DNA of 64,000 bases from Clostridia bacterium. Lineage in GTDB: Bacteria > Bacillota > Clostridia > Oscillospirales > Acutalibacteraceae. This document shows, one piece after another, positions 1-64,000 of the stretch. The stretch is taken from contig JAFSAC010000016.1 of the NCBI GenBank assembly GCA_017442265.1, positions 1-64,000 on the forward strand, read 5' to 3'. The notes beneath the pieces were generated by a model that worked only from the letters and a program-made list of their open reading frames with translations, was not told where the DNA came from and ran no database searches. The translations under genes and the position numbers were made by a program. The first letter of the stretch is position 1. The number at the start of each line of letters is the position of its first letter.

Positions 1-109
1 ATTTTGTGATAAACGGATTTTTTGGTGAGCAAGGCAAAAACACAGCGAATACTGGTTGTATTCGCGAGTATTTTAACGACGCCTCAGCGGAAAATCCGTA
101 TCACAAAAT
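1..109. repeat. Long imperfect palindrome (foldback/MITE-like element)
   Basis: The first 109 bases form one near full-length inverted repeat centred on base 55. The outer arms match (ATTTTGTGAT at 1-10 against ATCACAAAAT at 100-109), inner arms ACGGATTTT/AAAATCCGT follow, and the tip is a perfect 8-bp stem, GCGAATAC at 45-52 and GTATTCGC at 58-65, with a 5-nt loop. The middle of each arm pairs only partly. The window begins exactly at the outer base, so the element may extend left. It has no coding capacity that I trust. It could be a small palindromic repeat or a structured transcript end. Confidence 0.6.
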
Positions 110-149
110 CTGATTCGGGTTTGAATGCTTTGGCTAAGGAGTGAAAACT

Positions 150-578
150 ATGCTGTATAGTGAAAAGGTTATGGACCATTTTTCGAGTCCCCGCAACGTG
201 GGGGAGATCGCGGATGCCGACGGCATCGGCGAGGTTGGCAACGCCAAATGCGGCGATATTATGAAGATGTATATCAAGGTGGAGAACAATATTATCACCG
301 ACGTGAAGTTCAAGACCTTCGGTTGCGGTAGTGCGATCGCGACCTCCTCCATTGCCACCGAGATGATCAAAGGCAAGCCGATCGAGGAAGCGCTCACCCT
401 CACCAACCGCGCGGTGGTGGAGGCGTTGGACGGTCTGCCGGCGCATAAGATCCACTGCTCGGTGCTGGCGGAGGAAGCGGTAAAAGCGGCGGTGAAAGAC
501 TACTACGACCGCAACGGTATCGCCTACGACCCGAAAGACTTCCCCTGCGGCTGTGCCGAGTGTCATTTAGATCATTGA
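150..578 (+). CDS. IscU/NifU-like Fe-S cluster assembly scaffold
   Basis: A 142-residue protein that builds and hands on Fe-S clusters in the cytosol. The three ligand cysteines of the IscU fold are visible at Cys34 (AKCGD), Cys59 (FGCGS) and Cys103 (KIHCS). A further Cys133-x-Cys135-x2-Cys138 cluster lies in a C-terminal extension (CGCAEC), seen in many clostridial members. The ATG at 150 is chosen because AAGGAG ends 8 bases upstream; a GTG nine bases earlier overlaps that site. The partner cysteine desulfurase is probably left of the window. It ends at a bidirectional terminator facing apgM. Confidence 0.93.
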   Translation: MLYSEKVMDHFSSPRNVGEIADADGIGEVGNAKCGDIMKMYIKVENNIITDVKFKTFGCGSAIATSSIATEMIKGKPIEEALTLTNRAVVEALDGLPAHKIHCSVLAEEAVKAAVKDYYDRNGIAYDPKDFPCGCAECHLDH

Positions 579-590
579 TCCTGTTAAGCA

Positions 591-629
591 AAAATCCGCC
601 TGCCGGTTCTCCGGCAGGCGGATTTTTTT
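591..629. terminator. Bidirectional terminator, iscU-like/apgM
   Basis: A perfect 15-bp stem (AAATCCGCCTGCCGG, loop TTCT, and its complement) is flanked by A-rich and T-rich runs, so it can stop transcripts from both converging genes. Confidence 0.9.
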
Positions 630-1836
630 ATTTTTGAAGTAACCGATCCATAATGGAGGGGCCGTGTTCGATCATAAGACCGGTAGCGGTGGCGGTTTGC
701 TCGGTGAAGATATCCACCCCGGGAAGCTCTTTCCGGCTGTCGTACAAAAGGAACGGCACCGGGTCGCTGGCGTGGGTACGGGTGCACAGCGGGGTCGGGT
801 GATCCGGCATAATGAGAATGCGGAAATCACCGAATTTCGGCAGGAACTTTAGCATCGGCGCGAGAATTTTCTCGTCGATCTCCTCGATCGCTCGCACCTT
901 GTTCTGCGCTTCTCCGCGGTGACCGCATTCATCGGGGGCTTCTACGTGGATATACGCAAGATCGATTCCCTTGTCAAACAGATCGCAGGCGGCCTGCATC
1001 TTGCCGGTGAAGTTGGTGTCAAGATACCCGGTCGCGCCGGGGACATCGGGGGTCTCCATATTGGCGCAGATACCGATGCCTTTTAACAGGTCCACCGCCG
1101 AGATCACCCCGGCGGACACTCCGTTTTTCTCCTTGAAATCCGAAAGCTGAGGTTTCACCCCTTCACCCCACAGCCAGATAGAGGTCGCCGGGGCTTTGCC
1201 CTCGGCAATCCGGCGGCGGTTGACCGGGTGATCTTTCAGAATGGCGACGCTTTTTTTCATCAGGTCAATTAGCGGGGCGGCGGTATCCGCCGTGCTTAAA
1301 TATTCCCCGATCACCCGCCCACTGATATCGTGCGGCGGGGTCATATTGCCGAGGGCGGTGGTACCGTTTGCGACCACCAGGCAATGCCGGTAGCTCACCC
1401 CGGCATAGAAGGTGTAAAGCTCATTCCCGAGTTTTTCCTGCACCGTTTTAATAATTTCGGCGGCTTCTTCGGTGGAGATATCTCCGGCGCAGTAGTCCAC
1501 CATGGTTTTGTTTTCGAATTCCGGCTCGTCCGACAGGGTGACGAGATTACAGCGAAGCGCCACGTCGGTGTCTTTGAGCTCCACCCCGATACTCGCCGCC
1601 TCCAGCGGAGAACGGCCGGTGTAGCAGATAGCGGGATCGTATCCGAGCACCGAGAGGTTCGCCACGTCACTTCCCGGTTTCAGTCCGGCCGCCACCGTGC
1701 GGCAAAGACCGACTTCGGACACCTTCGCCAGTTTGTCCATATTCGGCTTTTTCGCCAGTTCCATAGGGGTCTTATCATTCAGTTCCGGGTACGGCCGATC
1801 CGCCATACCGTCACATAACAGCACGAGATACTTCAT
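628..1836 (-). CDS. apgM: Cofactor-independent phosphoglycerate mutase, archaeal (ApgM) type
   Basis: Interconverts 3- and 2-phosphoglycerate in lower glycolysis without 2,3-bisphosphoglycerate. The 402-residue product belongs to the alkaline-phosphatase superfamily. It opens with the metal-binding LCDGMADRP, has the nucleophile region KPGSDVANLSVLGYDP near residue 60, and ends with metal-site motifs HVEAPDECGHRGE and MPDHPTP. The start at 1836 follows AAAGGAG; a longer in-frame start lacks a ribosome site. It is divergent from trmB and has its own TTGCAT/TATAAT promoter. Confidence 0.95.
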   Translation of the reverse strand: MKYLVLLCDGMADRPYPELNDKTPMELAKKPNMDKLAKVSEVGLCRTVAAGLKPGSDVANLSVLGYDPAICYTGRSPLEAASIGVELKDTDVALRCNLVTLSDEPEFENKTMVDYCAGDISTEEAAEIIKTVQEKLGNELYTFYAGVSYRHCLVVANGTTALGNMTPPHDISGRVIGEYLSTADTAAPLIDLMKKSVAILKDHPVNRRRIAEGKAPATSIWLWGEGVKPQLSDFKEKNGVSAGVISAVDLLKGIGICANMETPDVPGATGYLDTNFTGKMQAACDLFDKGIDLAYIHVEAPDECGHRGEAQNKVRAIEEIDEKILAPMLKFLPKFGDFRILIMPDHPTPLCTRTHASDPVPFLLYDSRKELPGVDIFTEQTATATGLMIEHGPSIMDRLLQK

Positions 1837-1867
1837 TGTTTTTCTCCTTTTGCACCGGATTTTCTTT

Positions 1868-1896
1868 ATTATACTATAAATATCCCGGCAATGCAA
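1868..1896 (-). promoter_or_regulatory. Predicted sigma-A promoter of apgM
   Basis: On the minus strand TTGCAT (1891-1896), a 17-bp spacer, then TATAAT (1868-1873), about 32 bases before the apgM start. Confidence 0.75.
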
Positions 1897-1908
1897 AACA
1901 ATTTTAGG

Positions 1909-1937
1909 TTGCTTTTCAGCCGGAATTTCGGTATAAT
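1909..1937 (+). promoter_or_regulatory. Predicted sigma-A promoter of trmB
   Basis: TTGCTT (1909-1914), 17-bp spacer, TATAAT (1932-1937), back to back with the apgM promoter and 12 bases from it. Confidence 0.75.
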
Positions 1938-1968
1938 CATATCATTGTGAAAAAAGGGGAGAGGCACT

Positions 1969-2643
1969 ATGCGGATGCGCCGCAAAAAGTATTTAAATGA
2001 ACGATTGAATGAATGTGCGGAGAATTTACGCATTCCGGTGTTGCCGCCCGACCGGGATTTCCGAAACGCCCTCCTTACCCCCGAATACCTGGACCTTGCC
2101 GGCTGGTTTGAAAAAGATCAGCCGCTGTGGCTGGAGATCGGTTGCGGAAAAGGGCAGTTTGCGGTAGAACTCGCCCGCCGTCACCCGGAGATCAACATTC
2201 TCGCGGTGGAAAAGGTGGCAAACGTGGTGGTGGCCGCCGCCGAAAAGGGGAAAGAAGCCGGGTTGCCGAATTTGCGGTTTTTACAGCTCGGAGCGGAATA
2301 TCTGCCGCGATATCTGCGCCCGCACACCGTGTCCCGCCTGTATCTCAACTTCTCTTGCCCCTACCCGAAAAAGCGGTATGCCGGTCATCGGTTGACCGCC
2401 CCGCAGTTTTTGGAGATTTATCAGGGGCTTCTCACCCCCGGCGCGGAAATTCATCAAAAAACCGATAACCGCCCGTTTTTTGAGTATTCGATCGAGCAGT
2501 TGTCCGGGTTTGGCTTTACCCTCAAAAACGTGTCGCTCGACCTGCATCACAGCGATTTTGAAGGGAATATCGTCACCGAATACGAGAAACGGTTTTCCGA
2601 TCTCGGTCAGCCGATCTACCGGCTGGAAGCATACTTGAAATAA
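1969..2643 (+). CDS. trmB: tRNA (guanine-N7-)-methyltransferase
   Basis: Methylates N7 of G46 in tRNA using S-adenosylmethionine. The 224-residue length is normal for TrmB. The SAM-binding motif LEIGCGKGQF is near residue 57, an acidic VEK follows, and the family segment after it reads NFSCPYPKKRYAGHRL. Most family members have NFSDPWPKxRH there, so the Asp-Pro-Trp is Cys-Pro-Tyr here. The start follows GGGGAG; a second ATG two codons in is an alternative. The gene stands alone with its own promoter and shares a terminator with folC. Confidence 0.93.
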   Translation: MRMRRKKYLNERLNECAENLRIPVLPPDRDFRNALLTPEYLDLAGWFEKDQPLWLEIGCGKGQFAVELARRHPEINILAVEKVANVVVAAAEKGKEAGLPNLRFLQLGAEYLPRYLRPHTVSRLYLNFSCPYPKKRYAGHRLTAPQFLEIYQGLLTPGAEIHQKTDNRPFFEYSIEQLSGFGFTLKNVSLDLHHSDFEGNIVTEYEKRFSDLGQPIYRLEAYLK

Positions 2644-2646
2644 AAG

Positions 2647-2678
2647 AAAAACCGATGACCGGCGGTCATCGGTTTTTT
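2647..2678. terminator. Bidirectional terminator, trmB/folC
   Basis: Stem AAAACCGATGACC with loop GGC and perfect complement, followed by TTTTTT; A-run on the other side serves folC. Confidence 0.88.
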
Positions 2679-2683
2679 GTCGG

Positions 2684-3946
2684 TTAAAATAAAGGATATA
2701 AATCGGCGTATAAATACAGCGACCCGACACAAAGGAGCGGCTTTTTTCTCTCTTTTGCCGCTTGCCTGGCGGCGGAAAATCCGTCGGCAACGGTATCGTA
2801 AGGGCAAGCGGACACCCCGGCGCTTTGAAGCACGGCGGCGTATTCCTCCGCCGGCAAGGCACGGGGGGAATCGGGGGTGACGGTGAAAGCGGTGTCGGCC
2901 ACTTCGGCCAGCATACCGGCGATCTCGGTATAGTCTTTGTCCCGCAGAACACCGGTGAAGAGGTGGATTTTTTCATCGGGGAAATATTGCTTAATACTGT
3001 TGACCGCACCCCGTATCCCTTGCGGGTTGTGTGCGCCGTCAAACAGGATAAGGGGGTTATGGCTCACCAGTTCAAAACGGCCGTGCCAGACGGTGTTTTT
3101 CAGTCCGTCATATACCGCCTTATCGGGAATATTTAGTCCCTGTTCCCGCAGAATGTCCACCGCCGTCAACAGGTTGGCGGCGTTTTTCAGTTGATAAAGA
3201 CCCAGTAGCGGGATAAACAGGTTTTGCCGGTTTTCAAAATCAAAGGTGCTTCCCGAAAGATCGGCGGTTTTCAGGGTAAGCGCCGTATGGTCGGTAAGGA
3301 TGAAGGGGGCGTTTTGGGTGCTGGCGGTATCCCGGATAATAGCGGCCGCCGTTTCATCTTCACCGCCGAACAAAACCGGCACCTCTTTTTTGATAATACC
3401 GGCCTTTTCTTTCGCAATAGCGGCGACGGTGTCCCCTAAAATGGCGGTGTGATCCATACCGATGCCGGTGATGACCGATAATATCGGGGAATCGATGATA
3501 TTGGTGGAATCCAACCGACCGCCCAGCCCCGTTTCCAGTACCACGATATCGCAACCGTGCTTTTGGAAGAATAAAAACGAAAGCGCGGTGATGAGTTCAA
3601 ATTCGGTGGGCTTTTCGGTCATCGAATCGGCGATAGGGCGAATGAAAGCGGTCAGTTCGGCCAGTTCATCGGGGGAGATATTTTCGCCGTTTATCTGCAT
3701 CCGCTCGTAAAAGGTGCGGATGTAGGGGGAGGTGAAGGTGCCCACCGTATATCCCGCTTCCCGCAACACCGAAGAACACATCGCACAAAATGACCCTTTG
3801 CCATTGGTGCCCGCCACGTGAATAAAACGCAGTTTCTTTTCCGGATGCCCCAGCTTTTCGCACAATTCCCCGATCCGTTCCAGACCGGGATTGCAGAATT
3901 GCCAGTTGATATGGTGGATATAGTCTATCGCTTGCTGAGGATTCAT
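2684..3946 (-). CDS. folC: Folylpolyglutamate synthase / dihydrofolate synthase
   Basis: Adds glutamate to folates (and to dihydropteroate), trapping and activating the cofactor. The 420-residue protein has the Mur-ligase-like ATP loop HVAGTNGKGS near residue 43, the Omega-loop motif SPYIRTFYERMQING, GLGGRLDSTN, and DGAHNPQG in the C-terminal domain. The start is 3946 because AAAGGAG precedes it; the longer open frame into folT is spurious. It lies 2 bp downstream of folT and is controlled with it by the THF riboswitch. Confidence 0.95.
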   Translation of the reverse strand: MNPQQAIDYIHHINWQFCNPGLERIGELCEKLGHPEKKLRFIHVAGTNGKGSFCAMCSSVLREAGYTVGTFTSPYIRTFYERMQINGENISPDELAELTAFIRPIADSMTEKPTEFELITALSFLFFQKHGCDIVVLETGLGGRLDSTNIIDSPILSVITGIGMDHTAILGDTVAAIAKEKAGIIKKEVPVLFGGEDETAAAIIRDTASTQNAPFILTDHTALTLKTADLSGSTFDFENRQNLFIPLLGLYQLKNAANLLTAVDILREQGLNIPDKAVYDGLKNTVWHGRFELVSHNPLILFDGAHNPQGIRGAVNSIKQYFPDEKIHLFTGVLRDKDYTEIAGMLAEVADTAFTVTPDSPRALPAEEYAAVLQSAGVSACPYDTVADGFSAARQAAKERKKPLLCVGSLYLYADLYPLF

Positions 3947-3948
3947 AT

Positions 3949-4482
3949 TTAACTCCTTTCGTCGAAACGATCCAGCTGTGACCGCACCCCTTTGTTTTTC
4001 AGCAACGTCCATAATAGGGCGGCTTCCACCCCGCCTACCAGAAGATAGTTGAGCGTGCGCCATAAAAAGAGTTCCCACAACGGGATGCTGTAAAACACCG
4101 AAAGCCCCAGCGTTTTGATGCCGATCGAACCGATCAGGTGGGCGATCAGAACGGTGAGCAGGGTGCGGGCGAGCAGCGGCATTTTTCGGAACCACCGAAA
4201 GAATAAGCCGCCAAAAAGCCCGATCGAAATCGCCCCTACCGTGACGATAGGATTGATAGTGTACCCCACCAGCAGACAGCCGACCAGATCGGCAACGGCG
4301 CCGGTTAATGCCCCGACCGCCGGTCCGAAGGCGATCCCCGCCAATAAGATCGGAAGGTTTTCAAAACTGAAGCGCAGAATATCGCCGCCCCGAATGGCGA
4401 GATATTTTCCGCACACGATGCTCAGCGCGGTGAGCAGTGCGGCGGCGATCATGACCCGAAGGTGCCGGGCGTTTTTGGACAT
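3949..4482 (-). CDS. folT: Folate ECF transporter substrate-binding (S) component
   Basis: A 177-residue, very hydrophobic protein with about six membrane segments. It is the folate-specific S subunit that docks on the shared EcfA/A'/T energizing module, which is not encoded here. The fit rests on size, the small residue-rich GPAVGALTGAVADLVGCLL segment, the conserved Asn-Pro (INPIVTVG) and the position directly behind a THF riboswitch and ahead of folC. Start at 4482 follows AAGGGGG. Together the pair imports folate and polyglutamylates it. Confidence 0.92.
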   Translation of the reverse strand: MSKNARHLRVMIAAALLTALSIVCGKYLAIRGGDILRFSFENLPILLAGIAFGPAVGALTGAVADLVGCLLVGYTINPIVTVGAISIGLFGGLFFRWFRKMPLLARTLLTVLIAHLIGSIGIKTLGLSVFYSIPLWELFLWRTLNYLLVGGVEAALLWTLLKNKGVRSQLDRFDERS

Positions 4483-4540
4483 AAAAAATACCCCCTTTTT
4501 TATGGAGTACCCGAAAAATCGGGGCAGCTGCCATAAGCGG

Positions 4541-4661
4541 GAGGTAACTCTCCGTATTTACAGCGGGATGCAACCTGTGAACCGCAAGCGGGTTTCCGCC
4601 TTTCGTCCGCCCGGCAACTCCCCGTCCGCGCGACACTTAACGCTCACAAATTTACTCTGTC
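4541..4661 (-). promoter_or_regulatory. Tetrahydrofolate (THF) riboswitch
   Basis: Read on the minus strand, the leader carries the conserved blocks of the folT-associated THF riboswitch: GCGTTAAGTG (4634-4643), GGGGAGTTGCCGGGCGG (4607-4623), an ACGAAAG loop, then GGTTGCATCCCGCTG followed by TACGGAGAG (4548-4575). It begins at the predicted start site and ends about 60 bases before the folT start. A short GC hairpin and an AAGGGGG ribosome site follow, so control could be translational. Boundaries are approximate. Confidence 0.88.
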
Positions 4662-4667
4662 CTACCG

Positions 4668-4696
4668 AGTGTAGCACAAAAATAAGTGATTATCAA
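4668..4696 (-). promoter_or_regulatory. Predicted promoter of the folT-folC riboswitch transcript
   Basis: TTGATA (4691-4696), 17-bp spacer, TACACT (4668-4673) on the minus strand; transcription would start at the riboswitch 5' edge. Confidence 0.65.
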
Positions 4697-4716
4697 CTAT
4701 TTTCATCCTATTTCCA

Positions 4717-4745
4717 TTGCTTTTTTTCATTTATCTGTTTATAAT
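4717..4745 (+). promoter_or_regulatory. Predicted promoter of the DUF6472-mtnN operon
   Basis: TTGCTT (4717-4722), 17-bp spacer, perfect TATAAT (4740-4745), about 32 bases before the first start codon. Confidence 0.7.
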
Positions 4746-4777
4746 TTAAGGGAATGTTGAAAATGGAGAGAAAATCG

Positions 4778-4945
4778 ATGGATCTTTGTGATAGATGCGC
4801 TTATTTTGCGTATGATGACTACGAAGAAGCGTACCTTTGTATGGTAGCGATGGATGAAGACGACGTGTACCGTTTAGGGGCGCAAAAACAATGTCCGTAT
4901 TTTCGGGACGGCGACGAATATGCTGTAGTCAGGAAACAGAATTGA
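4778..4945 (+). CDS. Small Cys-containing DUF6472-family protein
   Basis: A 55-residue acidic protein with an N-terminal Cys-x2-Cys (LCDRCAYFAYDD), a central Cys and a CPYFRDGDEY motif before a basic VRKQN tail. I recognise the pattern as DUF6472, a clostridial family of unknown function; four cysteines suggest a bound metal. The ATG at 4778 follows GGAGAG; an ATG eight codons upstream has no good ribosome site. It is the first gene of a three-gene operon with mtnN and a PHP phosphatase. Confidence 0.75.
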   Translation: MDLCDRCAYFAYDDYEEAYLCMVAMDEDDVYRLGAQKQCPYFRDGDEYAVVRKQN

Positions 4946-4955
4946 GGGAGAATAA

Positions 4956-5648
4956 ATGGTAGAGCTTGGCATTATTGCGGCGATGGAAAAGGAAGCTATT
5001 CCGCTGATTGAGAAGATGACCGAAACGGTGACCGAAACGGTGAGCGGTATCCGGTTCACCCGTGGCATCCTGCTCGGTCATACCACGGTGGTGGCGGTAT
5101 GCGGGATCGGCAAGGTGTTTGCCGCTTTGTGTGCAGAGAGTATGATCTTGCGGTATCAGCCGCAAAAAATCATCAACACCGGGGTGGCCGGGGCGCTGAC
5201 CGAGGGTTTGCCGGTCGGGGGACTGGCGATTGCCGACCGGGTGGCGCAACACGATATGGACACCTCCGCTCTCGGTGATCCGGTCGGGTTTTTGTCCGGG
5301 CTTGATACGGTGTATCTGCCGTGTGACCCCGATCTCATTGCCCGGCTGCAGGCGGCGGCCGCGGATATGGCGGTGCCGGTGCAGGTGGGGGCGATCGCAT
5401 CGGGTGACCGGTTTGTCAGCACCGCCGGGGAGAAACGGAAACTGAACGCTGATTTTGAGGCGATCGCCTGCGAAATGGAAGGCGCCGCCGTGGGTCAGGT
5501 CTGTTTTGTGAATAAGGTGCCGTTTGCGGTGGTGCGAGCCATTTCGGACAGCGTGGACGGACAGGCGGAAATGGAATACCCGGTGTTTGCCGAAATGGCG
5601 GCTAAACAATCGGTGGCACTCATCTGCCGTATGGCGGAAAGTTTGTAA
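4956..5648 (+). CDS. mtnN: 5'-methylthioadenosine/S-adenosylhomocysteine nucleosidase
   Basis: Hydrolyses the glycosidic bond of MTA, SAH and 5'-deoxyadenosine, clearing by-products of SAM enzymes. The 230-residue product starts with the classic GIIAAMEKEAIPL, has NTGVAGAL and ASGDRFV in the middle, the ribose-binding CEMEGAAV, and the catalytic Asp in AISDSVDG near the C terminus. It follows the DUF6472 gene by 10 bp and precedes the PHP gene by 13 bp. Its N-terminal coding region contains two tandem 12-bp units (TETV repeats), which looks like chance. Confidence 0.95.
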   Translation: MVELGIIAAMEKEAIPLIEKMTETVTETVSGIRFTRGILLGHTTVVAVCGIGKVFAALCAESMILRYQPQKIINTGVAGALTEGLPVGGLAIADRVAQHDMDTSALGDPVGFLSGLDTVYLPCDPDLIARLQAAAADMAVPVQVGAIASGDRFVSTAGEKRKLNADFEAIACEMEGAAVGQVCFVNKVPFAVVRAISDSVDGQAEMEYPVFAEMAAKQSVALICRMAESL

Positions 5649-5661
5649 AGGAAGAAAAGAA

Positions 5662-6435
5662 ATGCTTTATAATTATCACACTCATACTACCCGTTGCCGG
5701 CACGCCAAAGACAGTGAGCGGCAGTATATTGAAACGGCGATCAAGGCCGGAACAAAGGTCTTGGGTTTTTCAGACCACGTGCCGGTGGCCGGGTTCCCGG
5801 AGGGGTATTACAGCGGCTTTCGGATGACGCCGGAGGAACTGCCCGATTACGTGGAAACCCTGAAAGCGCTGAAAAAAGAATATAAGCAGCAGATTGAAAT
5901 TCTCATCGGCTTTGAAATGGAATACTATCCGGCTTATTTTGAGGAAACGTTGCAGCTGCTTGCTCCCTACGACTACGATTATCTCATTTTGGGACAGCAT
6001 CGGCTTCACCGTGAATGGGACGATTTGGAGCAGGTGTGCACTATGGCACCCACCCCGCTTCGCCTGACCCAGTACGTGGAACAGGTGGTGGAAGGGATGA
6101 AGACCGGTGTATTCTCCTATCTTGCTCACCCGGATATGCTCTGCTTTGAGGAGGGGGATGAGGACGGCCGGCGGTTAATGGAAAAGATCTGTATTACCGC
6201 GAATGAAATGAATATGCCGCTGGAATACAATCTGCTCGGGGCGCGCGCTAAAAGGCGGTATCCGACCGAACGGTTTTTCCGGTTGGCGGCGGAGCATAAC
6301 TGCTCGATTATTCTCGGTTGCGACGCGCATAGCGCCAAACCGCTGTTCGATCCGAAAACCGAACAAGAAGCGTATGAATTTCTCGCCCGGTGCGGGGTGA
6401 CCAACATCACCGATCAGATCCGATTACGGAAATAA
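5662..6435 (+). CDS. PHP-domain phosphatase, HisJ-type histidinol-phosphatase family
   Basis: A 257-residue PHP-superfamily metallohydrolase. Metal-binding motifs are visible: NYHTHTTRCRHA at the N terminus, GFSDHVP near residue 35, an HPD near residue 155 and GCDAHS near the C terminus. The length and pattern fit histidinol-phosphatase HisJ, which dephosphorylates L-histidinol phosphate. No other his genes are nearby, so the substrate is uncertain. The start at 5662 follows AAAGGAAG; a longer frame overlaps mtnN and is a shadow. The last gene before a strong terminator. Confidence 0.8.
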   Translation: MLYNYHTHTTRCRHAKDSERQYIETAIKAGTKVLGFSDHVPVAGFPEGYYSGFRMTPEELPDYVETLKALKKEYKQQIEILIGFEMEYYPAYFEETLQLLAPYDYDYLILGQHRLHREWDDLEQVCTMAPTPLRLTQYVEQVVEGMKTGVFSYLAHPDMLCFEEGDEDGRRLMEKICITANEMNMPLEYNLLGARAKRRYPTERFFRLAAEHNCSIILGCDAHSAKPLFDPKTEQEAYEFLARCGVTNITDQIRLRK

Positions 6436-6470
6436 AAAAGCAGGTAACCAAACGGTTACCTGCTTTTTCT
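6434..6470. terminator. Bidirectional terminator, PHP gene/nagB
   Basis: Stem GCAGGTAACC, loop AAAC, perfect complement, then TTTTT; A-run on the other side. Confidence 0.9.
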
Positions 6471-6476
6471 TATGAT

Positions 6477-7190
6477 TTAGTTTTCGCTGAAAATGACGGT
6501 GACGTCGGGATGCAGCTGCAGGATCGAGGCGGGAACCTTCGGATCGATCGGACCGAAGAACGCTTTTTCCACGATCTCCTTTTTCGCCGCACCGTTGGCA
6601 ACTAAGAGCACCTTTTTCGCCTGCATAATGGACAGCATACCCATGGTGATCGCCGTCTTCGGCACCTCGTCTTCATTGGCGAAGAAACGGGCGTTGGCCT
6701 TAATGGTGGATTCGTCCAGCTTCACCTCGTGGGTCGGGCCGGTGAACACGTCGTCCGGCTCGTTAAAGCCGATATGACCGTCCAGTCCGATGCCGAGCAA
6801 CTGCAGATCAATACCGCCGAGATCACGGATCATCTGATCGTACGCTTCGCCTTCGGCTTTGAGGTCTTTGGCACAGCCGTTCGGAACGAAGGTCTTTTCC
6901 TTGTCGATATTCACGTGGTTAAAGAGATTGTCGTTCATAAAGTAGCGGTAGCTCTGATCGTTTCCGCCGTCGAGACCCACGTACTCGTCCAGGTTCACGC
7001 TGGTGACGGTGGAAAAATCGATCTTGCCGGCTTTGTTGTCGGCGATCAGCCGCTGGTAGGTGCCTACCGGGGAGGAGCCGGTCGCCAGACCCAGCACGCA
7101 GTTCGGTTTCACCAGGATCTGTGCGGCGATGAGATCGGCCGCTTTGTTGCTCAGCTCTTCATAGGATTTGACAACGATATACTTCATCAT
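6477..7190 (-). CDS. nagB: Glucosamine-6-phosphate deaminase
   Basis: Converts glucosamine-6-phosphate to fructose-6-phosphate and ammonia, the catabolic step that opposes GlmS. The 237-residue protein has LGLATGSSPVGTY (phosphate loop), NLDEYVGL, the catalytic region GLDGHIGFNEP and a normal C terminus. The start is the first of two tandem ATGs, overlapping the TGA of the upstream beta-helix gene, so translation is probably coupled. It is the third gene of the XRE-glmM operon; having deaminase beside the mutase puts both fates of amino-sugar phosphates under one promoter. Confidence 0.95.
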   Translation of the reverse strand: MMKYIVVKSYEELSNKAADLIAAQILVKPNCVLGLATGSSPVGTYQRLIADNKAGKIDFSTVTSVNLDEYVGLDGGNDQSYRYFMNDNLFNHVNIDKEKTFVPNGCAKDLKAEGEAYDQMIRDLGGIDLQLLGIGLDGHIGFNEPDDVFTGPTHEVKLDESTIKANARFFANEDEVPKTAITMGMLSIMQAKKVLLVANGAAKKEIVEKAFFGPIDPKVPASILQLHPDVTVIFSEN

Positions 7191-7861
7191 ACTTCTTCCT
7201 TTCTTGTGACCACAACGTTTTGAGCTTTGACAATGCTGTTTGCCGGATATACACCCCGAAGGGATGTTAACGGATAAATGGTGGTGCCTTTGCCGATGAC
7301 CGTGCCGGGATTGATGACACAGCCGCATCCGGCATCGGCGCCGTCGGCGAGGATACCGCCGATCTTGCGAAGACCGGTGACAAAATCTTCATCCCCGTGA
7401 ATGACCACCGGCTTGCCGTCGGATTTCAGGTTGGAACAAATGGTGCCTGCACCCATGTGCGCTTTGTTGCCGAGCACCGAATCGCCGACGTAGTTGTAAT
7501 GCGGCACCTGTACCCGGTCGAGGAGAATACAGTTTTTAAACTCGCTGGAGTTTCCCATCACACAATTCGAACCGGTGATGACGTTGCCACGGATATACGC
7601 ACCCGGGCGAATTTCGGTGCCGTGACCGATGATCGCCGGCGCTTCAATGGTGACGAAGTTCGCAATTTTTACGTCCTTGCCGACCCATACGCCGGGCTTC
7701 AGTTCGGTGAATTCCGGAAGTCCTTCTTCGATCAGCTTTAAAATCCAGTCTTTGATTTTCGGGAGCATTTCCCAGGGGTATTCGTTTTGCTCAAACAGTT
7801 CTTTGAGGTAGGGGACCTGACAGTCGTACAGGTCGGCCGTTTTCACCAGCTTATTCAACAC
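7187..7861 (-). CDS. GlmU-like left-handed beta-helix (hexapeptide repeat) protein
   Basis: A 224-residue protein resembling the C-terminal acyltransferase half of GlmU/UDP-sugar pyrophosphorylases, without a nucleotidyltransferase domain. About 60 helical residues come first, then hexapeptide coils (GVWVGKDVKIANFVTIE..., IIGHGTEIRPGAYI) and a segment YVGDSVLGNKAHMGAGT that matches the GlmU pattern. It uses a GTG start at 7861 behind AAAGGGG, inside the end of the upstream gene (11-bp overlap). A role as sugar-phosphate acetyltransferase is plausible from the glmM and nagB neighbours but is inferred. Confidence 0.8.
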   Translation of the reverse strand: MLNKLVKTADLYDCQVPYLKELFEQNEYPWEMLPKIKDWILKLIEEGLPEFTELKPGVWVGKDVKIANFVTIEAPAIIGHGTEIRPGAYIRGNVITGSNCVMGNSSEFKNCILLDRVQVPHYNYVGDSVLGNKAHMGAGTICSNLKSDGKPVVIHGDEDFVTGLRKIGGILADGADAGCGCVINPGTVIGKGTTIYPLTSLRGVYPANSIVKAQNVVVTRKEEV

Positions 7862-9473
7862 AATGACCCCTTTCCTTGATGACGTCCGCGATCATAGCGG
7901 CATATTTCTCACACAGCTCCGGCGTTTCGGCTTCCACCATAACCCGGATGACCGGCTCGGTACCGCTCTGGCGGAGCAGGGTGCGGCCGTTGCCGTTGAT
8001 CAGCTTCTCCGCCTCTTGTTGGGCATCCAGCACCGCCTCGTCGTTCATCACCGCGTCCTTGCTCTTGACCCGGAGATTGACGAGATACTGCGGATACAGC
8101 ATCACCGGTTCGGCGAGTTTTGAGAGGGAGAGTTTGCGGTCGCACATCTCTTCCGCGATCATAATGGCGGTTAAGATGCCGTCGCCGGTGGTGGCGTATT
8201 TCTTCATAATGATATGCCCGGACTGTTCGCCGCCGAGACTGAAATCATTATTCTGCATCGACTCGTATACAAACCGGTCGCCTACCTTCGTTTGGTCGCA
8301 TTCCATACCGGCCTTTTTTAAGCTTGCGAAGAACCCGCTGTTGGACATCACGGTGGCAACCACCGTATTTTTGTTCAGCATCCCGCGGCTTTTCAGCCGG
8401 AGTCCCAGAATATACATCATCGCATCGCCGTCCACCACGTTGCCGTTTTCGTCCACCGCAATACAGCGGTCGGCATCACCGTCAAACGCAAAGCCGACGT
8501 CCAGTTTTTGTTCTTTCACCAGCGCCTGCAGCTTTTCCACGTGGGTGGAGCCGCAGTCCCGGTTGCAGTTCAGTCCGTCCGGCTCGTCACCGATCACCAC
8601 CGTTTGAGCGCCCAGCGCATCGAATACCGCTTTGGCGATCATCCAGGAAGCACCGTTGGCGCAATCAAGGCCAATCCGGAGTTTTTTATAGGAATTGGAA
8701 GCGATCGAAATGAGGTAGCCGACGTACCGGTTGCGCCCGGCAACGTAGTCGATGATACAACCGATCTTTTCCCGTTTTGCAAGCGGTAGGTCTTCTCCGT
8801 CTACCCCGAGCGCCTTCAGGTTGCCGTCGATATACGCTTCGATCAGGGCGGTGGTCTCGTCGTCCAGCTTCTCGCCGTTTCTGTTGATCACCTTGATGCC
8901 GTTGTCGTAAAACGGATTGTGGCTGGCGGTGATCATAATGCCGCAGTCAAACTCATCGGTGCGGGTCACAAAGGATACGCTGGGGGTGGTGGTGACGTGC
9001 AGCATATGGGCGTCTGCACCGGAAGCGGTGATGCCCGCTACGATGGAGTATTCCAGCATATAGCTGGAGCGGCGGGTATCCTTACCGATCACGATGCGGG
9101 GACGGTAGTTTTCATCTTTACAACCCGACAGGGGGGAGGAATAGTACCAGCCGAGGAACCGTCCCACCTTGTATGCCTGCATGGAGGTTAAGTTGCAGTT
9201 GGCTTCTCCGCGGAAGCCGTCGGTACCGAAATATTTATTTTTGATCGGCGCACCGGCGGGGGCGCGGTCGATCACCTTCTCATCATCCAGCAGGAGGTCA
9301 GCAGACACCGAAAACAGCTTGCAGATCTGCATCACCTTGTCGATCTGGGGTTGCGCCTGATCCATTTCCCACTTGGAAACCGATTGACGGGACACCGACA
9401 GATTGTCGGCTAACGCGTCCTGGGACATACCGGCGGCGTTGCGCAGCACGGTAATTTTCTCACCAATGGTCAT
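7851..9473 (-). CDS. glmM: Phosphoglucosamine mutase with N-terminal XRE helix-turn-helix domain
   Basis: A 540-residue fusion. Residues 3-61 are an XRE/HTH_3 domain (GMSQDALADNLSVSRQSVSKWE, the recognition helix around residues 28-36; DLLLDDE closes it). A short linker follows, then from residue 80 a full-length mutase: KYFGTDGFRG, the phosphoserine loop TASHNP with Ser184, metal loop DGDADR, sugar loop GGEQSGH and RQSGTEP near the end. No Met lies between the domains near the GlmM start, so the fusion is encoded, not an overlap. The start at 9473 follows GAGGAGG. Mutase: glucosamine-6-P to glucosamine-1-P for UDP-GlcNAc. The DNA-binding domain suggests autoregulation; that part is inference. 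Confidence 0.88.
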   Translation of the reverse strand: MTIGEKITVLRNAAGMSQDALADNLSVSRQSVSKWEMDQAQPQIDKVMQICKLFSVSADLLLDDEKVIDRAPAGAPIKNKYFGTDGFRGEANCNLTSMQAYKVGRFLGWYYSSPLSGCKDENYRPRIVIGKDTRRSSYMLEYSIVAGITASGADAHMLHVTTTPSVSFVTRTDEFDCGIMITASHNPFYDNGIKVINRNGEKLDDETTALIEAYIDGNLKALGVDGEDLPLAKREKIGCIIDYVAGRNRYVGYLISIASNSYKKLRIGLDCANGASWMIAKAVFDALGAQTVVIGDEPDGLNCNRDCGSTHVEKLQALVKEQKLDVGFAFDGDADRCIAVDENGNVVDGDAMMYILGLRLKSRGMLNKNTVVATVMSNSGFFASLKKAGMECDQTKVGDRFVYESMQNNDFSLGGEQSGHIIMKKYATTGDGILTAIMIAEEMCDRKLSLSKLAEPVMLYPQYLVNLRVKSKDAVMNDEAVLDAQQEAEKLINGNGRTLLRQSGTEPVIRVMVEAETPELCEKYAAMIADVIKERGHCVE

Positions 9474-9508
9474 ACGATGCCTCCTCATATTTACGATAAG
9501 TGGTTATG

Positions 9509-9524
9509 CGGCAAATCTCTGCCG
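9509..9524. promoter_or_regulatory. Inverted repeat at the glmM transcript start (candidate operator)
   Basis: CGGCA, six bases, TGCCG, lying just downstream of the predicted -10 box. Its place at the start site would suit repression. Function is inferred. Confidence 0.35.
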
Positions 9525-9532
9525 TCGCCCAC

Positions 9533-9561
9533 ATTATACACCCGTATATATGAATATGCAA
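9533..9561 (-). promoter_or_regulatory. Predicted promoter of the XRE-glmM operon
   Basis: TTGCAT (9556-9561), 17-bp spacer, perfect TATAAT (9533-9538) on the minus strand. Confidence 0.78.
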
Positions 9562-9579
9562 GAGGAAAATATTTTTTTA

Positions 9580-9594
9580 GCAACCCAAGGTTGC
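9580..9594. promoter_or_regulatory. Perfect palindrome upstream of the glmM promoter (candidate operator)
   Basis: GCAACC, CAA, GGTTGC: a 6-bp-arm palindrome 18 bp upstream of the -35 box. It has no terminator-like T-run, and its form is typical of XRE-type operators. Binding is inferred. Confidence 0.4.
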
Positions 9595-9724
9595 CTATTT
9601 TCGAAAGATTTTCCGCTTTTCAATAAAAATAAACCTTGTGTTTTGTGAAAATTGCAAACTTTTGTTGACAAGTAAAAGGTCTTTAACAGTATGTGTTCAA
9701 AAAAGGAAAAATATAACTTCTCAG

Positions 9725-9764
9725 GGAAAAATAAACCCCCGGTTCTTTTTCAGAACCGGGGGTA
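9725..9764 (-). terminator. Terminator of degV-apt
   Basis: CCCCCGGTTCT stem with complement (9736-9762); on the minus strand it is followed by TTTATTTTT. It sits 5 bp past the apt stop. Confidence 0.85.
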
Positions 9765-9769
9765 GAATG

Positions 9770-10303
9770 TTATTTGCCTTCGTATTCGATAACCGAAGAA
9801 AGATCGTATTTTTGAAGCAGGTCGCGGCCGTTTAGTCCCTTTAATTCCATTAAAAAGACCATTTTGACCACCTCGCCGCCAAGCATTTCGATCAGTTCGG
9901 CGGCGGCTTTTATGGTGCCGCCGGTAGCGATCAGATCGTCGATCAGCACCACCCGCTGTCCGGGTTTTATCGCATCCTTATGAATTTCAATGGTGGCGGT
10001 GCCGTATTCCAGCTCGTATTCCTTCTGAACCGTTTCACAGGGAAGCTTTCCCTTTTTCCGGATGAGCACAAACGGCTTGTGCAGGTTATAAGCAAGCGGC
10101 ATCCCGAAAATAAATCCGCGGGACTCGGTACCGGCGATGACGTCAAAATCAAGATCGGAAATCCGTTTTTGCATCTCATCGATCGCGAGTTTTAACCCGT
10201 CGGCATCCTGCAACACCGAGGTGACGTCCCGGAAGATGATGCCCGGTTCGGGAAAGTCCGGAATACTGCGAACGTATTCTTCCATCTTTTTCATAGCTTG
10301 CAC
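9770..10303 (-). CDS. apt: Adenine phosphoribosyltransferase
   Basis: Salvages adenine to AMP with PRPP. The 177-residue protein has the family opening RSIPDFPEPGIIFRDVT, the GTESRGFIFG segment, and the PRPP loop VVLIDDLIATGGT. The start is a GTG at 10303, placed 5 bases after GAAAGG; an earlier GTG (10309) overlaps that site and an ATG (10294) is farther away, so the exact start is uncertain. It lies 11 bp downstream of degV and is probably co-transcribed with it. Confidence 0.94.
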   Translation of the reverse strand: MQAMKKMEEYVRSIPDFPEPGIIFRDVTSVLQDADGLKLAIDEMQKRISDLDFDVIAGTESRGFIFGMPLAYNLHKPFVLIRKKGKLPCETVQKEYELEYGTATIEIHKDAIKPGQRVVLIDDLIATGGTIKAAAELIEMLGGEVVKMVFLMELKGLNGRDLLQKYDLSSVIEYEGK

Positions 10304-10314
10304 CGACACCTTTC

Positions 10315-11172
10315 TTACGGTTTGGTGATGAACAGTACGCCAAGCGTGTTCGGTCCGCAGTGGGAGGAAATGGTACAGCCGGCGCGGGTAATGAGGATCT
10401 CCTCAAAATCGCCGTATTCCTTCACCAACGAGTGCACCAGTTCGATCCGCTCCTCCGAAATACCTGAATGGGTGATAAAGATGCGGCGGGTGTCGATATC
10501 GGTGCGGTCTTTCAGCTGATCGGCCACGTACTGTTCCAGCGCTTTTTCCAGCGAACCGCGGTATTTCTTGTCAACCCCCATGGAGCCGTCGGTGTTGTCC
10601 ACCTTAATGGAGGGCTTCAGCCGGAGCATATTTGCCCCCAGCATCGCCAGCGCCGAGCAACGGCCGCCCTTGTGCAGGAACTCCAGCGTGTCGATCACAA
10701 AGCTGGCGCTCACCCGCCCGGCGATCTCATTCAGTTCTTCGGCGATCTCAGCGGCGCTCATCCCTTTTTCGATGCGGTCGGCCGCCTCCAGCACCAGAAG
10801 ACCGGAGCCGGTGGAAAGGTTACGGCTGTCGATCGCGTATAATCCCGGCAGTTCGGTGGAGGCGATGCGGCAGTTGTTGTGAGAGGAGGAGAGGGCGGAG
10901 CCGAGACTGATATAGATAACCTCGTTCCCCTCGTCAATAAACGGTTTACAGAAATCGATATATTCTGAGGTGTTCACCGCCGCCGTTTTGGGCAGGATCC
11001 CCTTTTCGTGGTAGGTGGCATAAATGTCGTCGGGGGTAATATCCACCCCGTCGGAATAGTTCTGTTCACCGACCAAGACGTGCAGAGGATAGATATGCAC
11101 GTTATATTTTTCAATCAGTTCGGGACTCAGGTCACAGGTGCTATCTGCACAAAGAATGACTTTCTTAGACAA
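10315..11172 (-). CDS. DegV family fatty-acid-binding protein
   Basis: A 285-residue DegV/FakB-type protein that binds a fatty acid between two domains. FakB-like members present it to a FakA kinase. The opening CADSTCDLSPELIEKYNVHIYPLHV, the PKTAAVNTSEY segment, and ISLGSALSSSH (fatty-acid head-group region) fit the family. Translation starts at a TTG (11172) seven bases after AAGGAAG. No fakA is in view. It is the first gene of degV-apt, divergent from the rluA operon. Confidence 0.88.
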   Translation of the reverse strand: MSKKVILCADSTCDLSPELIEKYNVHIYPLHVLVGEQNYSDGVDITPDDIYATYHEKGILPKTAAVNTSEYIDFCKPFIDEGNEVIYISLGSALSSSHNNCRIASTELPGLYAIDSRNLSTGSGLLVLEAADRIEKGMSAAEIAEELNEIAGRVSASFVIDTLEFLHKGGRCSALAMLGANMLRLKPSIKVDNTDGSMGVDKKYRGSLEKALEQYVADQLKDRTDIDTRRIFITHSGISEERIELVHSLVKEYGDFEEILITRAGCTISSHCGPNTLGVLFITKP

Positions 11173-11222
11173 ACGACATCTTCCTTTCGGTAATAGAGGA
11201 CGGAAAAAACCGCCTTTTCATA

Positions 11223-11251
11223 ACTGTATCATAAATCCGTTTCAAATGCAA
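11223..11251 (-). promoter_or_regulatory. Predicted promoter of degV-apt
   Basis: TTGCAT (11246-11251), 17-bp spacer, TACAGT (11223-11228) on the minus strand. Confidence 0.6.
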
Positions 11252-11280
11252 GTTCAAACGACACATTCCGACTTGCATTT
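11244..11280. repeat. 10-bp inverted repeat holding both divergent -35 boxes
   Basis: AAATGCAAGT (11244-11253) and ACTTGCATTT (11271-11280) are perfect complements 17 bp apart. Each arm contains the TTGCAT -35 box of one of the two divergent promoters (degV and rluA). Confidence 0.7.
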
Positions 11281-11301
11281 ATTGTGGAAATCCTATATAA
11301 T
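11273..11301 (+). promoter_or_regulatory. Predicted promoter of the rluA-HAD-gpsA-gluQ operon
   Basis: TTGCAT (11273-11278), 17-bp spacer, TATAAT (11296-11301). Confidence 0.8.
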
Positions 11302-11345
11302 AAGGATAATTATTTTTAGGAAATCTTTTCCACTGGAGAATGAGG

Positions 11346-12248
11346 ATGGGTTCGCTTACATTTGTGGTGCCTCCGGCGTTTGACGGACAGACGGTACAAA
11401 GCTTTTTGCGTATGGGGTGCGGTCTTTCCTGGCGTATGGTGGTGAAACTGAAACGGGTTTGTGACGGCATCACGGTGGACGGTGAACACAAACGCACCAT
11501 TGACCGGGTGTCGGTCGGACAGACGGTCACGGTCAATATGCCCGAAGATGCGGTGAAGATCGAAGCGGCGTCGATTCCTTTGCAGGTAGCGTTTGAGGAT
11601 GAGCAGCTGCTGGTGGTGGACAAGCCGCCGTTTTTAGCGGTGCATCCGTCCGCCGGAAAGCCGGAGCCGACGCTGGCAAATGCGGTGGTCGGATATTTTG
11701 CCGAGCGGGGGGAGAACCTTTCCTTCCGTCCGATCAGTCGGCTGGACCGTAATACAAGCGGTCTGCTGCCGATCGCCAAAAACCCGCATATCGCCTTTGC
11801 TATGGCGCACAGCATTGAAAAAACCTATCTCGCAATCGTGTGCGGAGAGCTGACCGGGGAAGGGCTGATTGATCAGCCGATCCGGGTGAAAGAGGGCTCT
11901 CTCATCACCCGGGAGGTGGGAGAGGGCGGCAAGGAAAGTAAGACCTTGTGGCGCTCGCTGGGTACGGACGGTGAGGTATCCCTCATTTTAGTGAAACTGC
12001 TTACCGGGCGCACCCACCAGATCCGGGTGCATCTCTCCCATTTAGGGTATCCGCTGGTGGGGGACACCATGTACGGCACCGATACCGCCCTGCCCCGGCA
12101 CGCGCTTCATTGTACCCGCCTTTGTTTTTCTCACCCGGTGACCGGGGAGAAAACCGGTTTACACAGTCCGTTGCCGCCGGATATGGCGGAGTTTTTAGAG
12201 ACCCATAACATCAGGAGGATTATCGATGATCAAAGCTTGTGTATTTGA
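11346..12248 (+). CDS. RluA family pseudouridine synthase
   Basis: Isomerises uridine to pseudouridine in rRNA or tRNA. The 300-residue protein has an N-terminal S4-like region (about 1-80), then LLVVDKPPFLAVHPS, the catalytic motif SRLDRNTSGL with the nucleophile Asp of RLD, and LLTGRTHQIRVHLSHLGYPLVGDTMYG. The target (RluD-like or other) cannot be told. The start at 11346 is 7 bases after GGAG; the ATG at 11340 is too close. It overlaps the next gene by 23 bp. Confidence 0.92.
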   Translation: MGSLTFVVPPAFDGQTVQSFLRMGCGLSWRMVVKLKRVCDGITVDGEHKRTIDRVSVGQTVTVNMPEDAVKIEAASIPLQVAFEDEQLLVVDKPPFLAVHPSAGKPEPTLANAVVGYFAERGENLSFRPISRLDRNTSGLLPIAKNPHIAFAMAHSIEKTYLAIVCGELTGEGLIDQPIRVKEGSLITREVGEGGKESKTLWRSLGTDGEVSLILVKLLTGRTHQIRVHLSHLGYPLVGDTMYGTDTALPRHALHCTRLCFSHPVTGEKTGLHSPLPPDMAEFLETHNIRRIIDDQSLCI

Positions 12249-12885
12249 TATGGACGGCACCGTGTCCAACACCATTAACAGTATTACCTATTTTGCCAAT
12301 AATGCCCTTGAAAAAAACGGGCTTTCCGGCTTCACCCCCGATGACTACAAGCTTATGGTCGGGGACGGCGCTAAAACACTTGTCCGCCGGATGCTGGATA
12401 AAAACGGCTGTGCCGATGAAGCGGTTTTTGAGCGGGTGCTCAAAGAATATAACGAAAGCTACGATGCGGATTTTCTGTATCTGACCCACCCGTACGACGG
12501 CATTTTACCGCTTTTAGATGCGTTGCGGGAGCGGGGGATCCCCACCGCCGTTTTCTCCAACAAACCGCACCCCACCACCCTGAAGGTGGCGGATGCGCTG
12601 TTTGGTGACCGGTTTACTATTGTACTCGGTCAGCGGGAGGGCTGCCCGGTGAAGCCCGATCCGACCGGGCTGAAAGAGATCTTAAAACAACTGGACGTTT
12701 CCCCGGAGGAATGCTTGTACGTCGGGGACACCGCTACCGATATGAAGACCGGCAAATCCGCCGGCGCTTACACCGTCGGGGTGCTATGGGGCTTCCGCTC
12801 GGAACAGGAACTGCGGGAAAATCACGCGGACGTCATCATCAGCCGCCCGGAGGAAATTTTAGAGATTATTGACAAACAAGCGTAA
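12226..12885 (+). CDS. HAD-family hydrolase, phosphoglycolate-phosphatase-like
   Basis: A 219-residue HAD phosphatase. Motif I is FDMDGTVSNT with both catalytic Asp residues, motif II FSNKPH, motif III lysine in VKPDP, and motif IV YVGDTATDMKTG. The helical cap between residues 15 and 85 is of the Gph/PGMB type, so phosphoglycolate is a good guess but not proven. It starts inside the end of the rluA gene behind AGGAGG and is followed after 14 bp by gpsA. Confidence 0.85.
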   Translation: MIKACVFDMDGTVSNTINSITYFANNALEKNGLSGFTPDDYKLMVGDGAKTLVRRMLDKNGCADEAVFERVLKEYNESYDADFLYLTHPYDGILPLLDALRERGIPTAVFSNKPHPTTLKVADALFGDRFTIVLGQREGCPVKPDPTGLKEILKQLDVSPEECLYVGDTATDMKTGKSAGAYTVGVLWGFRSEQELRENHADVIISRPEEILEIIDKQA

Positions 12886-12899
12886 AACGGAGGATGAGT

Positions 12900-13853
12900 A
12901 TGCAGATCGGCATTATCGGATGCGGTCGTTGGGGATCGCTCATTGCCTGGTATCTCCACTCGCTGGGTCACCCGGTGACCCTGTACGGTCGCCCCGGCTC
13001 GAAAAGTTTGGAGCAGTTAAAAAGTACCCGGAATAACGGCCTGCTCACCCTGCCGGAAGAGGTGGTTCTGACCGATTCGCTCCAGGCGGTGACGGCGGCG
13101 GATACCCTCATTTTATCCATTCCTTCCCAACAGCTTCGTGCCCTGCTCGACACCCTGCGCCCGCTGGAGCTTCGCAATCGGGCGGTCGTTTTGTGTATGA
13201 AAGGGCTGGAGGCGGAAACCGGCCGTCGGTTGTCCGAGATCGCCAAAGAGGGGCTACCCCCCTCCAACACGGTGGCGGTATGGCTCGGTCCGGGACACGT
13301 GCAGGATTTTTATGCCGGCATCCCGAACTGTATGGTGATCGACAGCGACGACGAGCAAACGAAGGAACGGCTGATCACCGCTTTTTCCGGCCCGCTTATT
13401 CGTTTTTATTACGGAAACGATCTCATTGGAAACGAGATCGGTGCGGCGGCGAAGAACGTATTTGGCATTGCCGCCGGCATTTTGGACGGACTGAAATTAT
13501 CCAGCTTGAAAGGGGCGTTGATGTCCCGGGGTACCCGGGAGATCGCTCGGCTGATCGAGGCCATGGGCGGCAACAGTCAATCTGCCTACGGCCTGTGTCA
13601 CCTCGGAGACTATGAGGCGACCCTTTTTTCGCCGCACAGTCATAACCGCCGGTACGGTGAGTCGCTGGTGACCGGGAAACCGTTTGAAAAACTGGCGGAA
13701 GGACACGCCACCGCCCGCGCACTGCATAATCTCGCCGCCCGCTATGAGGTGGAGCTTCCGGTTTGTGAAGCGGTGTATCGGGTGCTGTATCAGGGCGCCG
13801 ATGCCGGTCGGGCGGTCAGCGGTCTTTTCGACCGTGCGTTAAAAGAGGAATGA
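12900..13853 (+). CDS. gpsA: Glycerol-3-phosphate dehydrogenase [NAD(P)+]
   Basis: Reduces dihydroxyacetone phosphate to sn-glycerol-3-phosphate for phospholipid synthesis. The 317-residue protein begins with the Rossmann motif GIIGCGRWGS; the central GNEIGAAAKNVFGIAAGILDG carries the active-site lysine, and KGALMSRGTREIARL follows. The ATG at 12900 is preferred because GGAGG is six bases upstream; the ATG at 12894 touches that site. Its end overlaps a possible start of gluQ. Confidence 0.92.
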   Translation: MQIGIIGCGRWGSLIAWYLHSLGHPVTLYGRPGSKSLEQLKSTRNNGLLTLPEEVVLTDSLQAVTAADTLILSIPSQQLRALLDTLRPLELRNRAVVLCMKGLEAETGRRLSEIAKEGLPPSNTVAVWLGPGHVQDFYAGIPNCMVIDSDDEQTKERLITAFSGPLIRFYYGNDLIGNEIGAAAKNVFGIAAGILDGLKLSSLKGALMSRGTREIARLIEAMGGNSQSAYGLCHLGDYEATLFSPHSHNRRYGESLVTGKPFEKLAEGHATARALHNLAARYEVELPVCEAVYRVLYQGADAGRAVSGLFDRALKEE

Positions 13854-13858
13854 TCGGG

Positions 13859-14812
13859 ATGAAAGAGCTTCAACCGACGGCAAAAACGCCGATCGTGGGG
13901 CGGTTTGCCCCCTCTCCGTCCGGTGGATTGCATCTCGGGAATATTCTGTGCGCCATGCTCGCTTTTTTGTCGGCACGCAGTCGCGGTGGGAAAATACTCC
14001 TTCGGGTGGAGGACTTGGATACCGCCCGCTGTGCGGATACTTCCCGTATTCAGCAGATGCTGGACGATCTTTCCTGGTTCGGGTTTGAATGGGACGGCGG
14101 GGAACACCCCAATACCTTTCAAAGCCGCCGGGGCGAGATTTATGACCGCTATTTTGAACAACTGAAGGCGCAGGGGCTTCTTTACCCCTGCTACTGCACC
14201 CGCGCCGCCCTGCACGCGGCTTCTGCGCCGCACGGCGCTTTGCCGGTGTATAACGGCCATTGCCGGCAGATGAAGGAGCGGGGCGAACTTCCGCCTCCCG
14301 GACGGGCGCCGGCCTACCGCTTGACGGTGCCGGATGAGATTATCACGGTGGAGGATCACCTGCAAGGCACCTATCGGCAACACCTCGCCAAAGAATGTGG
14401 GGATTTTATCCTCCGTCGGGCGGACGGGTTGACGGCGTATCAGTTGGCGGTGGTGGTGGACGACGGTCTGTCCGGGGTGACCGAGGTGGTACGCGGACGG
14501 GATCTGCTCACTTCCACCCCCAGACAGGTGTATTTATGCCGGCTGTTGGGGTTTTCTCCGCCGGAATACTATCATATTCCGCTTCTTCTCCGGGAGGACG
14601 GCACCCGGCTGGCCAAAAGGGACGGCGCGATCGACGTGGCCACCTTACGCACCCGGTTTTCCTCCCCTGAACCGCTCATTGGGTTGTTAGCGTTTCACGT
14701 AGGGTTGCTGTCAAAGCCCGAACCGATTTCCCTTTTAGAGCTGTTACCGCTGTTCGATTGGAAAAAGGTGCCGAAAACCGATATTTTATTGCAAAAAAGT
14801 GGTATACTATAA
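13859..14812 (+). CDS. gluQ: Glutamyl-Q tRNA(Asp) synthetase
   Basis: A shortened glutamyl-tRNA-synthetase paralogue (317 residues) without an anticodon-binding domain. Such enzymes attach glutamate to queuosine in tRNA-Asp. The class I HIGH-like motif is GRFAPSPSGGLHLGN. The structural zinc site of GluQRS is intact: YPCYCTRA followed by YNGHCR (Cys, Cys, Tyr, Cys). The KMSKS-like loop reads TRLAKRDG. The ATG at 13859 is 9 bases after AGAGGA; the ATG at 13850 overlaps the gpsA stop. Last gene of the rluA operon. Confidence 0.88.
   Translation: MKELQPTAKTPIVGRFAPSPSGGLHLGNILCAMLAFLSARSRGGKILLRVEDLDTARCADTSRIQQMLDDLSWFGFEWDGGEHPNTFQSRRGEIYDRYFEQLKAQGLLYPCYCTRAALHAASAPHGALPVYNGHCRQMKERGELPPPGRAPAYRLTVPDEIITVEDHLQGTYRQHLAKECGDFILRRADGLTAYQLAVVVDDGLSGVTEVVRGRDLLTSTPRQVYLCRLLGFSPPEYYHIPLLLREDGTRLAKRDGAIDVATLRTRFSSPEPLIGLLAFHVGLLSKPEPISLLELLPLFDWKKVPKTDILLQKSGIL
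14800..14808 (+). promoter_or_regulatory. Extended -10 promoter element for rubrerythrin
   Basis: The extended -10 TGGTATACT lies inside the last codons of gluQ, 36 bases before the rubrerythrin ATG. No convincing -35 box. Confidence 0.45.
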
Positions 14813-14843
14813 ACCACTGAAATAAAAGAAAGGGAGTTTTTTT

Positions 14844-15383
14844 ATGGAACTGAAAGGAAGCAAGACCGAAGCCAACCTCGCCGCCGCATTTGCCGGCGAA
14901 TCCCAGGCGCGTAACAAGTACACCTACTACGCGTCTAAAGCCAAAAAGGACGGCTACGTCCAGATTGCGGCGCTGTTTGAGGAAACCGCCGCCAACGAAA
15001 AGGAGCACGCGAAGATCTGGTTTAAGCTGCTGCACGGCGGAGAGATCGCGGGCACGCTGGAAAACCTCGCGGATGCCGCCGCCGGCGAGCATTACGAGTG
15101 GACCGATATGTACGACACCTTCGCCAAGGAAGCCAGAGAAGAGGGCTTCACCGATATCGCCCGCCTGTTTGAGCAGGTAGCGGCGATCGAGAAGGAACAC
15201 GAGGAGCGGTATTTGAAACTGCTCGCCAACGTCAAAGAAGGGCTTGTGTTCTCTCGGGACGGGGACGTCATCTGGAAGTGCTCCAACTGCGGACATATCA
15301 TTATCGGCAAAAAAGCGCCGCAGATGTGCCCGGTGTGTAAGCACCCGCAGGCGTATTTTGAGATCAAAGCGGAAAACTATTAA
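14844..15383 (+). CDS. Rubrerythrin
   Basis: A 179-residue diiron/rubredoxin protein that reduces hydrogen peroxide, protecting an anaerobe from oxygen. The N-terminal four-helix domain has the Glu ligands in [12 protein letters not shown] and [14 protein letters not shown], and a second pair in [14 protein letters not shown]. The C-terminal rubredoxin-like domain has CSNCGH and [12 protein letters not shown]. The start follows AAAGGGAG. It has its own extended -10 promoter and a strong terminator, so it is probably monocistronic. Confidence 0.95.
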
Positions 15384-15390
15384 GGGCATT

Positions 15391-15431
15391 AAAAAAACTG
15401 CAAGCAAATTTTTGCTTGCAGTTTTTCTTTT
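15391..15431 (+). terminator. Terminator of rubrerythrin
   Basis: AAACTGCAAGCAAA stem and complement followed by TTTTTCTTTT; the A-run allows use from the other side as well. Confidence 0.88.
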
Positions 15432-15470
15432 GGCTTTCCGGCTGTGCCGTGTCAGCCGGGAAAACCGGGA

Positions 15471-15665
15471 TTAGTGACAGCCGCAGCCGTTGTTGCCGCT
15501 CCGAACGACGGTGACGTTGTTACAGCCGCAGTCCCGCGCGGTATCATAGTCGTTGTCACAGCCGCAGTCACAGCCGTTACTTACGGTATTGTTGCCGCAG
15601 TTACCGCCCTCATTGCCGAATAACAGCCACAAAACGATGATGATAAAGAACCATCCGTTACACAT
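15471..15665 (-). CDS. Cys/Asn-rich single-span membrane peptide
   Basis: A 64-residue protein I do not recognise. Residues 5-17 (WFFIIIVLWLLFG) form one membrane span right after MCNG. The rest is short, rich in Asn, Gly and Asp, and contains eight more cysteines in NGCDCGCD, RDCGCN and a terminal NGCGCH. The ribosome site GGAGG is strong and 10 bases from the ATG, which supports real translation. It lies between the terminators of rubrerythrin and aroF. The cysteine pairs could bind metal or form disulphides; there is no evidence beyond composition. Confidence 0.7.
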   Translation of the reverse strand: MCNGWFFIIIVLWLLFGNEGGNCGNNTVSNGCDCGCDNDYDTARDCGCNNVTVVRSGNNGCGCH

Positions 15666-15710
15666 ATTTTTCACCTCCGCTACCAGTATATGCTCCGGCA
15701 GGACAAGGGT

Positions 15711-15742
15711 GAAAAAACCGCCGGTCATTTGACCGGCGGTTA
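15711..15742 (-). terminator. Terminator of the aromatic amino acid operon
   Basis: AACCGCCGGTCA stem, TTTG-type loop, complement; on the minus strand TTTTTT follows. It lies 6 bp past the aroF stop. Confidence 0.88.
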
Positions 15743-15747
15743 TCTTA

Positions 15748-16776
15748 TTACAGTACGTCAGCGATATCGTAGATGAGTTTTTCGGTCTTTTCCCAACCGA
15801 TGCAGGGATCGGTGATCGACTGACCGAATACGTCGCCGTCCACCTTCTGACAGCCGTCCACGAGATAGCTTTCGATCATAAAGCCGCGCACCAATTTCCG
15901 TACGTCCGGGTTATAGCGGCAGCTGTGCAGTACCTCTTTGGCGATACGGATCTGTTCAAGGTATTTCTTGCCGGAGTTGGAATGGTTGGTGTCGATGATG
16001 ACACCCGGATTTTCAAGACCGGAGTCGTTATACAGCGACAGCAGACGCATCAGATCCTCGTAGTGGTAGTTGGGGTAGGCGTGTCCCTCCTGATCCACGT
16101 ATCCGCGTAAGATTGCATGGGTGTAGGGGTTGCCGCCGCTCTTGACCTCCCAGCCACGGTAGCAGAAGGTGTGGGAATGCTGACCGGCGTAAATGGCGTT
16201 CATCATAATGGACAGATCGCCGCTGGTGGGGTTTTTCATACCCGCCGGGATATCCAGCCCGCTGGCGGTCAGCCGGTGCTGTTGGTTCTCCACCGACCGC
16301 GCACCTATCGCCACGTAGGAGAGCAGGTCGCTCAAATACCGGTGGTTTTCCGGGTACAGCATTTCGTCCGCACTGCTCAGTCCGTAGGTGTCCAGCGCTT
16401 TCATGTGCAGTTTCCGGATCGCGATGACCCCCTTGATGAGGTTGGGTTTTTCGTGCGGATCGGGGTAGTGAAGCATCCCCTTGTACCCGGCGCCGGTGGT
16501 GCGGGGTTTGTTGGTGTAGATGCGGGGGATAATGATCAGCTTATCCTGTACCTTATCCTGCACCTCACGCAGTTTTTCAATGTAGGCGAGCACCGCATCC
16601 TCCCGGTCGGCGGAACAAGGACCGATCACCAGTAACATCCGGTTATCCTTGCCTTCAAACACCTCGGCAATCTGCCGGTCACGGTCGGCTTTGATCGCCG
16701 CCGATTGCTCCGACAGCGGGTATTGTCTTTTGATTTCCTGCGGGATCGGGAGTTTTCCCATAAATTCCATTTTCAT
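15748..16776 (-). CDS. aroF: 3-deoxy-7-phosphoheptulonate (DAHP) synthase, AroG/F type
   Basis: Condenses phosphoenolpyruvate and erythrose-4-phosphate, the first shikimate-pathway step. The 342-residue product is a type I-alpha enzyme: LLVIGPCSADRED, IPRIYTNKPRTTGAGYKG, SARSVENQQHR-like AIGARSVENQQHR, and the metal/substrate motif IIDTNHSNSGKK. It has no fused chorismate mutase or ACT domain. It is the last gene of the nine-gene aro operon, 31 bp after tyrA, although it acts first. Confidence 0.95.
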   Translation of the reverse strand: MKMEFMGKLPIPQEIKRQYPLSEQSAAIKADRDRQIAEVFEGKDNRMLLVIGPCSADREDAVLAYIEKLREVQDKVQDKLIIIPRIYTNKPRTTGAGYKGMLHYPDPHEKPNLIKGVIAIRKLHMKALDTYGLSSADEMLYPENHRYLSDLLSYVAIGARSVENQQHRLTASGLDIPAGMKNPTSGDLSIMMNAIYAGQHSHTFCYRGWEVKSGGNPYTHAILRGYVDQEGHAYPNYHYEDLMRLLSLYNDSGLENPGVIIDTNHSNSGKKYLEQIRIAKEVLHSCRYNPDVRKLVRGFMIESYLVDGCQKVDGDVFGQSITDPCIGWEKTEKLIYDIADVL

Positions 16777-16807
16777 CGTATTGATCTCCTTTTTGGGTCA
16801 AGAGGGT

Positions 16808-17674
16808 TTACTCATTTACCTTTTTATCAAACAGCGCCCGGCGGGCGGTGGCATTTCGCATCGCCTCGCGCATGGTATCCACGTCATTGTTTTCCAGCAT
16901 CTGCCGGAGGTCGTTAAAGCTTTCGGAAAAAGCGTTCATGTGCTTTAATAACGCTTCCCGGTTCATCATAAACAGCTCCGACCACATCTTGTCGTTGATG
17001 CGGGCGATCCGGGTGAGATCCCGGAACGAGTCACCGGTGTAATCCTGAAGCTGTGGGGAATCATTACAGTTCATTAAGGTGACGGCGATACAGTGGGTGA
17101 GCTGGGACAAAAAGCCGATCATATCGTCGTGCTTTTCGGGGGACAGCCGGGACACCCGGGCAAAACCGAGCTCCCGTCCTAACTCTTCACACAGCAAGAT
17201 CGCCTCTTCGGTGTTGCGCTCGGTGGGGGTGACAATGTAGTTTGCCTCCCGGAAGATACGCTCGTCGCTGTTTTCCACCCCGTACACTTCCCGGCCCGCC
17301 ATAGGGTGCGCCGGAATAAATTCCACGTCGGGGCGGAGCATCTCCTGTACCGTGTATACGACACTCCCCTTAACGCCGGTGACGTCGGTGAGAACGGTGC
17401 CGGGGGAGAAATGCTGTTGATACTCCCGGATCCAGTCGATAAACACCTTCGGATACAGCGCAAAAACGATCAGTTGCGCCTCCGAGATGAGAGCCGGATC
17501 GGGGAAGGCGGCTCCTTTGTCAATGATATGTTCTTTGATTGCGTAATCGATCGCCTCCTGTCGGCTGTCGATCGCGCTGACCGAATACCCCTTTTTGATC
17601 AGCGCTTTGGCATAACTGCCGCCGATCAGACCGAGACCAACGATCAAAATACGGGGTTTTTGTTCAAGTTTCAT
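16808..17674 (-). CDS. tyrA: Prephenate dehydrogenase
   Basis: Oxidatively decarboxylates prephenate to 4-hydroxyphenylpyruvate on the tyrosine branch. The 288-residue protein has the NAD motif VGLGLIGGSYAKAL, then DVTGVKGSVV, the PAHPMAGREVYG active-site segment and LSQLTHCIAV with the catalytic-type His. It lacks a C-terminal ACT domain, so feedback control through that route is unlikely. It overlaps the end of aroA by 11 bp. Confidence 0.94.
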   Translation of the reverse strand: MKLEQKPRILIVGLGLIGGSYAKALIKKGYSVSAIDSRQEAIDYAIKEHIIDKGAAFPDPALISEAQLIVFALYPKVFIDWIREYQQHFSPGTVLTDVTGVKGSVVYTVQEMLRPDVEFIPAHPMAGREVYGVENSDERIFREANYIVTPTERNTEEAILLCEELGRELGFARVSRLSPEKHDDMIGFLSQLTHCIAVTLMNCNDSPQLQDYTGDSFRDLTRIARINDKMWSELFMMNREALLKHMNAFSESFNDLRQMLENNDVDTMREAMRNATARRALFDKKVNE

Positions 17675-18887
17675 CCGATATAACCTCTTTTACTGGGATA
17701 TGCAGGGCGGAGAGTTTATGAAAAAAGTCGGGGAAGCTTTTGCGAACCGCTTCTGCCCCTTTAATTTCTCCGCCGGTGAGGGTGAGCAGAACGGCAAGGG
17801 ACATCACGATACGGTGATCGTTATGCCCAAAAAGGGTGGCATCCGGTCGGTGAAAATCCACCGGGTCAATGACCACCGAATCTTCGTTTACCGTAACGAC
17901 GGTGCCGAACTTTTTCAGTTCCTCCGCCATAGCCGCCGCTCGATCGCTTTCTTTGATCTTTAAACGGCGGGTGCCGGTGAAGGTCGCCCCCTGTTTTGCC
18001 GCCGCCGCGGCAAACAGCACCGGCCCGAGATCGGGACAGTCGGTAATGTCAATAGTCGGTGTCCCGGTAGCGATCGCCGCCAAATGCCGGGCGTACACCC
18101 GGTCGCCCTGTAAACTGTCGGGGTCAAGTCCGGCAATCTCTATCTCGGAATTCAGCACCGATAACGCACCGAAAAAGGCGGCTCCCGAATAATCCCCCTC
18201 CACCGTTTTATCGGCGGCGCGATACCGCTGATTGCCGGGGATGAGGAGGGTATAGTCATCCTGCCAATGCGCCTTGACACCGAAAGCGGCGAGCGCCGAC
18301 AGGGTGAGGTCAATATACGACCGGCTTTCCACCGGCGGGATCAGGCGAAGGACACTATCCGCCTCCAGTAGCGGCAGGGCAAAGAGCAAGCCGGTGATAA
18401 ACTGACTGCTGATATCCCCCGGAATATCAAACCGGCCGGGGGAAAGCGGTCCTCTGACCGTCACCTGTCCGTTTTGCTGAGCAAAGTGAAGCTTTTGTTT
18501 TTCACACAGGTCGGCATACACCCCCAGCGGGCGGGACAGCAAGGTGTCACTGCCGGTAAAGGCGATTTTCTGCTCGCCGAGCAACGCCAGCGGAATGAAA
18601 AACCGCAGGGTACTGCCACTTTCCCGGCAACCAAGCGGGGTACTCGGTGCGGATTTTTTGGGGTTTACCCCCTGTACCGTGACCGTATCCCCCGATAGGG
18701 TGCATTTCGCTCCTAAAGCGTTTAAGCAATCTATGGTGGCGAGCACGTCCTCGTTGGGAGCGATCCCGGCAATGTGGCTTACCCCTTCGGACAGACCGGC
18801 GCCGATGAGCAGGCGGTGCGCCATACTTTTGGACGGGGGTGCTGTCACCCTGCCGGTGGTGACCCCCGGTTCAATGCGAATGTTCAT
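17664..18887 (-). CDS. aroA: 3-phosphoshikimate 1-carboxyvinyltransferase (EPSP synthase)
   Basis: Transfers enolpyruvyl from PEP to shikimate-3-phosphate. The 407-residue protein has PPSKSMAHRLLIGAGLS near the N terminus, the PEP loop GCRESGSTLRFF (in place of the LGNAGTA of class I enzymes), and the C-terminal IKESDRAAAMAEEL and HNDHRIVMSLAV motifs. The start overlaps the aroQ stop by 4 bp, and its own end overlaps tyrA. Confidence 0.95.
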   Translation of the reverse strand: MNIRIEPGVTTGRVTAPPSKSMAHRLLIGAGLSEGVSHIAGIAPNEDVLATIDCLNALGAKCTLSGDTVTVQGVNPKKSAPSTPLGCRESGSTLRFFIPLALLGEQKIAFTGSDTLLSRPLGVYADLCEKQKLHFAQQNGQVTVRGPLSPGRFDIPGDISSQFITGLLFALPLLEADSVLRLIPPVESRSYIDLTLSALAAFGVKAHWQDDYTLLIPGNQRYRAADKTVEGDYSGAAFFGALSVLNSEIEIAGLDPDSLQGDRVYARHLAAIATGTPTIDITDCPDLGPVLFAAAAAKQGATFTGTRRLKIKESDRAAAMAEELKKFGTVVTVNEDSVVIDPVDFHRPDATLFGHNDHRIVMSLAVLLTLTGGEIKGAEAVRKSFPDFFHKLSALHIPVKEVISDET

Positions 18888-19327
18888 ACCGTTTCCTCAA
18901 TGTGGCGGCAGAGAATGTCCACCGCTTCCAGATAACCGTCAAATCCGTGCCCGGTAATGGTGGCGATACAGGCAGACCGCACAAAGCTTACCTGTCGGAA
19001 ATCCTCCCGTTCCTCCACCTTGGAGATATGCACCTCCACCGCCGGGAGCGACACCGCTTTCAGGGCATCGAGCAGGGCCACACTGGTGTGGGTATAGGCG
19101 GCAGGGTTGATGATAATGCCGTCGGTGCCGTCTTTGAGAGCCGCCTGAATACGGTCGACAAGGTCCCCTTCCTGGTTGGATTGATAGAAGGTAACGTTAA
19201 TCCCCTTTTGCTCACAGTAGGTTTGAATCTTTTGAAGCAGGGCTTCGTAGGTGCCGTTGCCGTAATGCTGCGGCTCCCGCACCCCGAGCAAATTGAGATT
19301 CGGTCCGTTGATGACACAGATGTTCAT
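18884..19327 (-). CDS. aroQ: 3-dehydroquinate dehydratase, type II
   Basis: Dehydrates 3-dehydroquinate to 3-dehydroshikimate. At 147 residues it is of normal type II length. The opening INGPNLNLLGVREPQHYGNGTY holds the catalytic Tyr/Arg loop, NPAAYTHTSVALLDAL the catalytic His, and EVHISKVEEREDFR the lid region. It overlaps both neighbours by 4 bp (aroEK upstream, aroA downstream), pointing to translational coupling. Confidence 0.96.
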   Translation of the reverse strand: MNICVINGPNLNLLGVREPQHYGNGTYEALLQKIQTYCEQKGINVTFYQSNQEGDLVDRIQAALKDGTDGIIINPAAYTHTSVALLDALKAVSLPAVEVHISKVEEREDFRQVSFVRSACIATITGHGFDGYLEAVDILCRHIEETV

Positions 19328-20562
19328 TCAAAAAAACTCCTTTGCACCGCATCCGCTACCGCATCGGGGGTGTCTCCGGCGGCAATGGCGGTATCGGCGG
19401 TGGTAAGATAGGTGACAAAGCGCTCGCAAAACCGTGCTTTGATCGCCTCGATAGAATCGGCGAGCGGGCGGTCGTCGGTGGGAACAAGCTGTTCCACCGG
19501 ACGGTTCAAAAAGAACAGCCGTCCACTCGATTTCAGATAATCCACGTTTTCCGGCCGCAGAACCGCCCCACCGCCGGTGGCGATCACCGCCCCGGTGAGA
19601 GAGGACAGCTTTTTGATCACCGCCGTTTCAAGATCACGGAACGCTTTTTCGCCCTGTTCCCGGAAAATGGTGGGAATATCGGTGCCGGCCTCCCGGACGA
19701 TCTCCTCGTCGGTATCGATAAAGGGACGGGACAGTTTTTCGGCGAGCCGTTTGCCGACGGTGGATTTCCCGCTGCCCGGCATCCCGGTCAACACGATGTT
19801 TTCCTTGTCGGTCAGCAACCGCCGGTACACCTCTTCCGCCTTTTCGGGCGGGCAGGTGGTGTTGGTAAAGATCTCCATAGCGATCACCGCCTGCATTACC
19901 AGCATATACAGTCCCCCGGTCGCCGGAATGCCGGCCGAGAGCGCCCGAAGCACCAGGGGGGTACGCAACGGATTGTATACCGCATCGATCACCCCCGACA
20001 GGTTCGGGAACTTCAAAGGATCGATCGGCATCCCCTCCTCGCGGGAATACATACCGCGCGGGGTGGTGTTGATGATGATGTCAGCATCGGTGTGGTCAGA
20101 TAACGCCTTATCGTAGGTGAGCGCCCCGTCCCGCCCACTGCGGCTTACTTTGTAAATAGAAGCCGCCATAAGGTGGGTGGCTACCGCATAGGCGGTGTTG
20201 GACGTCCCGCCGGTGCCGAGGATCAGCACCTTTTTGCCGCCGAGCGAAATGCCGGCGTGCCGGATGAGGGCGCACATACCGCCAAAATCGGTGTTGTAGC
20301 CGTATAGTTCACCGTCTTTATTCACCACGGTGTTGACCGCCCCGATCGCTCTCGCCTGTTCGCTGATAAAGGAGAGGTAGGGCATCACCGCTTGCTTGTA
20401 GGGAATGGTGACGTTGATGCCTTGGAAGCCCCGTTTGGTTAAAAAGGCATCCAGATCGTCCGGCGCCACTTCGTGCAGGATATAATCGTACGACGAAAGC
20501 TGTCGGTGTATTTCCTGTGAAAAGCTGTGGGTGAGATGCTCACCGATACAGCCGTACTGCAT
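19324..20562 (-). CDS. aroE-aroK: Bifunctional shikimate dehydrogenase - shikimate kinase fusion
   Basis: Two consecutive shikimate-pathway steps in one 412-residue chain. Residues 1-250 are AroE: LTHSFSQEIH substrate loop, NVTIPYK with the catalytic Lys, NTDFGG with the catalytic Asp, and a GTGGTSNT nucleotide loop. Residues 254-412 are AroK: Walker A GMPGSGKSTVGK, DTDEEI, ATGGGAVLR and the lid TDDRPL. The linker is only a few residues. The start at 20562 follows GGGAGG. Channeling between the domains is possible but unproven. Confidence 0.95.
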   Translation of the reverse strand: MQYGCIGEHLTHSFSQEIHRQLSSYDYILHEVAPDDLDAFLTKRGFQGINVTIPYKQAVMPYLSFISEQARAIGAVNTVVNKDGELYGYNTDFGGMCALIRHAGISLGGKKVLILGTGGTSNTAYAVATHLMAASIYKVSRSGRDGALTYDKALSDHTDADIIINTTPRGMYSREEGMPIDPLKFPNLSGVIDAVYNPLRTPLVLRALSAGIPATGGLYMLVMQAVIAMEIFTNTTCPPEKAEEVYRRLLTDKENIVLTGMPGSGKSTVGKRLAEKLSRPFIDTDEEIVREAGTDIPTIFREQGEKAFRDLETAVIKKLSSLTGAVIATGGGAVLRPENVDYLKSSGRLFFLNRPVEQLVPTDDRPLADSIEAIKARFCERFVTYLTTADTAIAAGDTPDAVADAVQRSFFE

Positions 20563-20578
20563 ACTGGTTCCTCCCGGA

Positions 20579-21688
20579 TTACAGAGTTTCGGTGTCCTGC
20601 GGGGCGAGGTAGTCGGTACCAAACCGCATACACAGCGCATCGCACAGCGCAATGGCGGTCACCGCATCGATGACGATCCGCGCCCGATGCACGATCGCCG
20701 GATCGTGCCGTCCGCGGATGCGCAGTTCCACGTCCTGCTGATTTTTGATATCCACCGTTTTTTGCGCTTTGGCAATGGAGGGGGTGGGTTTTACCGCCGA
20801 GCGGAACAGAATCGGCATCCCGTTCGAAATACCGCCGCCAATCCCGCCGCCGTGGTTAGTTTCGGTCACCACCCGGCCGTCCAAATACCGAAGCGGATCG
20901 TTCGCTTCACTGCCTCGCTTGTCCGAAAGAGCAAAGCCGTCGCCGAATTCCACCCCTTTGATACCGGGAACCGAGAAGAGGATGTGGGAGAGGGTACTTT
21001 CCAGCGTGTCAAACCACGGCTCGCCCACCCCGGCAGGCATACCGAGAACGGCGGTTTCCAATATCCCGCCAACGCTGTCCCCGTCCTCCCGGGCGGCTAA
21101 GATCGCTTGCTTCATTTTCTCGCCGGCATCCCCGTTTAACACCGGAAAGCTGGCGGTTTCCAGCGCCCGCAGATCGGCCGGCAGATCGTCAAACGGACGG
21201 TCGTTGATCCCGGCACAGCGGGCGATATGGGTACCGAGTAAGATTCCCCGACCGGAAAGAGCGGTCATACAGATCGCCCCCGCCGCGGTTAGCGCCGCGG
21301 TGATGCGGCCGGAAAAATGACCGCCGCCGCGGGTATCCTGAAAGCCGTGATATTTACACATAGCGGGGTAATCTGCGTGTCCCGGGCGCATCAGCGATTG
21401 CATCTGCTGGTAGTCGGCGCTGTGGGTGTCCCCGTTTTTGATGATAAGGGCGATCGGGGTGCCGGTGGTCCGTCCGTTCAGCACTCCGCTCAAAAATTCC
21501 ACCACGTCTGCTTCTTTGCGGGCGGTGGAGATCGCACCGCCGGGTTGCCGCAGCTGCATCATCCGGCGGATATTCTCTTCATCCACCGGGATGCCGGGGG
21601 CGAGTCCGTCGATGACCGCCCCGATAGCCGGTCCGTGGCTTTCCCCGAACAGGGTGACCGATACGCTTTGTCCGAATGTATTTTTCAT
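20579..21688 (-). CDS. aroC: Chorismate synthase
   Basis: Converts EPSP to chorismate using reduced FMN. The 369-residue protein has the signatures GESHGPAIG near the N terminus, the RPGHADY segment, GGGHFSGRITA, and the C-terminal RGRHDP. The start at 21688 is 9 bases after AAAGGA and 2 bp past the aroB stop; an ATG two codons earlier overlaps that stop. Confidence 0.95.
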   Translation of the reverse strand: MKNTFGQSVSVTLFGESHGPAIGAVIDGLAPGIPVDEENIRRMMQLRQPGGAISTARKEADVVEFLSGVLNGRTTGTPIALIIKNGDTHSADYQQMQSLMRPGHADYPAMCKYHGFQDTRGGGHFSGRITAALTAAGAICMTALSGRGILLGTHIARCAGINDRPFDDLPADLRALETASFPVLNGDAGEKMKQAILAAREDGDSVGGILETAVLGMPAGVGEPWFDTLESTLSHILFSVPGIKGVEFGDGFALSDKRGSEANDPLRYLDGRVVTETNHGGGIGGGISNGMPILFRSAVKPTPSIAKAQKTVDIKNQQDVELRIRGRHDPAIVHRARIVIDAVTAIALCDALCMRFGTDYLAPQDTETL

Positions 21689-21690
21689 AT

Positions 21691-22713
21691 TCATCCGTCC
21701 TTTCTGGATAGGGCGTTTTGGACCGTTTCCCGGAAACTGTCCAGTGGCAAAGCACACATTTCAAATTTCCCCGGTGCCTCCGACCGAATGACCGTGATGG
21801 TGTCCCCGTCCAGTTTTTTGTCGTGGGAAAGGGCTTCCCACACCGCTTCAAACTCCACCTCACAGGTCACCGGGAGGGAGAGCTTTTGAAGCACCGATTT
21901 CACGCGAGGACGAAGGGCGTCACCGCACATCGGGAGCATCCCGAGGGCAACACATTCGCCGTGCAAGAGCTGGTGCAAACCGGCGGCACTTTCGATGCCG
22001 TGCCCAATGGTGTGTCCGAAATTCAGCACCCGGCGAAGTCCCGCCTCTTTTTCGTCCTCTTTCACCACCTGCGCTTTGATACGCAGGGATTTTTCAATGA
22101 CCGTGTCGATCTTTTCGATCGGATTTTCACTTTCAAAAAGGGTGAAAAGTTGTTCATCAAAGGTGACCGCCATTTTCACCGCTTCGGCGAGCCCGTTTGA
22201 AATCTGCCGCGGCGGGAGGGTGTTGAGCACCTCGGGGTCGATCACCACCGCTTTCGGCTGATAAAAGGCACCGACGCAGTTTTTGATCGCATCCATATTC
22301 ACCGCTACCTTGCCGCCGATGGAGGAATCCACCTGGGACAGTACGGTGGTGGGGATATTGTAAAAATCAATGCCGCGCAGGAAGGACGCCGCCGCAAAGC
22401 CGGCGAGGTCGCCAACCACCCCGCCGCCGACCGCCACCACGCAGTCGGTACGGGTAAAGTGATGCTGAAGCATCACCCGGCAAAGCTGTTCCAGCCGGGC
22501 AAAGGATTTGCTTTCCTCCCCGGTCGGCACGGTGACGATTACCGGGTCTTGGCACCCGTCGGCCACCGTTTTGGCATATTGTGCCGGCACCCCGTCATCG
22601 GTGACGATGAGTACCCGGCGATCAAGCTTTAAATACTCGTTCAGCCGGGAAAGGGCGCCGCGCTCTAAAATAATGGGGTAGCTGTTTTTCCCCAGTTCTA
22701 CCGGTATAATCAT
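21691..22713 (-). CDS. aroB: 3-dehydroquinate synthase
   Basis: Cyclises DAHP to 3-dehydroquinate with NAD and a divalent metal. The 340-residue protein contains the family core VAVGGGVVGDLAGFAAASFLRG, PTTVLSQVDSSIGGK, and metal ligands in GLAEAVK, LNFGHTIGHGIE and the LLHGECVALGM segment. It is slightly shorter than the usual 355-365 residues. It sits 13 bp after pheA. Confidence 0.95.
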   Translation of the reverse strand: MIIPVELGKNSYPIILERGALSRLNEYLKLDRRVLIVTDDGVPAQYAKTVADGCQDPVIVTVPTGEESKSFARLEQLCRVMLQHHFTRTDCVVAVGGGVVGDLAGFAAASFLRGIDFYNIPTTVLSQVDSSIGGKVAVNMDAIKNCVGAFYQPKAVVIDPEVLNTLPPRQISNGLAEAVKMAVTFDEQLFTLFESENPIEKIDTVIEKSLRIKAQVVKEDEKEAGLRRVLNFGHTIGHGIESAAGLHQLLHGECVALGMLPMCGDALRPRVKSVLQKLSLPVTCEVEFEAVWEALSHDKKLDGDTITVIRSEAPGKFEMCALPLDSFRETVQNALSRKDG

Positions 22714-22726
22714 AGTCTTCCTTCTT

Positions 22727-23806
22727 TCAGGCGTAGGAACCGACCGTTTTCAGCCGGTCACAGCACACCGCCAATTCTTCCAGCATACACTTTCCTTCGT
22801 AGCTGTGGATATTCCCTTCCGCCTCGACGTAGAAATAGTACTGCCACAGCAGTTCCTTCATCGGACGACTGCGAAGGGTACGCATATTAAAGCCGTGTGC
22901 GCCGAGGATGTTCAGCGCCCGCGCGAGTGACCCCGCTTCGTTTCGCACCGTGAACATCAGCACGAAATGGGCGCCGGGGGTTTTTGCCACCTGGCGGTTT
23001 TCCGAGCGGGAGAGCACCGCAAAGCGGGTGGTGTTGTTCTGCGCCTCATTGATGCTGGAGGCCAGCACCGACAGTCCGTATAGCTGGGCGCTGTCCTCAC
23101 TGGCAATGGCGGCAATGGTCGGGTCGTTCTTTTCTGCCACGTATTTCGCGGCAAGGGCGGTGTTGTCAAAGGACATCTCTTTGAGCCCGTGCGCCTTGAT
23201 GAATTTATCGCATTGGCTGAGCGCCTGCGGATGACTGATCACCGTTTTGATCTGATCGAGGGTCGCTCCCGGGATCGCCACTAAATCCTGCGATACGCTG
23301 AGAGCCAGCGTGCCGTTGATAAACAGGGGACCGGAGAACAAAAGGTCGGTCACCTGACCCACCTCGCCGGCATAGCTGTTTTCCAGCGGGAGGATGACGG
23401 TGTCGCAATCGCCGTTTACCACCGCGTTATAAGCATCTTTGAAATTGGAGTAAGAAATTTTTTCCGCATCCGGGAACAGCCGGGTGGCGGCAATGTGCGC
23501 GAAAGCCCCTTCCACCCCGCTGTAAGCGACCCGCATCCCTTCGATCAGCCGCCGCTGATACCGGCGGGATACGTTCATCGTCTGCTGTAAAAAGTCGGTG
23601 TAATACCCGCGAAGTTCATCCGATTCCACCCGCTCGGAGCCGGTGCGGATCACCTCTTCCTCCCGGGCGGTGTCCAAAATGGGCATCCCGTGTTCCTTTT
23701 TGAATTCCGCCACCGCGGCGACCGCTTCCATTCGCTGAACGAAAAGCTGAGCCATTTTGGCATCGATATCGGTAATGGCCTTGCGGGCCGTGAGTAATTT
23801 GTCCAT
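22727..23806 (-). CDS. pheA: Bifunctional chorismate mutase / prephenate dehydratase
   Basis: Makes prephenate and then phenylpyruvate. Residues 1-85 are an AroQ-type chorismate mutase (ITDIDAKMAQLFVQRM). Residues about 110-285 are prephenate dehydratase (RVAYSGVEGAFAH, GDCDTVILPLENSYAG). Residues about 290-359 are an ACT domain (FTVRNEAGSLARAL). The usual ESRP phenylalanine-binding motif reads RSRPMK here, so feedback inhibition may differ. It begins directly after the aminotransferase stop and supplies prephenate to TyrA as well. Confidence 0.94.
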   Translation of the reverse strand: MDKLLTARKAITDIDAKMAQLFVQRMEAVAAVAEFKKEHGMPILDTAREEEVIRTGSERVESDELRGYYTDFLQQTMNVSRRYQRRLIEGMRVAYSGVEGAFAHIAATRLFPDAEKISYSNFKDAYNAVVNGDCDTVILPLENSYAGEVGQVTDLLFSGPLFINGTLALSVSQDLVAIPGATLDQIKTVISHPQALSQCDKFIKAHGLKEMSFDNTALAAKYVAEKNDPTIAAIASEDSAQLYGLSVLASSINEAQNNTTRFAVLSRSENRQVAKTPGAHFVLMFTVRNEAGSLARALNILGAHGFNMRTLRSRPMKELLWQYYFYVEAEGNIHSYEGKCMLEELAVCCDRLKTVGSYA

Positions 23807-25000
23807 TTAATGACCTCCTTGATAGCTGTCGGCTAACCGCCGGAATGCCTCTTCCGACCGCTCGATCTGTTCAAAGGACACGCAGTAAGCGATCCGTACA
23901 AAACCGGGCATACCGAAATCGTCGCTGGGAACGAGCAACAGCTCCTGCTCCCGGGCCCGTTCGCAAAAGGCGACGGCATCCGGTTCCAGCGAGCGCATAA
24001 ACAGGTAAAAAGCGCCGTCGGGTTTCACTACGTCAAATCCGCAATCGGTCAAAATCTCCAAAAGCCGCCGCCGGTTTCGGTCGTATGCCGTAATATCGGC
24101 GACAAGACCGATGCAATCTTTTACCATGTGCTGGAACAGACTCGGCGCACACACAAAGCCGAGCGCCCGTCCGGCGCCGCACACCGCATCAAACACGTCG
24201 GCGGCATCGGTGGCGGTAGGGGATACCAGAATGTATCCGATCCGCTCCCCGGGGAGGGAGAGGGATTTACTGAACGAGTAGCACACCACCGTGTCCGGGT
24301 AGTAAAGCGGGAGATACGGAACCTCCACCCCGCCGTAGGTAAGCTCCCGGTACGGCTCGTCGCTGATGAGATAAATGGGATGACCGAAGGCGGTTTCCTT
24401 TTCGGTCAGAATAGCGGCGATCGCTTTGACACTCTCCAAGGACAGCACCGCTCCGGTGGGATTGTTGGGGGAGTTTATAATGATCGCCCGGGTGTTGGGG
24501 GTGATCGCATGGCTGAGCGCCGTCGGGTCTACCTGAAAATCCTCCTCCCGGCACAATATCGGGCGCACGGTCGCCCCGGTGCGCTCGATAAACACGGTGT
24601 ATTCCGGGAAAAAGGGGGCGAGCACCACTACTTCGTCCCCCGGACCGACCAGCGCTGTCAGGGTGACGGTGAGGGAGGCGGCCGCTCCGGCGGTCATATA
24701 AATGAGTGCCGGCGAGGCGGCAAATCCGAAGGTATCCTTCACGTAATTCGCCACCGACTGCCGTACCTGCGGATCACCGGGAGCGGAGGTGTAGGCGTGT
24801 AGGGTGGCCGGGTCGGTGTTTTGAAGCAATCTTGACAGGGTCTCGGTTACCTGCGGGGGTGCGGGGATACTGGGGTTGCCCAGACTGAAATCGAACACGT
24901 TTTCAGCGCCGATCTCTACTTTTCGCTTTCGGCCGTATTCAAAGATCTCTCGGATGACCGACCGACGGCGGCCGAGCGCCAGCATATCCTTCTGAACCAT
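23807..25000 (-). CDS. PLP-dependent class I aminotransferase (probable aromatic aminotransferase)
   Basis: First gene of the aro operon, 397 residues. The fold type I features are clear: INSPNNPTGAV, SDEPYRELTYGG, and the PLP lysine in CYSFSKSLSLPGERIGY. As the only aminotransferase in an operon that ends in phenylpyruvate and hydroxyphenylpyruvate, it most likely makes phenylalanine and tyrosine. That assignment rests on context. The start at 25000 is 8 bases after AAAGGGG; an upstream in-frame extension is ignored. Confidence 0.88.
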   Translation of the reverse strand: MVQKDMLALGRRRSVIREIFEYGRKRKVEIGAENVFDFSLGNPSIPAPPQVTETLSRLLQNTDPATLHAYTSAPGDPQVRQSVANYVKDTFGFAASPALIYMTAGAAASLTVTLTALVGPGDEVVVLAPFFPEYTVFIERTGATVRPILCREEDFQVDPTALSHAITPNTRAIIINSPNNPTGAVLSLESVKAIAAILTEKETAFGHPIYLISDEPYRELTYGGVEVPYLPLYYPDTVVCYSFSKSLSLPGERIGYILVSPTATDAADVFDAVCGAGRALGFVCAPSLFQHMVKDCIGLVADITAYDRNRRRLLEILTDCGFDVVKPDGAFYLFMRSLEPDAVAFCERAREQELLLVPSDDFGMPGFVRIAYCVSFEQIERSEEAFRRLADSYQGGH

Positions 25001-25052
25001 AGCGGTTGCCCCTTTCTTATAAAACACTTTCCCTTATACATATATGCTAATA

Positions 25053-25080
25053 ATTATATACCGAATTTACGCGTAGTCAA
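25053..25080 (-). promoter_or_regulatory. Predicted promoter of the aromatic amino acid operon
   Basis: TTGACT (25075-25080), 16-bp spacer, TATAAT (25053-25058) on the minus strand. Only about 45 bases separate it from the start codon, too short for a T-box or trp-type leader. Confidence 0.7.
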
Positions 25081-25090
25081 GGGGTTTTTC

Positions 25091-25119
25091 TTGACTTTTG
25101 AGCGAAAAATCGGTACGCT
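25091..25119 (+). promoter_or_regulatory. Weak candidate promoter of the DUF1643 gene
   Basis: TTGACT (25091-25096) with a poor TACGCT -10 at 17 bp. It diverges from the aro promoter. Confidence 0.35.
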
Positions 25120-25143
25120 AATAGGAAAGAAGGGGGGATCACT

Positions 25144-25767
25144 ATGCATATTCCTGCATCGTCGATTGCGGCGCTTTCTGTTCAGCCGTTTGACCAGGCG
25201 CTTCAAGAGGAAGCCGTCATATCAAAGCCGTACGATCACGAGCGGTGGCTGTATCTTCCGTGTCGGTACACCGAATATCGGTACATCCTCGGCACCCGGG
25301 GACAAAAACCGCTCATCTGCATCGGGGTGAACCCCTCCACCGCCGAGCCGGGCAATCTGGATAACACCTTGAAAAGCGTGGAGCGGATCGCTAAAAATAA
25401 CGGCTTTGACTCGTTTGTGATGTTTAACGTGTACGCCCAGCGGGCTACCTCGCCGGACGATATGGATAAAACGCTTGACCCTCGCCTTCACCGGGAAAAT
25501 ATGCGGGCTTTTGATTGGCTGTTGTCCCGATCGGGGGACAACCCGACCGTGTGGGCGGCGTGGGGGGCGGTCATTGAAAAACGGGGGTACCTGCCCGACT
25601 GTGTCCGGGAGATGATTACGATCGGTCAGCGGTACGGTGCCAACTGGGTCACCGCCGGCAAACGCTCTAAACGAAAAGGGCATCCGCATCACCCGTTGTA
25701 TCTCAAAAGCGACAGTCCCTTAGACCCCTTTTCCGAGGTGGAGGAATATCTGTTATCTTTGCAATAA
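25144..25767 (+). CDS. DUF1643 domain-containing protein
   Basis: A 207-residue protein of the DUF1643 family, unknown function. The recognisable core is ICIGVNPSTAEPGNLDNTLKSVERIAKNNGFDSFVMFNVYAQRAT, here split over residues 58-100, followed by a WAAWGAVIEKRGYL segment and a His-rich GHPHHPLYL near the end. DUF1643 proteins occur in bacteria and phages with no settled role. It has GGGGGG as ribosome site, stands alone between divergent aro and convergent MATE genes. Confidence 0.85.
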   Translation: MHIPASSIAALSVQPFDQALQEEAVISKPYDHERWLYLPCRYTEYRYILGTRGQKPLICIGVNPSTAEPGNLDNTLKSVERIAKNNGFDSFVMFNVYAQRATSPDDMDKTLDPRLHRENMRAFDWLLSRSGDNPTVWAAWGAVIEKRGYLPDCVREMITIGQRYGANWVTAGKRSKRKGHPHHPLYLKSDSPLDPFSEVEEYLLSLQ

Positions 25768-25802
25768 AAAAACCGCTTGTCCCTTGGGACAAGCGGTTTT
25801 TC
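25765..25802. terminator. Bidirectional terminator, DUF1643/MATE
   Basis: AACCGCTTGTCCC stem, TT loop, perfect complement, flanked by A7 and T5. Confidence 0.9.
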
Positions 25803-25804
25803 AC

Positions 25805-27163
25805 TTATTCAGCTTCTGCCGGCAATTCTTTGGATTTTTGGATCCAGTAGACCAGCAAAATGAGGGTGGTAACTATCCAGGAGATCGGCCAGGATAGGTA
25901 TAACACGGTGAGAGAGGGGACAAGTTTGAACCAGGTGTAGATAATGAGAATCCGCACCCCACACACCCCGCCGATACAGGTGAGCATCGGCATCAGCGAG
26001 TGTCCCATCGCCCTCAGATTGCTGGAAAAGTTGTTCATAAATCCGCACAGGAAATAGGTCAGTGCAATGATCATCATACGAGCCGCGCCGTAGTCCACCA
26101 CCAGCTCATCCGGGGTGTAGAGGTGTAACAGCGGCCGCCGGAACAGTACCGCCAGCACTCCCATACCAAGGGCGGAAACGAGGGTGAGCAACAGACCGAC
26201 CCGGAGGATGCTCGGCACCCGGCGGTATTGCTTGGCACCGATATTCTGCCCGGTGAAGGTGAGTACTGACTGGGCAAAAGCATCCATCACCGTGTAGATA
26301 AACCCTTCGATGTTGCCGGAGGCGGTGTTGGCGGCGACCGCCACCGCCCCGAACGAGTTGATAGAGGATTGGATCAGCACGTTGGAAATGTTAAAGCAGG
26401 CGCTTTGTAGGCCGGCGGGCAGACCGATCCGCACGATATCTATAAAATCGTCCCGGCGGATTTTCAGTCGGCGCAAGGACAGCCGGGAAGGGGTGTGAAG
26501 CCGCCGTAACGCCATAATTACCAGTAAAGCGGAGAGGTATTGCGAAGTAATGGTGGCGATCGCCACCCCGGCGACCCCCAGGTGGAACACCAACACCAAA
26601 AATAGGTTCATTCCCACGTTGACCAGTCCCGACACGGTTAAAAAGTAGAGCGGACGGCGGGTATCACCGCCGGCACGAAGCACCGCGGCACCGAAATTAT
26701 ACACCAAAGCGGCCGGGAAACCGAGGGTGATAATCCGCAGGTACAGGGAAGCGCCGGCCATCACTTCGGCCGGGGTTCCCATCCAGGTTAGAAAGGTGGG
26801 GGAGAGTAAAAATCCGAAAAAACCGACAACAACACCGATGATACCGCCGAGCAGCATCGCGGTGTGGGTAGCCGATGCGGTCTTGCGGTTGTCGGCGGCG
26901 CCGATCGCGCGGGAAATGACCACGTTCGCCCCGACCGAGATGCCGATAAAGAAATTGAGCATCAGGTTGGTCAGAGAGGAGGTTGCTCCTACCGCGGCGA
27001 GCGCCTCGTGTCCGGTATACCGACCGACCACCACGAGATCGGCCGCGTTATATAACAGTTGCAGTACACCGGTGAGCATCAACGGGATCGCAAACCTCAG
27101 CAGGTGCGGCAGGATCGGTCCGCTCAGCATATCTACCGGGGCGGCCGATTTACGAAGGGTCAT
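25805..27163 (-). CDS. MATE family efflux transporter
   Basis: A 452-residue inner-membrane protein with about twelve hydrophobic segments in two similar halves, as in the MATE/DinF group. The N-terminal ILPHLLRFAIPLMLTGVLQLLYNAADLVVVG and the later INSFGAVAVAANTASGNIEGF are typical. Such pumps export cations, drugs or metabolites in exchange for Na+ or H+; the substrate cannot be read. The start follows AAGAGGCG. It is monocistronic with its own promoter. Confidence 0.92.
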   Translation of the reverse strand: MTLRKSAAPVDMLSGPILPHLLRFAIPLMLTGVLQLLYNAADLVVVGRYTGHEALAAVGATSSLTNLMLNFFIGISVGANVVISRAIGAADNRKTASATHTAMLLGGIIGVVVGFFGFLLSPTFLTWMGTPAEVMAGASLYLRIITLGFPAALVYNFGAAVLRAGGDTRRPLYFLTVSGLVNVGMNLFLVLVFHLGVAGVAIATITSQYLSALLVIMALRRLHTPSRLSLRRLKIRRDDFIDIVRIGLPAGLQSACFNISNVLIQSSINSFGAVAVAANTASGNIEGFIYTVMDAFAQSVLTFTGQNIGAKQYRRVPSILRVGLLLTLVSALGMGVLAVLFRRPLLHLYTPDELVVDYGAARMMIIALTYFLCGFMNNFSSNLRAMGHSLMPMLTCIGGVCGVRILIIYTWFKLVPSLTVLYLSWPISWIVTTLILLVYWIQKSKELPAEAE

Positions 27164-27199
27164 GAAAAAACGCCTCTTTTCGTGCGAGAAATCAGTATC

Positions 27200-27227
27200 A
27201 GTTTATCATTTTGGTCCGCTTTGTCAA
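27200..27227 (-). promoter_or_regulatory. Predicted promoter of the MATE gene
   Basis: TTGACA (27222-27227), 16-bp spacer, TAAACT (27200-27205) on the minus strand. Confidence 0.6.
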
Positions 27228-27361
27228 GCGACCGGCGAGAAAAAAGTTCATTTTCCGGAAAAATTAGAAAAAACACTTCCAAAACTACTAAAATTGAGGT
27301 ATGATAAGTCTATGTAGAACTATCTGCGCGGTTTTAGGTACCGCGATGAAAGGAGCGGCGT

Positions 27362-28327
27362 ATGAGCAAACAGTATGCGGTGTCTCTTTCTCAAATTATT
27401 GAGGAGCATTCGCTGGAGGTTTTGTACCTGCCGGAGCAGGGAGAACTCCGGGACGTGGTGTCCAGTGATATCCACCGTCCGGGACTGGCGCTGGCGGGAT
27501 TTTTCGAATATTTTGACAGCGAGCGGATCCAGGTGCTCGGCAAGAGTGAACTTGGTTTTCTGGAGGATCTGCCGGCGGAAACCCGGCAGGAGCGGTTGAA
27601 CGAACTGGCCGCTCACCGTCCGGCGGCGATCGTCATCTCCCGGGGATTAAATCCGCCGGAGGGACTGAAGGAATGCTGTGTCCGGGAACAGGTGCCGCTG
27701 CTTCGCACCAACGACACCACTTCCGGCTTTATGGCGGCGCTCATCAGCCGTTTGAACGTGCATCTCGCTCCCCGGGTGACCAACCACGGCGTGTTCGTGG
27801 AGGTACACGGTGAAGGAATGCTGCTGGTGGGTGACAGCGGGGTCGGTAAGAGTGAAACCGCCATTGAGCTTGTCAAACGCGGTCACCGGTTGATTGCGGA
27901 CGATGCGGTGGAGATCCGTCGGGTGTCCGATCGGACGCTGGTTGGCTCCGCTCCCGAAAAGATACGGCACTTTATTGAACTGCGCGGTGTCGGTATCGTC
28001 AACGCCCGGCAGATCTTTGGTATGGGTGCGGTGAAGATCACCGAAAAGATCGATATGGTGGTCCGGCTGGAGCCGTGGGATAACGATAAGGTGTATGACC
28101 GCATGGGACTGGAAAACGAGTTTGTGGATATCCTCGGTATCCGTCTGCCGCAGGTCACCATTCCGGTGAAGCCGGGACGGAACCTTGCGATCATCATTGA
28201 GGTGGCGGCGATGAACAACCGCCAGAAGAAAATGGGGTATAATGCGGCTTACGAGCTGATGCAGAACCTCGGTATGGCGGACGATCTCGAGCCGCCGAAG
28301 TTACAAAATCATTTGCATTGGGATTAA
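27362..28327 (+). CDS. hprK: HPr kinase/phosphorylase
   Basis: Phosphorylates and dephosphorylates Ser46 of HPr, the switch of carbon catabolite repression. The 321-residue protein has the P-loop GDSGVGKSE about residue 157, IADDAVEIRR, and the HprK signature LRGVGIVNARQIFG. The start at 27362 is behind AAAGGAG. A short hairpin (CGCGGT at 27327-27332, ACCGCG at 27340-27345) precedes the ribosome site. It heads the run hprK-glcK-murB-rapZ-whiA-dnaE. Confidence 0.95.
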   Translation: MSKQYAVSLSQIIEEHSLEVLYLPEQGELRDVVSSDIHRPGLALAGFFEYFDSERIQVLGKSELGFLEDLPAETRQERLNELAAHRPAAIVISRGLNPPEGLKECCVREQVPLLRTNDTTSGFMAALISRLNVHLAPRVTNHGVFVEVHGEGMLLVGDSGVGKSETAIELVKRGHRLIADDAVEIRRVSDRTLVGSAPEKIRHFIELRGVGIVNARQIFGMGAVKITEKIDMVVRLEPWDNDKVYDRMGLENEFVDILGIRLPQVTIPVKPGRNLAIIIEVAAMNNRQKKMGYNAAYELMQNLGMADDLEPPKLQNHLHWD

Positions 28328-28366
28328 AAAACAATCATAGATATTTCGATACAGGAGGAAAAGGAT

Positions 28367-29311
28367 ATGTACAGAATCGGTATTGACCTCGGAGGCACCA
28401 ACATCGTAGCGGGTGTGGTGGACGACAACTATAAAATTGTGGCGACCGCCAAATGCAAGACCGCTTGCCCCCGCCCGGCGGAGGAAATCATCGCCGATAT
28501 GGCGAAGGTGGCCCGTCAGGCGGTGGAAAAGGCCGGCATCACCATGGATCAGGTGAGCGGTGTCGGCGTGGGAAGCCCCGGGGTGTGTAATAAGGAGACC
28601 GGAATCGTGGAACGTGCCGCTAACTTAGGGTTTGAAAACGTCCCGGTGTGCGAGATGCTGGAAAAACTGCTGGGTAAAAAGGTGATTATCGAGAATGATG
28701 CCAATGCGGCGGCGCTGGGTGAATACACCGCCGGTGCGGCGAAGGGCGCGAAAAGCTGTATCTGCATTACGCTGGGCACCGGTGTCGGCGGCGGCGTTAT
28801 CCTGAACGGAGAGGTGTATTCCGGCTTTAACTTTGCCGGCACCGAACTGGGTCATATCGTCATCACGGTAGGCGGCGAGCCCTGCTCCTGCGGCCGTCGC
28901 GGCTGTTGGGAAGCGTATGCGTCTGCGACTGCGCTGGTGCGGCAGACCCGCCGGGCTATGGAACAGAACCGTGACAGCAAGATGTGGGAGATCGCCCCGA
29001 CCTTGGAGGATGTGGACGGCCGTACTGCGTTTGATGCAATGCGCGCGGGTGACGCGGTCGGAAAAGCGGTGGTGGATCAGTATATTTATTACGTGGCGGC
29101 CGGCCTTATTGATATGATCAATATTTTCCAGCCGGAGGTGCTGTGTGTCGGCGGCGGTATCTGTAAAGAAGGGGACACCCTGCTTTTGCCGCTGAAAAAG
29201 CATATTGAAGCGGAGCGCTTCAGTCAGTACAGTAAAAAGCAGACCCGCCTGTGCGTGGCTGAGCTGGGCAACGATGCCGGTGTTATCGGTGCGGCGTGCC
29301 TGATTGATTAA
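28367..29311 (+). CDS. glcK: ROK family glucokinase
   Basis: Phosphorylates glucose to glucose-6-phosphate. The 314-residue protein begins GIDLGGTNIVAGVV (ATP site), has the catalytic ENDANAAALGE region, LGTGVGGGVI, and the ROK zinc motif EPCSCGRRGCWEAYAS. It lacks a DNA-binding domain, so it is the kinase type, not a ROK repressor. Its place next to hprK fits a joint role in sugar metabolism and catabolite control. Confidence 0.92.
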   Translation: MYRIGIDLGGTNIVAGVVDDNYKIVATAKCKTACPRPAEEIIADMAKVARQAVEKAGITMDQVSGVGVGSPGVCNKETGIVERAANLGFENVPVCEMLEKLLGKKVIIENDANAAALGEYTAGAAKGAKSCICITLGTGVGGGVILNGEVYSGFNFAGTELGHIVITVGGEPCSCGRRGCWEAYASATALVRQTRRAMEQNRDSKMWEIAPTLEDVDGRTAFDAMRAGDAVGKAVVDQYIYYVAAGLIDMINIFQPEVLCVGGGICKEGDTLLLPLKKHIEAERFSQYSKKQTRLCVAELGNDAGVIGAACLID

Positions 29312-29345
29312 TTTTAAAAAAACGCAAGCGAAAGGAAGGGTATAG

Positions 29346-30260
29346 GTGGAGCTGAACGAGATTGTCCGGCTGGCAGAAAACAACGGCTGGGATGCACAAC
29401 CAAACGCGCGGTTATCCGCGTATACCACCTTTAAGGTCGGCGGTCCCGCCGACCTGCTTGTCACCCTCCCGGACGGAAAGGCGGCAGCAACGTTACTTGC
29501 CGCCTGTCGGGAGAAGGGGATTCCGACCTTGCTCCTCGGTAACGGCTCCAATCTCTTGGTCGGTGACCGGGGGGTTCGCGGGGTGGTGTGGCGATTGGAC
29601 CCGAAAACCGCCGCCTGCACCCTTCATTCGGACGGGGTAACCGTTTTTTGTGATGCCGGTTTGCCGCTTATACGGCTGTGCCGTTTTGCGGAAGAAAAGG
29701 TGCTCTCCGGCATGGAATTTGCCTTTGGCATTCCCGGTACGGTGGGCGGCGCCGTCTTTATGAATGCCGGCGCTTACGACGGACAGATGTCGGACGTGTT
29801 GGTGTCCGCCGAGATTTTGGAGAAAACCGGCGAGGTGCATACGGTGACGGCGGAACAGTTGCAACTGGGTTACCGCCACAGCGTGTGTATGGATACCGGG
29901 GCGATCGTTCTCGGAGCGACCTTGAAGCTGACCCCCGGTAATCGGGAGGAGATTTCAGCGAAAATGCGGGAGCTTTTATCCCGCCGTCGGGACAAACAGC
30001 CGCTTGAGTTTCCGAGCGCCGGTAGCTTTTTCAAACGTCCCACCGGTCATTTTGCCGGGGCGTTGATTGAAAACGGGGGACTGAAAGGGTTTTCGGTCGG
30101 CGGGGCAAAGGTGAGCGAAAAGCACGCCGGCTTTGTCATCAACACCGGGGACGCCACCGCCAAAGATATTTGTACGCTGGCTGAAGAAGTCACCCGCCGG
30201 GTGAAAGAACAGTTCGGGGTCACGTTAGAACCGGAAGTCCGCTTTGTGGGGGAATTCTGA
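29346..30260 (+). CDS. murB: UDP-N-acetylenolpyruvoylglucosamine reductase
   Basis: Reduces UDP-GlcNAc-enolpyruvate to UDP-MurNAc with FAD and NADPH. The 304-residue protein has the FAD-binding TFKVGGPADLLV, LLLGNGSNLLVGDRG, GIPGTVGGAVFMNAGAYDG, and catalytic Ser in PSAGSFFKRP. It starts at a GTG six bases after AAGGAAGGG-type purines. Downstream rapZ follows at once, an arrangement common in Clostridia. Confidence 0.95.
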   Translation: MELNEIVRLAENNGWDAQPNARLSAYTTFKVGGPADLLVTLPDGKAAATLLAACREKGIPTLLLGNGSNLLVGDRGVRGVVWRLDPKTAACTLHSDGVTVFCDAGLPLIRLCRFAEEKVLSGMEFAFGIPGTVGGAVFMNAGAYDGQMSDVLVSAEILEKTGEVHTVTAEQLQLGYRHSVCMDTGAIVLGATLKLTPGNREEISAKMRELLSRRRDKQPLEFPSAGSFFKRPTGHFAGALIENGGLKGFSVGGAKVSEKHAGFVINTGDATAKDICTLAEEVTRRVKEQFGVTLEPEVRFVGEF

Positions 30261-30261
30261 T

Positions 30262-31122
30262 ATGGAATTTATGATTGTAACCGGCCTGTCCGGCGCGGGG
30301 AAATCCCGTGCGGTGGATGCGCTGGAGGATATCGGCTATTATTGTGTGGACAACCTGCCGCCGGTACTTTTGGCGCAGTTTGCCCAGCTTTTTGCTGAGG
30401 CGCACCAGTCGGTGGAACGGGTCGCCCTGATCGTCGACTCCCGTGGAGCGGCGGTGATCGAGGATTTTGACCGGGGCTTAAAAGAGATGCAAGAACGGGA
30501 GATCCCGTATGAGATCATGTTTCTCGATTGTGACGATGAGGTGCTTTTGCGGCGGTTTAAGGAAACCCGCCGTCCGCATCCCTTGACCGAGATCGGGGAT
30601 ATTTCGATCAAAGAGGCGATCGCCCGGGACCGGCAGATATTACAGCACGTCAAACAGGCGGCGGATTATCTTATCGACACCTCTCGCCTGTCGGCGGCAC
30701 AGCTCAGAGAACAGATCGTTGCGATCTTCACCGAGCATCCCGAAACGGTGATGACCGTGCAGTGTATGTCCTTCGGTTTCAAGTACGGTACCCCGCGTGA
30801 TGCGGATATCGTACTGGATGCGCGCTGTTTCCCTAATCCGTTTTACGTGGATGACCTGAAAAACCGCACAGGACTGGAACCGGTGGTGCAGGACTACGTG
30901 CTGAACTGTGAGCATTCCCGGGAGTTTCAAAACCGGTTGTATCATCTGGTGGATTATATGCTGCCATTGTACCGCAACGAAGGAAAAAGCCGTCTTTTGA
31001 TTGCGATCGGCTGTACCGGCGGCAAGCACCGTTCGGTTACCTTTGTGGAAAAGCTGGCGGAACATTTACAGCAAAACGGCGCCCGTGTGGTGGTCAATCA
31101 CCGGGACATTAAGAAGTTATAA
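30262..31122 (+). CDS. rapZ: RapZ family nucleotide-binding protein (RNase adapter/YvcJ)
   Basis: A 286-residue ATP/GTP-binding protein. The P-loop is TGLSGAGKS at residues 6-14, a Walker B-like VALIVDSRG follows, and the C-terminal domain has FGFKYGTPRDADIVLDARCFPNPFY and IGCTGGKHRSVT. In Escherichia coli RapZ senses glucosamine-6-phosphate and steers RNase E; in Firmicutes the role of YvcJ is less clear. It sits 1 bp after murB and 16 bp before whiA. The yvcK gene usually found between rapZ and whiA is absent. Confidence 0.93.
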   Translation: MEFMIVTGLSGAGKSRAVDALEDIGYYCVDNLPPVLLAQFAQLFAEAHQSVERVALIVDSRGAAVIEDFDRGLKEMQEREIPYEIMFLDCDDEVLLRRFKETRRPHPLTEIGDISIKEAIARDRQILQHVKQAADYLIDTSRLSAAQLREQIVAIFTEHPETVMTVQCMSFGFKYGTPRDADIVLDARCFPNPFYVDDLKNRTGLEPVVQDYVLNCEHSREFQNRLYHLVDYMLPLYRNEGKSRLLIAIGCTGGKHRSVTFVEKLAEHLQQNGARVVVNHRDIKKL

Positions 31123-31138
31123 AGAGAGGAGGGATCGT

Positions 31139-32038
31139 GTGTCCTTTTCTGCAGATGTAAAAATGGAATTGGCGGCGATCCGTCCGAATAAGGGTTGCTG
31201 TCTTGCCGCTCAATGCTACGGAATGTTGGAATTTGCCCATGCGTATAACGGGGAGGAGATCTCCCTGCAGACCGAACTGAAGGTGGTGGCCGATACCTAC
31301 AGCGAACTGATCGCCACCTGTTGTTCGGTGCCGGCGCCGGAGGTTCAGTCCCGTCCCCGCCGGGGCGAGTTTTACATTGCCGAGGTGGAAGAAAGGTGGG
31401 CGCGCCGCCGGGTGCTGGAACGGTTCGGGCATACCGACCGGGATATGTCGGTGCGGCTGAATCGTGCGAATCTGGATTGTGACAGCTGTGTAGCGGCGGT
31501 GTTGCGCGGTGCCTTTTTGGTGTGCGGGGCGGTGAGTAACCCAGAAACCGGGTATCACCTGGAATTCAGTATGCCGCATTATCATTTGAGCCGGGATCTG
31601 ATGACCCTGTTGCGGGAAATGGATTTTTCGGCGAAATACATCTGCCGCCGCGGAACCCACGTCATTTACCTGAAAGAAAGTGAGCAGATCGCCGATTGCT
31701 TAACCTTAATGGGAGCGCAGAGCGCTTCTTTGGAAATGCTGGGCATTAAGGTGCTCAAAAGCATTCGCAACGACGTCAATCGTGCCGCTAACTGCGAGAC
31801 CGCCAATATTGATAAAACGGTGGCGGCGGCGACGGCGCAGATTCAGGCGGTGCGGCGGTTGGAGGAGGCCGGGGCGCTGAAAAGCTTGCCCGAAAGCTTG
31901 CAGAAGCTGGCGCATCTGCGGGTGCAAAACCCGGATATGTCCCTGCGGGAACTGGGTGAAAATTCCGACCCGCCGCTCTCCCGTAGCGGGGTGAATCACC
32001 GCCTGCAACGGATCATGGAGGCGGCCAACCATTTATAA
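31139..32038 (+). CDS. whiA: DNA-binding protein WhiA (sporulation/cell-division regulator family)
   Basis: A 299-residue WhiA. The N-terminal part is a LAGLIDADG-homing-endonuclease-like domain without nuclease residues (LNRANLDCDSCVAAVLRGAFLVCG). The C-terminal helix-turn-helix reads SLRELGENSDPPLSRSGVNHRLQRI. WhiA binds DNA and affects division and chromosome segregation in Firmicutes. A GTG start at 31139 follows AGGAGGG. An in-frame extension into rapZ is ignored. Confidence 0.94.
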   Translation: MSFSADVKMELAAIRPNKGCCLAAQCYGMLEFAHAYNGEEISLQTELKVVADTYSELIATCCSVPAPEVQSRPRRGEFYIAEVEERWARRRVLERFGHTDRDMSVRLNRANLDCDSCVAAVLRGAFLVCGAVSNPETGYHLEFSMPHYHLSRDLMTLLREMDFSAKYICRRGTHVIYLKESEQIADCLTLMGAQSASLEMLGIKVLKSIRNDVNRAANCETANIDKTVAAATAQIQAVRRLEEAGALKSLPESLQKLAHLRVQNPDMSLRELGENSDPPLSRSGVNHRLQRIMEAANHL

Positions 32039-32068
32039 ACGAAATCTGTAAAAAAGGAGTGCTCCCCT

Positions 32069-35000
32069 ATGGCCTTTGTTCATCTGCACGTGCATAGTGA
32101 ATATAGTCTTCTGGACGGCGCCTGCCGTATTCCGGAACTCATCAGCCGTGCCAAGGAACTGGGGCAACAGGCGGTGGCGATCACCGACCACGGCGTGATG
32201 TACGGCGTGGTCGATTTTTATAAGCAAGCGAAAAAGGCCGGTGTAAAACCGATTATCGGCTGTGAAGTATACGTATCCCCCCGCAGTCGGTTGGATAAAC
32301 AGCACGGGGTGGATAGCGACAATAGTCATTTGGTGCTGCTCTGTCAAAATCATACCGGCTACCAAAATCTCATCCGCCTGGTGTCGGATGCCTTCACCGA
32401 GGGCTTTTACAGCCGTCCCCGGGTGGATCATCAATTATTGGAACAACATCATGAAGGGCTGATCGCCCTCTCTGCGTGTCTGGCGGGCGAGATTCCGAAA
32501 GCCATTATGGACGGCAACTACCCCAAAGCCCGGGAAACGGCGCTTTACTACCAGTCGGTATTCGGAAAGGACAACTTTTTCCTGGAAGTTCAGGATCACG
32601 GGATAGCGGAGCAACAGACGGTGATCGCGGGACTGCGCCGGTTGTCGGCGGAAACCGGTATCGGATTGGTGGCGACCAACGACGTGCATTACGTCAACAA
32701 AGCGGATGCCGAGGTGCAAAAAACCCTCATTTGCATTCAGACCGGCACCACCCTTTTAGACCCCAGTCCGCTCGCATTCGAAACGGAGGAATTTTACCTC
32801 AAAAGCGAGGAGGAAATGGGAGAACGGCTCGGAAATATTCCGGGAGCGCTGGAAAACACCGTTCAAATCGCCGACCGTTGCAACCTGGATTTTACCTTTG
32901 GTGAACTGAAGCTTCCGGCATTTGATGCCCCGTGCGGGGACTCGAATGCGTATTTAGAACAGCTCTGCCGGGAAGGGTTTGTCCGCCGGTACGGAAACAA
33001 CCCTCCGGACGGCGCTAAGGAACGGCTGGATTACGAGTTGTCGGTGATCCGGAAAATGGGGTATGCCGATTATTATCTCATCGTCGCGGATTACGTGAAT
33101 TATGCGAAAACCCACGATATCCCGGTGGGTCCGGGGCGTGGTTCGGGTGCGGGAAGTCTGTGTGCTTACTGTGTCGGCATCACCGCTATTGACCCCTTAA
33201 AATACAACCTGCTGTTTGAACGGTTTTTGAATCCGGAACGGGTGAGCATGCCCGACTTTGACGTGGATTTCTGCACCGAAAAACGCCAGCAGGTGATCGA
33301 CTACGTCATCCAAAAATACGGTGCCGATCGGGTGGCGCAGATCATCACCTTCGGCACCATGGCGGCCAAAGCCGCCGTCCGGGACGTCGCCCGGGCGATG
33401 GCGGTACCGTATGCGGTGGCCGACCGTATTGCGAAACTTATCCCGAACGGCTTAAACGTCACCCTGGACAGCGCGCTTGAAACCTCCGACCGCTTCCGGG
33501 AAGCGGTGGAAAACGACGAACAGGTGCGGCGGGTGGTTCAAATGGCCCGTCGGGTGGAGGGGATGCCCCGTAATGCATCCACCCACGCCGCCGGTGTGGT
33601 GATCGCGCCGCGCCCGGTGAGTGAATACGTGCCGCTGTGTGTGAATAAGGATGCCACCGCTACCCAGTATCCGATGCAGATACTGGAGGAATTGGGCATC
33701 CTGAAAATGGATTTTCTGGGACTTAGAAACTTAACGGTGATCGCGGCGGCGGAAAAGATGATCCGGGAAGAAAACCCCGTCTTTGAGGTATCGGCGATCC
33801 CGCTTAATGAAAAGCGGGTGTATGAGATGCTTTCCGCCGGCAACAGCGACGGGGTGTTCCAAATGGAGTCCGCTGGGCTAAAACGGGTGCTGATGAATAT
33901 GAAGCCCACTTCGTTTGAGGATCTGATTGCGGTGATTTCCTTGTACCGTCCCGGTCCTATGGACTCGATCCCGAAATATATCTATAACCGGCATCACCCC
34001 GACCGGGTGCGGTATCCGCATCCGCTTTTGAAATCCATTTTAGAGGTGACCTACGGCTGTATCGTGTACCAGGAACAGGTCATGGAAATCTTCCGCACGC
34101 TGGCCGGGTATTCCTTCGGTCGGGCGGACGTGGTGCGCCGGGCTATGGCGAAAAAGAAGCACGACGTTATGGAAAAGGAACGGGCTATTTTTATCCACGG
34201 CCTTCAGTCGGAGGACGGCACGGTGCAGGTGGACGGCTGTGTTCGCCGTGGGGTGCCGGAAAAGATTGCGGAGAGTATTTTTGATGAAATGTCCGCTTTT
34301 GCTTCCTATGCCTTTAATAAAAGTCATGCCGCCGCTTATGCCCTGGTAGCGTACCAGACCGCCTACCTCAAAGCGCTGTACCCGAAACAGTATATGGCGG
34401 CGTTGCTCAGCAGTGTGCTGGGCAGCGGCAAGGTGGAAAGCTATATCCGGGAATGTGAACGGATGAAGATTCGGGTACTGCCGCCGCATATCAATGAAAG
34501 CGAAGCGGAATTCTCGGTATCGGGGAATGACGTGCGGTTCGGGTTGCTTGCGATGCGGAATATCGGCCGTGGCTTTGCCCAGGAACTGATTGCCGAACGG
34601 AAAGCCGGCGGTCGGTTTGACGGGCTGTATGATTTTTGCGATCGGATGATCGCTCACCGGGAATTTAACCGCCCGGCGCTGGAAAGCTTAATTCGTTGCG
34701 GTGCGCTGGATAATCTGGGGGCGAATCGCCGTCAGATGTTGCAGGCATCCCCCGCACTGGTAGATCAGTTAGAGGATAACCGCCGCCGTCAGGTGGAAGG
34801 ACAGGTGGGATTTTTCGATCTGGCCGGAGAGGAGGCGGGCGCCGTCCCGTTGCCGGCGGTGTCGGAATTTACCCTTTCCGAACGCCTGCAAATGGAAAAG
34901 GAAGTGGCGGGGCTGTACCTGTCCGGGCACCCGATGACCCCCTATGCCGGGTGGTACCGGGATCGCCGGATTTCCCGCACCGACCGTATTATCGCCTCGG

Positions 35001-35551
35001 CTGAGGAACAGGACGGACAGTATGCCGACGGGAAAACGGTAATGCTCGCCGGACAGATCGATCATCTGCGGGAGCAGAGCACCCGCTCGGGTGCGCGTAT
35101 GGCGTACTGCCGGATCGAAGATCTGTACGGTTCTATGGAAGCGGTCATTTTCCCGAAAACGCTGTCTCAGTTTGCCGCTGTTTTGGAAAAGGGCGGTCCG
35201 GTGTTGATGACCGGGCGGCTGGATTTTCGGGAGGATGAAGACCCGAAACTGCTGTGTGAGCGGGTAGAGCCGATTACCGACACCGCTCCGGCTGCCGCCG
35301 AGCCGCCACCGGCCAAACGAGGCAATCCCGGACTGTATCTCCGTATGACCGGAAGCGATACGCCGGTGTACCGAGAAACACTCGGGTTGCTTGTGGAAAA
35401 CCGCGGAACCGAAGAGGTGTATATCCGTTTTACCGACACCGGGAAAATGGTGCGGCTTGGGGAATCTTATCGGGCGGAGGTCAGCGACCGGCTGGTAGAG
35501 CGGCTACAACGCTTGCTCGGGGACCAAAACGTGGTGTGGAGAAAAGCGTAA
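32069..35551 (+). CDS. dnaE: DNA polymerase III alpha subunit
   Basis: The 1160-residue replicative polymerase of DnaE1 type. Order of domains: PHP (VHLHVHSEYSLLDGACRI), palm with the catalytic acids in MPDFDVDFCTEKR and the upstream GPGRGSGAGSLCAYC, fingers (STHAAGVVIAPRP, YQEQVM, FNKSHAAAYALVAYQTAYLKA), tandem HhH and a C-terminal OB fold (MLAGQIDHLREQSTRSGARM). It lacks the 3'-5' exonuclease insert of PolC. It follows whiA by 30 bp and is probably in the same transcript. Confidence 0.96.
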   Translation: MAFVHLHVHSEYSLLDGACRIPELISRAKELGQQAVAITDHGVMYGVVDFYKQAKKAGVKPIIGCEVYVSPRSRLDKQHGVDSDNSHLVLLCQNHTGYQNLIRLVSDAFTEGFYSRPRVDHQLLEQHHEGLIALSACLAGEIPKAIMDGNYPKARETALYYQSVFGKDNFFLEVQDHGIAEQQTVIAGLRRLSAETGIGLVATNDVHYVNKADAEVQKTLICIQTGTTLLDPSPLAFETEEFYLKSEEEMGERLGNIPGALENTVQIADRCNLDFTFGELKLPAFDAPCGDSNAYLEQLCREGFVRRYGNNPPDGAKERLDYELSVIRKMGYADYYLIVADYVNYAKTHDIPVGPGRGSGAGSLCAYCVGITAIDPLKYNLLFERFLNPERVSMPDFDVDFCTEKRQQVIDYVIQKYGADRVAQIITFGTMAAKAAVRDVARAMAVPYAVADRIAKLIPNGLNVTLDSALETSDRFREAVENDEQVRRVVQMARRVEGMPRNASTHAAGVVIAPRPVSEYVPLCVNKDATATQYPMQILEELGILKMDFLGLRNLTVIAAAEKMIREENPVFEVSAIPLNEKRVYEMLSAGNSDGVFQMESAGLKRVLMNMKPTSFEDLIAVISLYRPGPMDSIPKYIYNRHHPDRVRYPHPLLKSILEVTYGCIVYQEQVMEIFRTLAGYSFGRADVVRRAMAKKKHDVMEKERAIFIHGLQSEDGTVQVDGCVRRGVPEKIAESIFDEMSAFASYAFNKSHAAAYALVAYQTAYLKALYPKQYMAALLSSVLGSGKVESYIRECERMKIRVLPPHINESEAEFSVSGNDVRFGLLAMRNIGRGFAQELIAERKAGGRFDGLYDFCDRMIAHREFNRPALESLIRCGALDNLGANRRQMLQASPALVDQLEDNRRRQVEGQVGFFDLAGEEAGAVPLPAVSEFTLSERLQMEKEVAGLYLSGHPMTPYAGWYRDRRISRTDRIIASAEEQDGQYADGKTVMLAGQIDHLREQSTRSGARMAYCRIEDLYGSMEAVIFPKTLSQFAAVLEKGGPVLMTGRLDFREDEDPKLLCERVEPITDTAPAAAEPPPAKRGNPGLYLRMTGSDTPVYRETLGLLVENRGTEEVYIRFTDTGKMVRLGESYRAEVSDRLVERLQRLLGDQNVVWRKA

Positions 35552-35568
35552 AAAAGTTATAAAACACC

Positions 35569-35597
35569 TTGCTATTTCGGAAAAATTTGCTTATAAT
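35569..35597 (+). promoter_or_regulatory. Predicted promoter of pfkA
   Basis: TTGCTA (35569-35574), 17-bp spacer, TATAAT (35592-35597). Confidence 0.75.
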
Positions 35598-35652
35598 AAA
35601 ATGCGTATGGGCTGAAAAGACCCTTTTTCCGACGCAAAGGAGAGGTTTGAGT

Positions 35653-36615
35653 ATGAAAAAAATTGCTGTATTGACCAGTGGCGGCGACGCCCCCGGCATG
35701 AATGCCGCCGTGCGTGCGGTGGTGCGTACCGCGTTGTATAACGGTTTAGAGGTTATGGGCGTGTACCGTGGGTATAACGGCCTCATCAACGGCGATTTAG
35801 AGCCGATGACCCTGCGTAGCGTATCCGAGATCATTCACCGCGGTGGCACCATGCTGCATACCGCCCGCAGTCCCGAATTCCGGACCGAAGAGGGCATTAT
35901 GAAAGCGGTGGAAACCTGCCGTAAAAACGATATTGATGGTGTGGTGGTCATCGGCGGCGACGGATCCTTCCGCGGCGCGCAGGATCTCTCTCGTCATGGC
36001 ATTTCGTGTATCGGCATTCCCTGCACTATTGATAATGATATTGCCTGCTGTGACCGCACCATTGGTTACGATACGGCGATGAACACCGCAATGGAACTGG
36101 TGGACAAGCTGCGGGATACCGCCCAGTCGCACGACCGTTGCTCGGTAATTGAGGTGATGGGACGGCGCGCCGGATATATTGCGCTTAACGTCGGTATTGC
36201 GGTGGGTGCGATCAGTATTCTGGTGCCGGAGATTCCGTATGACGTCGAAAAGGACGTCATTGACCGGATTCTGGCCGCCGCCCAGACCGGGAAGCAGCAC
36301 TTTATCGTGATGGTGGCTGAAGGGGTCGGCGGGTCGACCGAGCTTGCCCATCATATTGAGAAGCAGACCGGCTTTGAGACCCGTGCTACCATTTTCGGAC
36401 ATGTACAGCGCGGCGGAAGACCCACCCTTTGCGACCGGGTGCTGGCCAGCCGTTTGGGCGACGAAGCGGTTCAGTTGTTGCTCGCCGGGAAAAGTAACCG
36501 GGTGGTGACTGTTCGCAATGATCAGATCACCGATTACGATATTGAAGAAGCGCTCGCAATGAAAAAGACGCTGGATACCAATTTGTATAGAATGGCGCAC
36601 GAAATTTCTCTGTGA
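35653..36615 (+). CDS. pfkA: 6-phosphofructokinase
   Basis: Commits fructose-6-phosphate to glycolysis. The 320-residue protein has LTSGGDAPGMNAAVRAVVR, GGDGSFRGA (Gly at the site that is Asp in pyrophosphate-dependent enzymes), the catalytic TIDNDI, and MGRRAGYIAL. The residue before TIDND is Cys where bacterial ATP enzymes usually have Gly. The start follows GGAGAGG; a longer frame into the promoter is spurious. It ends with a strong terminator. Confidence 0.94.
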   Translation: MKKIAVLTSGGDAPGMNAAVRAVVRTALYNGLEVMGVYRGYNGLINGDLEPMTLRSVSEIIHRGGTMLHTARSPEFRTEEGIMKAVETCRKNDIDGVVVIGGDGSFRGAQDLSRHGISCIGIPCTIDNDIACCDRTIGYDTAMNTAMELVDKLRDTAQSHDRCSVIEVMGRRAGYIALNVGIAVGAISILVPEIPYDVEKDVIDRILAAAQTGKQHFIVMVAEGVGGSTELAHHIEKQTGFETRATIFGHVQRGGRPTLCDRVLASRLGDEAVQLLLAGKSNRVVTVRNDQITDYDIEEALAMKKTLDTNLYRMAHEISL

Positions 36616-36634
36616 GTTATCAAAACGAAGTTTG

Positions 36635-36667
36635 TGGACGCCCGCTTTGGCGGGCGTCCGTTTTTTA
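36635..36667 (+). terminator. Terminator of pfkA
   Basis: GGACGCCCGC stem, TTTG loop, complement, G, then TTTTTT. Confidence 0.9.
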
Positions 36668-36691
36668 TAAACGAAGGGGAAGAGAAAGTCA

Positions 36692-36720
36692 TTGACAGAA
36701 AAGGGCAAAACGCTTATAAT
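36692..36720 (+). promoter_or_regulatory. Predicted promoter of the chain-length determinant/kinase pair
   Basis: Perfect consensus: TTGACA (36692-36697), 17-bp spacer, TATAAT (36715-36720). Confidence 0.85.
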
Positions 36721-36740
36721 AAATTTGTATTTGTTTGTAC

Positions 36741-36769
36741 CGACCGAATGAATTTGAGCGGTCGTTTTT
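36741..36769 (+). terminator. Possible attenuator hairpin in the leader
   Basis: CGACCG (36741-36746) pairs with CGGTCG (36759-36764) and is followed by TTTTT, just upstream of the GGAGG ribosome site. The stem is short, so partial termination at most. Confidence 0.4.
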
Positions 36770-36781
36770 GGAGGAAAAAAT

Positions 36782-37441
36782 ATGCAAAAAATCACCGTGA
36801 AATCGCTTACGAGAATTTTTCTTGCTAAGTGGAAATGGTTGCTGACCGGTATATTGATCGGCGGTCTTTTGTTTTCGCTATACGCGGTGTTTGTCACCGG
36901 AGAAAAGTATACCGCTACTGTCAGCATGTATGTCCAGAATGAGGAAAGCGGCGGGGTGGCCACCTCGAACAATCTCGCCGCCTCGTATATTCTCACCAAC
37001 ACCTACGTGGTTATTTTAGAGGATGCCGACACCTTGGAAAAGGTGGCGGAGAGCATGTCCGAACCAATCACGGTGGGGCAGGTGCGGCAGGCGGTATCGG
37101 TTACCGCCTCTCCCAACACCGCCATGATCACCGTATCGGCTACCACCGGTGACCCGGAGTTATCCCGCAGTATGTGCAGAGCGGTATGCAGAATTGCTCC
37201 GACCGTGTTGCGCGGGGTGGTGTCATCCGGAACGGTGACCGCCATTGGTGAGGTGCCGGCGGCGGTGAAAACCGGCCCGCATATCGTGCAGGCCGCTGCT
37301 TACGGTGTCGGACTCGGTCTTTTGCTCGCTATGGTAGCGGCCTATTTTTCCCACATCTCCGACACCACCATTAAGGGCCGTGAGGAGTTGCAGGAAATAA
37401 CCGAGATGCCGCTTCTCGGCGAGATTCCGAGCTTGCATTGA
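36782..37441 (+). CDS. Polysaccharide chain-length determinant (Wzz/YveK-type membrane adaptor)
   Basis: A 219-residue Wzz-domain protein with two membrane spans, about residues 19-39 (WLLTGILIGGLLFSLYAVFV) and 169-190, and an outside loop between them. In Firmicutes the short cytosolic tail activates a separate tyrosine autokinase, and that kinase is the next gene (42 bp away). The role is control of exopolysaccharide or capsule length. No glycosyltransferase, flippase or polymerase gene is nearby, so the pair acts on a cluster elsewhere. Confidence 0.85.
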   Translation: MQKITVKSLTRIFLAKWKWLLTGILIGGLLFSLYAVFVTGEKYTATVSMYVQNEESGGVATSNNLAASYILTNTYVVILEDADTLEKVAESMSEPITVGQVRQAVSVTASPNTAMITVSATTGDPELSRSMCRAVCRIAPTVLRGVVSSGTVTAIGEVPAAVKTGPHIVQAAAYGVGLGLLLAMVAAYFSHISDTTIKGREELQEITEMPLLGEIPSLH

Positions 37442-37483
37442 TAAGACGACCAAAAGAAACACCTGTTCTGCAGGAGGAAAAGT

Positions 37484-38209
37484 ATGAACCGTGATGATCG
37501 GAAATTGAATATAGCACAGGAGGAGTCGTCCGAGCAGGACAAAAAGCCGCAATCCTTCCAGATCGTGGAAGCGTATAAGGCCCTGCGGACCAACCTGTTG
37601 TTTGCGCTGGCGGCTACCGAAAAAAAGACGGCGGTCATTTCCAGCCCCGAGCCGGGTGTCGGAAAATCCACCACTGCGGCGAACCTGTCTATCGTTATGG
37701 CGCAGACCAATTTTAAGGTGTTGCTCATTGATGCGGATATGCGCAAGCCGTCTTTGGACCGTATTTTCGCTGTCGGCCGGAATGAGGGATTGTCCACGGT
37801 ACTCAGCGGGATGACATCCTTTGAGCGGGCGATGATTCCGTCGGTGGCGCCGAATCTCGACCTGCTCACCGCCGGTCCTATTCCGCCGAACCCCCAGGAG
37901 TTGCTTGCCTCTTCGACGATGACCGAACTGCTTGACGGACTTCAGAAGCGGTATGATTACATTTTGATCGACACCCCGCCGGTGAACGTGGTGGCGGATG
38001 CGCTGATGCTGACCAATTCTACCGCCGGCATTATGCTGGTGGCGCGGGAACGGAAAACGCACGTGGAGGACCTGAAAAAAGCGGAGGATGCGGTGAACCA
38101 GGTGGGCGGCAACCTGCTTGGGATGACCTTGACCGACGTTCAGGAGCAGCGCGTCGGAACCAGAAGCCGGTACTATAAGAAATATCAATACGTATACGGA
38201 GAAAAATGA
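37484..38209 (+). CDS. CpsD/CapB family bacterial tyrosine kinase
   Basis: A 241-residue cytosolic BY-kinase. Walker A is SPEPGVGKSTTAAN near residue 60, Walker A' LLIDADMRKPS near 83, Walker B YILIDTPPVN near 160. The C terminus ends in a tyrosine cluster (five Tyr in RYYKKYQYVYGEK) that is the usual autophosphorylation site. It pairs with the preceding Wzz-type adaptor. No PHP-type phosphatase (CpsB/YwqE) gene accompanies it here. Confidence 0.92.
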   Translation: MNRDDRKLNIAQEESSEQDKKPQSFQIVEAYKALRTNLLFALAATEKKTAVISSPEPGVGKSTTAANLSIVMAQTNFKVLLIDADMRKPSLDRIFAVGRNEGLSTVLSGMTSFERAMIPSVAPNLDLLTAGPIPPNPQELLASSTMTELLDGLQKRYDYILIDTPPVNVVADALMLTNSTAGIMLVARERKTHVEDLKKAEDAVNQVGGNLLGMTLTDVQEQRVGTRSRYYKKYQYVYGEK

Positions 38210-38212
38210 TCA

Positions 38213-38263
38213 AAATTCCCGGGATGCTGGCGCAGGGACGCGAAGCCCCGGGAATTGTTTTTT
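38213..38263 (+). terminator. Terminator of the tyrosine kinase gene
   Basis: AATTCCCGGG (38215-38223 region) pairs with CCCGGGAATT before GTTTTTT; the loop is unusually long (about 23 nt). Confidence 0.75.
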
Positions 38264-38313
38264 ATGATAAATCTTTTTGTGTGGCACACAATAGGGGTAT
38301 GAGGTGATGAAAC

Positions 38314-39600
38314 ATGGTGATCCGAACCGAAAAACTGGGGGACGGGGTGGATTTTTTATCCATTCGGGACTCGCGGTTTAAGACGGCGCGGTTGAAAGCG
38401 GCGATCTTTCTGCCGCTTGCCGAAAAAACGGCGGCAAAATATGCGATTTTACCGGATCTTTTGACCCGCTGTTGTGCTTTATACCCGGATATGATGCAGT
38501 TCACCCGTCATCTCAACCGGCTGTACGGTGCGACCGTTGCCGGCGGGGTGTCCCGCCACGGAGAACACCAGCTGTTGTCCCTCTCGGTCTCTTGTATTGA
38601 CAACCGGTTTTGTCTGAACTTCGAGGATGTGGTAGAGGAGGCGGCACGGCTGCTGCTGTCGATGCTGTTTTGTCCGCATCTGGATGAAGCCGGTCTGTTC
38701 GCCGCAGATGATTTTGAACAGGAAAAGCGTTGCCTTTGTGAACGGATCGCGGCCGAGATGAATGAAAAGCGGGTGTATGCCCGCCGGCAGAGTGATAAGC
38801 TTTTGGCCAACGGCTCGCCGTACGGCATTCCGGTTACCGGCACCGCTGAGGCGGCGGCCGCACTCACCCGGGAAGCGGCGACGGCGGCGTGGAAGGAAAT
38901 GCTGAAAACGGCGAAATTTCAATTTGTGTATATGGCGAACGATGACGGAGAGCGGGTGTCCCGCTTGATTGAAGATGCTTTTGCCGGGCAGAAGCGCATG
39001 GTAGATTTCGGGAAAACCGACCCCACCTTTGTTCCGCTGTCGGTCCCGCGCCGGAAAACCGAACAAATGCCGCTCAAACAAGCGAAACTGGTAATGGGCT
39101 TTCGCCTGAAAGCACACGAGCCGGATGAAAAGGCGGTGGCGACCGGGCGGATGCTGACCGCCTTGTTCGGCGGCGGACCGCAGTCGCTTCTTTTCCGCCA
39201 CGTCAGGGAAGAGATGAGTCTTTGTTATTACTGTCATGCGGTGTTTGACCGGCATAACGGGGTGCTGACGGTGGACAGCGGGGTTGACCCCGCCGACACG
39301 GCGCGCGCCGAAGCGGCGATTTTACACCAGCTTGACCGTATCTGCCGCGGGGATTTTTCACAGGATAGCTTTGACTCCTCCCGCCGCAGTTTGATTCATC
39401 ATATCCGGGATTATGAAAATTTGCAGAGCAGTAGTATTGGCTGGTACGTCGTCCAATCGCTTACCCCGCGGTTTTTATCCCCCGCGGAAGCGATTGATCG
39501 CTTAGAGGCGGTTACCCGGGAGGACGTTTGCCGTTTGGCGCAAACGGTGACACTAACCAGTGTATATACCCTGTTGCCGGAGGGAGGGGACACCGAATGA
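38314..39600 (+). CDS. M16 family peptidase-like protein without HxxEH (YfmF-like)
   Basis: A 428-residue insulinase-fold protein. The first metal motif HxxEH of active M16 peptidases is absent: the matching stretch reads KYAILPDLLTRCC. Such inactive partners pair with an active one, and the next gene is that partner. NCBI names the pair as EF-P 5-aminopentanol modification-associated proteins YfmF/YfmH; I infer this by family and order, not by direct evidence. Start is 7 bases after GAGGTG. It overlaps the next gene by 4 bp. Confidence 0.82.
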   Translation: MVIRTEKLGDGVDFLSIRDSRFKTARLKAAIFLPLAEKTAAKYAILPDLLTRCCALYPDMMQFTRHLNRLYGATVAGGVSRHGEHQLLSLSVSCIDNRFCLNFEDVVEEAARLLLSMLFCPHLDEAGLFAADDFEQEKRCLCERIAAEMNEKRVYARRQSDKLLANGSPYGIPVTGTAEAAAALTREAATAAWKEMLKTAKFQFVYMANDDGERVSRLIEDAFAGQKRMVDFGKTDPTFVPLSVPRRKTEQMPLKQAKLVMGFRLKAHEPDEKAVATGRMLTALFGGGPQSLLFRHVREEMSLCYYCHAVFDRHNGVLTVDSGVDPADTARAEAAILHQLDRICRGDFSQDSFDSSRRSLIHHIRDYENLQSSSIGWYVVQSLTPRFLSPAEAIDRLEAVTREDVCRLAQTVTLTSVYTLLPEGGDTE

Positions 39601-40874
39601 AGTGGCATAAAACCGAGCTGTCCCGCACCGGGGATACGGTGTTTTACGGAGAACACCCGACCGGGCTTCCCATTTACGTGTTGCCGAAATCCGGGTACAG
39701 CTCCACCTATGCGGTGCTGACCACCCGTTACGGGTCGGTGGATACTACTTTTTCCACCGCCGAGCGAAAAAGGATCACCGTTCCCGCCGGTATTGCTCAC
39801 TATTTAGAGCATAAGCTGTTTGAAAACGAGGATTGCGATGCGTTTGAGCGGTATGCGGAAACCGGCGCCTCGGCTAACGCCTACACCGGCTTTCAGCAGA
39901 CGGCTTACCTCTTTTCCTGCACCGATCGGGTGGAGGAATCGCTCCGGATTTTATTGGATTTTGTGCAAAATCCGTATTTTACCCCCGAAAACGTGCAAAA
40001 AGAACGCGGCATTATCGGGCAGGAGATAAGGATGTGCGAGGACGACCCGGAACGGCTGTGTATGTTCCAGCTCCTTCAGATGCTGTACCAAAATCACCCG
40101 GTGCGGGTGGATATTGCCGGTACGGTGGACTCGATTGCGGAAATCACTCCGGAACTCCTGTACGATTGCTATCGCACCTTTTATAATCTGCATAATATGG
40201 TGCTGGTGGTGAGCGGGAACATCACGGCAGAAGAGGTGGAACGGGTGGCCGATCAGGTGTTAAAGCCCGCGCCGCCGTTTACGTTAGACCGCCAGTCGGT
40301 GGAGGAACCGGAAACGGTATCCGCTTCCCGCCGGGAGACCATTATGCCGGTGTCGATGCCGCTGTTTCACCTGGGATTTAAGGAAACGGTGCCGCCCGGG
40401 TATCTGCACACAGCAGAAGAACTGGTGGCGGCAGAACTGTTTTTAGAACTGCTTATCGGACGCGCATCCCCTCTCTATTCCCGCTTGATGCAGGAGGGAC
40501 TTATCAATGAAACCTTCGGCGGCGGTTATTTCGAAGGGGCGGGGTATTCCGCGCTGTTGTTCAGCGGGGAGAGCCGGGACCCGGATGCTTTGGAAGCCGC
40601 CTTGGTGCAGGAAATGGAACGAATGCGCCGGGAGGGTATTGACCTTCAGCGGTTTACCGAAGAGAAAAACGCCATGTACGGGCGGTTTATCACCGGGCTT
40701 AACGATATTGAAAACTGTGCCGATTGGGTGACCGACGATCATTTTTACGGCAGAAAACCCTTCTCGCTCATTGACACCGTGGCTACTTTAGAGGTACAAT
40801 CGGTATATACCTTTTTACAGGAGCGGCTGAATATCCACCGCCGCGCCCTATCTATAGTAAAGGGGGAACCGTAA
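39597..40874 (+). CDS. M16 family zinc peptidase (YfmH-like)
   Basis: A 425-residue M16 metallopeptidase with the inverted zinc motif HYLEHKLFE near residue 65 and the downstream Glu in the ERGIIGQEIRM region. N- and C-terminal M16 halves are both present. It probably works as a heterodimer with the preceding inactive subunit. It starts at the ATGA overlap (39597) and its stop overlaps the lgt ATG by 1 bp, so the three genes are translationally linked. Confidence 0.88.
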   Translation: MKWHKTELSRTGDTVFYGEHPTGLPIYVLPKSGYSSTYAVLTTRYGSVDTTFSTAERKRITVPAGIAHYLEHKLFENEDCDAFERYAETGASANAYTGFQQTAYLFSCTDRVEESLRILLDFVQNPYFTPENVQKERGIIGQEIRMCEDDPERLCMFQLLQMLYQNHPVRVDIAGTVDSIAEITPELLYDCYRTFYNLHNMVLVVSGNITAEEVERVADQVLKPAPPFTLDRQSVEEPETVSASRRETIMPVSMPLFHLGFKETVPPGYLHTAEELVAAELFLELLIGRASPLYSRLMQEGLINETFGGGYFEGAGYSALLFSGESRDPDALEAALVQEMERMRREGIDLQRFTEEKNAMYGRFITGLNDIENCADWVTDDHFYGRKPFSLIDTVATLEVQSVYTFLQERLNIHRRALSIVKGEP

Positions 40875-41755
40875 TGGAGTATATTGAATTTCCAAAACTC
40901 GGCTTTTTGTTTGAAGTAGGCCCGGTTCTTGCCGAGTTTGAACTGTTTGGCATTCCTTTCAGCATCCGCTGGTATGGAGTGATGATCGCCCTCGGGTTTT
41001 TGCTGGCGGTGCTGTATGGGGTGCGGTGTGCGCATCGCTTTGATATCAAGCTGGACCCGATGCTGGACGTCGCCTTGGTCGCCACCGTGGTGGCGGTGTT
41101 GTGTGCCCGCATCTATTATATCTTGTTCCACGACGGGATCGCCACCTTCTGGGAGGACCCGTTGCGGGTATTTCGCATCTGGGACGGAGGACTCGCCATT
41201 TACGGCGGGGTGATCGGCGCGTTTGTGACCGGCATCTGGATGTGCAAACTGCGTAAAGTCCCCACCCTCAAAATGTTCGATCTTGCCTCTCTCGGTTTTC
41301 TCATCGGACAGGGGATCGGTCGCTGGGGCAATTTCTTTAACCAGGAAGCGTTCGGCGGCAACACCGATCTGCCGTGGGGGATGACCGGCTCGATCATTAT
41401 GACCGGGAATAACGGTGCCGATTATAATACCGCTCTCCCGGTGCATCCTACCTTTTTATACGAATCGCTGTGGTGCTTGCTCGGATTTGTGTTGCTACAT
41501 ATCCTGTCCAAAAAGCGGTATCGCTTCGGGGGACAGATCTTCTGTGGCTACGTGATCTGGTACGGCATCGGACGGTTTATGATCGAGGGACTTCGTACCG
41601 ACAGCTTGATGCTTGGTTCGATGCGGGTGTCCCAACTGCTTGCGGCGCTGTTTGTCATCGCCGGGGTGGCCGGTTGGTTTATCCTGAAAGCACGCGCCGA
41701 AGGGGCGCCGAAGGACCTGTTTGAGGAGGAAGAGATAAATGGCGAAGCTGATTGA
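40874..41755 (+). CDS. lgt: Prolipoprotein diacylglyceryl transferase
   Basis: Transfers diacylglycerol from phosphatidylglycerol to the lipobox cysteine of prolipoproteins in the membrane. The 293-residue protein has about seven membrane spans, the [12 protein letters not shown] segment with the catalytic-type Tyr, GGVIGAF, and the Lgt signature [18 protein letters not shown]. Its start overlaps the peptidase stop, its end overlaps folD by 17 bp. Confidence 0.95.
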
Positions 41756-42593
41756 CGGAAAAGCGATTGCGGCGGCGGTTCGTGCCGAGGTGGCAGAGGA
41801 AACCGCTGCGCTGAAAAAACAGGGGATCACCCCGGGCCTTGCGGTGATTTTGGTGGGGGACGACCCCGCCTCCCGCATTTATGTGAATAATAAGAAAAAA
41901 GCGTGTGAGGGTGCCGGGCTGTATTCGGAGGAGATCACCCTGCCGGCTAATGTGTCGGAGGAGGAGCTTCTGAAAACGGTGGAGGAATTAAACCGCCGCC
42001 CGGACATTCACGGCATTTTGTGTCAATTACCGCTCCCCAAACCGCTCTCTGACCGCACCGTGATCGCGGCGATCGCTCCTGAAAAGGACGTGGATGCGTT
42101 CCACGCTACGAACGTCGGGCACATTATGATCGGGGATCACACCTTCTTGCCCTGCACCCCCGCCGGGGTTATGGAACTGCTTGCTCGTTCCGGGGTCGAG
42201 GTGGAAGGCAAACAGTGTGTGGTGGTCGGTCGCAGTAATATTGTGGGCAAGCCGATGGCGATGCTCTTACTCGGTCAAAACGGCACCGTGACCGTTTGTC
42301 ATTCCCGCACCAAAAACCTGAAAGAAATCTGCCGGACCGCCGACATTCTGGTGGCGGCGGTAGGAAAAGCCAAGCTCATCACCGGCGATATGGTGAAGCC
42401 GGGGGCGGCGGTCATCGACGTCGGGATGAACCGGGACGAAAACGGTAAGCTCTGCGGCGACGTGGATTTCGAGTCGGTGGAGCCGGTGGCGGGGTACATC
42501 ACCCCGGTTCCCGGCGGTGTCGGTCCGATGACCATTGCGATGCTGCTGAAAAACACCATGACCGCGGTGAAGATGCAGCATAAACTTATCTAA
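41739..42593 (+). CDS. folD: Bifunctional methylenetetrahydrofolate dehydrogenase/cyclohydrolase
   Basis: Interconverts 5,10-methylene-, methenyl- and 10-formyl-THF. The 284-residue protein has the catalytic Tyr/Lys segment [24 protein letters not shown], the nucleotide-binding [17 protein letters not shown], and [10 protein letters not shown]. It starts within the lgt end. It is the second folate gene group in the window but has no THF riboswitch of its own. Confidence 0.96.
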
Positions 42594-42605
42594 AACAGCA
42601 TAAGA

Positions 42606-42640
42606 AACCCCCGCCTCGTAGGAGGCGGGGGTCTTTTTTT
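42606..42640. terminator. Terminator, folD (and galT on the other strand)
   Basis: CCCCCGCCTC stem, GTAG loop, complement, then TCTTTTTTT on the plus strand; a weaker TTTC run on the minus strand. Confidence 0.88.
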
Positions 42641-42646
42641 ATGTCA

Positions 42647-43627
42647 TTATTTTCCGTTCACAAAACGCTCGTAGGCATCACGGAGTTCCTTTGCGGTGTC
42701 CTCCGGGCAGGTGGGGTTGCAATGTGCCCACGCGCCGGTTTCGCTGGAAGCGTTAAACTTGATCTTATCGGCTGAGCGCATCGGCGGATAGAAGGCGATA
42801 TGCCAGTGAAAAATTTCGTCGTAGCTTTCGCCGTTTTCTGGGTTGACCGGCTGGTTATACATACACATCATATACGGGAACTTGTACCCGAATAAATTGT
42901 CCAGCATCCCGGTGGTGCGGCGCAACGTTTCCGCAAGCGCCTTCCGTTCCTCGTCGGTGAAGTCGGCGATATTCGTCTTATGCGCGTTGCTCATAATGTA
43001 CACGCCGTAGGGATATTCGGTGAAGAAGGGGAGAAACACGGTGAAATGCTCGTTTTTGAAGATGATCCGCTCGCCAAAGGAAAGCTCGTGTTTGAGCATA
43101 TCACAGAAAAGGCATTCGCCCTTTTCATCGTGATACTTGCGGGCGTTCTCCACCTCTAATTCCAATTTTTTGGGCAGGAAGGAGTAGCCGTAGATCTGTC
43201 CGTGCGGGTGGGGCATAGTCACCCCGACCGCATCTCCCCGGTTTTCGAAGATAAACACGTATTTGATCTTTTCATCTTGAGCAATAGCGGTGTACCGCTC
43301 CGCCCACAGATCCACCAGCTTGCGGATATGGGAAGCGGGCAGTTCCGGCAGGGTCACCGTATGTTCCGGGGAATAGAGGATCACTTCACACTTGCCGTAG
43401 CAGGGGGCGGTTTCAAAGAAATCGTCCGAAACCGCATCCGGCGCCGGCGGGTTTTGGGATAAGGCGGGGAAATCGTTATCGTATTTATACACGTCATAGG
43501 TGTCCGGCACCTTCCCGGAACCGGGGCAGAAAGGACAAAAGTCTTTGGGCATCTGCGGGCGGTTTTGCCGGTGGGAGGCGATCATGATCCAATCATTGGT
43601 TAAAGGGTGTTTGCGTAATTCAGCCAT
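42647..43627 (-). CDS. galT: Galactose-1-phosphate uridylyltransferase
   Basis: Exchanges UMP between UDP-glucose and galactose-1-phosphate (Leloir pathway). The 326-residue protein has CPFCPGSGKVPDTYD (zinc cysteines), the nucleophile motif HPHGQIYGY, and a C-terminal HWHIAFYPP. It is the HIT-fold family I type. It follows galK by 15 bp; no galE is in view. Confidence 0.95.
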   Translation of the reverse strand: MAELRKHPLTNDWIMIASHRQNRPQMPKDFCPFCPGSGKVPDTYDVYKYDNDFPALSQNPPAPDAVSDDFFETAPCYGKCEVILYSPEHTVTLPELPASHIRKLVDLWAERYTAIAQDEKIKYVFIFENRGDAVGVTMPHPHGQIYGYSFLPKKLELEVENARKYHDEKGECLFCDMLKHELSFGERIIFKNEHFTVFLPFFTEYPYGVYIMSNAHKTNIADFTDEERKALAETLRRTTGMLDNLFGYKFPYMMCMYNQPVNPENGESYDEIFHWHIAFYPPMRSADKIKFNASSETGAWAHCNPTCPEDTAKELRDAYERFVNGK

Positions 43628-43642
43628 AGTTTTTCAATCTCC

Positions 43643-44932
43643 TTACAGGGTATCGACACACACACCGCCGTACGGACGGATGCGCAGGACGTGACAGCTT
43701 CCCTCTCCGAACACCCCTTCGATCATCTCGCGGAAGGCGGGCAGGAGATCGTAGGGCACAAAGTTCTGGGTAGTACCGCCGAAACCGCCGCCGTGGACAC
43801 GCCACGCACCGCGATCGGCGAGCACCTTTTGTGCCAGCGCCAGCGCCAGCGACATTCCCTGTTCCGATACGTTGCAGGCGGCATAGACGTTCTGCAGGTA
43901 TTCAAAGGAGGAATGACCGGACTGAAGCACCAGTTCTTTGAAACGGTCGAAATCGTTGGCTTTGAGCGCCTGGACCTCGTCCACCACCCGATCGTTTTCC
44001 TCGAGGAAGTGTAAGGCGCGTAACACCGCCCGGTCGCCGTGCTTCTTCCGAAGCTCCGGCAGGCGGGGGAGCAATTTGTCAAGGGAGGTCTCCCGCAAAA
44101 CCGGGACACCGAGTTCGGCGGCAACCGCCTTCATTTCACCGGGGATCGCGGCGTATTCGTGGGTCAGATCCGCGTGGTTTCCACCCACGTCCACGATGCA
44201 CAGGGCGTGCTTAGCGGCGGCAAAATCAAAGTCCACCTTTTCGATGATCGGCTGTTCGGTACTTTTAAAATCAATGGTGATAATGTTACCGACCGAGGAG
44301 GCCATTTGGTCCATAAGTCCGCTCGGCTTGCCGAAAAACACGTTTTCGGCATACTGCGCGACCTTGGCGATCTCCACCGGGGATACCGCCCCGTCGTTGT
44401 ACAGATGATTGAGGATAACCCCGACCAACACTTCAAAAGCCGCCGACGAGGACAGCCCCGAGCCCTTTAACACGTTGGAGGTGGTGTAGGCATCAAAGCC
44501 GCCGATATTCTGACCGAGTTCCTTGAAACGGGCGGCGGTGCCGCGGATCAAAGAACCGGAGCGGTTGATCTCCTCTTTATGTACCGTGAGATCACTCAGC
44601 ATCACGGTATCTAAAGGGAACCCCGCCGACTGAATGCGGACGCGGGCATCCTCTGATCTCGCTACTACGGCAATGACGTCCAGGTTTACGCTACCGGCGA
44701 GCACCCGACCGTGGTTGTGGTCGGTGTGATTGCCGCCGATCTCGGTACGGCCCGGAGCGGAAAAGAGCTGTAATTCACAGGTCGGCTCTCCGAAGGTTTC
44801 CACAAAACCGTTGACAGCGGAAATATACCGCTCCCGCTGAACGGCAACCGCATCCTCCCCATACAGGCGGGAAAAACGCTCGTCGTATTCGCCGGCTTCA
44901 ATTTTATTGATCAAATTCATCGCGTAAGACAA
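43643..44932 (-). CDS. galK: Galactokinase
   Basis: Phosphorylates galactose at C1. The 429-residue protein has the GHMP signature SAPGRTEIGGNHTDHN, the ATP loop KGSGLSSSAAFEV, and the third motif GGGFGGTTQNFV. The frame opens with TTG (44932), ten bases after AAAGGA; an ATG four codons later (44920) lies too far from that site, so I prefer TTG with moderate certainty. It shares a 132-bp divergent promoter region with an AraC-type regulator. Confidence 0.93.
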   Translation of the reverse strand: MSYAMNLINKIEAGEYDERFSRLYGEDAVAVQRERYISAVNGFVETFGEPTCELQLFSAPGRTEIGGNHTDHNHGRVLAGSVNLDVIAVVARSEDARVRIQSAGFPLDTVMLSDLTVHKEEINRSGSLIRGTAARFKELGQNIGGFDAYTTSNVLKGSGLSSSAAFEVLVGVILNHLYNDGAVSPVEIAKVAQYAENVFFGKPSGLMDQMASSVGNIITIDFKSTEQPIIEKVDFDFAAAKHALCIVDVGGNHADLTHEYAAIPGEMKAVAAELGVPVLRETSLDKLLPRLPELRKKHGDRAVLRALHFLEENDRVVDEVQALKANDFDRFKELVLQSGHSSFEYLQNVYAACNVSEQGMSLALALAQKVLADRGAWRVHGGGFGGTTQNFVPYDLLPAFREMIEGVFGEGSCHVLRIRPYGGVCVDTL

Positions 44933-44974
44933 GGAAAATCAGTCCTTTCATCTATTAAACAACAGTCTATTTTC

Positions 44975-45003
44975 ATTATATCGGTTGCCGCCGTAAAAAA
45001 CAA
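44975..45003 (-). promoter_or_regulatory. Predicted promoter of galK-galT
   Basis: TTGTTT (44998-45003), 17-bp spacer, TATAAT (44975-44980) on the minus strand. Confidence 0.65.
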
Positions 45004-45013
45004 GGTTTTTTTA

Positions 45014-45042
45014 TGGACAAATGTTGTATTTTATAGTATCAT
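45014..45042 (+). promoter_or_regulatory. Predicted promoter of the AraC-family gene
   Basis: TGGACA (45014-45019), 17-bp spacer, TATCAT (45037-45042). It diverges from the gal promoter, 11 bp between the -35 boxes. Confidence 0.65.
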
Positions 45043-45064
45043 AGTTCCAAAGGAGGGGATCATT

Positions 45065-45889
45065 GTGGAGAATTTCAAGTTCTCTTTTAACGATACCCTG
45101 AAAGAAAACACCGGACTTTCGGTGTATACCACCGGTTATGAAAAATGCGCCGCCGGGCACCAATGGGGCCCCGGTGTGCGGGATCATTATCTGGTGCATT
45201 ATATCGCTTCAGGTGCGGGAAGCTACACCTGCCGCGGAAAAGAATACCGCTTGAAGGAGGGGGACCTGTTCCTCGTATTCCCCTCGCAGGTGGTGCATTA
45301 CCGTGCGGATGAGCAACATCCGTGGGAATATTACTGGGTCGGCTTTAACGGAACCGACGCCCACCGGCTCATCTCCATGGCGGGATTTACCCCGGATGAA
45401 CCGGTCCTGCACGCGGAGGATTCCGCGATCCCGGAAGCACTGATGCGCATCTACCATTCCCGTGGCAACACCCCCGATGCGGACGTGGAAATGGCGGGTT
45501 TTTTGCACCTGTTTTTGGCCCAGCTCATTCGCCGGCGGGGGGCTATCCGACCGCTTTCCGGGGCGCAAGGGTATTTGGTGCAGGCCCTGCGGTATATTCA
45601 GCATAACTATGCTGCCCCGATCGGGGTGGATGATATTGCCCGGTTTGTGGGCATCAGCCGGAGTCAGCTGTACCGTGCGTTCCAGCGTGAATTTCAGCAA
45701 TCCCCTCACGAATACCTGCAAAAATACCGCATCAGCGAAGCGTGTACCCTGCTTCGTGGCGGAGGGCTTACCATTGCCGAGGTGGCGGGCTCGGTGGGGT
45801 TTAACGACCCGCTGTATTTCTCCCGGGTGTTCCGTCAGTTAAAGCACTGTACCCCCACCGCCTATCAGAAACAAAGCCGTGAAAAATAA
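45065..45889 (+). CDS. AraC family transcriptional regulator
   Basis: A 274-residue regulator. Residues about 15-110 are a cupin sugar-sensing domain (DHYLVHYIASGAGSY, EGDLFLVFPSQVVHYRAD). Residues about 175-272 hold two helix-turn-helix motifs (IGVDDIARFVGISRSQLYRAF and LTIAEVAGSVGFNDPLYFSRVFR, each seen here in part). A GTG start follows AGGAGGGG. Its divergent position suggests it controls galK-galT in response to a sugar; the ligand is unknown. Confidence 0.9.
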   Translation: MENFKFSFNDTLKENTGLSVYTTGYEKCAAGHQWGPGVRDHYLVHYIASGAGSYTCRGKEYRLKEGDLFLVFPSQVVHYRADEQHPWEYYWVGFNGTDAHRLISMAGFTPDEPVLHAEDSAIPEALMRIYHSRGNTPDADVEMAGFLHLFLAQLIRRRGAIRPLSGAQGYLVQALRYIQHNYAAPIGVDDIARFVGISRSQLYRAFQREFQQSPHEYLQKYRISEACTLLRGGGLTIAEVAGSVGFNDPLYFSRVFRQLKHCTPTAYQKQSREK

Positions 45890-45922
45890 AAAATACCGTA
45901 CCGGTTGGTACGGTATTTTTAT
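45887..45922. terminator. Bidirectional terminator, araC-type gene/addA
   Basis: AAATACCGTACC stem, GGTT loop, complement, then TTTTTATT; A-rich on the other side. Confidence 0.88.
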
Positions 45923-47883
45923 TATATTTCCACCGTCTTATCCAAATGGAACGAATAAAGAAGCGACTGTTTAACCGGTAGTCCCAAGGTGTCGGTCAGC
46001 GCCTGACGGTACACCTCTAACTGCTTGTGATACCGTAAGGCAAGTTTCTTTCCGGTAGCCACCCGATCGGTTTTGTAATCGACGATGATCAGTTCCCCGT
46101 TTTCCTCAAACACACAGTCGGCGATTCCCTGCACGATCATCCGATCCTCGGTGCCTTCCGGCAGGGTGGGATCGAATTTGTGCGCCGGGAGCGGTACGGT
46201 AAAGGCGTATTCCCGCCAAACCCTGTCCGCTTTTTGAATACGGGCGTATAACCCGCTTTGGAAAAACCGGGTGATCTTCGCCATATCCAGCGCCTGCCGC
46301 CATGCTTCGGTGATAAAGCCGTCGGCAAGCAGACGATCCGCTTCCTTTTCCGGATTTTTAGCCGCCGCCCTGTAATCGGCAAACTGCATAAAGGTATGGA
46401 GAGCGGTTCCCCGCTCGGCGGGGGTGAGCCGGTCGACCGCCAAAAAGGCGGGACGGCGGGTGGCGACGAAATCGGCCGCCAGTTCCCGGTGAGCAAGCTC
46501 AGAGGCGGCGATTTTGGCCGGAACCCCTTGCAAGGAGGCAAACGGATACCGGTAATTCAGCCGTTCTTCTAAGGTGCGGAGCAACCCCGGGTCGGGGGTC
46601 GCGGTGCCACCGGCAGATAGCGGGGTAAGTTCCAATTCCTCCGGCTCGTACCACCGACAGCACAGGTTCTCATCAGCCGGGAGGGTGTCGATATTGGGTG
46701 CGCCGGCGAGAGAGCGCAGTAACACGGCATCCGGATGCCGCAGAAGGGATAACAGTATCCAATCTCCAAACGACCCCGAGGACAGCATCCGCGCAGTATC
46801 CAGGTGAGGGGTGGTCGGCAGATAGGTCATCAGCTTCTGCAGGCGGGCGGGGAGATTTTTCCTCACAAACAGGCAGATAAGCTTTTCCCGGGCACGGGTC
46901 ATCGCCACGTATAATATCCGCAGTTCCTCCGCCATATCGGTATACCGGGTGGCCAGCCGTATGCCGCTCTGGGCTACCGTCTGGAGGGTGGTCATATCGG
47001 TTTCGTTATACCCACTGATCGCCACCCCATCGGTGCCGTGTAGCGACAACGGCTGTTTGCCGGTATCCCGGTGAAACTCCCCGAATAGGTGGGGCAGCAG
47101 CACGATCGGAAACTCCAGTCCTTTAGAGCCGTGAATGGTCATCAGCGATATAGCGTTGTTGCCGGTGGGTGCCGGCTTGGAGGAAAGGTCCTTTTTCTCG
47201 GTTTCCAATCGGTCAAGATACCGCACGAAGGCGGATAACCCCCGGAAGCCGTTTTGCTCGTACTGTTTGGCATACTGCATCAATTCCCGCAGATCGTTCA
47301 CCCGTTGATCGCCGTCCGGTCCGGCGGCGGCCACCGCCAAGAGAGCGGTTTCCTCATACAGCCGCTCGAGCAGGGTATCCGCCGGCAACGACACCGCCAG
47401 CCGTCGGAAATGCCGCAGGCGCTCGATCATATCGCTCGCCTTTTGTTGCAAAGGAAAGCCGGGCTCCTCGGCGGCAAGCAGGAAAGCGGTGTATAGGGCC
47501 ACCGAGCGATGCTGGGCTTTTTCGCGTGTCAGCACCCGGATGCGGGCGCAATCGTCGGCGGTAAAGCCGCCAATGGGGGAGAGCAACAGCGCCATAAAAG
47601 ACACGTCCCGTAAGGGGTTGTCGATACTGCGGAGTAAGGATAAGGCGGTCTGTACCACCGGCACCTCAAAGAAGGGGGTGCCGGTATCCATATCCACCGG
47701 AATCCCCAGCCGCCGCAGTTCATCTGCGTATAGGGTAGCCCGGGAACCACGACTGCGAAGCAGGATGCAGATATCCCGGTACTGCACCGGGCGCCGGAGG
47801 TTATTCTCGGTTACCTGACCGCTCTCGATCAGTTCCCGGATGCGGGCGGCCATAATGCGTGCCTCCGCTACGTCCACCGACAT
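45922..47883 (-). CDS. addA: AddA C-terminal part: helicase motifs V-VI and nuclease domain
   Basis: The second piece of the AddA helicase-nuclease, 653 residues, in the same frame as the first piece and separated from it by one TAG and one GAG codon. It holds SLMTIHGSKGLEFPIVLLPHL (split motif V), ELRILYVAMTRAREKL (motif VI) and the RecB-type nuclease with GIADCVFEENGELIIVDYKTD and QLEVYRQAL. The ATG at 47883 directly touches TAGGAG; a GTG two codons on (47877) has better spacing. It may be reinitiated, read through, or a pseudogene fragment. Confidence 0.75.
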   Translation of the reverse strand: MSVDVAEARIMAARIRELIESGQVTENNLRRPVQYRDICILLRSRGSRATLYADELRRLGIPVDMDTGTPFFEVPVVQTALSLLRSIDNPLRDVSFMALLLSPIGGFTADDCARIRVLTREKAQHRSVALYTAFLLAAEEPGFPLQQKASDMIERLRHFRRLAVSLPADTLLERLYEETALLAVAAAGPDGDQRVNDLRELMQYAKQYEQNGFRGLSAFVRYLDRLETEKKDLSSKPAPTGNNAISLMTIHGSKGLEFPIVLLPHLFGEFHRDTGKQPLSLHGTDGVAISGYNETDMTTLQTVAQSGIRLATRYTDMAEELRILYVAMTRAREKLICLFVRKNLPARLQKLMTYLPTTPHLDTARMLSSGSFGDWILLSLLRHPDAVLLRSLAGAPNIDTLPADENLCCRWYEPEELELTPLSAGGTATPDPGLLRTLEERLNYRYPFASLQGVPAKIAASELAHRELAADFVATRRPAFLAVDRLTPAERGTALHTFMQFADYRAAAKNPEKEADRLLADGFITEAWRQALDMAKITRFFQSGLYARIQKADRVWREYAFTVPLPAHKFDPTLPEGTEDRMIVQGIADCVFEENGELIIVDYKTDRVATGKKLALRYHKQLEVYRQALTDTLGLPVKQSLLYSFHLDKTVEI

Positions 47884-47886
47884 CTC

Positions 47887-49467
47887 CTACCCGCTGTACG
47901 GATGATCAAACAAAAGACATTCGGTTTCAGCTCCGGTCAATTCAGGGTAGGTCGCAGACGGGATCAGTTCTTCGTTTTCAGCGTATTCAATCCCGCAGAA
48001 TTCTTTGGTCATCAACTGCCGGAACAGGAAATTGACCGTCCCGGTAACCTCTTTCCGACTGCGGAAATTTTCGCCCAGGGTGATGAGGGCGGGGAAACGG
48101 GTCCCGTCATACGGATAGGCGCGATTTCGCTTATCCATAAAGATCTGCGGCATTGCCTGACGGAAGCCGTAGATGCTTTGCTTGACGTCCCCGACCATAA
48201 ACTGGGAATTGTCCTCACAGGACAGCATCCGGAAAATGGTATCCTGCACGTCGTTGGTATCCTGGTATTCGTCCACGAAAATCTCGGTATACCGGCGGCC
48301 GGTTTCGTAAGCCAACTCGGTCGGCTTCCCGGTTTCGGGATTTCGCAACAGCGAGAGGGTGATATGCTCCAAATCGTTGAAATCCAGCAGTCCCTTTTGC
48401 GTTTTTTTCTCCCGGTACCGCTCGGAAAACGCTTCGATAAGATCGCAAAACGCCGTTAATTGCGGGGCGGTATCCAAAAGATCCTGCCGGAGTGCCTCTT
48501 CGCCGTCCCCAAACAGCGGGACAAGGTTTTCCCGGATTTCCTTACGGAAAATGCCCCATACCGTTTTCACCGTTTCGGTGTGAGCGGCGGGTAAGCCCTT
48601 GGCAGGCGGCAGGGTGGCAGGAATGGCGCTGGCCACCGCGCGGATACAGGTGTCCCACTCGTTCGTGGGATCGGACACGGTGAGGGCGGCACGCTGAAGC
48701 ACGGCGGCATCCTCTAAAAGGCGGGTCAGGTACTTTTCGGCGCCGTCACATTCACGAAAGGGAAGAATGGCTTTGGCGGCCATATCGGCGAAAAGCCCCA
48801 GTTTTTGGGCGGTAAACCGACGGATACGCTCTCCCCATACGGTGTCGGAAAGGGGGGTGTTCGGGTCGGCTACCGCGATATGCTCCCGCAACCAAGCGAT
48901 AGGATAGGCCTGCGCCTGGATAAAGTTGTAGGTGGCGAGAACAGCGGCCTTCAGCCCGCGGTCGTCCCGCCGTCCGTTCAATAGGTCGGCCAGGCGCATA
49001 AAGGCCGGCTCGGCTGCGGCATAAAACACCTCAAGCGTTTCCTCCAGCGCTTCGGCGCGGAGCAGGGTCTCGTCCCCGCTTTCCGGCACCTTGAAGCGAG
49101 GGTTGATCCCCGCCGCCTCAAAATTCTCCCGCAAAAAGGTGGTGCAAAAGCCGTGAATGGTGGAGATAGCCGCACTGGGGAGTAGCATCTGCTGTCGCAT
49201 CAGCCGGCGATCCTCCGGATGCTCCGCTATATAGGCGGCCAGCCGGGCGGATAACCGCCCTTTCATTTCGGCGGCGGCGGCGCGGGTGAAGGTGACGATC
49301 AGCATCCGGTCGATATCGACGGGATGTTCCTTGTCGGTGATGCGCCGGATGACCCGCTCCACCAAAACGGAGGTTTTCCCCGATCCGGCGGCGGCGGAAA
49401 CCAGTACCGAGCCACCCCGTGCATCGATACAGTTTTTCTGTGCCGGGGTCCATTTACGTTCACTCAT
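47887..49467 (-). CDS. addA: AddA N-terminal part: UvrD-type helicase motifs I-IV, ends at in-frame TAG
   Basis: The first 526 residues of AddA, which with AddB processes double-strand breaks for RecA. Walker A is SAAAGSGKTSVLVERV near residue 25, motif II IFVDEYQDTND, then VGDVKQSIYGFR. The frame ends at TAG (47889-47887) after the sequence FDHPYSG, in the middle of a normally continuous protein; 526 plus 653 residues gives the usual AddA length. The start overlaps the addB stop by 8 bp. Whether the TAG is real, an error, or suppressed cannot be told. Confidence 0.8.
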   Translation of the reverse strand: MSERKWTPAQKNCIDARGGSVLVSAAAGSGKTSVLVERVIRRITDKEHPVDIDRMLIVTFTRAAAAEMKGRLSARLAAYIAEHPEDRRLMRQQMLLPSAAISTIHGFCTTFLRENFEAAGINPRFKVPESGDETLLRAEALEETLEVFYAAAEPAFMRLADLLNGRRDDRGLKAAVLATYNFIQAQAYPIAWLREHIAVADPNTPLSDTVWGERIRRFTAQKLGLFADMAAKAILPFRECDGAEKYLTRLLEDAAVLQRAALTVSDPTNEWDTCIRAVASAIPATLPPAKGLPAAHTETVKTVWGIFRKEIRENLVPLFGDGEEALRQDLLDTAPQLTAFCDLIEAFSERYREKKTQKGLLDFNDLEHITLSLLRNPETGKPTELAYETGRRYTEIFVDEYQDTNDVQDTIFRMLSCEDNSQFMVGDVKQSIYGFRQAMPQIFMDKRNRAYPYDGTRFPALITLGENFRSRKEVTGTVNFLFRQLMTKEFCGIEYAENEELIPSATYPELTGAETECLLFDHPYSG

Positions 49468-52400
49468 TCGGTTCCACCTCCTCCGGTCTCAGCGTTTCCA
49501 AAACCGCTTCGGTTTTGGCAGGTTGCATATATACCGCGGGGTCGTTTTCGGAGAAACCGCACACCGCACGGAAATCGCAGTACTGACAGGGGAGGTGGTT
49601 GTTTTCCCCGGTCGGAACGGCGGCAATATCTCCGTCAAGGAGGGTTTCCGCCATTTGCAGCAGTAGCTTTTCGGTCAACTGACGAATGAGATCGAAGTCC
49701 TCCCGGGTAACCGCACTGCTCCCTTTTTTAATTTGATCGTTTTCCACCTCGGCCGGGATAAAGGTGCCCTTTTTGGTGGCGTCCATTGCGGTGAGCACGT
49801 CGGTGTCAGCGAGCAACAGACCGTTCATTTTCATCAGCTTCAGCCGGCTTTGGTCCAGCGGCACCCGGGTGTTTTTCAGGGTGATGTCCTTCGCCGGCAG
49901 GTACAAAATCCCGGCCGGTGCCGCTCCTTTGGCTTCATACCGGGCAGAAGCGCCGGCACAGACGGTAAAGAGGTATAAGAGTAACTGCATATTGATGCCG
50001 TAAGGAATTTCGCTGAGCTTAAATTCCTTACTGCCGGTCTTATAATCCACCACCCGGATAAAGACGGTATCCGCGCGGCGGTAGAGGTCTACCCGGTCGA
50101 TCTTACCGATGAGCCGTACACGACCCCGATCGTTTGGCAACTCGAATACCGGGGAGGGAACCCCGTCCCCGCCGATAGACAATTCGTAATCCACCGGGGT
50201 GAATTTGCTTTGCGCCATTTCGTGCGCCGTGAACCACAACAGCGAAAAACAGGTGCGCTCCACCAGCGATAACAGATAGGTAAACCGGGCGGGCTTGTCC
50301 TCAAAACCGCCCATTTCCTCTTGTACGTATTGATACAGAATATCGTGAATGCGCTGTTGCATATCCGCAATATCCGACGGTCCGGGGGCTTGTTCCCGCC
50401 CGACGTATTCCGGCAACAGCTTTTCCATAACGTAGTGGGAGAAGGTACCGAAGAGCGGCGCATCCACCTCCGCTACCCGGCGGGTCTTCAGCCGCATTCC
50501 ATATTGGCAGAAATACCGGAAACGGCAACGGAAAAAGGAGTCGGTCTGGCTGGCGGACAGCCGCATATCCGACCCGAACAGCGCCTTGGCATTCTCCGGC
50601 TGAAGGGTCATCGGCTCGCCTTTCACCGTTCGGTCAAGGGTGGAAAACCGCGCGGAAAAATCCGGGAGCTTACCCAACGCTTCCCGCAAGGCGGCGGTGT
50701 ATTCGTTTTCCGTTTCGTAGCTGAAGGCCAGCCGTTCAAACGCTTCGGCGGGGGATTCGATATCCTGCCCGGAAAGGTCGCGGGCGACCCCTTTTTGATG
50801 CTCCGGCAGAATCTCACACACCGTTTTGACAAGCGCCGACGGATGTGCCTCCTCCGCACCCAGCCGTTCAGCAAAGGAGAGCCACAGGGCATCCCTCGGT
50901 GCCGCGAGGGCGAGATAAGCGTAAAACCGTTCCTCTTCTGCTTGCTGTAGCCGTCCGGAGGACAGCGGGATGCCCGCTTCCTCTAATGCTTGCCGGTCGT
51001 GGTCGGACAAGAGGTTGCTGTCCGACGGATAGGCGGGGAACACCCCTTCGTTGGCGCCGAGAATAAACACCGCTTTGGGGGAATTCAGCCGCACGTGATC
51101 GGCACTGCCCACCTGTACCGCATCGATACTTTGCGGGATGGAGGGCAGGCGGGTGAGTCCGATGGCCAGATGAAACAGCGACACGTATCGGCGCGCCGGT
51201 AAGGGGTGTCCTTCAAAGACACTCGCGATCCGGTCGATAAGGTCGATCATCAGGTCCCATAACCGGGCGGTACGCTCGGTGAGGGCGGGTTCGTTTTCCT
51301 CTTGATAGGCGTGATATAACCGCCGCACCCCGTCATCCGCCTTTACGGCGGGATCGGTGAGATAACGGTACAGCGCCTCACACAGGGTTTGTCCGTCCGG
51401 GCGATCGCCGATCGCCTTTTTGAGGGCTTTGAGCGGTGTAATCAATTGGCGGCGAAGGGTCTCTAAAGAATTCAGGGTATCCCAATCAAACCGGCTTTTG
51501 TCGGTTAAGCCCTCGGGATTGGCGGTGAAGGGCTTTTCCCACCGCTTGCCGTCGATCCGCCAGATATAGACGTAATTCTCCAAAGCCGCCACCGCCGTAT
51601 CGTTAAACGGCAACAGTCCGGTTTTCAGGATGCGCAGTAATTCCTCGGTTTGCCACCCGCCGGTACACACCCTAAGAGCGGAGAGGATCAGAGAGGGGAG
51701 CGGCTCGGTGTAGATATCCGCCGCTTCATCCATATAAAACGGAATCTCCTCCCGGCGCAGAGCGGCATCCAGTATCCCGGCATAATCCTTGACATGCCGG
51801 ACGATGACCGCTATTTCCCGTGCCCGCATCCCGGTTTCACGCAGGGTGCGGCGAATGGTCCGGGCGGCCGCCGCGGCTTCCGCATACCGGTCGGGGCAGG
51901 GGGTGACGGTAATTTCCGGTGCTGTTTCGGGATACACCTCGGCACGCGCGGTAAAAGCACCGCTCTCCAGCGCCCGCAAAGCGGGGGTGCCGGCACGGTG
52001 ATTTTGGGATAATACGATCGGGTCACGAAGGGGGATTCCGTGATCGGCCGCAAGGTCGGTCAACTGTCGGAGCGAGCGGGCGGCCGGGGCAAAGATGCCG
52101 GCGGCTTCCGGATCGGGGTGAGCGGTATCGGTGCAAAGGGTGACGGTGAGATCGGCGGTTTTCATCAAGGCCGCCAGCATATCCAGTTCCACCGTGGTAA
52201 ACCCCTTGAATCCGTCCACAAAAATCTGTGCCCGGTCGGCAAAATCGGAGTCGGTCAGCTTCTCGGCGGCGAGCGCTAACAGTCCGTCCGGGTCCAGTCC
52301 CTTACCGGAAATAAGGCCGTCGTATACCGAGAAAAGCCCTGACAAATCGGTTAGTTTCTGTTTTAAGGTGCCGTCCGGCAGGCCGCTTGCGGTTAGCTCC

Positions 52401-52819
52401 AGCATCCGGGGAGAAACAGCACACTGTTTACATTCGTCCGATAATGCGAGTAGCGAGCGCAGGTATTCCGGGTCATACAGGCGGGGAGATTCGGCGGCGC
52501 CTTCCGTCTGTTGTTCGGGAGCGGTATGCAGTTCCAACGCCCGGCTCATCAACAGCGCCCGGGTGACGTCGTCCAGCACTGTTTTGGAGGCGGCGCCGGT
52601 TTCCCGCAACACCCGCTCGGCCAGCCGGCTGAAGCTGAACACCTGAACCCCGGCGGCTTTTTGCACCCCGAAGCGATCGATGAGCGCCCGCTCGGCGGCA
52701 AAGGAAAACTGCTCCGGCACCAGAAGCCAGATCGGGCGATCGGTATTGGCCGCGGCGATATGGTTAAATACCGTCTCGGTTTTTCCACTGCCGGCGCGGC
52801 CGACGATAAACTGGGTCAT
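49460..52819 (-). CDS. addB: AddB, helicase-nuclease subunit B
   Basis: The 1119-residue partner of AddA. An N-terminal Walker A is VGRAGSGKTETVF; the helicase-like region follows. The C-terminal nuclease has GKIDRVDLYRRADTVFIRVVDYKTG-type residues (Asp and Asp-Tyr-Lys). The 4Fe-4S staple that braces the nuclease is complete: one Cys in FFRCRFRYFC and three in PCQYCDFRAVCGF. The gene looks fully intact, which argues against long decay of the pair. Confidence 0.94.
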   Translation of the reverse strand: MTQFIVGRAGSGKTETVFNHIAAANTDRPIWLLVPEQFSFAAERALIDRFGVQKAAGVQVFSFSRLAERVLRETGAASKTVLDDVTRALLMSRALELHTAPEQQTEGAAESPRLYDPEYLRSLLALSDECKQCAVSPRMLELTASGLPDGTLKQKLTDLSGLFSVYDGLISGKGLDPDGLLALAAEKLTDSDFADRAQIFVDGFKGFTTVELDMLAALMKTADLTVTLCTDTAHPDPEAAGIFAPAARSLRQLTDLAADHGIPLRDPIVLSQNHRAGTPALRALESGAFTARAEVYPETAPEITVTPCPDRYAEAAAAARTIRRTLRETGMRAREIAVIVRHVKDYAGILDAALRREEIPFYMDEAADIYTEPLPSLILSALRVCTGGWQTEELLRILKTGLLPFNDTAVAALENYVYIWRIDGKRWEKPFTANPEGLTDKSRFDWDTLNSLETLRRQLITPLKALKKAIGDRPDGQTLCEALYRYLTDPAVKADDGVRRLYHAYQEENEPALTERTARLWDLMIDLIDRIASVFEGHPLPARRYVSLFHLAIGLTRLPSIPQSIDAVQVGSADHVRLNSPKAVFILGANEGVFPAYPSDSNLLSDHDRQALEEAGIPLSSGRLQQAEEERFYAYLALAAPRDALWLSFAERLGAEEAHPSALVKTVCEILPEHQKGVARDLSGQDIESPAEAFERLAFSYETENEYTAALREALGKLPDFSARFSTLDRTVKGEPMTLQPENAKALFGSDMRLSASQTDSFFRCRFRYFCQYGMRLKTRRVAEVDAPLFGTFSHYVMEKLLPEYVGREQAPGPSDIADMQQRIHDILYQYVQEEMGGFEDKPARFTYLLSLVERTCFSLLWFTAHEMAQSKFTPVDYELSIGGDGVPSPVFELPNDRGRVRLIGKIDRVDLYRRADTVFIRVVDYKTGSKEFKLSEIPYGINMQLLLYLFTVCAGASARYEAKGAAPAGILYLPAKDITLKNTRVPLDQSRLKLMKMNGLLLADTDVLTAMDATKKGTFIPAEVENDQIKKGSSAVTREDFDLIRQLTEKLLLQMAETLLDGDIAAVPTGENNHLPCQYCDFRAVCGFSENDPAVYMQPAKTEAVLETLRPEEVEPNE

Positions 52820-52854
52820 AGCGGTTCTCCTTTTCGTCGAAATTTGATATATTC

Positions 52855-52860
52855 AGTATA
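52855..52860 (-). promoter_or_regulatory. -10 element of the addB-addA promoter
   Basis: Extended TGTATACT on the minus strand about 35 bases before addB; the TTTTCT at -35 is poor. Confidence 0.4.
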
Positions 52861-52901
52861 CACTATCTTTTTATAAAAGAAAACCGTTTTTTTGCCGATA
52901 C

Positions 52902-52930
52902 TTGCACCACCGACCGAAATATGGTACAGT
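52902..52930 (+). promoter_or_regulatory. Predicted promoter of the cyclase-family gene
   Basis: TTGCAC (52902-52907), 17-bp spacer, TACAGT (52925-52930). Confidence 0.6.
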
Positions 52931-52966
52931 GAATGTAGACGGATAGAGAAAAGGCAGGGAAAAGGT

Positions 52967-53545
52967 ATGAAAATCATCGATATTACCCGCGAATTGTTTG
53001 AAGCTCCGGTGTACCCCGGCGACCCGCGCCCGGAACTCGAGCCGGTGCGGCGGATCAGCGAGGGGGATAACTGCAATTTATCGGTCTTACACGCTTGCCT
53101 GCATAACGGCACCCACATGGATGCCCCGCTTCATTTTTGCGCCGACGGACAGGATATGGGGGAAATGGACCTTTCCGCCTGTATCGGGGAATGTTCGGTT
53201 ATAGAATGGGACGGCTATCTCACCGGCGCCGACGTGGAAAAGATGCGCCCCACCCTCCGGGAACGGGTACTGTTCAAAGGGGCGGTGCAGATCACCCAGA
53301 GCGCCGCTTTTGCGCTGTCCGACTGTCAGGTGACCCTCATTGGGGTGGAGTCCCAGACGGTGGAGCCGGAGGGCGGGCACGGAGAGGTGCATCGCCAGTT
53401 GTTGGGGGAGCGGGTGCTACTACTGGAAGGGATCGATCTCTCTAAAGTGACCCCCGGTGTATACTTTTTGTTTGCCGCCCCGCTGAAAATTGCCGGCGCA
53501 GACGGCACCCCGGTCCGAGCTTTATTGCTGGATAGAAAAAATTGA
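52967..53545 (+). CDS. Cyclase / kynurenine-formamidase-like metal hydrolase
   Basis: A 192-residue protein of the cyclase family (Pfam Cyclase), which includes arylformamidases and isatin hydrolases. The metal motif is NGTHMDAPLHF near residue 50 (HxGTHxDxPxH with Asn for the first His), and a second metal His lies in GGHGEVHRQLLG. Family members hydrolyse amide or lactam bonds; the substrate is unknown. A longer upstream frame is not used because the ATG at 52967 starts the conserved IIDITREL segment. It is monocistronic. Confidence 0.85.
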   Translation: MKIIDITRELFEAPVYPGDPRPELEPVRRISEGDNCNLSVLHACLHNGTHMDAPLHFCADGQDMGEMDLSACIGECSVIEWDGYLTGADVEKMRPTLRERVLFKGAVQITQSAAFALSDCQVTLIGVESQTVEPEGGHGEVHRQLLGERVLLLEGIDLSKVTPGVYFLFAAPLKIAGADGTPVRALLLDRKN

Positions 53546-53574
53546 AAAAAGTTCATATTTTTTTCAAAAAACGC

Positions 53575-53603
53575 TTGCATTTGAGAAAATGCTGTGTTAT
53601 AAT
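53575..53603 (+). promoter_or_regulatory. Predicted promoter of the 5S rRNA gene
   Basis: TTGCAT (53575-53580), 17-bp spacer, TATAAT (53598-53603), about 26 bases before the 5S gene. Confidence 0.8.
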
Positions 53604-53628
53604 CCCTCTTGTCCCCTAAAAGGACGAA

Positions 53629-53745
<117 letters not shown>

Positions 53746-53752
53746 TGAATCA

Positions 53753-53784
53753 AAGGGCATGGCCAATCGGCTGTGCTTTTTTGT
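53753..53784 (+). terminator. Terminator of 5S rRNA
   Basis: AGGGCATGGCC, loop AATC, GGCTGTGCT with one or two mismatches, then TTTTTT. Confidence 0.65.
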
Positions 53785-53787
53785 TTT

Positions 53788-53826
53788 CCGTGCCTGCGCC
53801 CGAATCATTTCGGACGTAGGCACGAA
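53788..53826 (+). terminator. Second hairpin after 5S rRNA
   Basis: CGTGCCT...CGAA pairs with TTCGG...AGGCACG, then a short run ending ACTTTTTTCC; a back-up terminator. Confidence 0.6.
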
Positions 53827-53837
53827 CTTTTTTCCAA

Positions 53838-53870
53838 TAAAAAAATCTCCGCCACCGGCGGAGATTTTTT
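53838..53870. terminator. Bidirectional terminator between 5S and rnpB
   Basis: AAATCTCCGCC stem, ACC loop, complement, with A7 and T6 flanks; serves rnpB on the minus strand. Confidence 0.88.
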
Positions 53871-53871
53871 G

Positions 53872-54224
53872 GTGCTGAGAGGACCTGTAAGCCGAGTTCT
53901 GTCGTGAACAGCCATCTATCTCGACTGCCTGTTGCCAGACAGCTCAAGCCGCCCGTTGAAGCACGTCGGGCAAACGTATCGCTTCGGTCGGCGTTGCTCC
54001 GGATAGGGTTTACAGGGCCACGCTGTCTCCAACGTGCCGGTGAGCTCTTACCTCGCCTTTCCACCCTTGCCGCCGATACCAAAGGCATCGGGTTGGCGGT
54101 ATATCTCTGTTGCACTATCCCTGGGGTCACCCCCGGCGGCCGTTAGCCGTTATCCTGCCCTGCGGAGCTCGGACTTTCCTCATACATCAAAAAGATGCAC
54201 GCGGCTGTTCAGTCCACTCAGCCC
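53872..54224 (-). ncRNA. rnpB: RNase P RNA, bacterial class A
   Basis: The ribozyme that trims the 5' ends of tRNA precursors. On the minus strand the universal elements occur in order: GAGGAAAGTCCGAGCTCC near the start, GGCAGG, GGCTAACGGCC, the GGGGGTGACCCCAGGG hairpin, AGTGCAACAGAGA, GGAAAGGCGAGGTAAGAGC-type P10/P11 bases, CTGTAAACCC, and the 3' block ACAGAACTCGGCTTACAGG. About 350 nt. Ends are estimated from the promoter and terminator. Confidence 0.95.
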
Positions 54225-54228
54225 TCTT

Positions 54229-54258
54229 ATTGTAAAGCAGACCGGCCGTTTTTGTCAA
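54229..54258 (-). promoter_or_regulatory. Predicted promoter of rnpB
   Basis: TTGACA (54253-54258), 18-bp spacer, TACAAT (54229-54234) on the minus strand. Confidence 0.75.
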
Positions 54259-54292
54259 TCTGAAAATGAAAATTGCGTAGCTTCCGAAAGGG

Positions 54293-54334
54293 AGAAAAAG
54301 ACCCCCTTGCCGAAAGGGGGCCTTTTTGTGAGTA
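54293..54334. terminator. Terminator-like hairpin with no gene before it
   Basis: AAAAAGACCCCCTT, loop GCCG, AAAGGGGGCCTTTTT: can act in both directions. No coding gene ends here on either strand; see the promoter at 54348-54376. Confidence 0.75.
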
Positions 54335-54347
54335 TTTTCTTACACTC

Positions 54348-54376
54348 AATATAACATTTTATAGTACCGCTTTCAA
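54348..54376 (-). promoter_or_regulatory. Predicted promoter pointing at the orphan terminator
   Basis: TTGAAA (54371-54376), 17-bp spacer, TATATT (54348-54353) on the minus strand. A transcript would run only about 45-50 nt to the hairpin at 54293-54334. Confidence 0.5.
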
Positions 54377-54463
54377 GTTGCCTATTATCATTCAGAATAA
54401 ACCATAAGATTGAAAAGTCGGGATGTCTTTCACGGCGAACCAAAGCGAAGTTTATGAAAAAAC

Positions 54464-54492
54464 TTGCATTTTGCTTATTACCATACTATAAT
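54464..54492 (+). promoter_or_regulatory. Predicted promoter of the DUF1858 gene
   Basis: TTGCAT (54464-54469), 17-bp spacer, TATAAT (54487-54492). Confidence 0.8.
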
Positions 54493-54535
54493 AAGGGAAT
54501 GATAAAGGGAATTCATCAGAAAGGAAGTTCTTACT

Positions 54536-54736
54536 ATGCAGATCACCAAAGAATCTTTGATTGGCGAAGTGCTGGAAATGGACGTTTCCACCGCGCCGTT
54601 TTTCCTCGAAATGGGAATGCATTGTCTGGGTTGCCCCTCGGCGAGATCCGAGACCATTGAACAGGCGTGTATGGTGCACGGCGTAGACTGCGACGAACTG
54701 GTCGAAAAGATCAACGAGCATCTCGCCGGCAAATAA
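54536..54736 (+). CDS. DUF1858 domain-containing protein
   Basis: A 66-residue protein that is all DUF1858. The family pattern is visible: an N-terminal ESLIGEVLEMDVSTAPFFLEMGMHCLGCP split around a Cys-x2-Cys-Pro, then SETIEQACMVHGVD. DUF1858 proteins are small, often near Fe-S or hybrid-cluster genes in anaerobes, and may bind a metal or redox group through the cysteines. It is monocistronic behind a good promoter. Confidence 0.88.
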   Translation: MQITKESLIGEVLEMDVSTAPFFLEMGMHCLGCPSARSETIEQACMVHGVDCDELVEKINEHLAGK

Positions 54737-54749
54737 GCTTGAGGGATAG

Positions 54750-54804
54750 CGGCGCAGTCACAAGGAAACCGGCGGTTTTCTTATGGTGCGCCGCTTTTTA
54801 ATGC
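54750..54804 (+). terminator. Terminator of the DUF1858 gene (long nested hairpin)
   Basis: Outer stem AGCGGCGCA/TGCGCCGCT encloses a second stem AAGGAAACC/GGTTTTCTT with a GGC loop, then TTTTTA. Confidence 0.8.
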
Positions 54805-54827
54805 TTTAGCTAAGGAGGGAAACACCG

Positions 54828-55484
54828 GTGGAATTAAGTGAACGTTTATCCCGTCTTGCCTCTTTGGTGCGCCCGGGCAGCCGGGTCGCCGATATTGGCA
54901 CCGATCACGCGCTGTTGCCGGTGTTTCTGGTGAAAACCGGGGTTTGCCGGTCGGCGATCGCGGTGGACGTCAAGCCGGGTCCTGTCGCGGCGGCGCAAAA
55001 AGCGGTGAAGGCGGCTGATCTTTCGGATACGATTGACGTGCGGTTGGGGGACGGGCTGTCCCCCATATCCCCCGATGAGGTGGAGGATATTGTGATTGCC
55101 GGTATGGGCGGCGAAACCATGGTGGAGATCTTAAAAGCCGCTCCGTGGGTGTTATCCGATCGCTACCGCCTTATTTTACAACCGATGACCCGGGTGGAGG
55201 TACTGCACCGCTTTTTGTATCAGCACGGCTTTGAGATCGAAGAGGAGCACCTTATGGAGGATAGCGGGCATCGGTACGTGTATCTGACCGCTCACTTTGC
55301 GGGGAACGCGCCGGTGGATGATCCCTTTTCTCATTGGCGGGGCGGGTTTTTGCCGGAGGAAGGGCGCTTATTTTGGCGGATGAACGCCGATCATTTGGAA
55401 CGGCGGGCAAAAGGGATCGAAAAAACCGAACCAAAGGAAGCCGCTACCTTGCGGACACTCGCCCAAAAACTTCGGGCGCTGTAG
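54828..55484 (+). CDS. trmK: tRNA (adenine(22)-N1)-methyltransferase
   Basis: A 218-residue class I SAM methyltransferase for m1A22 of tRNA. The SAM motif is VADIGTDHALLPVFLVKTG near residue 20, and IVIAGMGGETMVEIL marks the catalytic region. A GTG start follows AAGGAGGG. It ends with TAG, the only normal TAG stop I found in the window, at the usual family length. It forms an operon with the Nif3-family gene and rqcH. Confidence 0.92.
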   Translation: MELSERLSRLASLVRPGSRVADIGTDHALLPVFLVKTGVCRSAIAVDVKPGPVAAAQKAVKAADLSDTIDVRLGDGLSPISPDEVEDIVIAGMGGETMVEILKAAPWVLSDRYRLILQPMTRVEVLHRFLYQHGFEIEEEHLMEDSGHRYVYLTAHFAGNAPVDDPFSHWRGGFLPEEGRLFWRMNADHLERRAKGIEKTEPKEAATLRTLAQKLRAL

Positions 55485-55496
55485 AAAGGAAAAAGC

Positions 55497-56240
55497 ATGA
55501 AAATTGCGGATATTGTAAACTTTTTAGAGCAAAAAGCGCCGCTTTTCACCGCAGAAGAATGGGATAACCCCGGTCTGTTGGTGGATAGCGGGGCGATCGA
55601 CACCGAGGCGGTGGCGGTGGCGCTGGATGCGACCCCGGCGGCGATTGATTTTGCGGTGGAAAACGGTGCGCGCCTGCTCATCACCCATCACCCGGTGATC
55701 TTTCAGCCGCTGTCCTCGATCGATCAAGGACATCCGGCGGCGCTGGCGCTGAAAAACGGGGTGTCGATTTTATCGTTACATACCAATCTCGACAAAGCCG
55801 CCGGCGGGGTGAATGACACGCTGGCCGAACGGTTGGAGCTCTTGAACGTGACGGTCGCCCCCGACGGAATGACCCGGATCGGGGAGCTCAGCTCTCCGAT
55901 GCGGTCGGCGGATCTCGCCCGACTGGTGTCAAAGGCGCTTAAAACCCCGGTGCAGTTCACCGAAGGACGGCCGATCCATAAGGTGGCGGTCTGCGGCGGG
56001 GCGGCGGGGGATACCCTGTTTTCGTTGCCGGCGGAGGTGGATGCGCTGGTGACCGGCGAGATGAAGCATCACGAATATCTGGCCGCCAATGATAAAAAGA
56101 TTACTGCGGTGGTGGCCGGCCATTATGCGACCGAACTGCCGGTGGTGGACACCCTGATGAACTGGCTTTTACAGGAATTTCACCAACTGACGGTAGCGGC
56201 TTATTACGGAGAAGCCCCTTACCGCACCGTAGATTTTTAA
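55497..56240 (+). CDS. Nif3-like dinuclear metal center protein
   Basis: A 247-residue NIF3/DUF34 protein. Metal ligands are in ITHHPVIFQPLSSI and LHTNLDKAAGGVND near residues 62-105 and HYATELPVVD near the C terminus. The family is often beside trmK in Firmicutes and has been proposed as a GTP cyclohydrolase type enzyme or metal chaperone; its function is unsettled. It begins 12 bp after trmK and is in frame with it across the TAG. Confidence 0.9.
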   Translation: MKIADIVNFLEQKAPLFTAEEWDNPGLLVDSGAIDTEAVAVALDATPAAIDFAVENGARLLITHHPVIFQPLSSIDQGHPAALALKNGVSILSLHTNLDKAAGGVNDTLAERLELLNVTVAPDGMTRIGELSSPMRSADLARLVSKALKTPVQFTEGRPIHKVAVCGGAAGDTLFSLPAEVDALVTGEMKHHEYLAANDKKITAVVAGHYATELPVVDTLMNWLLQEFHQLTVAAYYGEAPYRTVDF

Positions 56241-56254
56241 TGGAGGAATAAGAA

Positions 56255-58006
56255 TTGGCGCTGGACGGATTGTTTCTTTCCTGCTTGAAACGGGAACTGG
56301 AAGAAAAATTGCGGGATAGCCGCATTGATAAGATTTTTCAACCCTCCCGGGAAGAACTGATCTTTTTGTTCCGCGGCCGGGAGGGACAGCATCGGCTGTA
56401 CCTATCGGTGCGGGCGGCATCGCCGCGCCTGAATTTCACCGAAATGCGCCCTGAAAACCCGGCACAGCCGCCGATGCTGTGTATGCTACTCCGCCGTCGG
56501 CTTGGCGGCGGGCGGTTCGTGGCGGTTCGCCAGGACGGACTGGAGCGGGCGCTGTATCTGGATTTTGATTGTGTGAACGAGCTGGGCGACGTGGTGCGGA
56601 TGACCTTTGCCGCCGAGCTTATGGGAAAATACAGCAACGGTATTCTCATCGACCAGAACGGTCGGGTGGTGGATGCGATGAAGCGGGTGGACCTTGAAAT
56701 GTCCCCGGTGCGCCCGATCCTGCCGGGGGTGACCTATGCCGCCCCGCCGGCGCTTGACCGATTGGATATCACCCGGGTGTCGGTGGAGGAGGTGGTTTTT
56801 GCGGTTCAAAAAACCGGGAAACCGCTGACCGATGCGCTTTTAGACGTGACCTGCGGGTTGTCCCCGCTTACCTGCCGGGAGATCACCGCCCGGGTGACCG
56901 GTGGGGAGGATATCGCGGCGGATTGCTTGGATGATGCCGGCAGTTCCCGCTTGACCGATACCTTGACTAAAATCCGGTCGATCGCCCTCGGCGAGACCCC
57001 CGGTCGCCCGTGGCTTGTGTACCGGGAGGACGGCCGTCCGCTCAACTTTGCCCCCTTACCGCTTTTGCAGTACGGCCCGCAAAAATCCCGGGAAATGGAA
57101 AGCTATTCAGCGCTTTTAGATGCTTTTTATGCCGAGCGGGAACAGGTAGAGCGGTTAAAACAGCGCGCCGCCGATCTTCATCGGGTGCTGACCACCAATT
57201 TGGAGCGTGTCCAGCGGAAACTGAACGCCCAGCGGGAGGATCTGCGCCGGTCGGAAAATCGGGAGCAGGACCGTATTTTTGCCGATCTTATTCAGGCGAG
57301 TGTCGGGATGATCCCGCGCGGGGCGGACAAGGCCACCCTCATGAATTATTACGATCCCGATTGTGCAGAGATCGAGATACCGCTTGATCCGGCCTTGTCG
57401 GCGGCGGCGAACGCGCAGAAGTATTATAAACAGTACCGCAAGGCGCAGACCGCCCAGCGGGTGCTGGTCGAGCAAATGGAAAAAGGGGAAAAGGAGCGGG
57501 AGTATCTGGAAACGGTATTGGATGCGCTCTCCCGTGCCACCACCACCGCCGAAATGGATGCGATCCGGCAGGAGCTCACCGACGGCGGGTATCTCCGTGC
57601 CATGAAAAAGCCGGTGAAACCGACCGCTTTGAAACCGAAAACCTTCCTGTCGGACGACGGATTCACCATTTTGGTCGGGCGCAACAACGTGGAAAATGAT
57701 CGGCTCACCACCAAGATCGCCCGGGGGAACGATATCTGGATGCACACCAAAAACATCCCCGGCTCCCACGTTATCGTGCTGACCGAGGGAAAAACCCCGC
57801 CGGACAGCACGTTGGAGCAGGCGGCGATCTTGGCGGCGCTTCATTCGAAAGCCGCCGATTCCAAACAGGTGCCGGTGGATTACGCACTGGTTCGGCACGT
57901 GCATAAGCCGGCGGGCGCCAAACCCGGTTTTGTCATCTACGAACAAAACCGTACCGCCTACGTCGACCCCGACTCCGCCCTTGCCGAACGCTTAAAACAG
58001 GAATAA
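56255..58006 (+). CDS. rqcH: RqcH, Rqc2-homologue NFACT protein
   Basis: Binds stalled 50S subunits and recruits tRNA-Ala to add alanine tails that tag nascent chains for decay. The 583-residue protein has NFACT-N (LDGLFLSCLKRELEEKL, about 1-200), a helical and coiled-coil middle (about 270-440, rich in Glu/Arg) and NFACT-R with KIARGNDIWMHTKNIPGSHVIV near residue 490. It uses a TTG start (56255) after GGAGG. Older annotations call it fibronectin-binding protein. Confidence 0.94.
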   Translation: MALDGLFLSCLKRELEEKLRDSRIDKIFQPSREELIFLFRGREGQHRLYLSVRAASPRLNFTEMRPENPAQPPMLCMLLRRRLGGGRFVAVRQDGLERALYLDFDCVNELGDVVRMTFAAELMGKYSNGILIDQNGRVVDAMKRVDLEMSPVRPILPGVTYAAPPALDRLDITRVSVEEVVFAVQKTGKPLTDALLDVTCGLSPLTCREITARVTGGEDIAADCLDDAGSSRLTDTLTKIRSIALGETPGRPWLVYREDGRPLNFAPLPLLQYGPQKSREMESYSALLDAFYAEREQVERLKQRAADLHRVLTTNLERVQRKLNAQREDLRRSENREQDRIFADLIQASVGMIPRGADKATLMNYYDPDCAEIEIPLDPALSAAANAQKYYKQYRKAQTAQRVLVEQMEKGEKEREYLETVLDALSRATTTAEMDAIRQELTDGGYLRAMKKPVKPTALKPKTFLSDDGFTILVGRNNVENDRLTTKIARGNDIWMHTKNIPGSHVIVLTEGKTPPDSTLEQAAILAALHSKAADSKQVPVDYALVRHVHKPAGAKPGFVIYEQNRTAYVDPDSALAERLKQE

Positions 58007-58043
58007 AAAACCGCTGTGAACATTTTATTCACAGCGGTTTTTC
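58005..58043. terminator. Bidirectional terminator, rqcH/FAD protein
   Basis: AAACCGCTGTGAA stem with a 7-nt loop and complement, T5 and A6 flanks. Confidence 0.88.
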
Positions 58044-58044
58044 T

Positions 58045-59640
58045 TTATAGTTCTTTTAACACCCATTCGGCGCATTTGATGCCGTCCACGGCGGCGGAGA
58101 GAATACCGCCGGCGTACCCGGCGCCTTCGCCGCAGGGGAAAATACCGGGCACAGAGGATTGTCCCTCTTCATCCCGCAACAGCCGGACAGGGGAGGACGA
58201 GCGGGTTTCCACCCCGGTTAAGATCGCATCCGGGCGGTCAAATCCGTGAAGCTGTCGCCCGAAAATAGGCAAGGCCAGTTTTAAGGAATGGGCGACCGGT
58301 TGCGGCAAACATTCCCGCAGGTCTGCGAGGGTCACTCCGGGTCGGTAGCTCGGGCGCACCTTCCCGAATACGGTGGAGGGGCGGTCCAGGAGAAAATCGC
58401 CGACCAGCTGGGCCGGGGCGCGGTAGTTCCGTCCGCCGAGGATAAAAGCGGCCTCTTCCCAGCGCTTTTGAAAGTCAAAGCCGGAAAGTGGATGCGAATT
58501 CTCAAAATCCTCCGGCCCGACCCCGACCAGCAGGGCGCTGTTGGAGTTTTCGGCATTTCGGGCGTGCTCGCTCATGCCGTTTACCACCAGTTGACCGGGG
58601 GCGGAGGCCGCCGCCACCACTTCACCGCCGGGACACATACAAAAGGTGTATACCCCGCGCCCGGTTTCCGGACGGCAGGAAAGCTTATAGTCGGCCGCAC
58701 CGAGCGCTTCGTGTCCGGCAAATTTTCCGTACTGACTGCGATCGATCATCACTCTCGGATGTTCGATCCGCACCCCGACCGCAAACGGCTTTTGTATGGT
58801 GGACAGCCCTTTTTTGTACAGCATTTCAATGGTGTCCGATGCGCTGTGTCCCACCGCAAAGATCGCCTGCCGACAGGGAATTTCCTTTTCCCCGGTGGGG
58901 GTGGACACGGTCAATGAGGAGAGGGCACCGTTTTTCAGTGTAAGGTCGGTGACCCTGTGAGAAAACAGCACGGTGCCGCCGAGTTCAATAATCTTTTGGC
59001 GCATCGTTTTGACCGTCTGGCACAGCCGGTCGGTCCCGATATGCGGTTTTTGTTCCCACAAAATCTCTTCCGGCGCTCCGCAGGCGGCCAGCGTTTCCAG
59101 TACCAACCGACAGCGGGGGTCCTTAATGCCGGTGGTGAGCTTGCCGTCTGAAAAGGTGCCGGCACCGCCCTCACCGTACTGGACGTTGGAGGTGGGGTCA
59201 AGCACCCCGGTTTCCCGGAATTTTTGCACGTCCGCCCGCCGTTTATCCACCTCTTGCCCGCGTTCGAGGAGCAGCGGGCGCACCCCGGCGACCGCTAAGG
59301 TGTAAGCGGCGAACAGTCCGGCAGGACCGCTTCCTACCACCACCGGCGGGGTATCCGGGGCGGGACGTTTTTTCGGAAAGAGAACAGGGGTGGGGGTGAA
59401 AAGCGCTACCCCCGGTTTTTTGATAGTCCGGGCGGCTATTTTTTCGTTCGGGACGGTCAGTTCTACCGTGACGGTGAAATGTACCGTTTCTTTTTTGCGG
59501 GCATCCACCGATTTTTTCACAAGCCGGTAGGCGGTGACATCACTTTCTTTGAGCCCCGCTTTTCGCCGGGCGGCGGCGAAAATTTCCTCACCGGTCGCCG
59601 ATAGCGGCACCGCTACCGAGGATATACGAAGTACGCTCAT
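58045..59640 (-). CDS. FAD-dependent oxidoreductase (COG2509-like)
   Basis: A 531-residue flavoprotein. An N-terminal domain of about 95 residues (SVLRISSVAVPLSATGEEI) precedes the dinucleotide motif VVVGSGPAGLFAAYTLA. Later motifs are QYGEGGAGTFSDGKLTT and, at the C terminus, IFPCGEGAGYAGGILSAAVDG. It resembles uncharacterised FAD-dependent dehydrogenases; substrate unknown. The start at 59640 overlaps the upstream stop by 4 bp (ATGA). Third gene of the recG operon. Confidence 0.87.
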   Translation of the reverse strand: MSVLRISSVAVPLSATGEEIFAAARRKAGLKESDVTAYRLVKKSVDARKKETVHFTVTVELTVPNEKIAARTIKKPGVALFTPTPVLFPKKRPAPDTPPVVVGSGPAGLFAAYTLAVAGVRPLLLERGQEVDKRRADVQKFRETGVLDPTSNVQYGEGGAGTFSDGKLTTGIKDPRCRLVLETLAACGAPEEILWEQKPHIGTDRLCQTVKTMRQKIIELGGTVLFSHRVTDLTLKNGALSSLTVSTPTGEKEIPCRQAIFAVGHSASDTIEMLYKKGLSTIQKPFAVGVRIEHPRVMIDRSQYGKFAGHEALGAADYKLSCRPETGRGVYTFCMCPGGEVVAAASAPGQLVVNGMSEHARNAENSNSALLVGVGPEDFENSHPLSGFDFQKRWEEAAFILGGRNYRAPAQLVGDFLLDRPSTVFGKVRPSYRPGVTLADLRECLPQPVAHSLKLALPIFGRQLHGFDRPDAILTGVETRSSSPVRLLRDEEGQSSVPGIFPCGEGAGYAGGILSAAVDGIKCAEWVLKEL

Positions 59641-60890
59641 ACCTGCCGTCCTTTCAGCAGGGACAGCATCCCTTTTGCCGCGACAGCTGCGCCGGAAAAG
59701 GCGAATTGCAGGTTGAAGCCGCCGCAATCACCGTCCACGTCCAGCACCTCTCCGGCTAAAAATAAGCCGGGGACAAGGCGGGACTGTAGGGTGGTCGGCT
59801 CCACCTCGTTTGCCCGGATACCGCCGGCGGTGACCTGTGCACCGCCAAAGCCGTTGGTCCCGGTGACCGGGAATACCCAGTTTTTCATCTGACCGGCCAG
59901 TTGTTTTAAATCACGGTCGGTAAGGTCGGTTACGGGGGCATTCGGCGATTTCCCGATCGAACGGAGCAGGGTCTGTCCCACCCGCTTATTGAGAAAGCCG
60001 GTTAAAAAGTTTTCGCAGGTGCGCCCGGGAAGGGATGTCCGTCGTTTCAGCAGGGTAAAAAGTTCTTGCTCCTCCCGCTCGGGGAAAAGGTCAAGAATCG
60101 CCACACAATCCTCCCGCTTTTGCCGTTCCCAATCGGCGGCAACCCGGGACACCTGCATCGCGGCCGGACCGGATATACCGTAGTCGGTGAAAAGGATCTC
60201 GCCCGTTTCCGCTTTGACTTCCCGGTCGGTTTTGACCGAAATGCGGGCATCTACCCGGATCCCCTTCATCGAACGGACGAAGGTGGTGTCGGTGCGAAGC
60301 TGAACGATCGAGGGGAAAAGCGGGGTGCGGGTATGCCCAAGATCGGTGAGGAGAGCATAGCCGTCACTACTCCCGCCAAGTGAAGGCGCCGCCGCCCCGC
60401 CGGGGGCGAGCAACACCGTTTTCGCCTTTACCTCCCCGGTGGAGGTAGAAAGGAGAAAGCCGTCTTTTCCCTTTTTGATGCCCAAGACGGCGGTGTCACA
60501 CCGTTCCTCCACCCCGCGTGCGGACAGCTCCAGCCGCAGACAATCTAAGACGGCGGAGGCCTGCTCGCTTACGGGATAGCATTTGCCGTCCGGGCGGGTG
60601 GTGCATTCGAGTCCCAGTGTTTCAAAAAAGGCGAGGGTATCTTCAGGGGAGAATTGGCTTAATACCGCTTTCGCCAGTTCCGGCGCGCCGTGATACCGCG
60701 CGGGAGCGGCGTGAATATTCGAGATGTTGCAGGTGCCGTTGCCGGTAGCGAGCAGTTTTTTACCCACCCGCGGCTGTTTTTCCAGTAACAGCACCGAACC
60801 GGCATTTTTCAGTTCCCGCGCCAAAAACACGGCGGCGGTGAGTCCGGCGGCGCCGCCGCCCACGATCACAGCGGAATAGCAAGTCATCAT
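59637..60890 (-). CDS. HI0933/YhiN-family flavoprotein
   Basis: A 417-residue NAD(P)/FAD-dependent protein of the HI0933 family, function not established. It opens with SAVIVGGGAAGLTAAVFLA, then LEKQPRVGKKLLATGNGTCNISN, typical of the family, and ends with GEVLDVDGDCGGFNLQFAFSGAAVAAKG. The first of two ATGs follows GGAG. It lies 16 bp after recG and is coupled to the next flavoprotein gene. Confidence 0.9.
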   Translation of the reverse strand: MMTCYSAVIVGGGAAGLTAAVFLARELKNAGSVLLLEKQPRVGKKLLATGNGTCNISNIHAAPARYHGAPELAKAVLSQFSPEDTLAFFETLGLECTTRPDGKCYPVSEQASAVLDCLRLELSARGVEERCDTAVLGIKKGKDGFLLSTSTGEVKAKTVLLAPGGAAAPSLGGSSDGYALLTDLGHTRTPLFPSIVQLRTDTTFVRSMKGIRVDARISVKTDREVKAETGEILFTDYGISGPAAMQVSRVAADWERQKREDCVAILDLFPEREEQELFTLLKRRTSLPGRTCENFLTGFLNKRVGQTLLRSIGKSPNAPVTDLTDRDLKQLAGQMKNWVFPVTGTNGFGGAQVTAGGIRANEVEPTTLQSRLVPGLFLAGEVLDVDGDCGGFNLQFAFSGAAVAAKGMLSLLKGRQV

Positions 60891-60906
60891 TTATACTCCG
60901 TTCTGG

Positions 60907-62958
60907 TTAGTTGTTGATGTTGTTTTCGTTCACGGTGAAGAGGGCTTTTACCGCCTCTTTCATCCCGTGATGACCGGGGAAAGAAAGGGTGGGGTCGGTG
61001 GCAATGATGTCGTTCACCGCCTCCCCGGTTTCTTTCAGGGTGGTCATATCCCGCAGGAGATTGGCAAGCTTCATCTGCGGCAAACCGTGTTGTTTCAGCC
61101 CGAAGAAATCGCCCGGGCCACGCATTTTCAGGTCCTCTTCGGCGATCTCAAATCCATCGGCGGTCCGGCACATGGTTTTCAGCCGGTTGATCGCATCGGG
61201 ACTTTCGGTATCCGAAATGAGGACACAGGTGGAGGCATCACGTCCTCGCCCGACCCGGCCACGCAACTGGTGTAATTGCGCCAATCCGAACCGGTCGGCG
61301 TTTTCGATCACCATAAGCACCGCATTCGGCACGTCCACCCCCACTTCAATCACGACGGTGGAGATGAGTACCGAGATCTTTCCTTCGGAAAACGCTTGCA
61401 TCACCGCATCCTTCTCCCGCCCGGACATCTGTCCGTGCAAAAGGCCGGTGGAAATTCCTTTGAGAGCGCCGTCTTTCAGTTTTTTATAGTAAGCGGTAGC
61501 GGAGACGAGCTCTTTATCCGGCTCCTCCTTATCGCCCACGAGAGGGCAGACGATATACGCCTGTTTCCCGGCATCTACGTGCCGGCGGATGAAGGTGTAC
61601 ACCCGTTCCCGCTTGCCGGTATCCACCGCATAGGTGGCGATCGGTTGCCGTCCGGGCGGCAGTTCGTCTAAAACCGACACATCGAGATCGCCGTACAGCA
61701 TTAGTGCGAGCGTGCGGGGAATGGGGGTCGCCGACATCACCAGCAGATGCGGGTGGGTGCCTTTCATGGCGAGTGCCGACCGTTGGGCCACCCCAAACCG
61801 GTGCTGTTCGTCGGTGATGACCAGTCCGAGGTTGTGGAAATGTACTTTATCGGATAACAGTGCGTGGGTGCCGACCGCAATCAGCGCCTCGCCGCTTTCC
61901 AGTTTTTGTAACGCCGCCCGTTTTTGAGCCGCCGGGAGGGAGGCGGTGAGCAGCACGATAGGGAACCGCTCGCCGAGCAGTTTTTGGAGGGATAGAATAT
62001 GCTGGCGCGCCAAAATTTCGGTCGGCGCCATAAAAGCGGTCTGCATACCGTTTTTGGCGGCGGAAAACATAAGGCCTGCCGCCACCGCGGTCTTGCCGCT
62101 GCCGACGTCCCCTTGGATGAGCCGGGACATCGGGAACTCCCGTTTCATATCCCGTACCCCGTCAATGATTGCCCGCCGCTGAGCGCCGGTCAGGGTGAAG
62201 GGGAGGGAGGCGATAAATTCGGCGGTATGATCCTGCCGGAGGATAGCCCCGGTGTGCGACCGGGCGCGGGTTTTCATCTGGGACAACCCCAGACGGAACA
62301 AAAACAGTTCGTCAAAGATCAGCCGCCGCCGGGCGATGTGAAGCGCCTCTCCGTCTTTGGGAAAATGAATGTTTTGGAGCGCATACCGGGTGGTGCACAG
62401 GTGGTATTTTTTTCGGATCTCGCCGGGCAACCATTCCTCCTCCAAAAGCGGGTCGATATCATTTAGCAACTGCTTTACCGCCGCCGCGATCGCTTTGGAG
62501 GGGAGTCCCGCCGTTTGCGGATAGATCGGGTGAATACTCATATTGGCGCCCGAAAGATCGATCTGCGGGGCGGACATTTCAAAGCTGTTCCCCCGGCGGG
62601 TGACCGAGCCGAAAAAGAGGTATTGCTCGCCTTTTCGGATCTGCCGGGCGGTGTAATTCGCGTTAAACAGGGTGACGGTCATCCCGGTTTCCCCGTCGCT
62701 TACCCGAAACCGAAAGAGGGTCATATTTTTGCGGATATACTGCGCTGTCGGTTCCTGCAAGACGGTGGCGAGAATACAGCAGTTCCCTTCGATCGGGGCT
62801 TCCCGGATCGGGGTGGGAGAGGACCAGTCCTCATAGGCACGGGGGTAAAGGTGCAGTAGGTCAGAGAGGGTAAAAACCCCGAGCTTTTGGTATAACGACA
62901 GCCGTTTGGCACCGATACCGCGTAGGCGGTCGATCGGTAAATCGAGGGACGAAACCAT
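60907..62958 (-). CDS. recG: ATP-dependent DNA helicase RecG
   Basis: Remodels stalled forks and Holliday junctions. The 683-residue protein has the N-terminal wedge/OB region (to about 150), motif I GDVGSGKTAVAAGLMF near 285, DEQHRFGVAQR (motif II), SATPIPRTLAL (motif III), and VGVDVPNAVLMVIENADRFGLAQLHQLRGRVGRG (motifs V-VI, listed here in pieces). The start at 62958 follows AAGGAGGTG. It is the first gene of a three-gene operon. Confidence 0.96.
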   Translation of the reverse strand: MVSSLDLPIDRLRGIGAKRLSLYQKLGVFTLSDLLHLYPRAYEDWSSPTPIREAPIEGNCCILATVLQEPTAQYIRKNMTLFRFRVSDGETGMTVTLFNANYTARQIRKGEQYLFFGSVTRRGNSFEMSAPQIDLSGANMSIHPIYPQTAGLPSKAIAAAVKQLLNDIDPLLEEEWLPGEIRKKYHLCTTRYALQNIHFPKDGEALHIARRRLIFDELFLFRLGLSQMKTRARSHTGAILRQDHTAEFIASLPFTLTGAQRRAIIDGVRDMKREFPMSRLIQGDVGSGKTAVAAGLMFSAAKNGMQTAFMAPTEILARQHILSLQKLLGERFPIVLLTASLPAAQKRAALQKLESGEALIAVGTHALLSDKVHFHNLGLVITDEQHRFGVAQRSALAMKGTHPHLLVMSATPIPRTLALMLYGDLDVSVLDELPPGRQPIATYAVDTGKRERVYTFIRRHVDAGKQAYIVCPLVGDKEEPDKELVSATAYYKKLKDGALKGISTGLLHGQMSGREKDAVMQAFSEGKISVLISTVVIEVGVDVPNAVLMVIENADRFGLAQLHQLRGRVGRGRDASTCVLISDTESPDAINRLKTMCRTADGFEIAEEDLKMRGPGDFFGLKQHGLPQMKLANLLRDMTTLKETGEAVNDIIATDPTLSFPGHHGMKEAVKALFTVNENNINN

Positions 62959-62971
62959 ACTACACCTCCTT

Positions 62972-63021
62972 AGAAAAAAACGGCGCTCCTTAGGGGTGCG
63001 TACCCCAAGAGCGCCGTTTTG
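62972..63021 (-). terminator. Terminator of the ribonuclease Y gene
   Basis: AACGGCGCTC...GGGG pairs with CCCC...GAGCGCCGTT, then TTTTTTT on the minus strand, ending just before the recG ribosome site. Confidence 0.85.
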
Positions 63022-63037
63022 TTAAAGCCGTTGGCTT

Positions 63038-64000
63038 TTATTTCGCATAATCGATTGCACGATTCTCGCGGATCAGGTTCACCTTGATCTGACCGGGGTA
63101 ATCCATATTATCCTCGATCTTCTTCGCGATATCCCGCGCCAGAATGGTCATCTGATCGTCGCTGATCACGTCGGGACGAACCAGAATACGGATCTCGCGG
63201 CCCGCTTGAATAGCGAACGAATGCTCGACGCCGTTAAATTCATTCGCGATGGATTCCAGTTTTTCCAACCGCTTGATGTAGTTCTCCAGGTTCTCACGGC
63301 GAGCACCCGGACGGGCGGCGGAAATGGCATCGGCGGCCTGAACCAGGCACGCCACCACGGTGGTCGCTTCCACGTCGCCGTGGTGCGCCTGAATGGCGTG
63401 AACCACCGCTTCGCTTTCCTTGTACTTGCGGGCGATATCCACACCGATCTCCACGTGGGACCCTTCCACCTCGTGGTCCACCGACTTACCGATGTCATGC
63501 AACAGACCGGCACGGCGGGCAATGGTGGGATCCACTCCGAGTTCGCTGGCGATCATACCGGACAGGAACGCGACCTCCATAGAATGGTCGAGCACGTTCT
63601 GACCGTAACTGGTACGGTAATGCAGACGGCCGAGCAGCCGGACGATCTCCGGATGAATGCCGTGCATACCGGTTTCCAGCACCGCGCGTTCGCCCTCTGC
63701 TTTGATAGTGGCTTCCACCTCGCGGCGGGACTTTTCCACCATTTCCTCGATGCGGGCGGGGTGGATACGGCCGTCGGTGATCAGTCGCTCCAGCGACAGA
63801 CGGGCGATCTCCCGGCGAACCGGATCGAAACAAGAAAGGGTGATCGCTTCCGGGGTATCGTCGATGATGAGATCAACGCCGGTCAGCGTTTCGATCGCGC
63901 GGATATTACGACCCTCGCGGCCGATGATACGACCCTTCATTTCGTCGTTGGGCAGCGGCACCACCGACACGGTGGATTCAGCCACCTGATCGGCGGCGAC
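63038..64000 (-). CDS. rny: Ribonuclease Y, C-terminal part (runs off the window)
   Basis: The last 320 residues of the endoribonuclease that starts mRNA decay in Firmicutes. The KH domain reads [21 protein letters not shown] (in part), followed by [12 protein letters not shown], and the HD domain has [21 protein letters not shown] with the metal His-Asp. The frame stays open to base 64000, so the transmembrane anchor and coiled coil lie outside. An internal Met at 63985 is not the true start. Confidence 0.95.

Follow-up and report, generated by a model that had tools for sequence, protein, structure and literature searches.

Closest described systems

The closest described counterpart of the gene studied here is Gram-positive AddA, represented by the profile TIGR02785 and by the AddA chain of PDB 3u44/3u4q. 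The protein encoded in the genome analysed (G000) is like it in domains, motifs, length and the neighbouring addB gene, and resembles 3u44 chain A along its entire length (E 1e-150). It differs in that the gene lies in two in-frame pieces, whereas an internal stop is present in just one of the family relatives inspected. A single in-frame stop in one lineage has likewise been described for addA of supergroup B Wolbachia strains of isopods, where the two parts were analysed separately and a Ka/Ks of around 0.2 was reported, the table printing both rows as addA_1 (PMC4224334). The Wolbachia stop (nt 3100), however, is associated with insertion of a palindromic element and deprives the protein of the nuclease domain alone (PMC4224334), whereas that of G000 interrupts the helicase core itself and sits next to a restart site. 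In Thermus thermophilus HB27, AddA was lost by simple mutation and the cells were viable; the lesion was a frameshift in laboratory mutants, and the portion of that report available to us describes no restart site (PMC9751324). Finally, termination-reinitiation gene pairs (PMC6728339, PMC10666635) resemble the present locus in their start-stop distance (+3/+9 nt here), in having a Shine-Dalgarno (SD) sequence at the stop and in the expectation of one complex, but are established separate genes, unlike the two cistrons of G000, which are pieces of one ancestral gene.

A single in-frame TAG divides addA

The window, a stretch of 64,000 nucleotides, belongs to a 1.47-Mb draft genome of 68 contigs that is 84% complete and probably metagenome-assembled. 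A sequence-only reading of this DNA had placed two halves of addA in one frame, separated by TAG GAG, and its coordinates, strand, frame and codon were all borne out. On the minus strand, from 49467 to 45922, one addA frame is interrupted once, by a TAG (47889-47887) at residue 527 of the read-through frame, and the junction reads ...TAC AGC GGG TAG GAG ATG TCG GTG GAC.... The first half, addA-N (47887..49467, minus strand), encodes 526 aa and ends with this TAG; the second, addA-C (45922..47883, minus strand), encodes 653 aa, or 651 from the in-frame GTG. Upstream on the same strand lies an intact addB (49460..52819; 1119 aa; TIGR02773 over protein residues 3-1091, E 3e-191; PF21445, PF12705), the end of which overlaps the start of addA by 8 nt, as expected from the addB linkage of AddA (TIGR02785). 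With addB just upstream of two in-frame addA ORFs, the operon order is therefore addB, addA-N, addA-C.

The combined length of the pieces was confirmed to be normal, the read-through frame having 1181 residues including the stop, against 1138-1211 in relatives. Of the 1234 positions of TIGR02785 (addA_Gpos), addA-N matches 1-518 (416.2 bits) and addA-C 544-1233 (402.5 bits). Each half scores below the whole-AddA cut-off of 707.65 bits, so that neither qualifies as a single-polypeptide AddA; together they cover the whole profile in order, with helicase and nuclease domains present. The UvrD-type N-terminal core (PF00580) is found in addA-N, whereas UvrD_C (PF13361) and the PD-(D/E)XK nuclease (PF12705) are found in addA-C. 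Every motif checked was kept on one side of the stop or the other, as had been claimed: Walker A (residue 25) and motifs II, III and IV precede it, with DEYQDT at 399, GDVKQSIYGFR at 426 and NFRSR at 467, and HGSKGLEF (779), LYVAMTRA (852) and the nuclease motif VDYKTD (1129) follow it. The second half thus holds what remains of the second RecA-like domain together with motifs V-VI and the PD-(D/E)XK nuclease.

The 653 codons of addA-C contain no further stop or frameshift, retain their motifs and so carry no pseudogene lesion. Nor was the relative rate of addA-C raised, its C/N path ratio being 0.98 against a median of 1.06 for the others in trees of 34 sequences, a picture that a very young pseudogene would share. 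By a rough estimate, 653 unconstrained codons should acquire a new stop or a frameshift once neutral change has reached a few per cent. The absence of decay therefore means that addA-C is in use or that the stop is very young.

TAG is read as a stop in this genome

A frame that is open on either side of a rare stop codon could also indicate suppression or recoding, with an amino acid inserted at the TAG to give a single AddA chain of full length. The rarity of TAG is real: it had been said to end only one other gene of the window, and the called genes there indeed use TAA 35 times, TGA 18 times and TAG twice, addA included. Across 447 kb of sampled stretches of G000 (window included; about 358 called genes), TAG ends 13 of 347 genes (~4%). 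The release factor genes for RF1 (prfA) and RF2 are, however, both present and intact, so that the RF1 loss associated with a recoded TAG is not seen, and other genes terminate in TAG at junctions of ordinary layout. A search for a suppressor tRNA, which had been proposed as a check, gave no CUA anticodon among 35 tRNA matches, the missing 16% of the genome leaving a small gap in this argument. Folding of the junction RNA revealed no unusual structure (z -0.40), with the SD paired in the predicted fold, and thus gave no structural signal for recoding at the site. TAG is a normal stop in G000, with no sign of use as a sense codon, and suppression, which the sequence-only reading had listed as an alternative, is considered very improbable.

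An apparent TAA inside prfA proved to be just its terminal stop. The RF2 gene (L198, contig C35) appears as a single unbroken frame, lacking the programmed frameshift found in many bacteria.

The stop lies in a variable loop and overlaps a restart signal

Residue 527 comes after motif IV, within the second RecA-like domain. In an AlphaFold2 model of moderate overall quality (mean pLDDT 75.7, pTM 0.58), residues 524-527 have a pLDDT <50, following a strand (515-522) and preceding a helix (531-549). From what is known of UvrD-type helicases, we take the site to be a loop inside domain 2A rather than an interdomain linker. In the AddA alignment, conservation at the site is among the lowest 2-3% of positions for half-windows of 3-7 residues and only among the lowest 11-18% in wider windows, a measure picked after the site had been seen. 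The loop also differs in length between relatives. AddA similarity breaks at 47830-47940 of the window (residues ~510-534) in genomes of other Clostridia families (G492, G542, G530, G594, G596), which suggests, from the alignments, lineage-specific insertions at the TAG site.

The stop and the codon after it form TAGGAG (47884..47889, minus strand), in which the stop overlaps an SD core. The proposal that this core serves a GTG six bases on held up, as the in-frame GTG (47875..47877, minus strand) is properly spaced, begins at 47877, 9 nt past the stop, and is the likely start of addA-C. Its anti-SD duplex of -8.7 kcal/mol lies near the median of -9.35 for called genes and is stronger than that of 94% of internal start codons. 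An in-frame ATG directly after the GAG (47881..47883, minus strand), which had been missed, lies too near the SD core, and with this poor spacing its duplex reaches -4.8 kcal/mol. Start-stop distances of -8 to +10 nt were used by Huber et al. as predictive of termination-reinitiation and are enriched for subunits of heteromeric complexes (PMC10666635); both candidate starts fall within that range, at +3 (ATG) and +9 (GTG) nt. Pairs around +10 nt may instead initiate independently from their own SD (PMC10666635), which would likewise give addA-C.

Among the 363 addA positions that are one substitution from a stop, ~10% have any in-frame start with an SD within 8 codons and ~1% have a start and SD as close and strong as those at the actual TAG, the comparison again being post hoc. 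These frequencies bear on a competing explanation, a recent null allele, in which a nonsense mutation inactivated AddA in a strain or population too recently for decay and left AddB without its helicase partner. A random stop would land in the loop in ~2-3% of cases and beside an equally good restart site in ~1%, and addB is intact. Neither a null allele nor an error in the sequence requires a particular location, and that loop, SD and start fall together counts against both. This argument does not settle the matter, as functional gene fissions are less common than private nonsense mutations and errors. The SD-like purines may themselves be older than the stop, given how often acidic codons occur in the loop.

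The split is private to one genome

The same site was checked in related genomes, as had been suggested, and was split in none. Among 349 other family genomes inspected one by one (29 further family genomes with an AddA match lying outside this set), only one, G306, has an internal AddA stop, and none was seen in a draw of ~120 further genomes across the Clostridia, some of whose AddA matches cover the gene only partly. The split is therefore private to G000 at this sampling. G000 is the only representative of its genus in the collection, and its closest AddA proteins share 47% identity with it; a contig search with addA-N alone gave no matches, and with the AddA alignment the best relative among the matches listed was 42% identical. 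The addA of G306 (L185, L192; contig C5:103832-107335) is in pieces, with several frames or frameshifts and one TAG, and is either a decayed gene or part of an indel-rich assembly.

Because no relative shares the stop, the lack of decay would be accounted for just as well by a null allele of recent origin or by an error in the consensus. The latter covers errors of sequence or assembly as well as a variant from a minority strain that entered the draft consensus. One substitution suffices, the genome is an incomplete draft in many contigs, and no second record of the species was present among the matches listed. On the other hand, the 447-kb sample showed no further long gene evidently split by a single stop, no lone-stop AddA was found among the other family genes inspected, and an error has no reason to hit a loop with an SD and a start. 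We consider an error unlikely, but still a serious alternative. Neighbouring ORFs in the same frame elsewhere in the sample were judged by eye to be ordinary neighbouring genes.

In favour of the null allele are the restriction of the stop to one genome, the multiply broken addA of G306 and the truncating stop known in Wolbachia addA, a precedent for a stop confined to one lineage (PMC4224334). AddAB also seems to be dispensable, in that a search at E 1e-60 left 19 of 398 family genomes without an AddA match; AddAB is dispensable in some bacteria, and spontaneous loss of addA is documented in Thermus (PMC9751324). Three of the genomes without a match (G004, G022, G171) are all at least 96% complete and of 1.1-2.2 Mb. 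Judged from sequence comparison, the missing matches suggest repeated loss or strong divergence. Weighed against the placement of the stop and the intact addB, a null allele is a serious possibility, if on the doubtful side.

A possible two-chain AddA

The proposal that addA-C is re-initiated to give a two-chain AddA survived all tests run, and was favoured by the loop, the undecayed addA-C and the TAGGAG-start layout at other apparent gene junctions of the genome; against it, no relative has the stop, and there is therefore no sign of conservation as a split. A recently arisen split with a re-initiated second half giving a two-chain AddA is thus preferred, tentatively. More guarded still is the claim of function, namely a working helicase-nuclease whose second RecA-like domain is built from two separately translated pieces. 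The likelihoods expressed here for the four readings are judgements and were not computed.

In the preferred two-chain reading, a single nonsense codon would have arisen recently in the G000 lineage, in a surface loop of AddA that tolerates change and joins the first strand of the second RecA-like domain to the next helix, and would have turned addA into two cistrons, in the order addB - addA-N - addA-C. Ribosomes ending addA-N at the TAG would already be on the TAGGAG SD core, would open the paired SD on terminating and could restart at the GTG 9 nt downstream, so that the stop codon would itself be part of the restart signal and would couple both pieces. The folded 2A domain and AddB may then hold the two chains together. 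The ATPase site of SF1 helicases sits between two RecA-like domains, and neither AddA half alone can form one; two-chain assembly would therefore have to be efficient. The stop, its restriction to G000, its place in a loop, the SD and start beside it and the undecayed second half are all observed, whereas production of addA-C, association of the two chains and activity of the resulting enzyme are inferences.

The addA of G000 is thus either a rare two-piece enzyme or the product of a very recent mutation or sequence error. If the split is real, gene fission is seen at its first step, with one substitution making two subunits of a large motor protein because stop, ribosome-binding site and loop coincide, and the locus would show where helicases of the AddA/RecB type can naturally be split. 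Should it prove to be a null allele or an error, it urges caution in inferring split genes when just one draft genome is at hand.

Elsewhere in G000, two apparent gene junctions (L078, 19122-19124; L067, 15909-15911) likewise have TAGGAG as both the stop and the SD core for the next gene.
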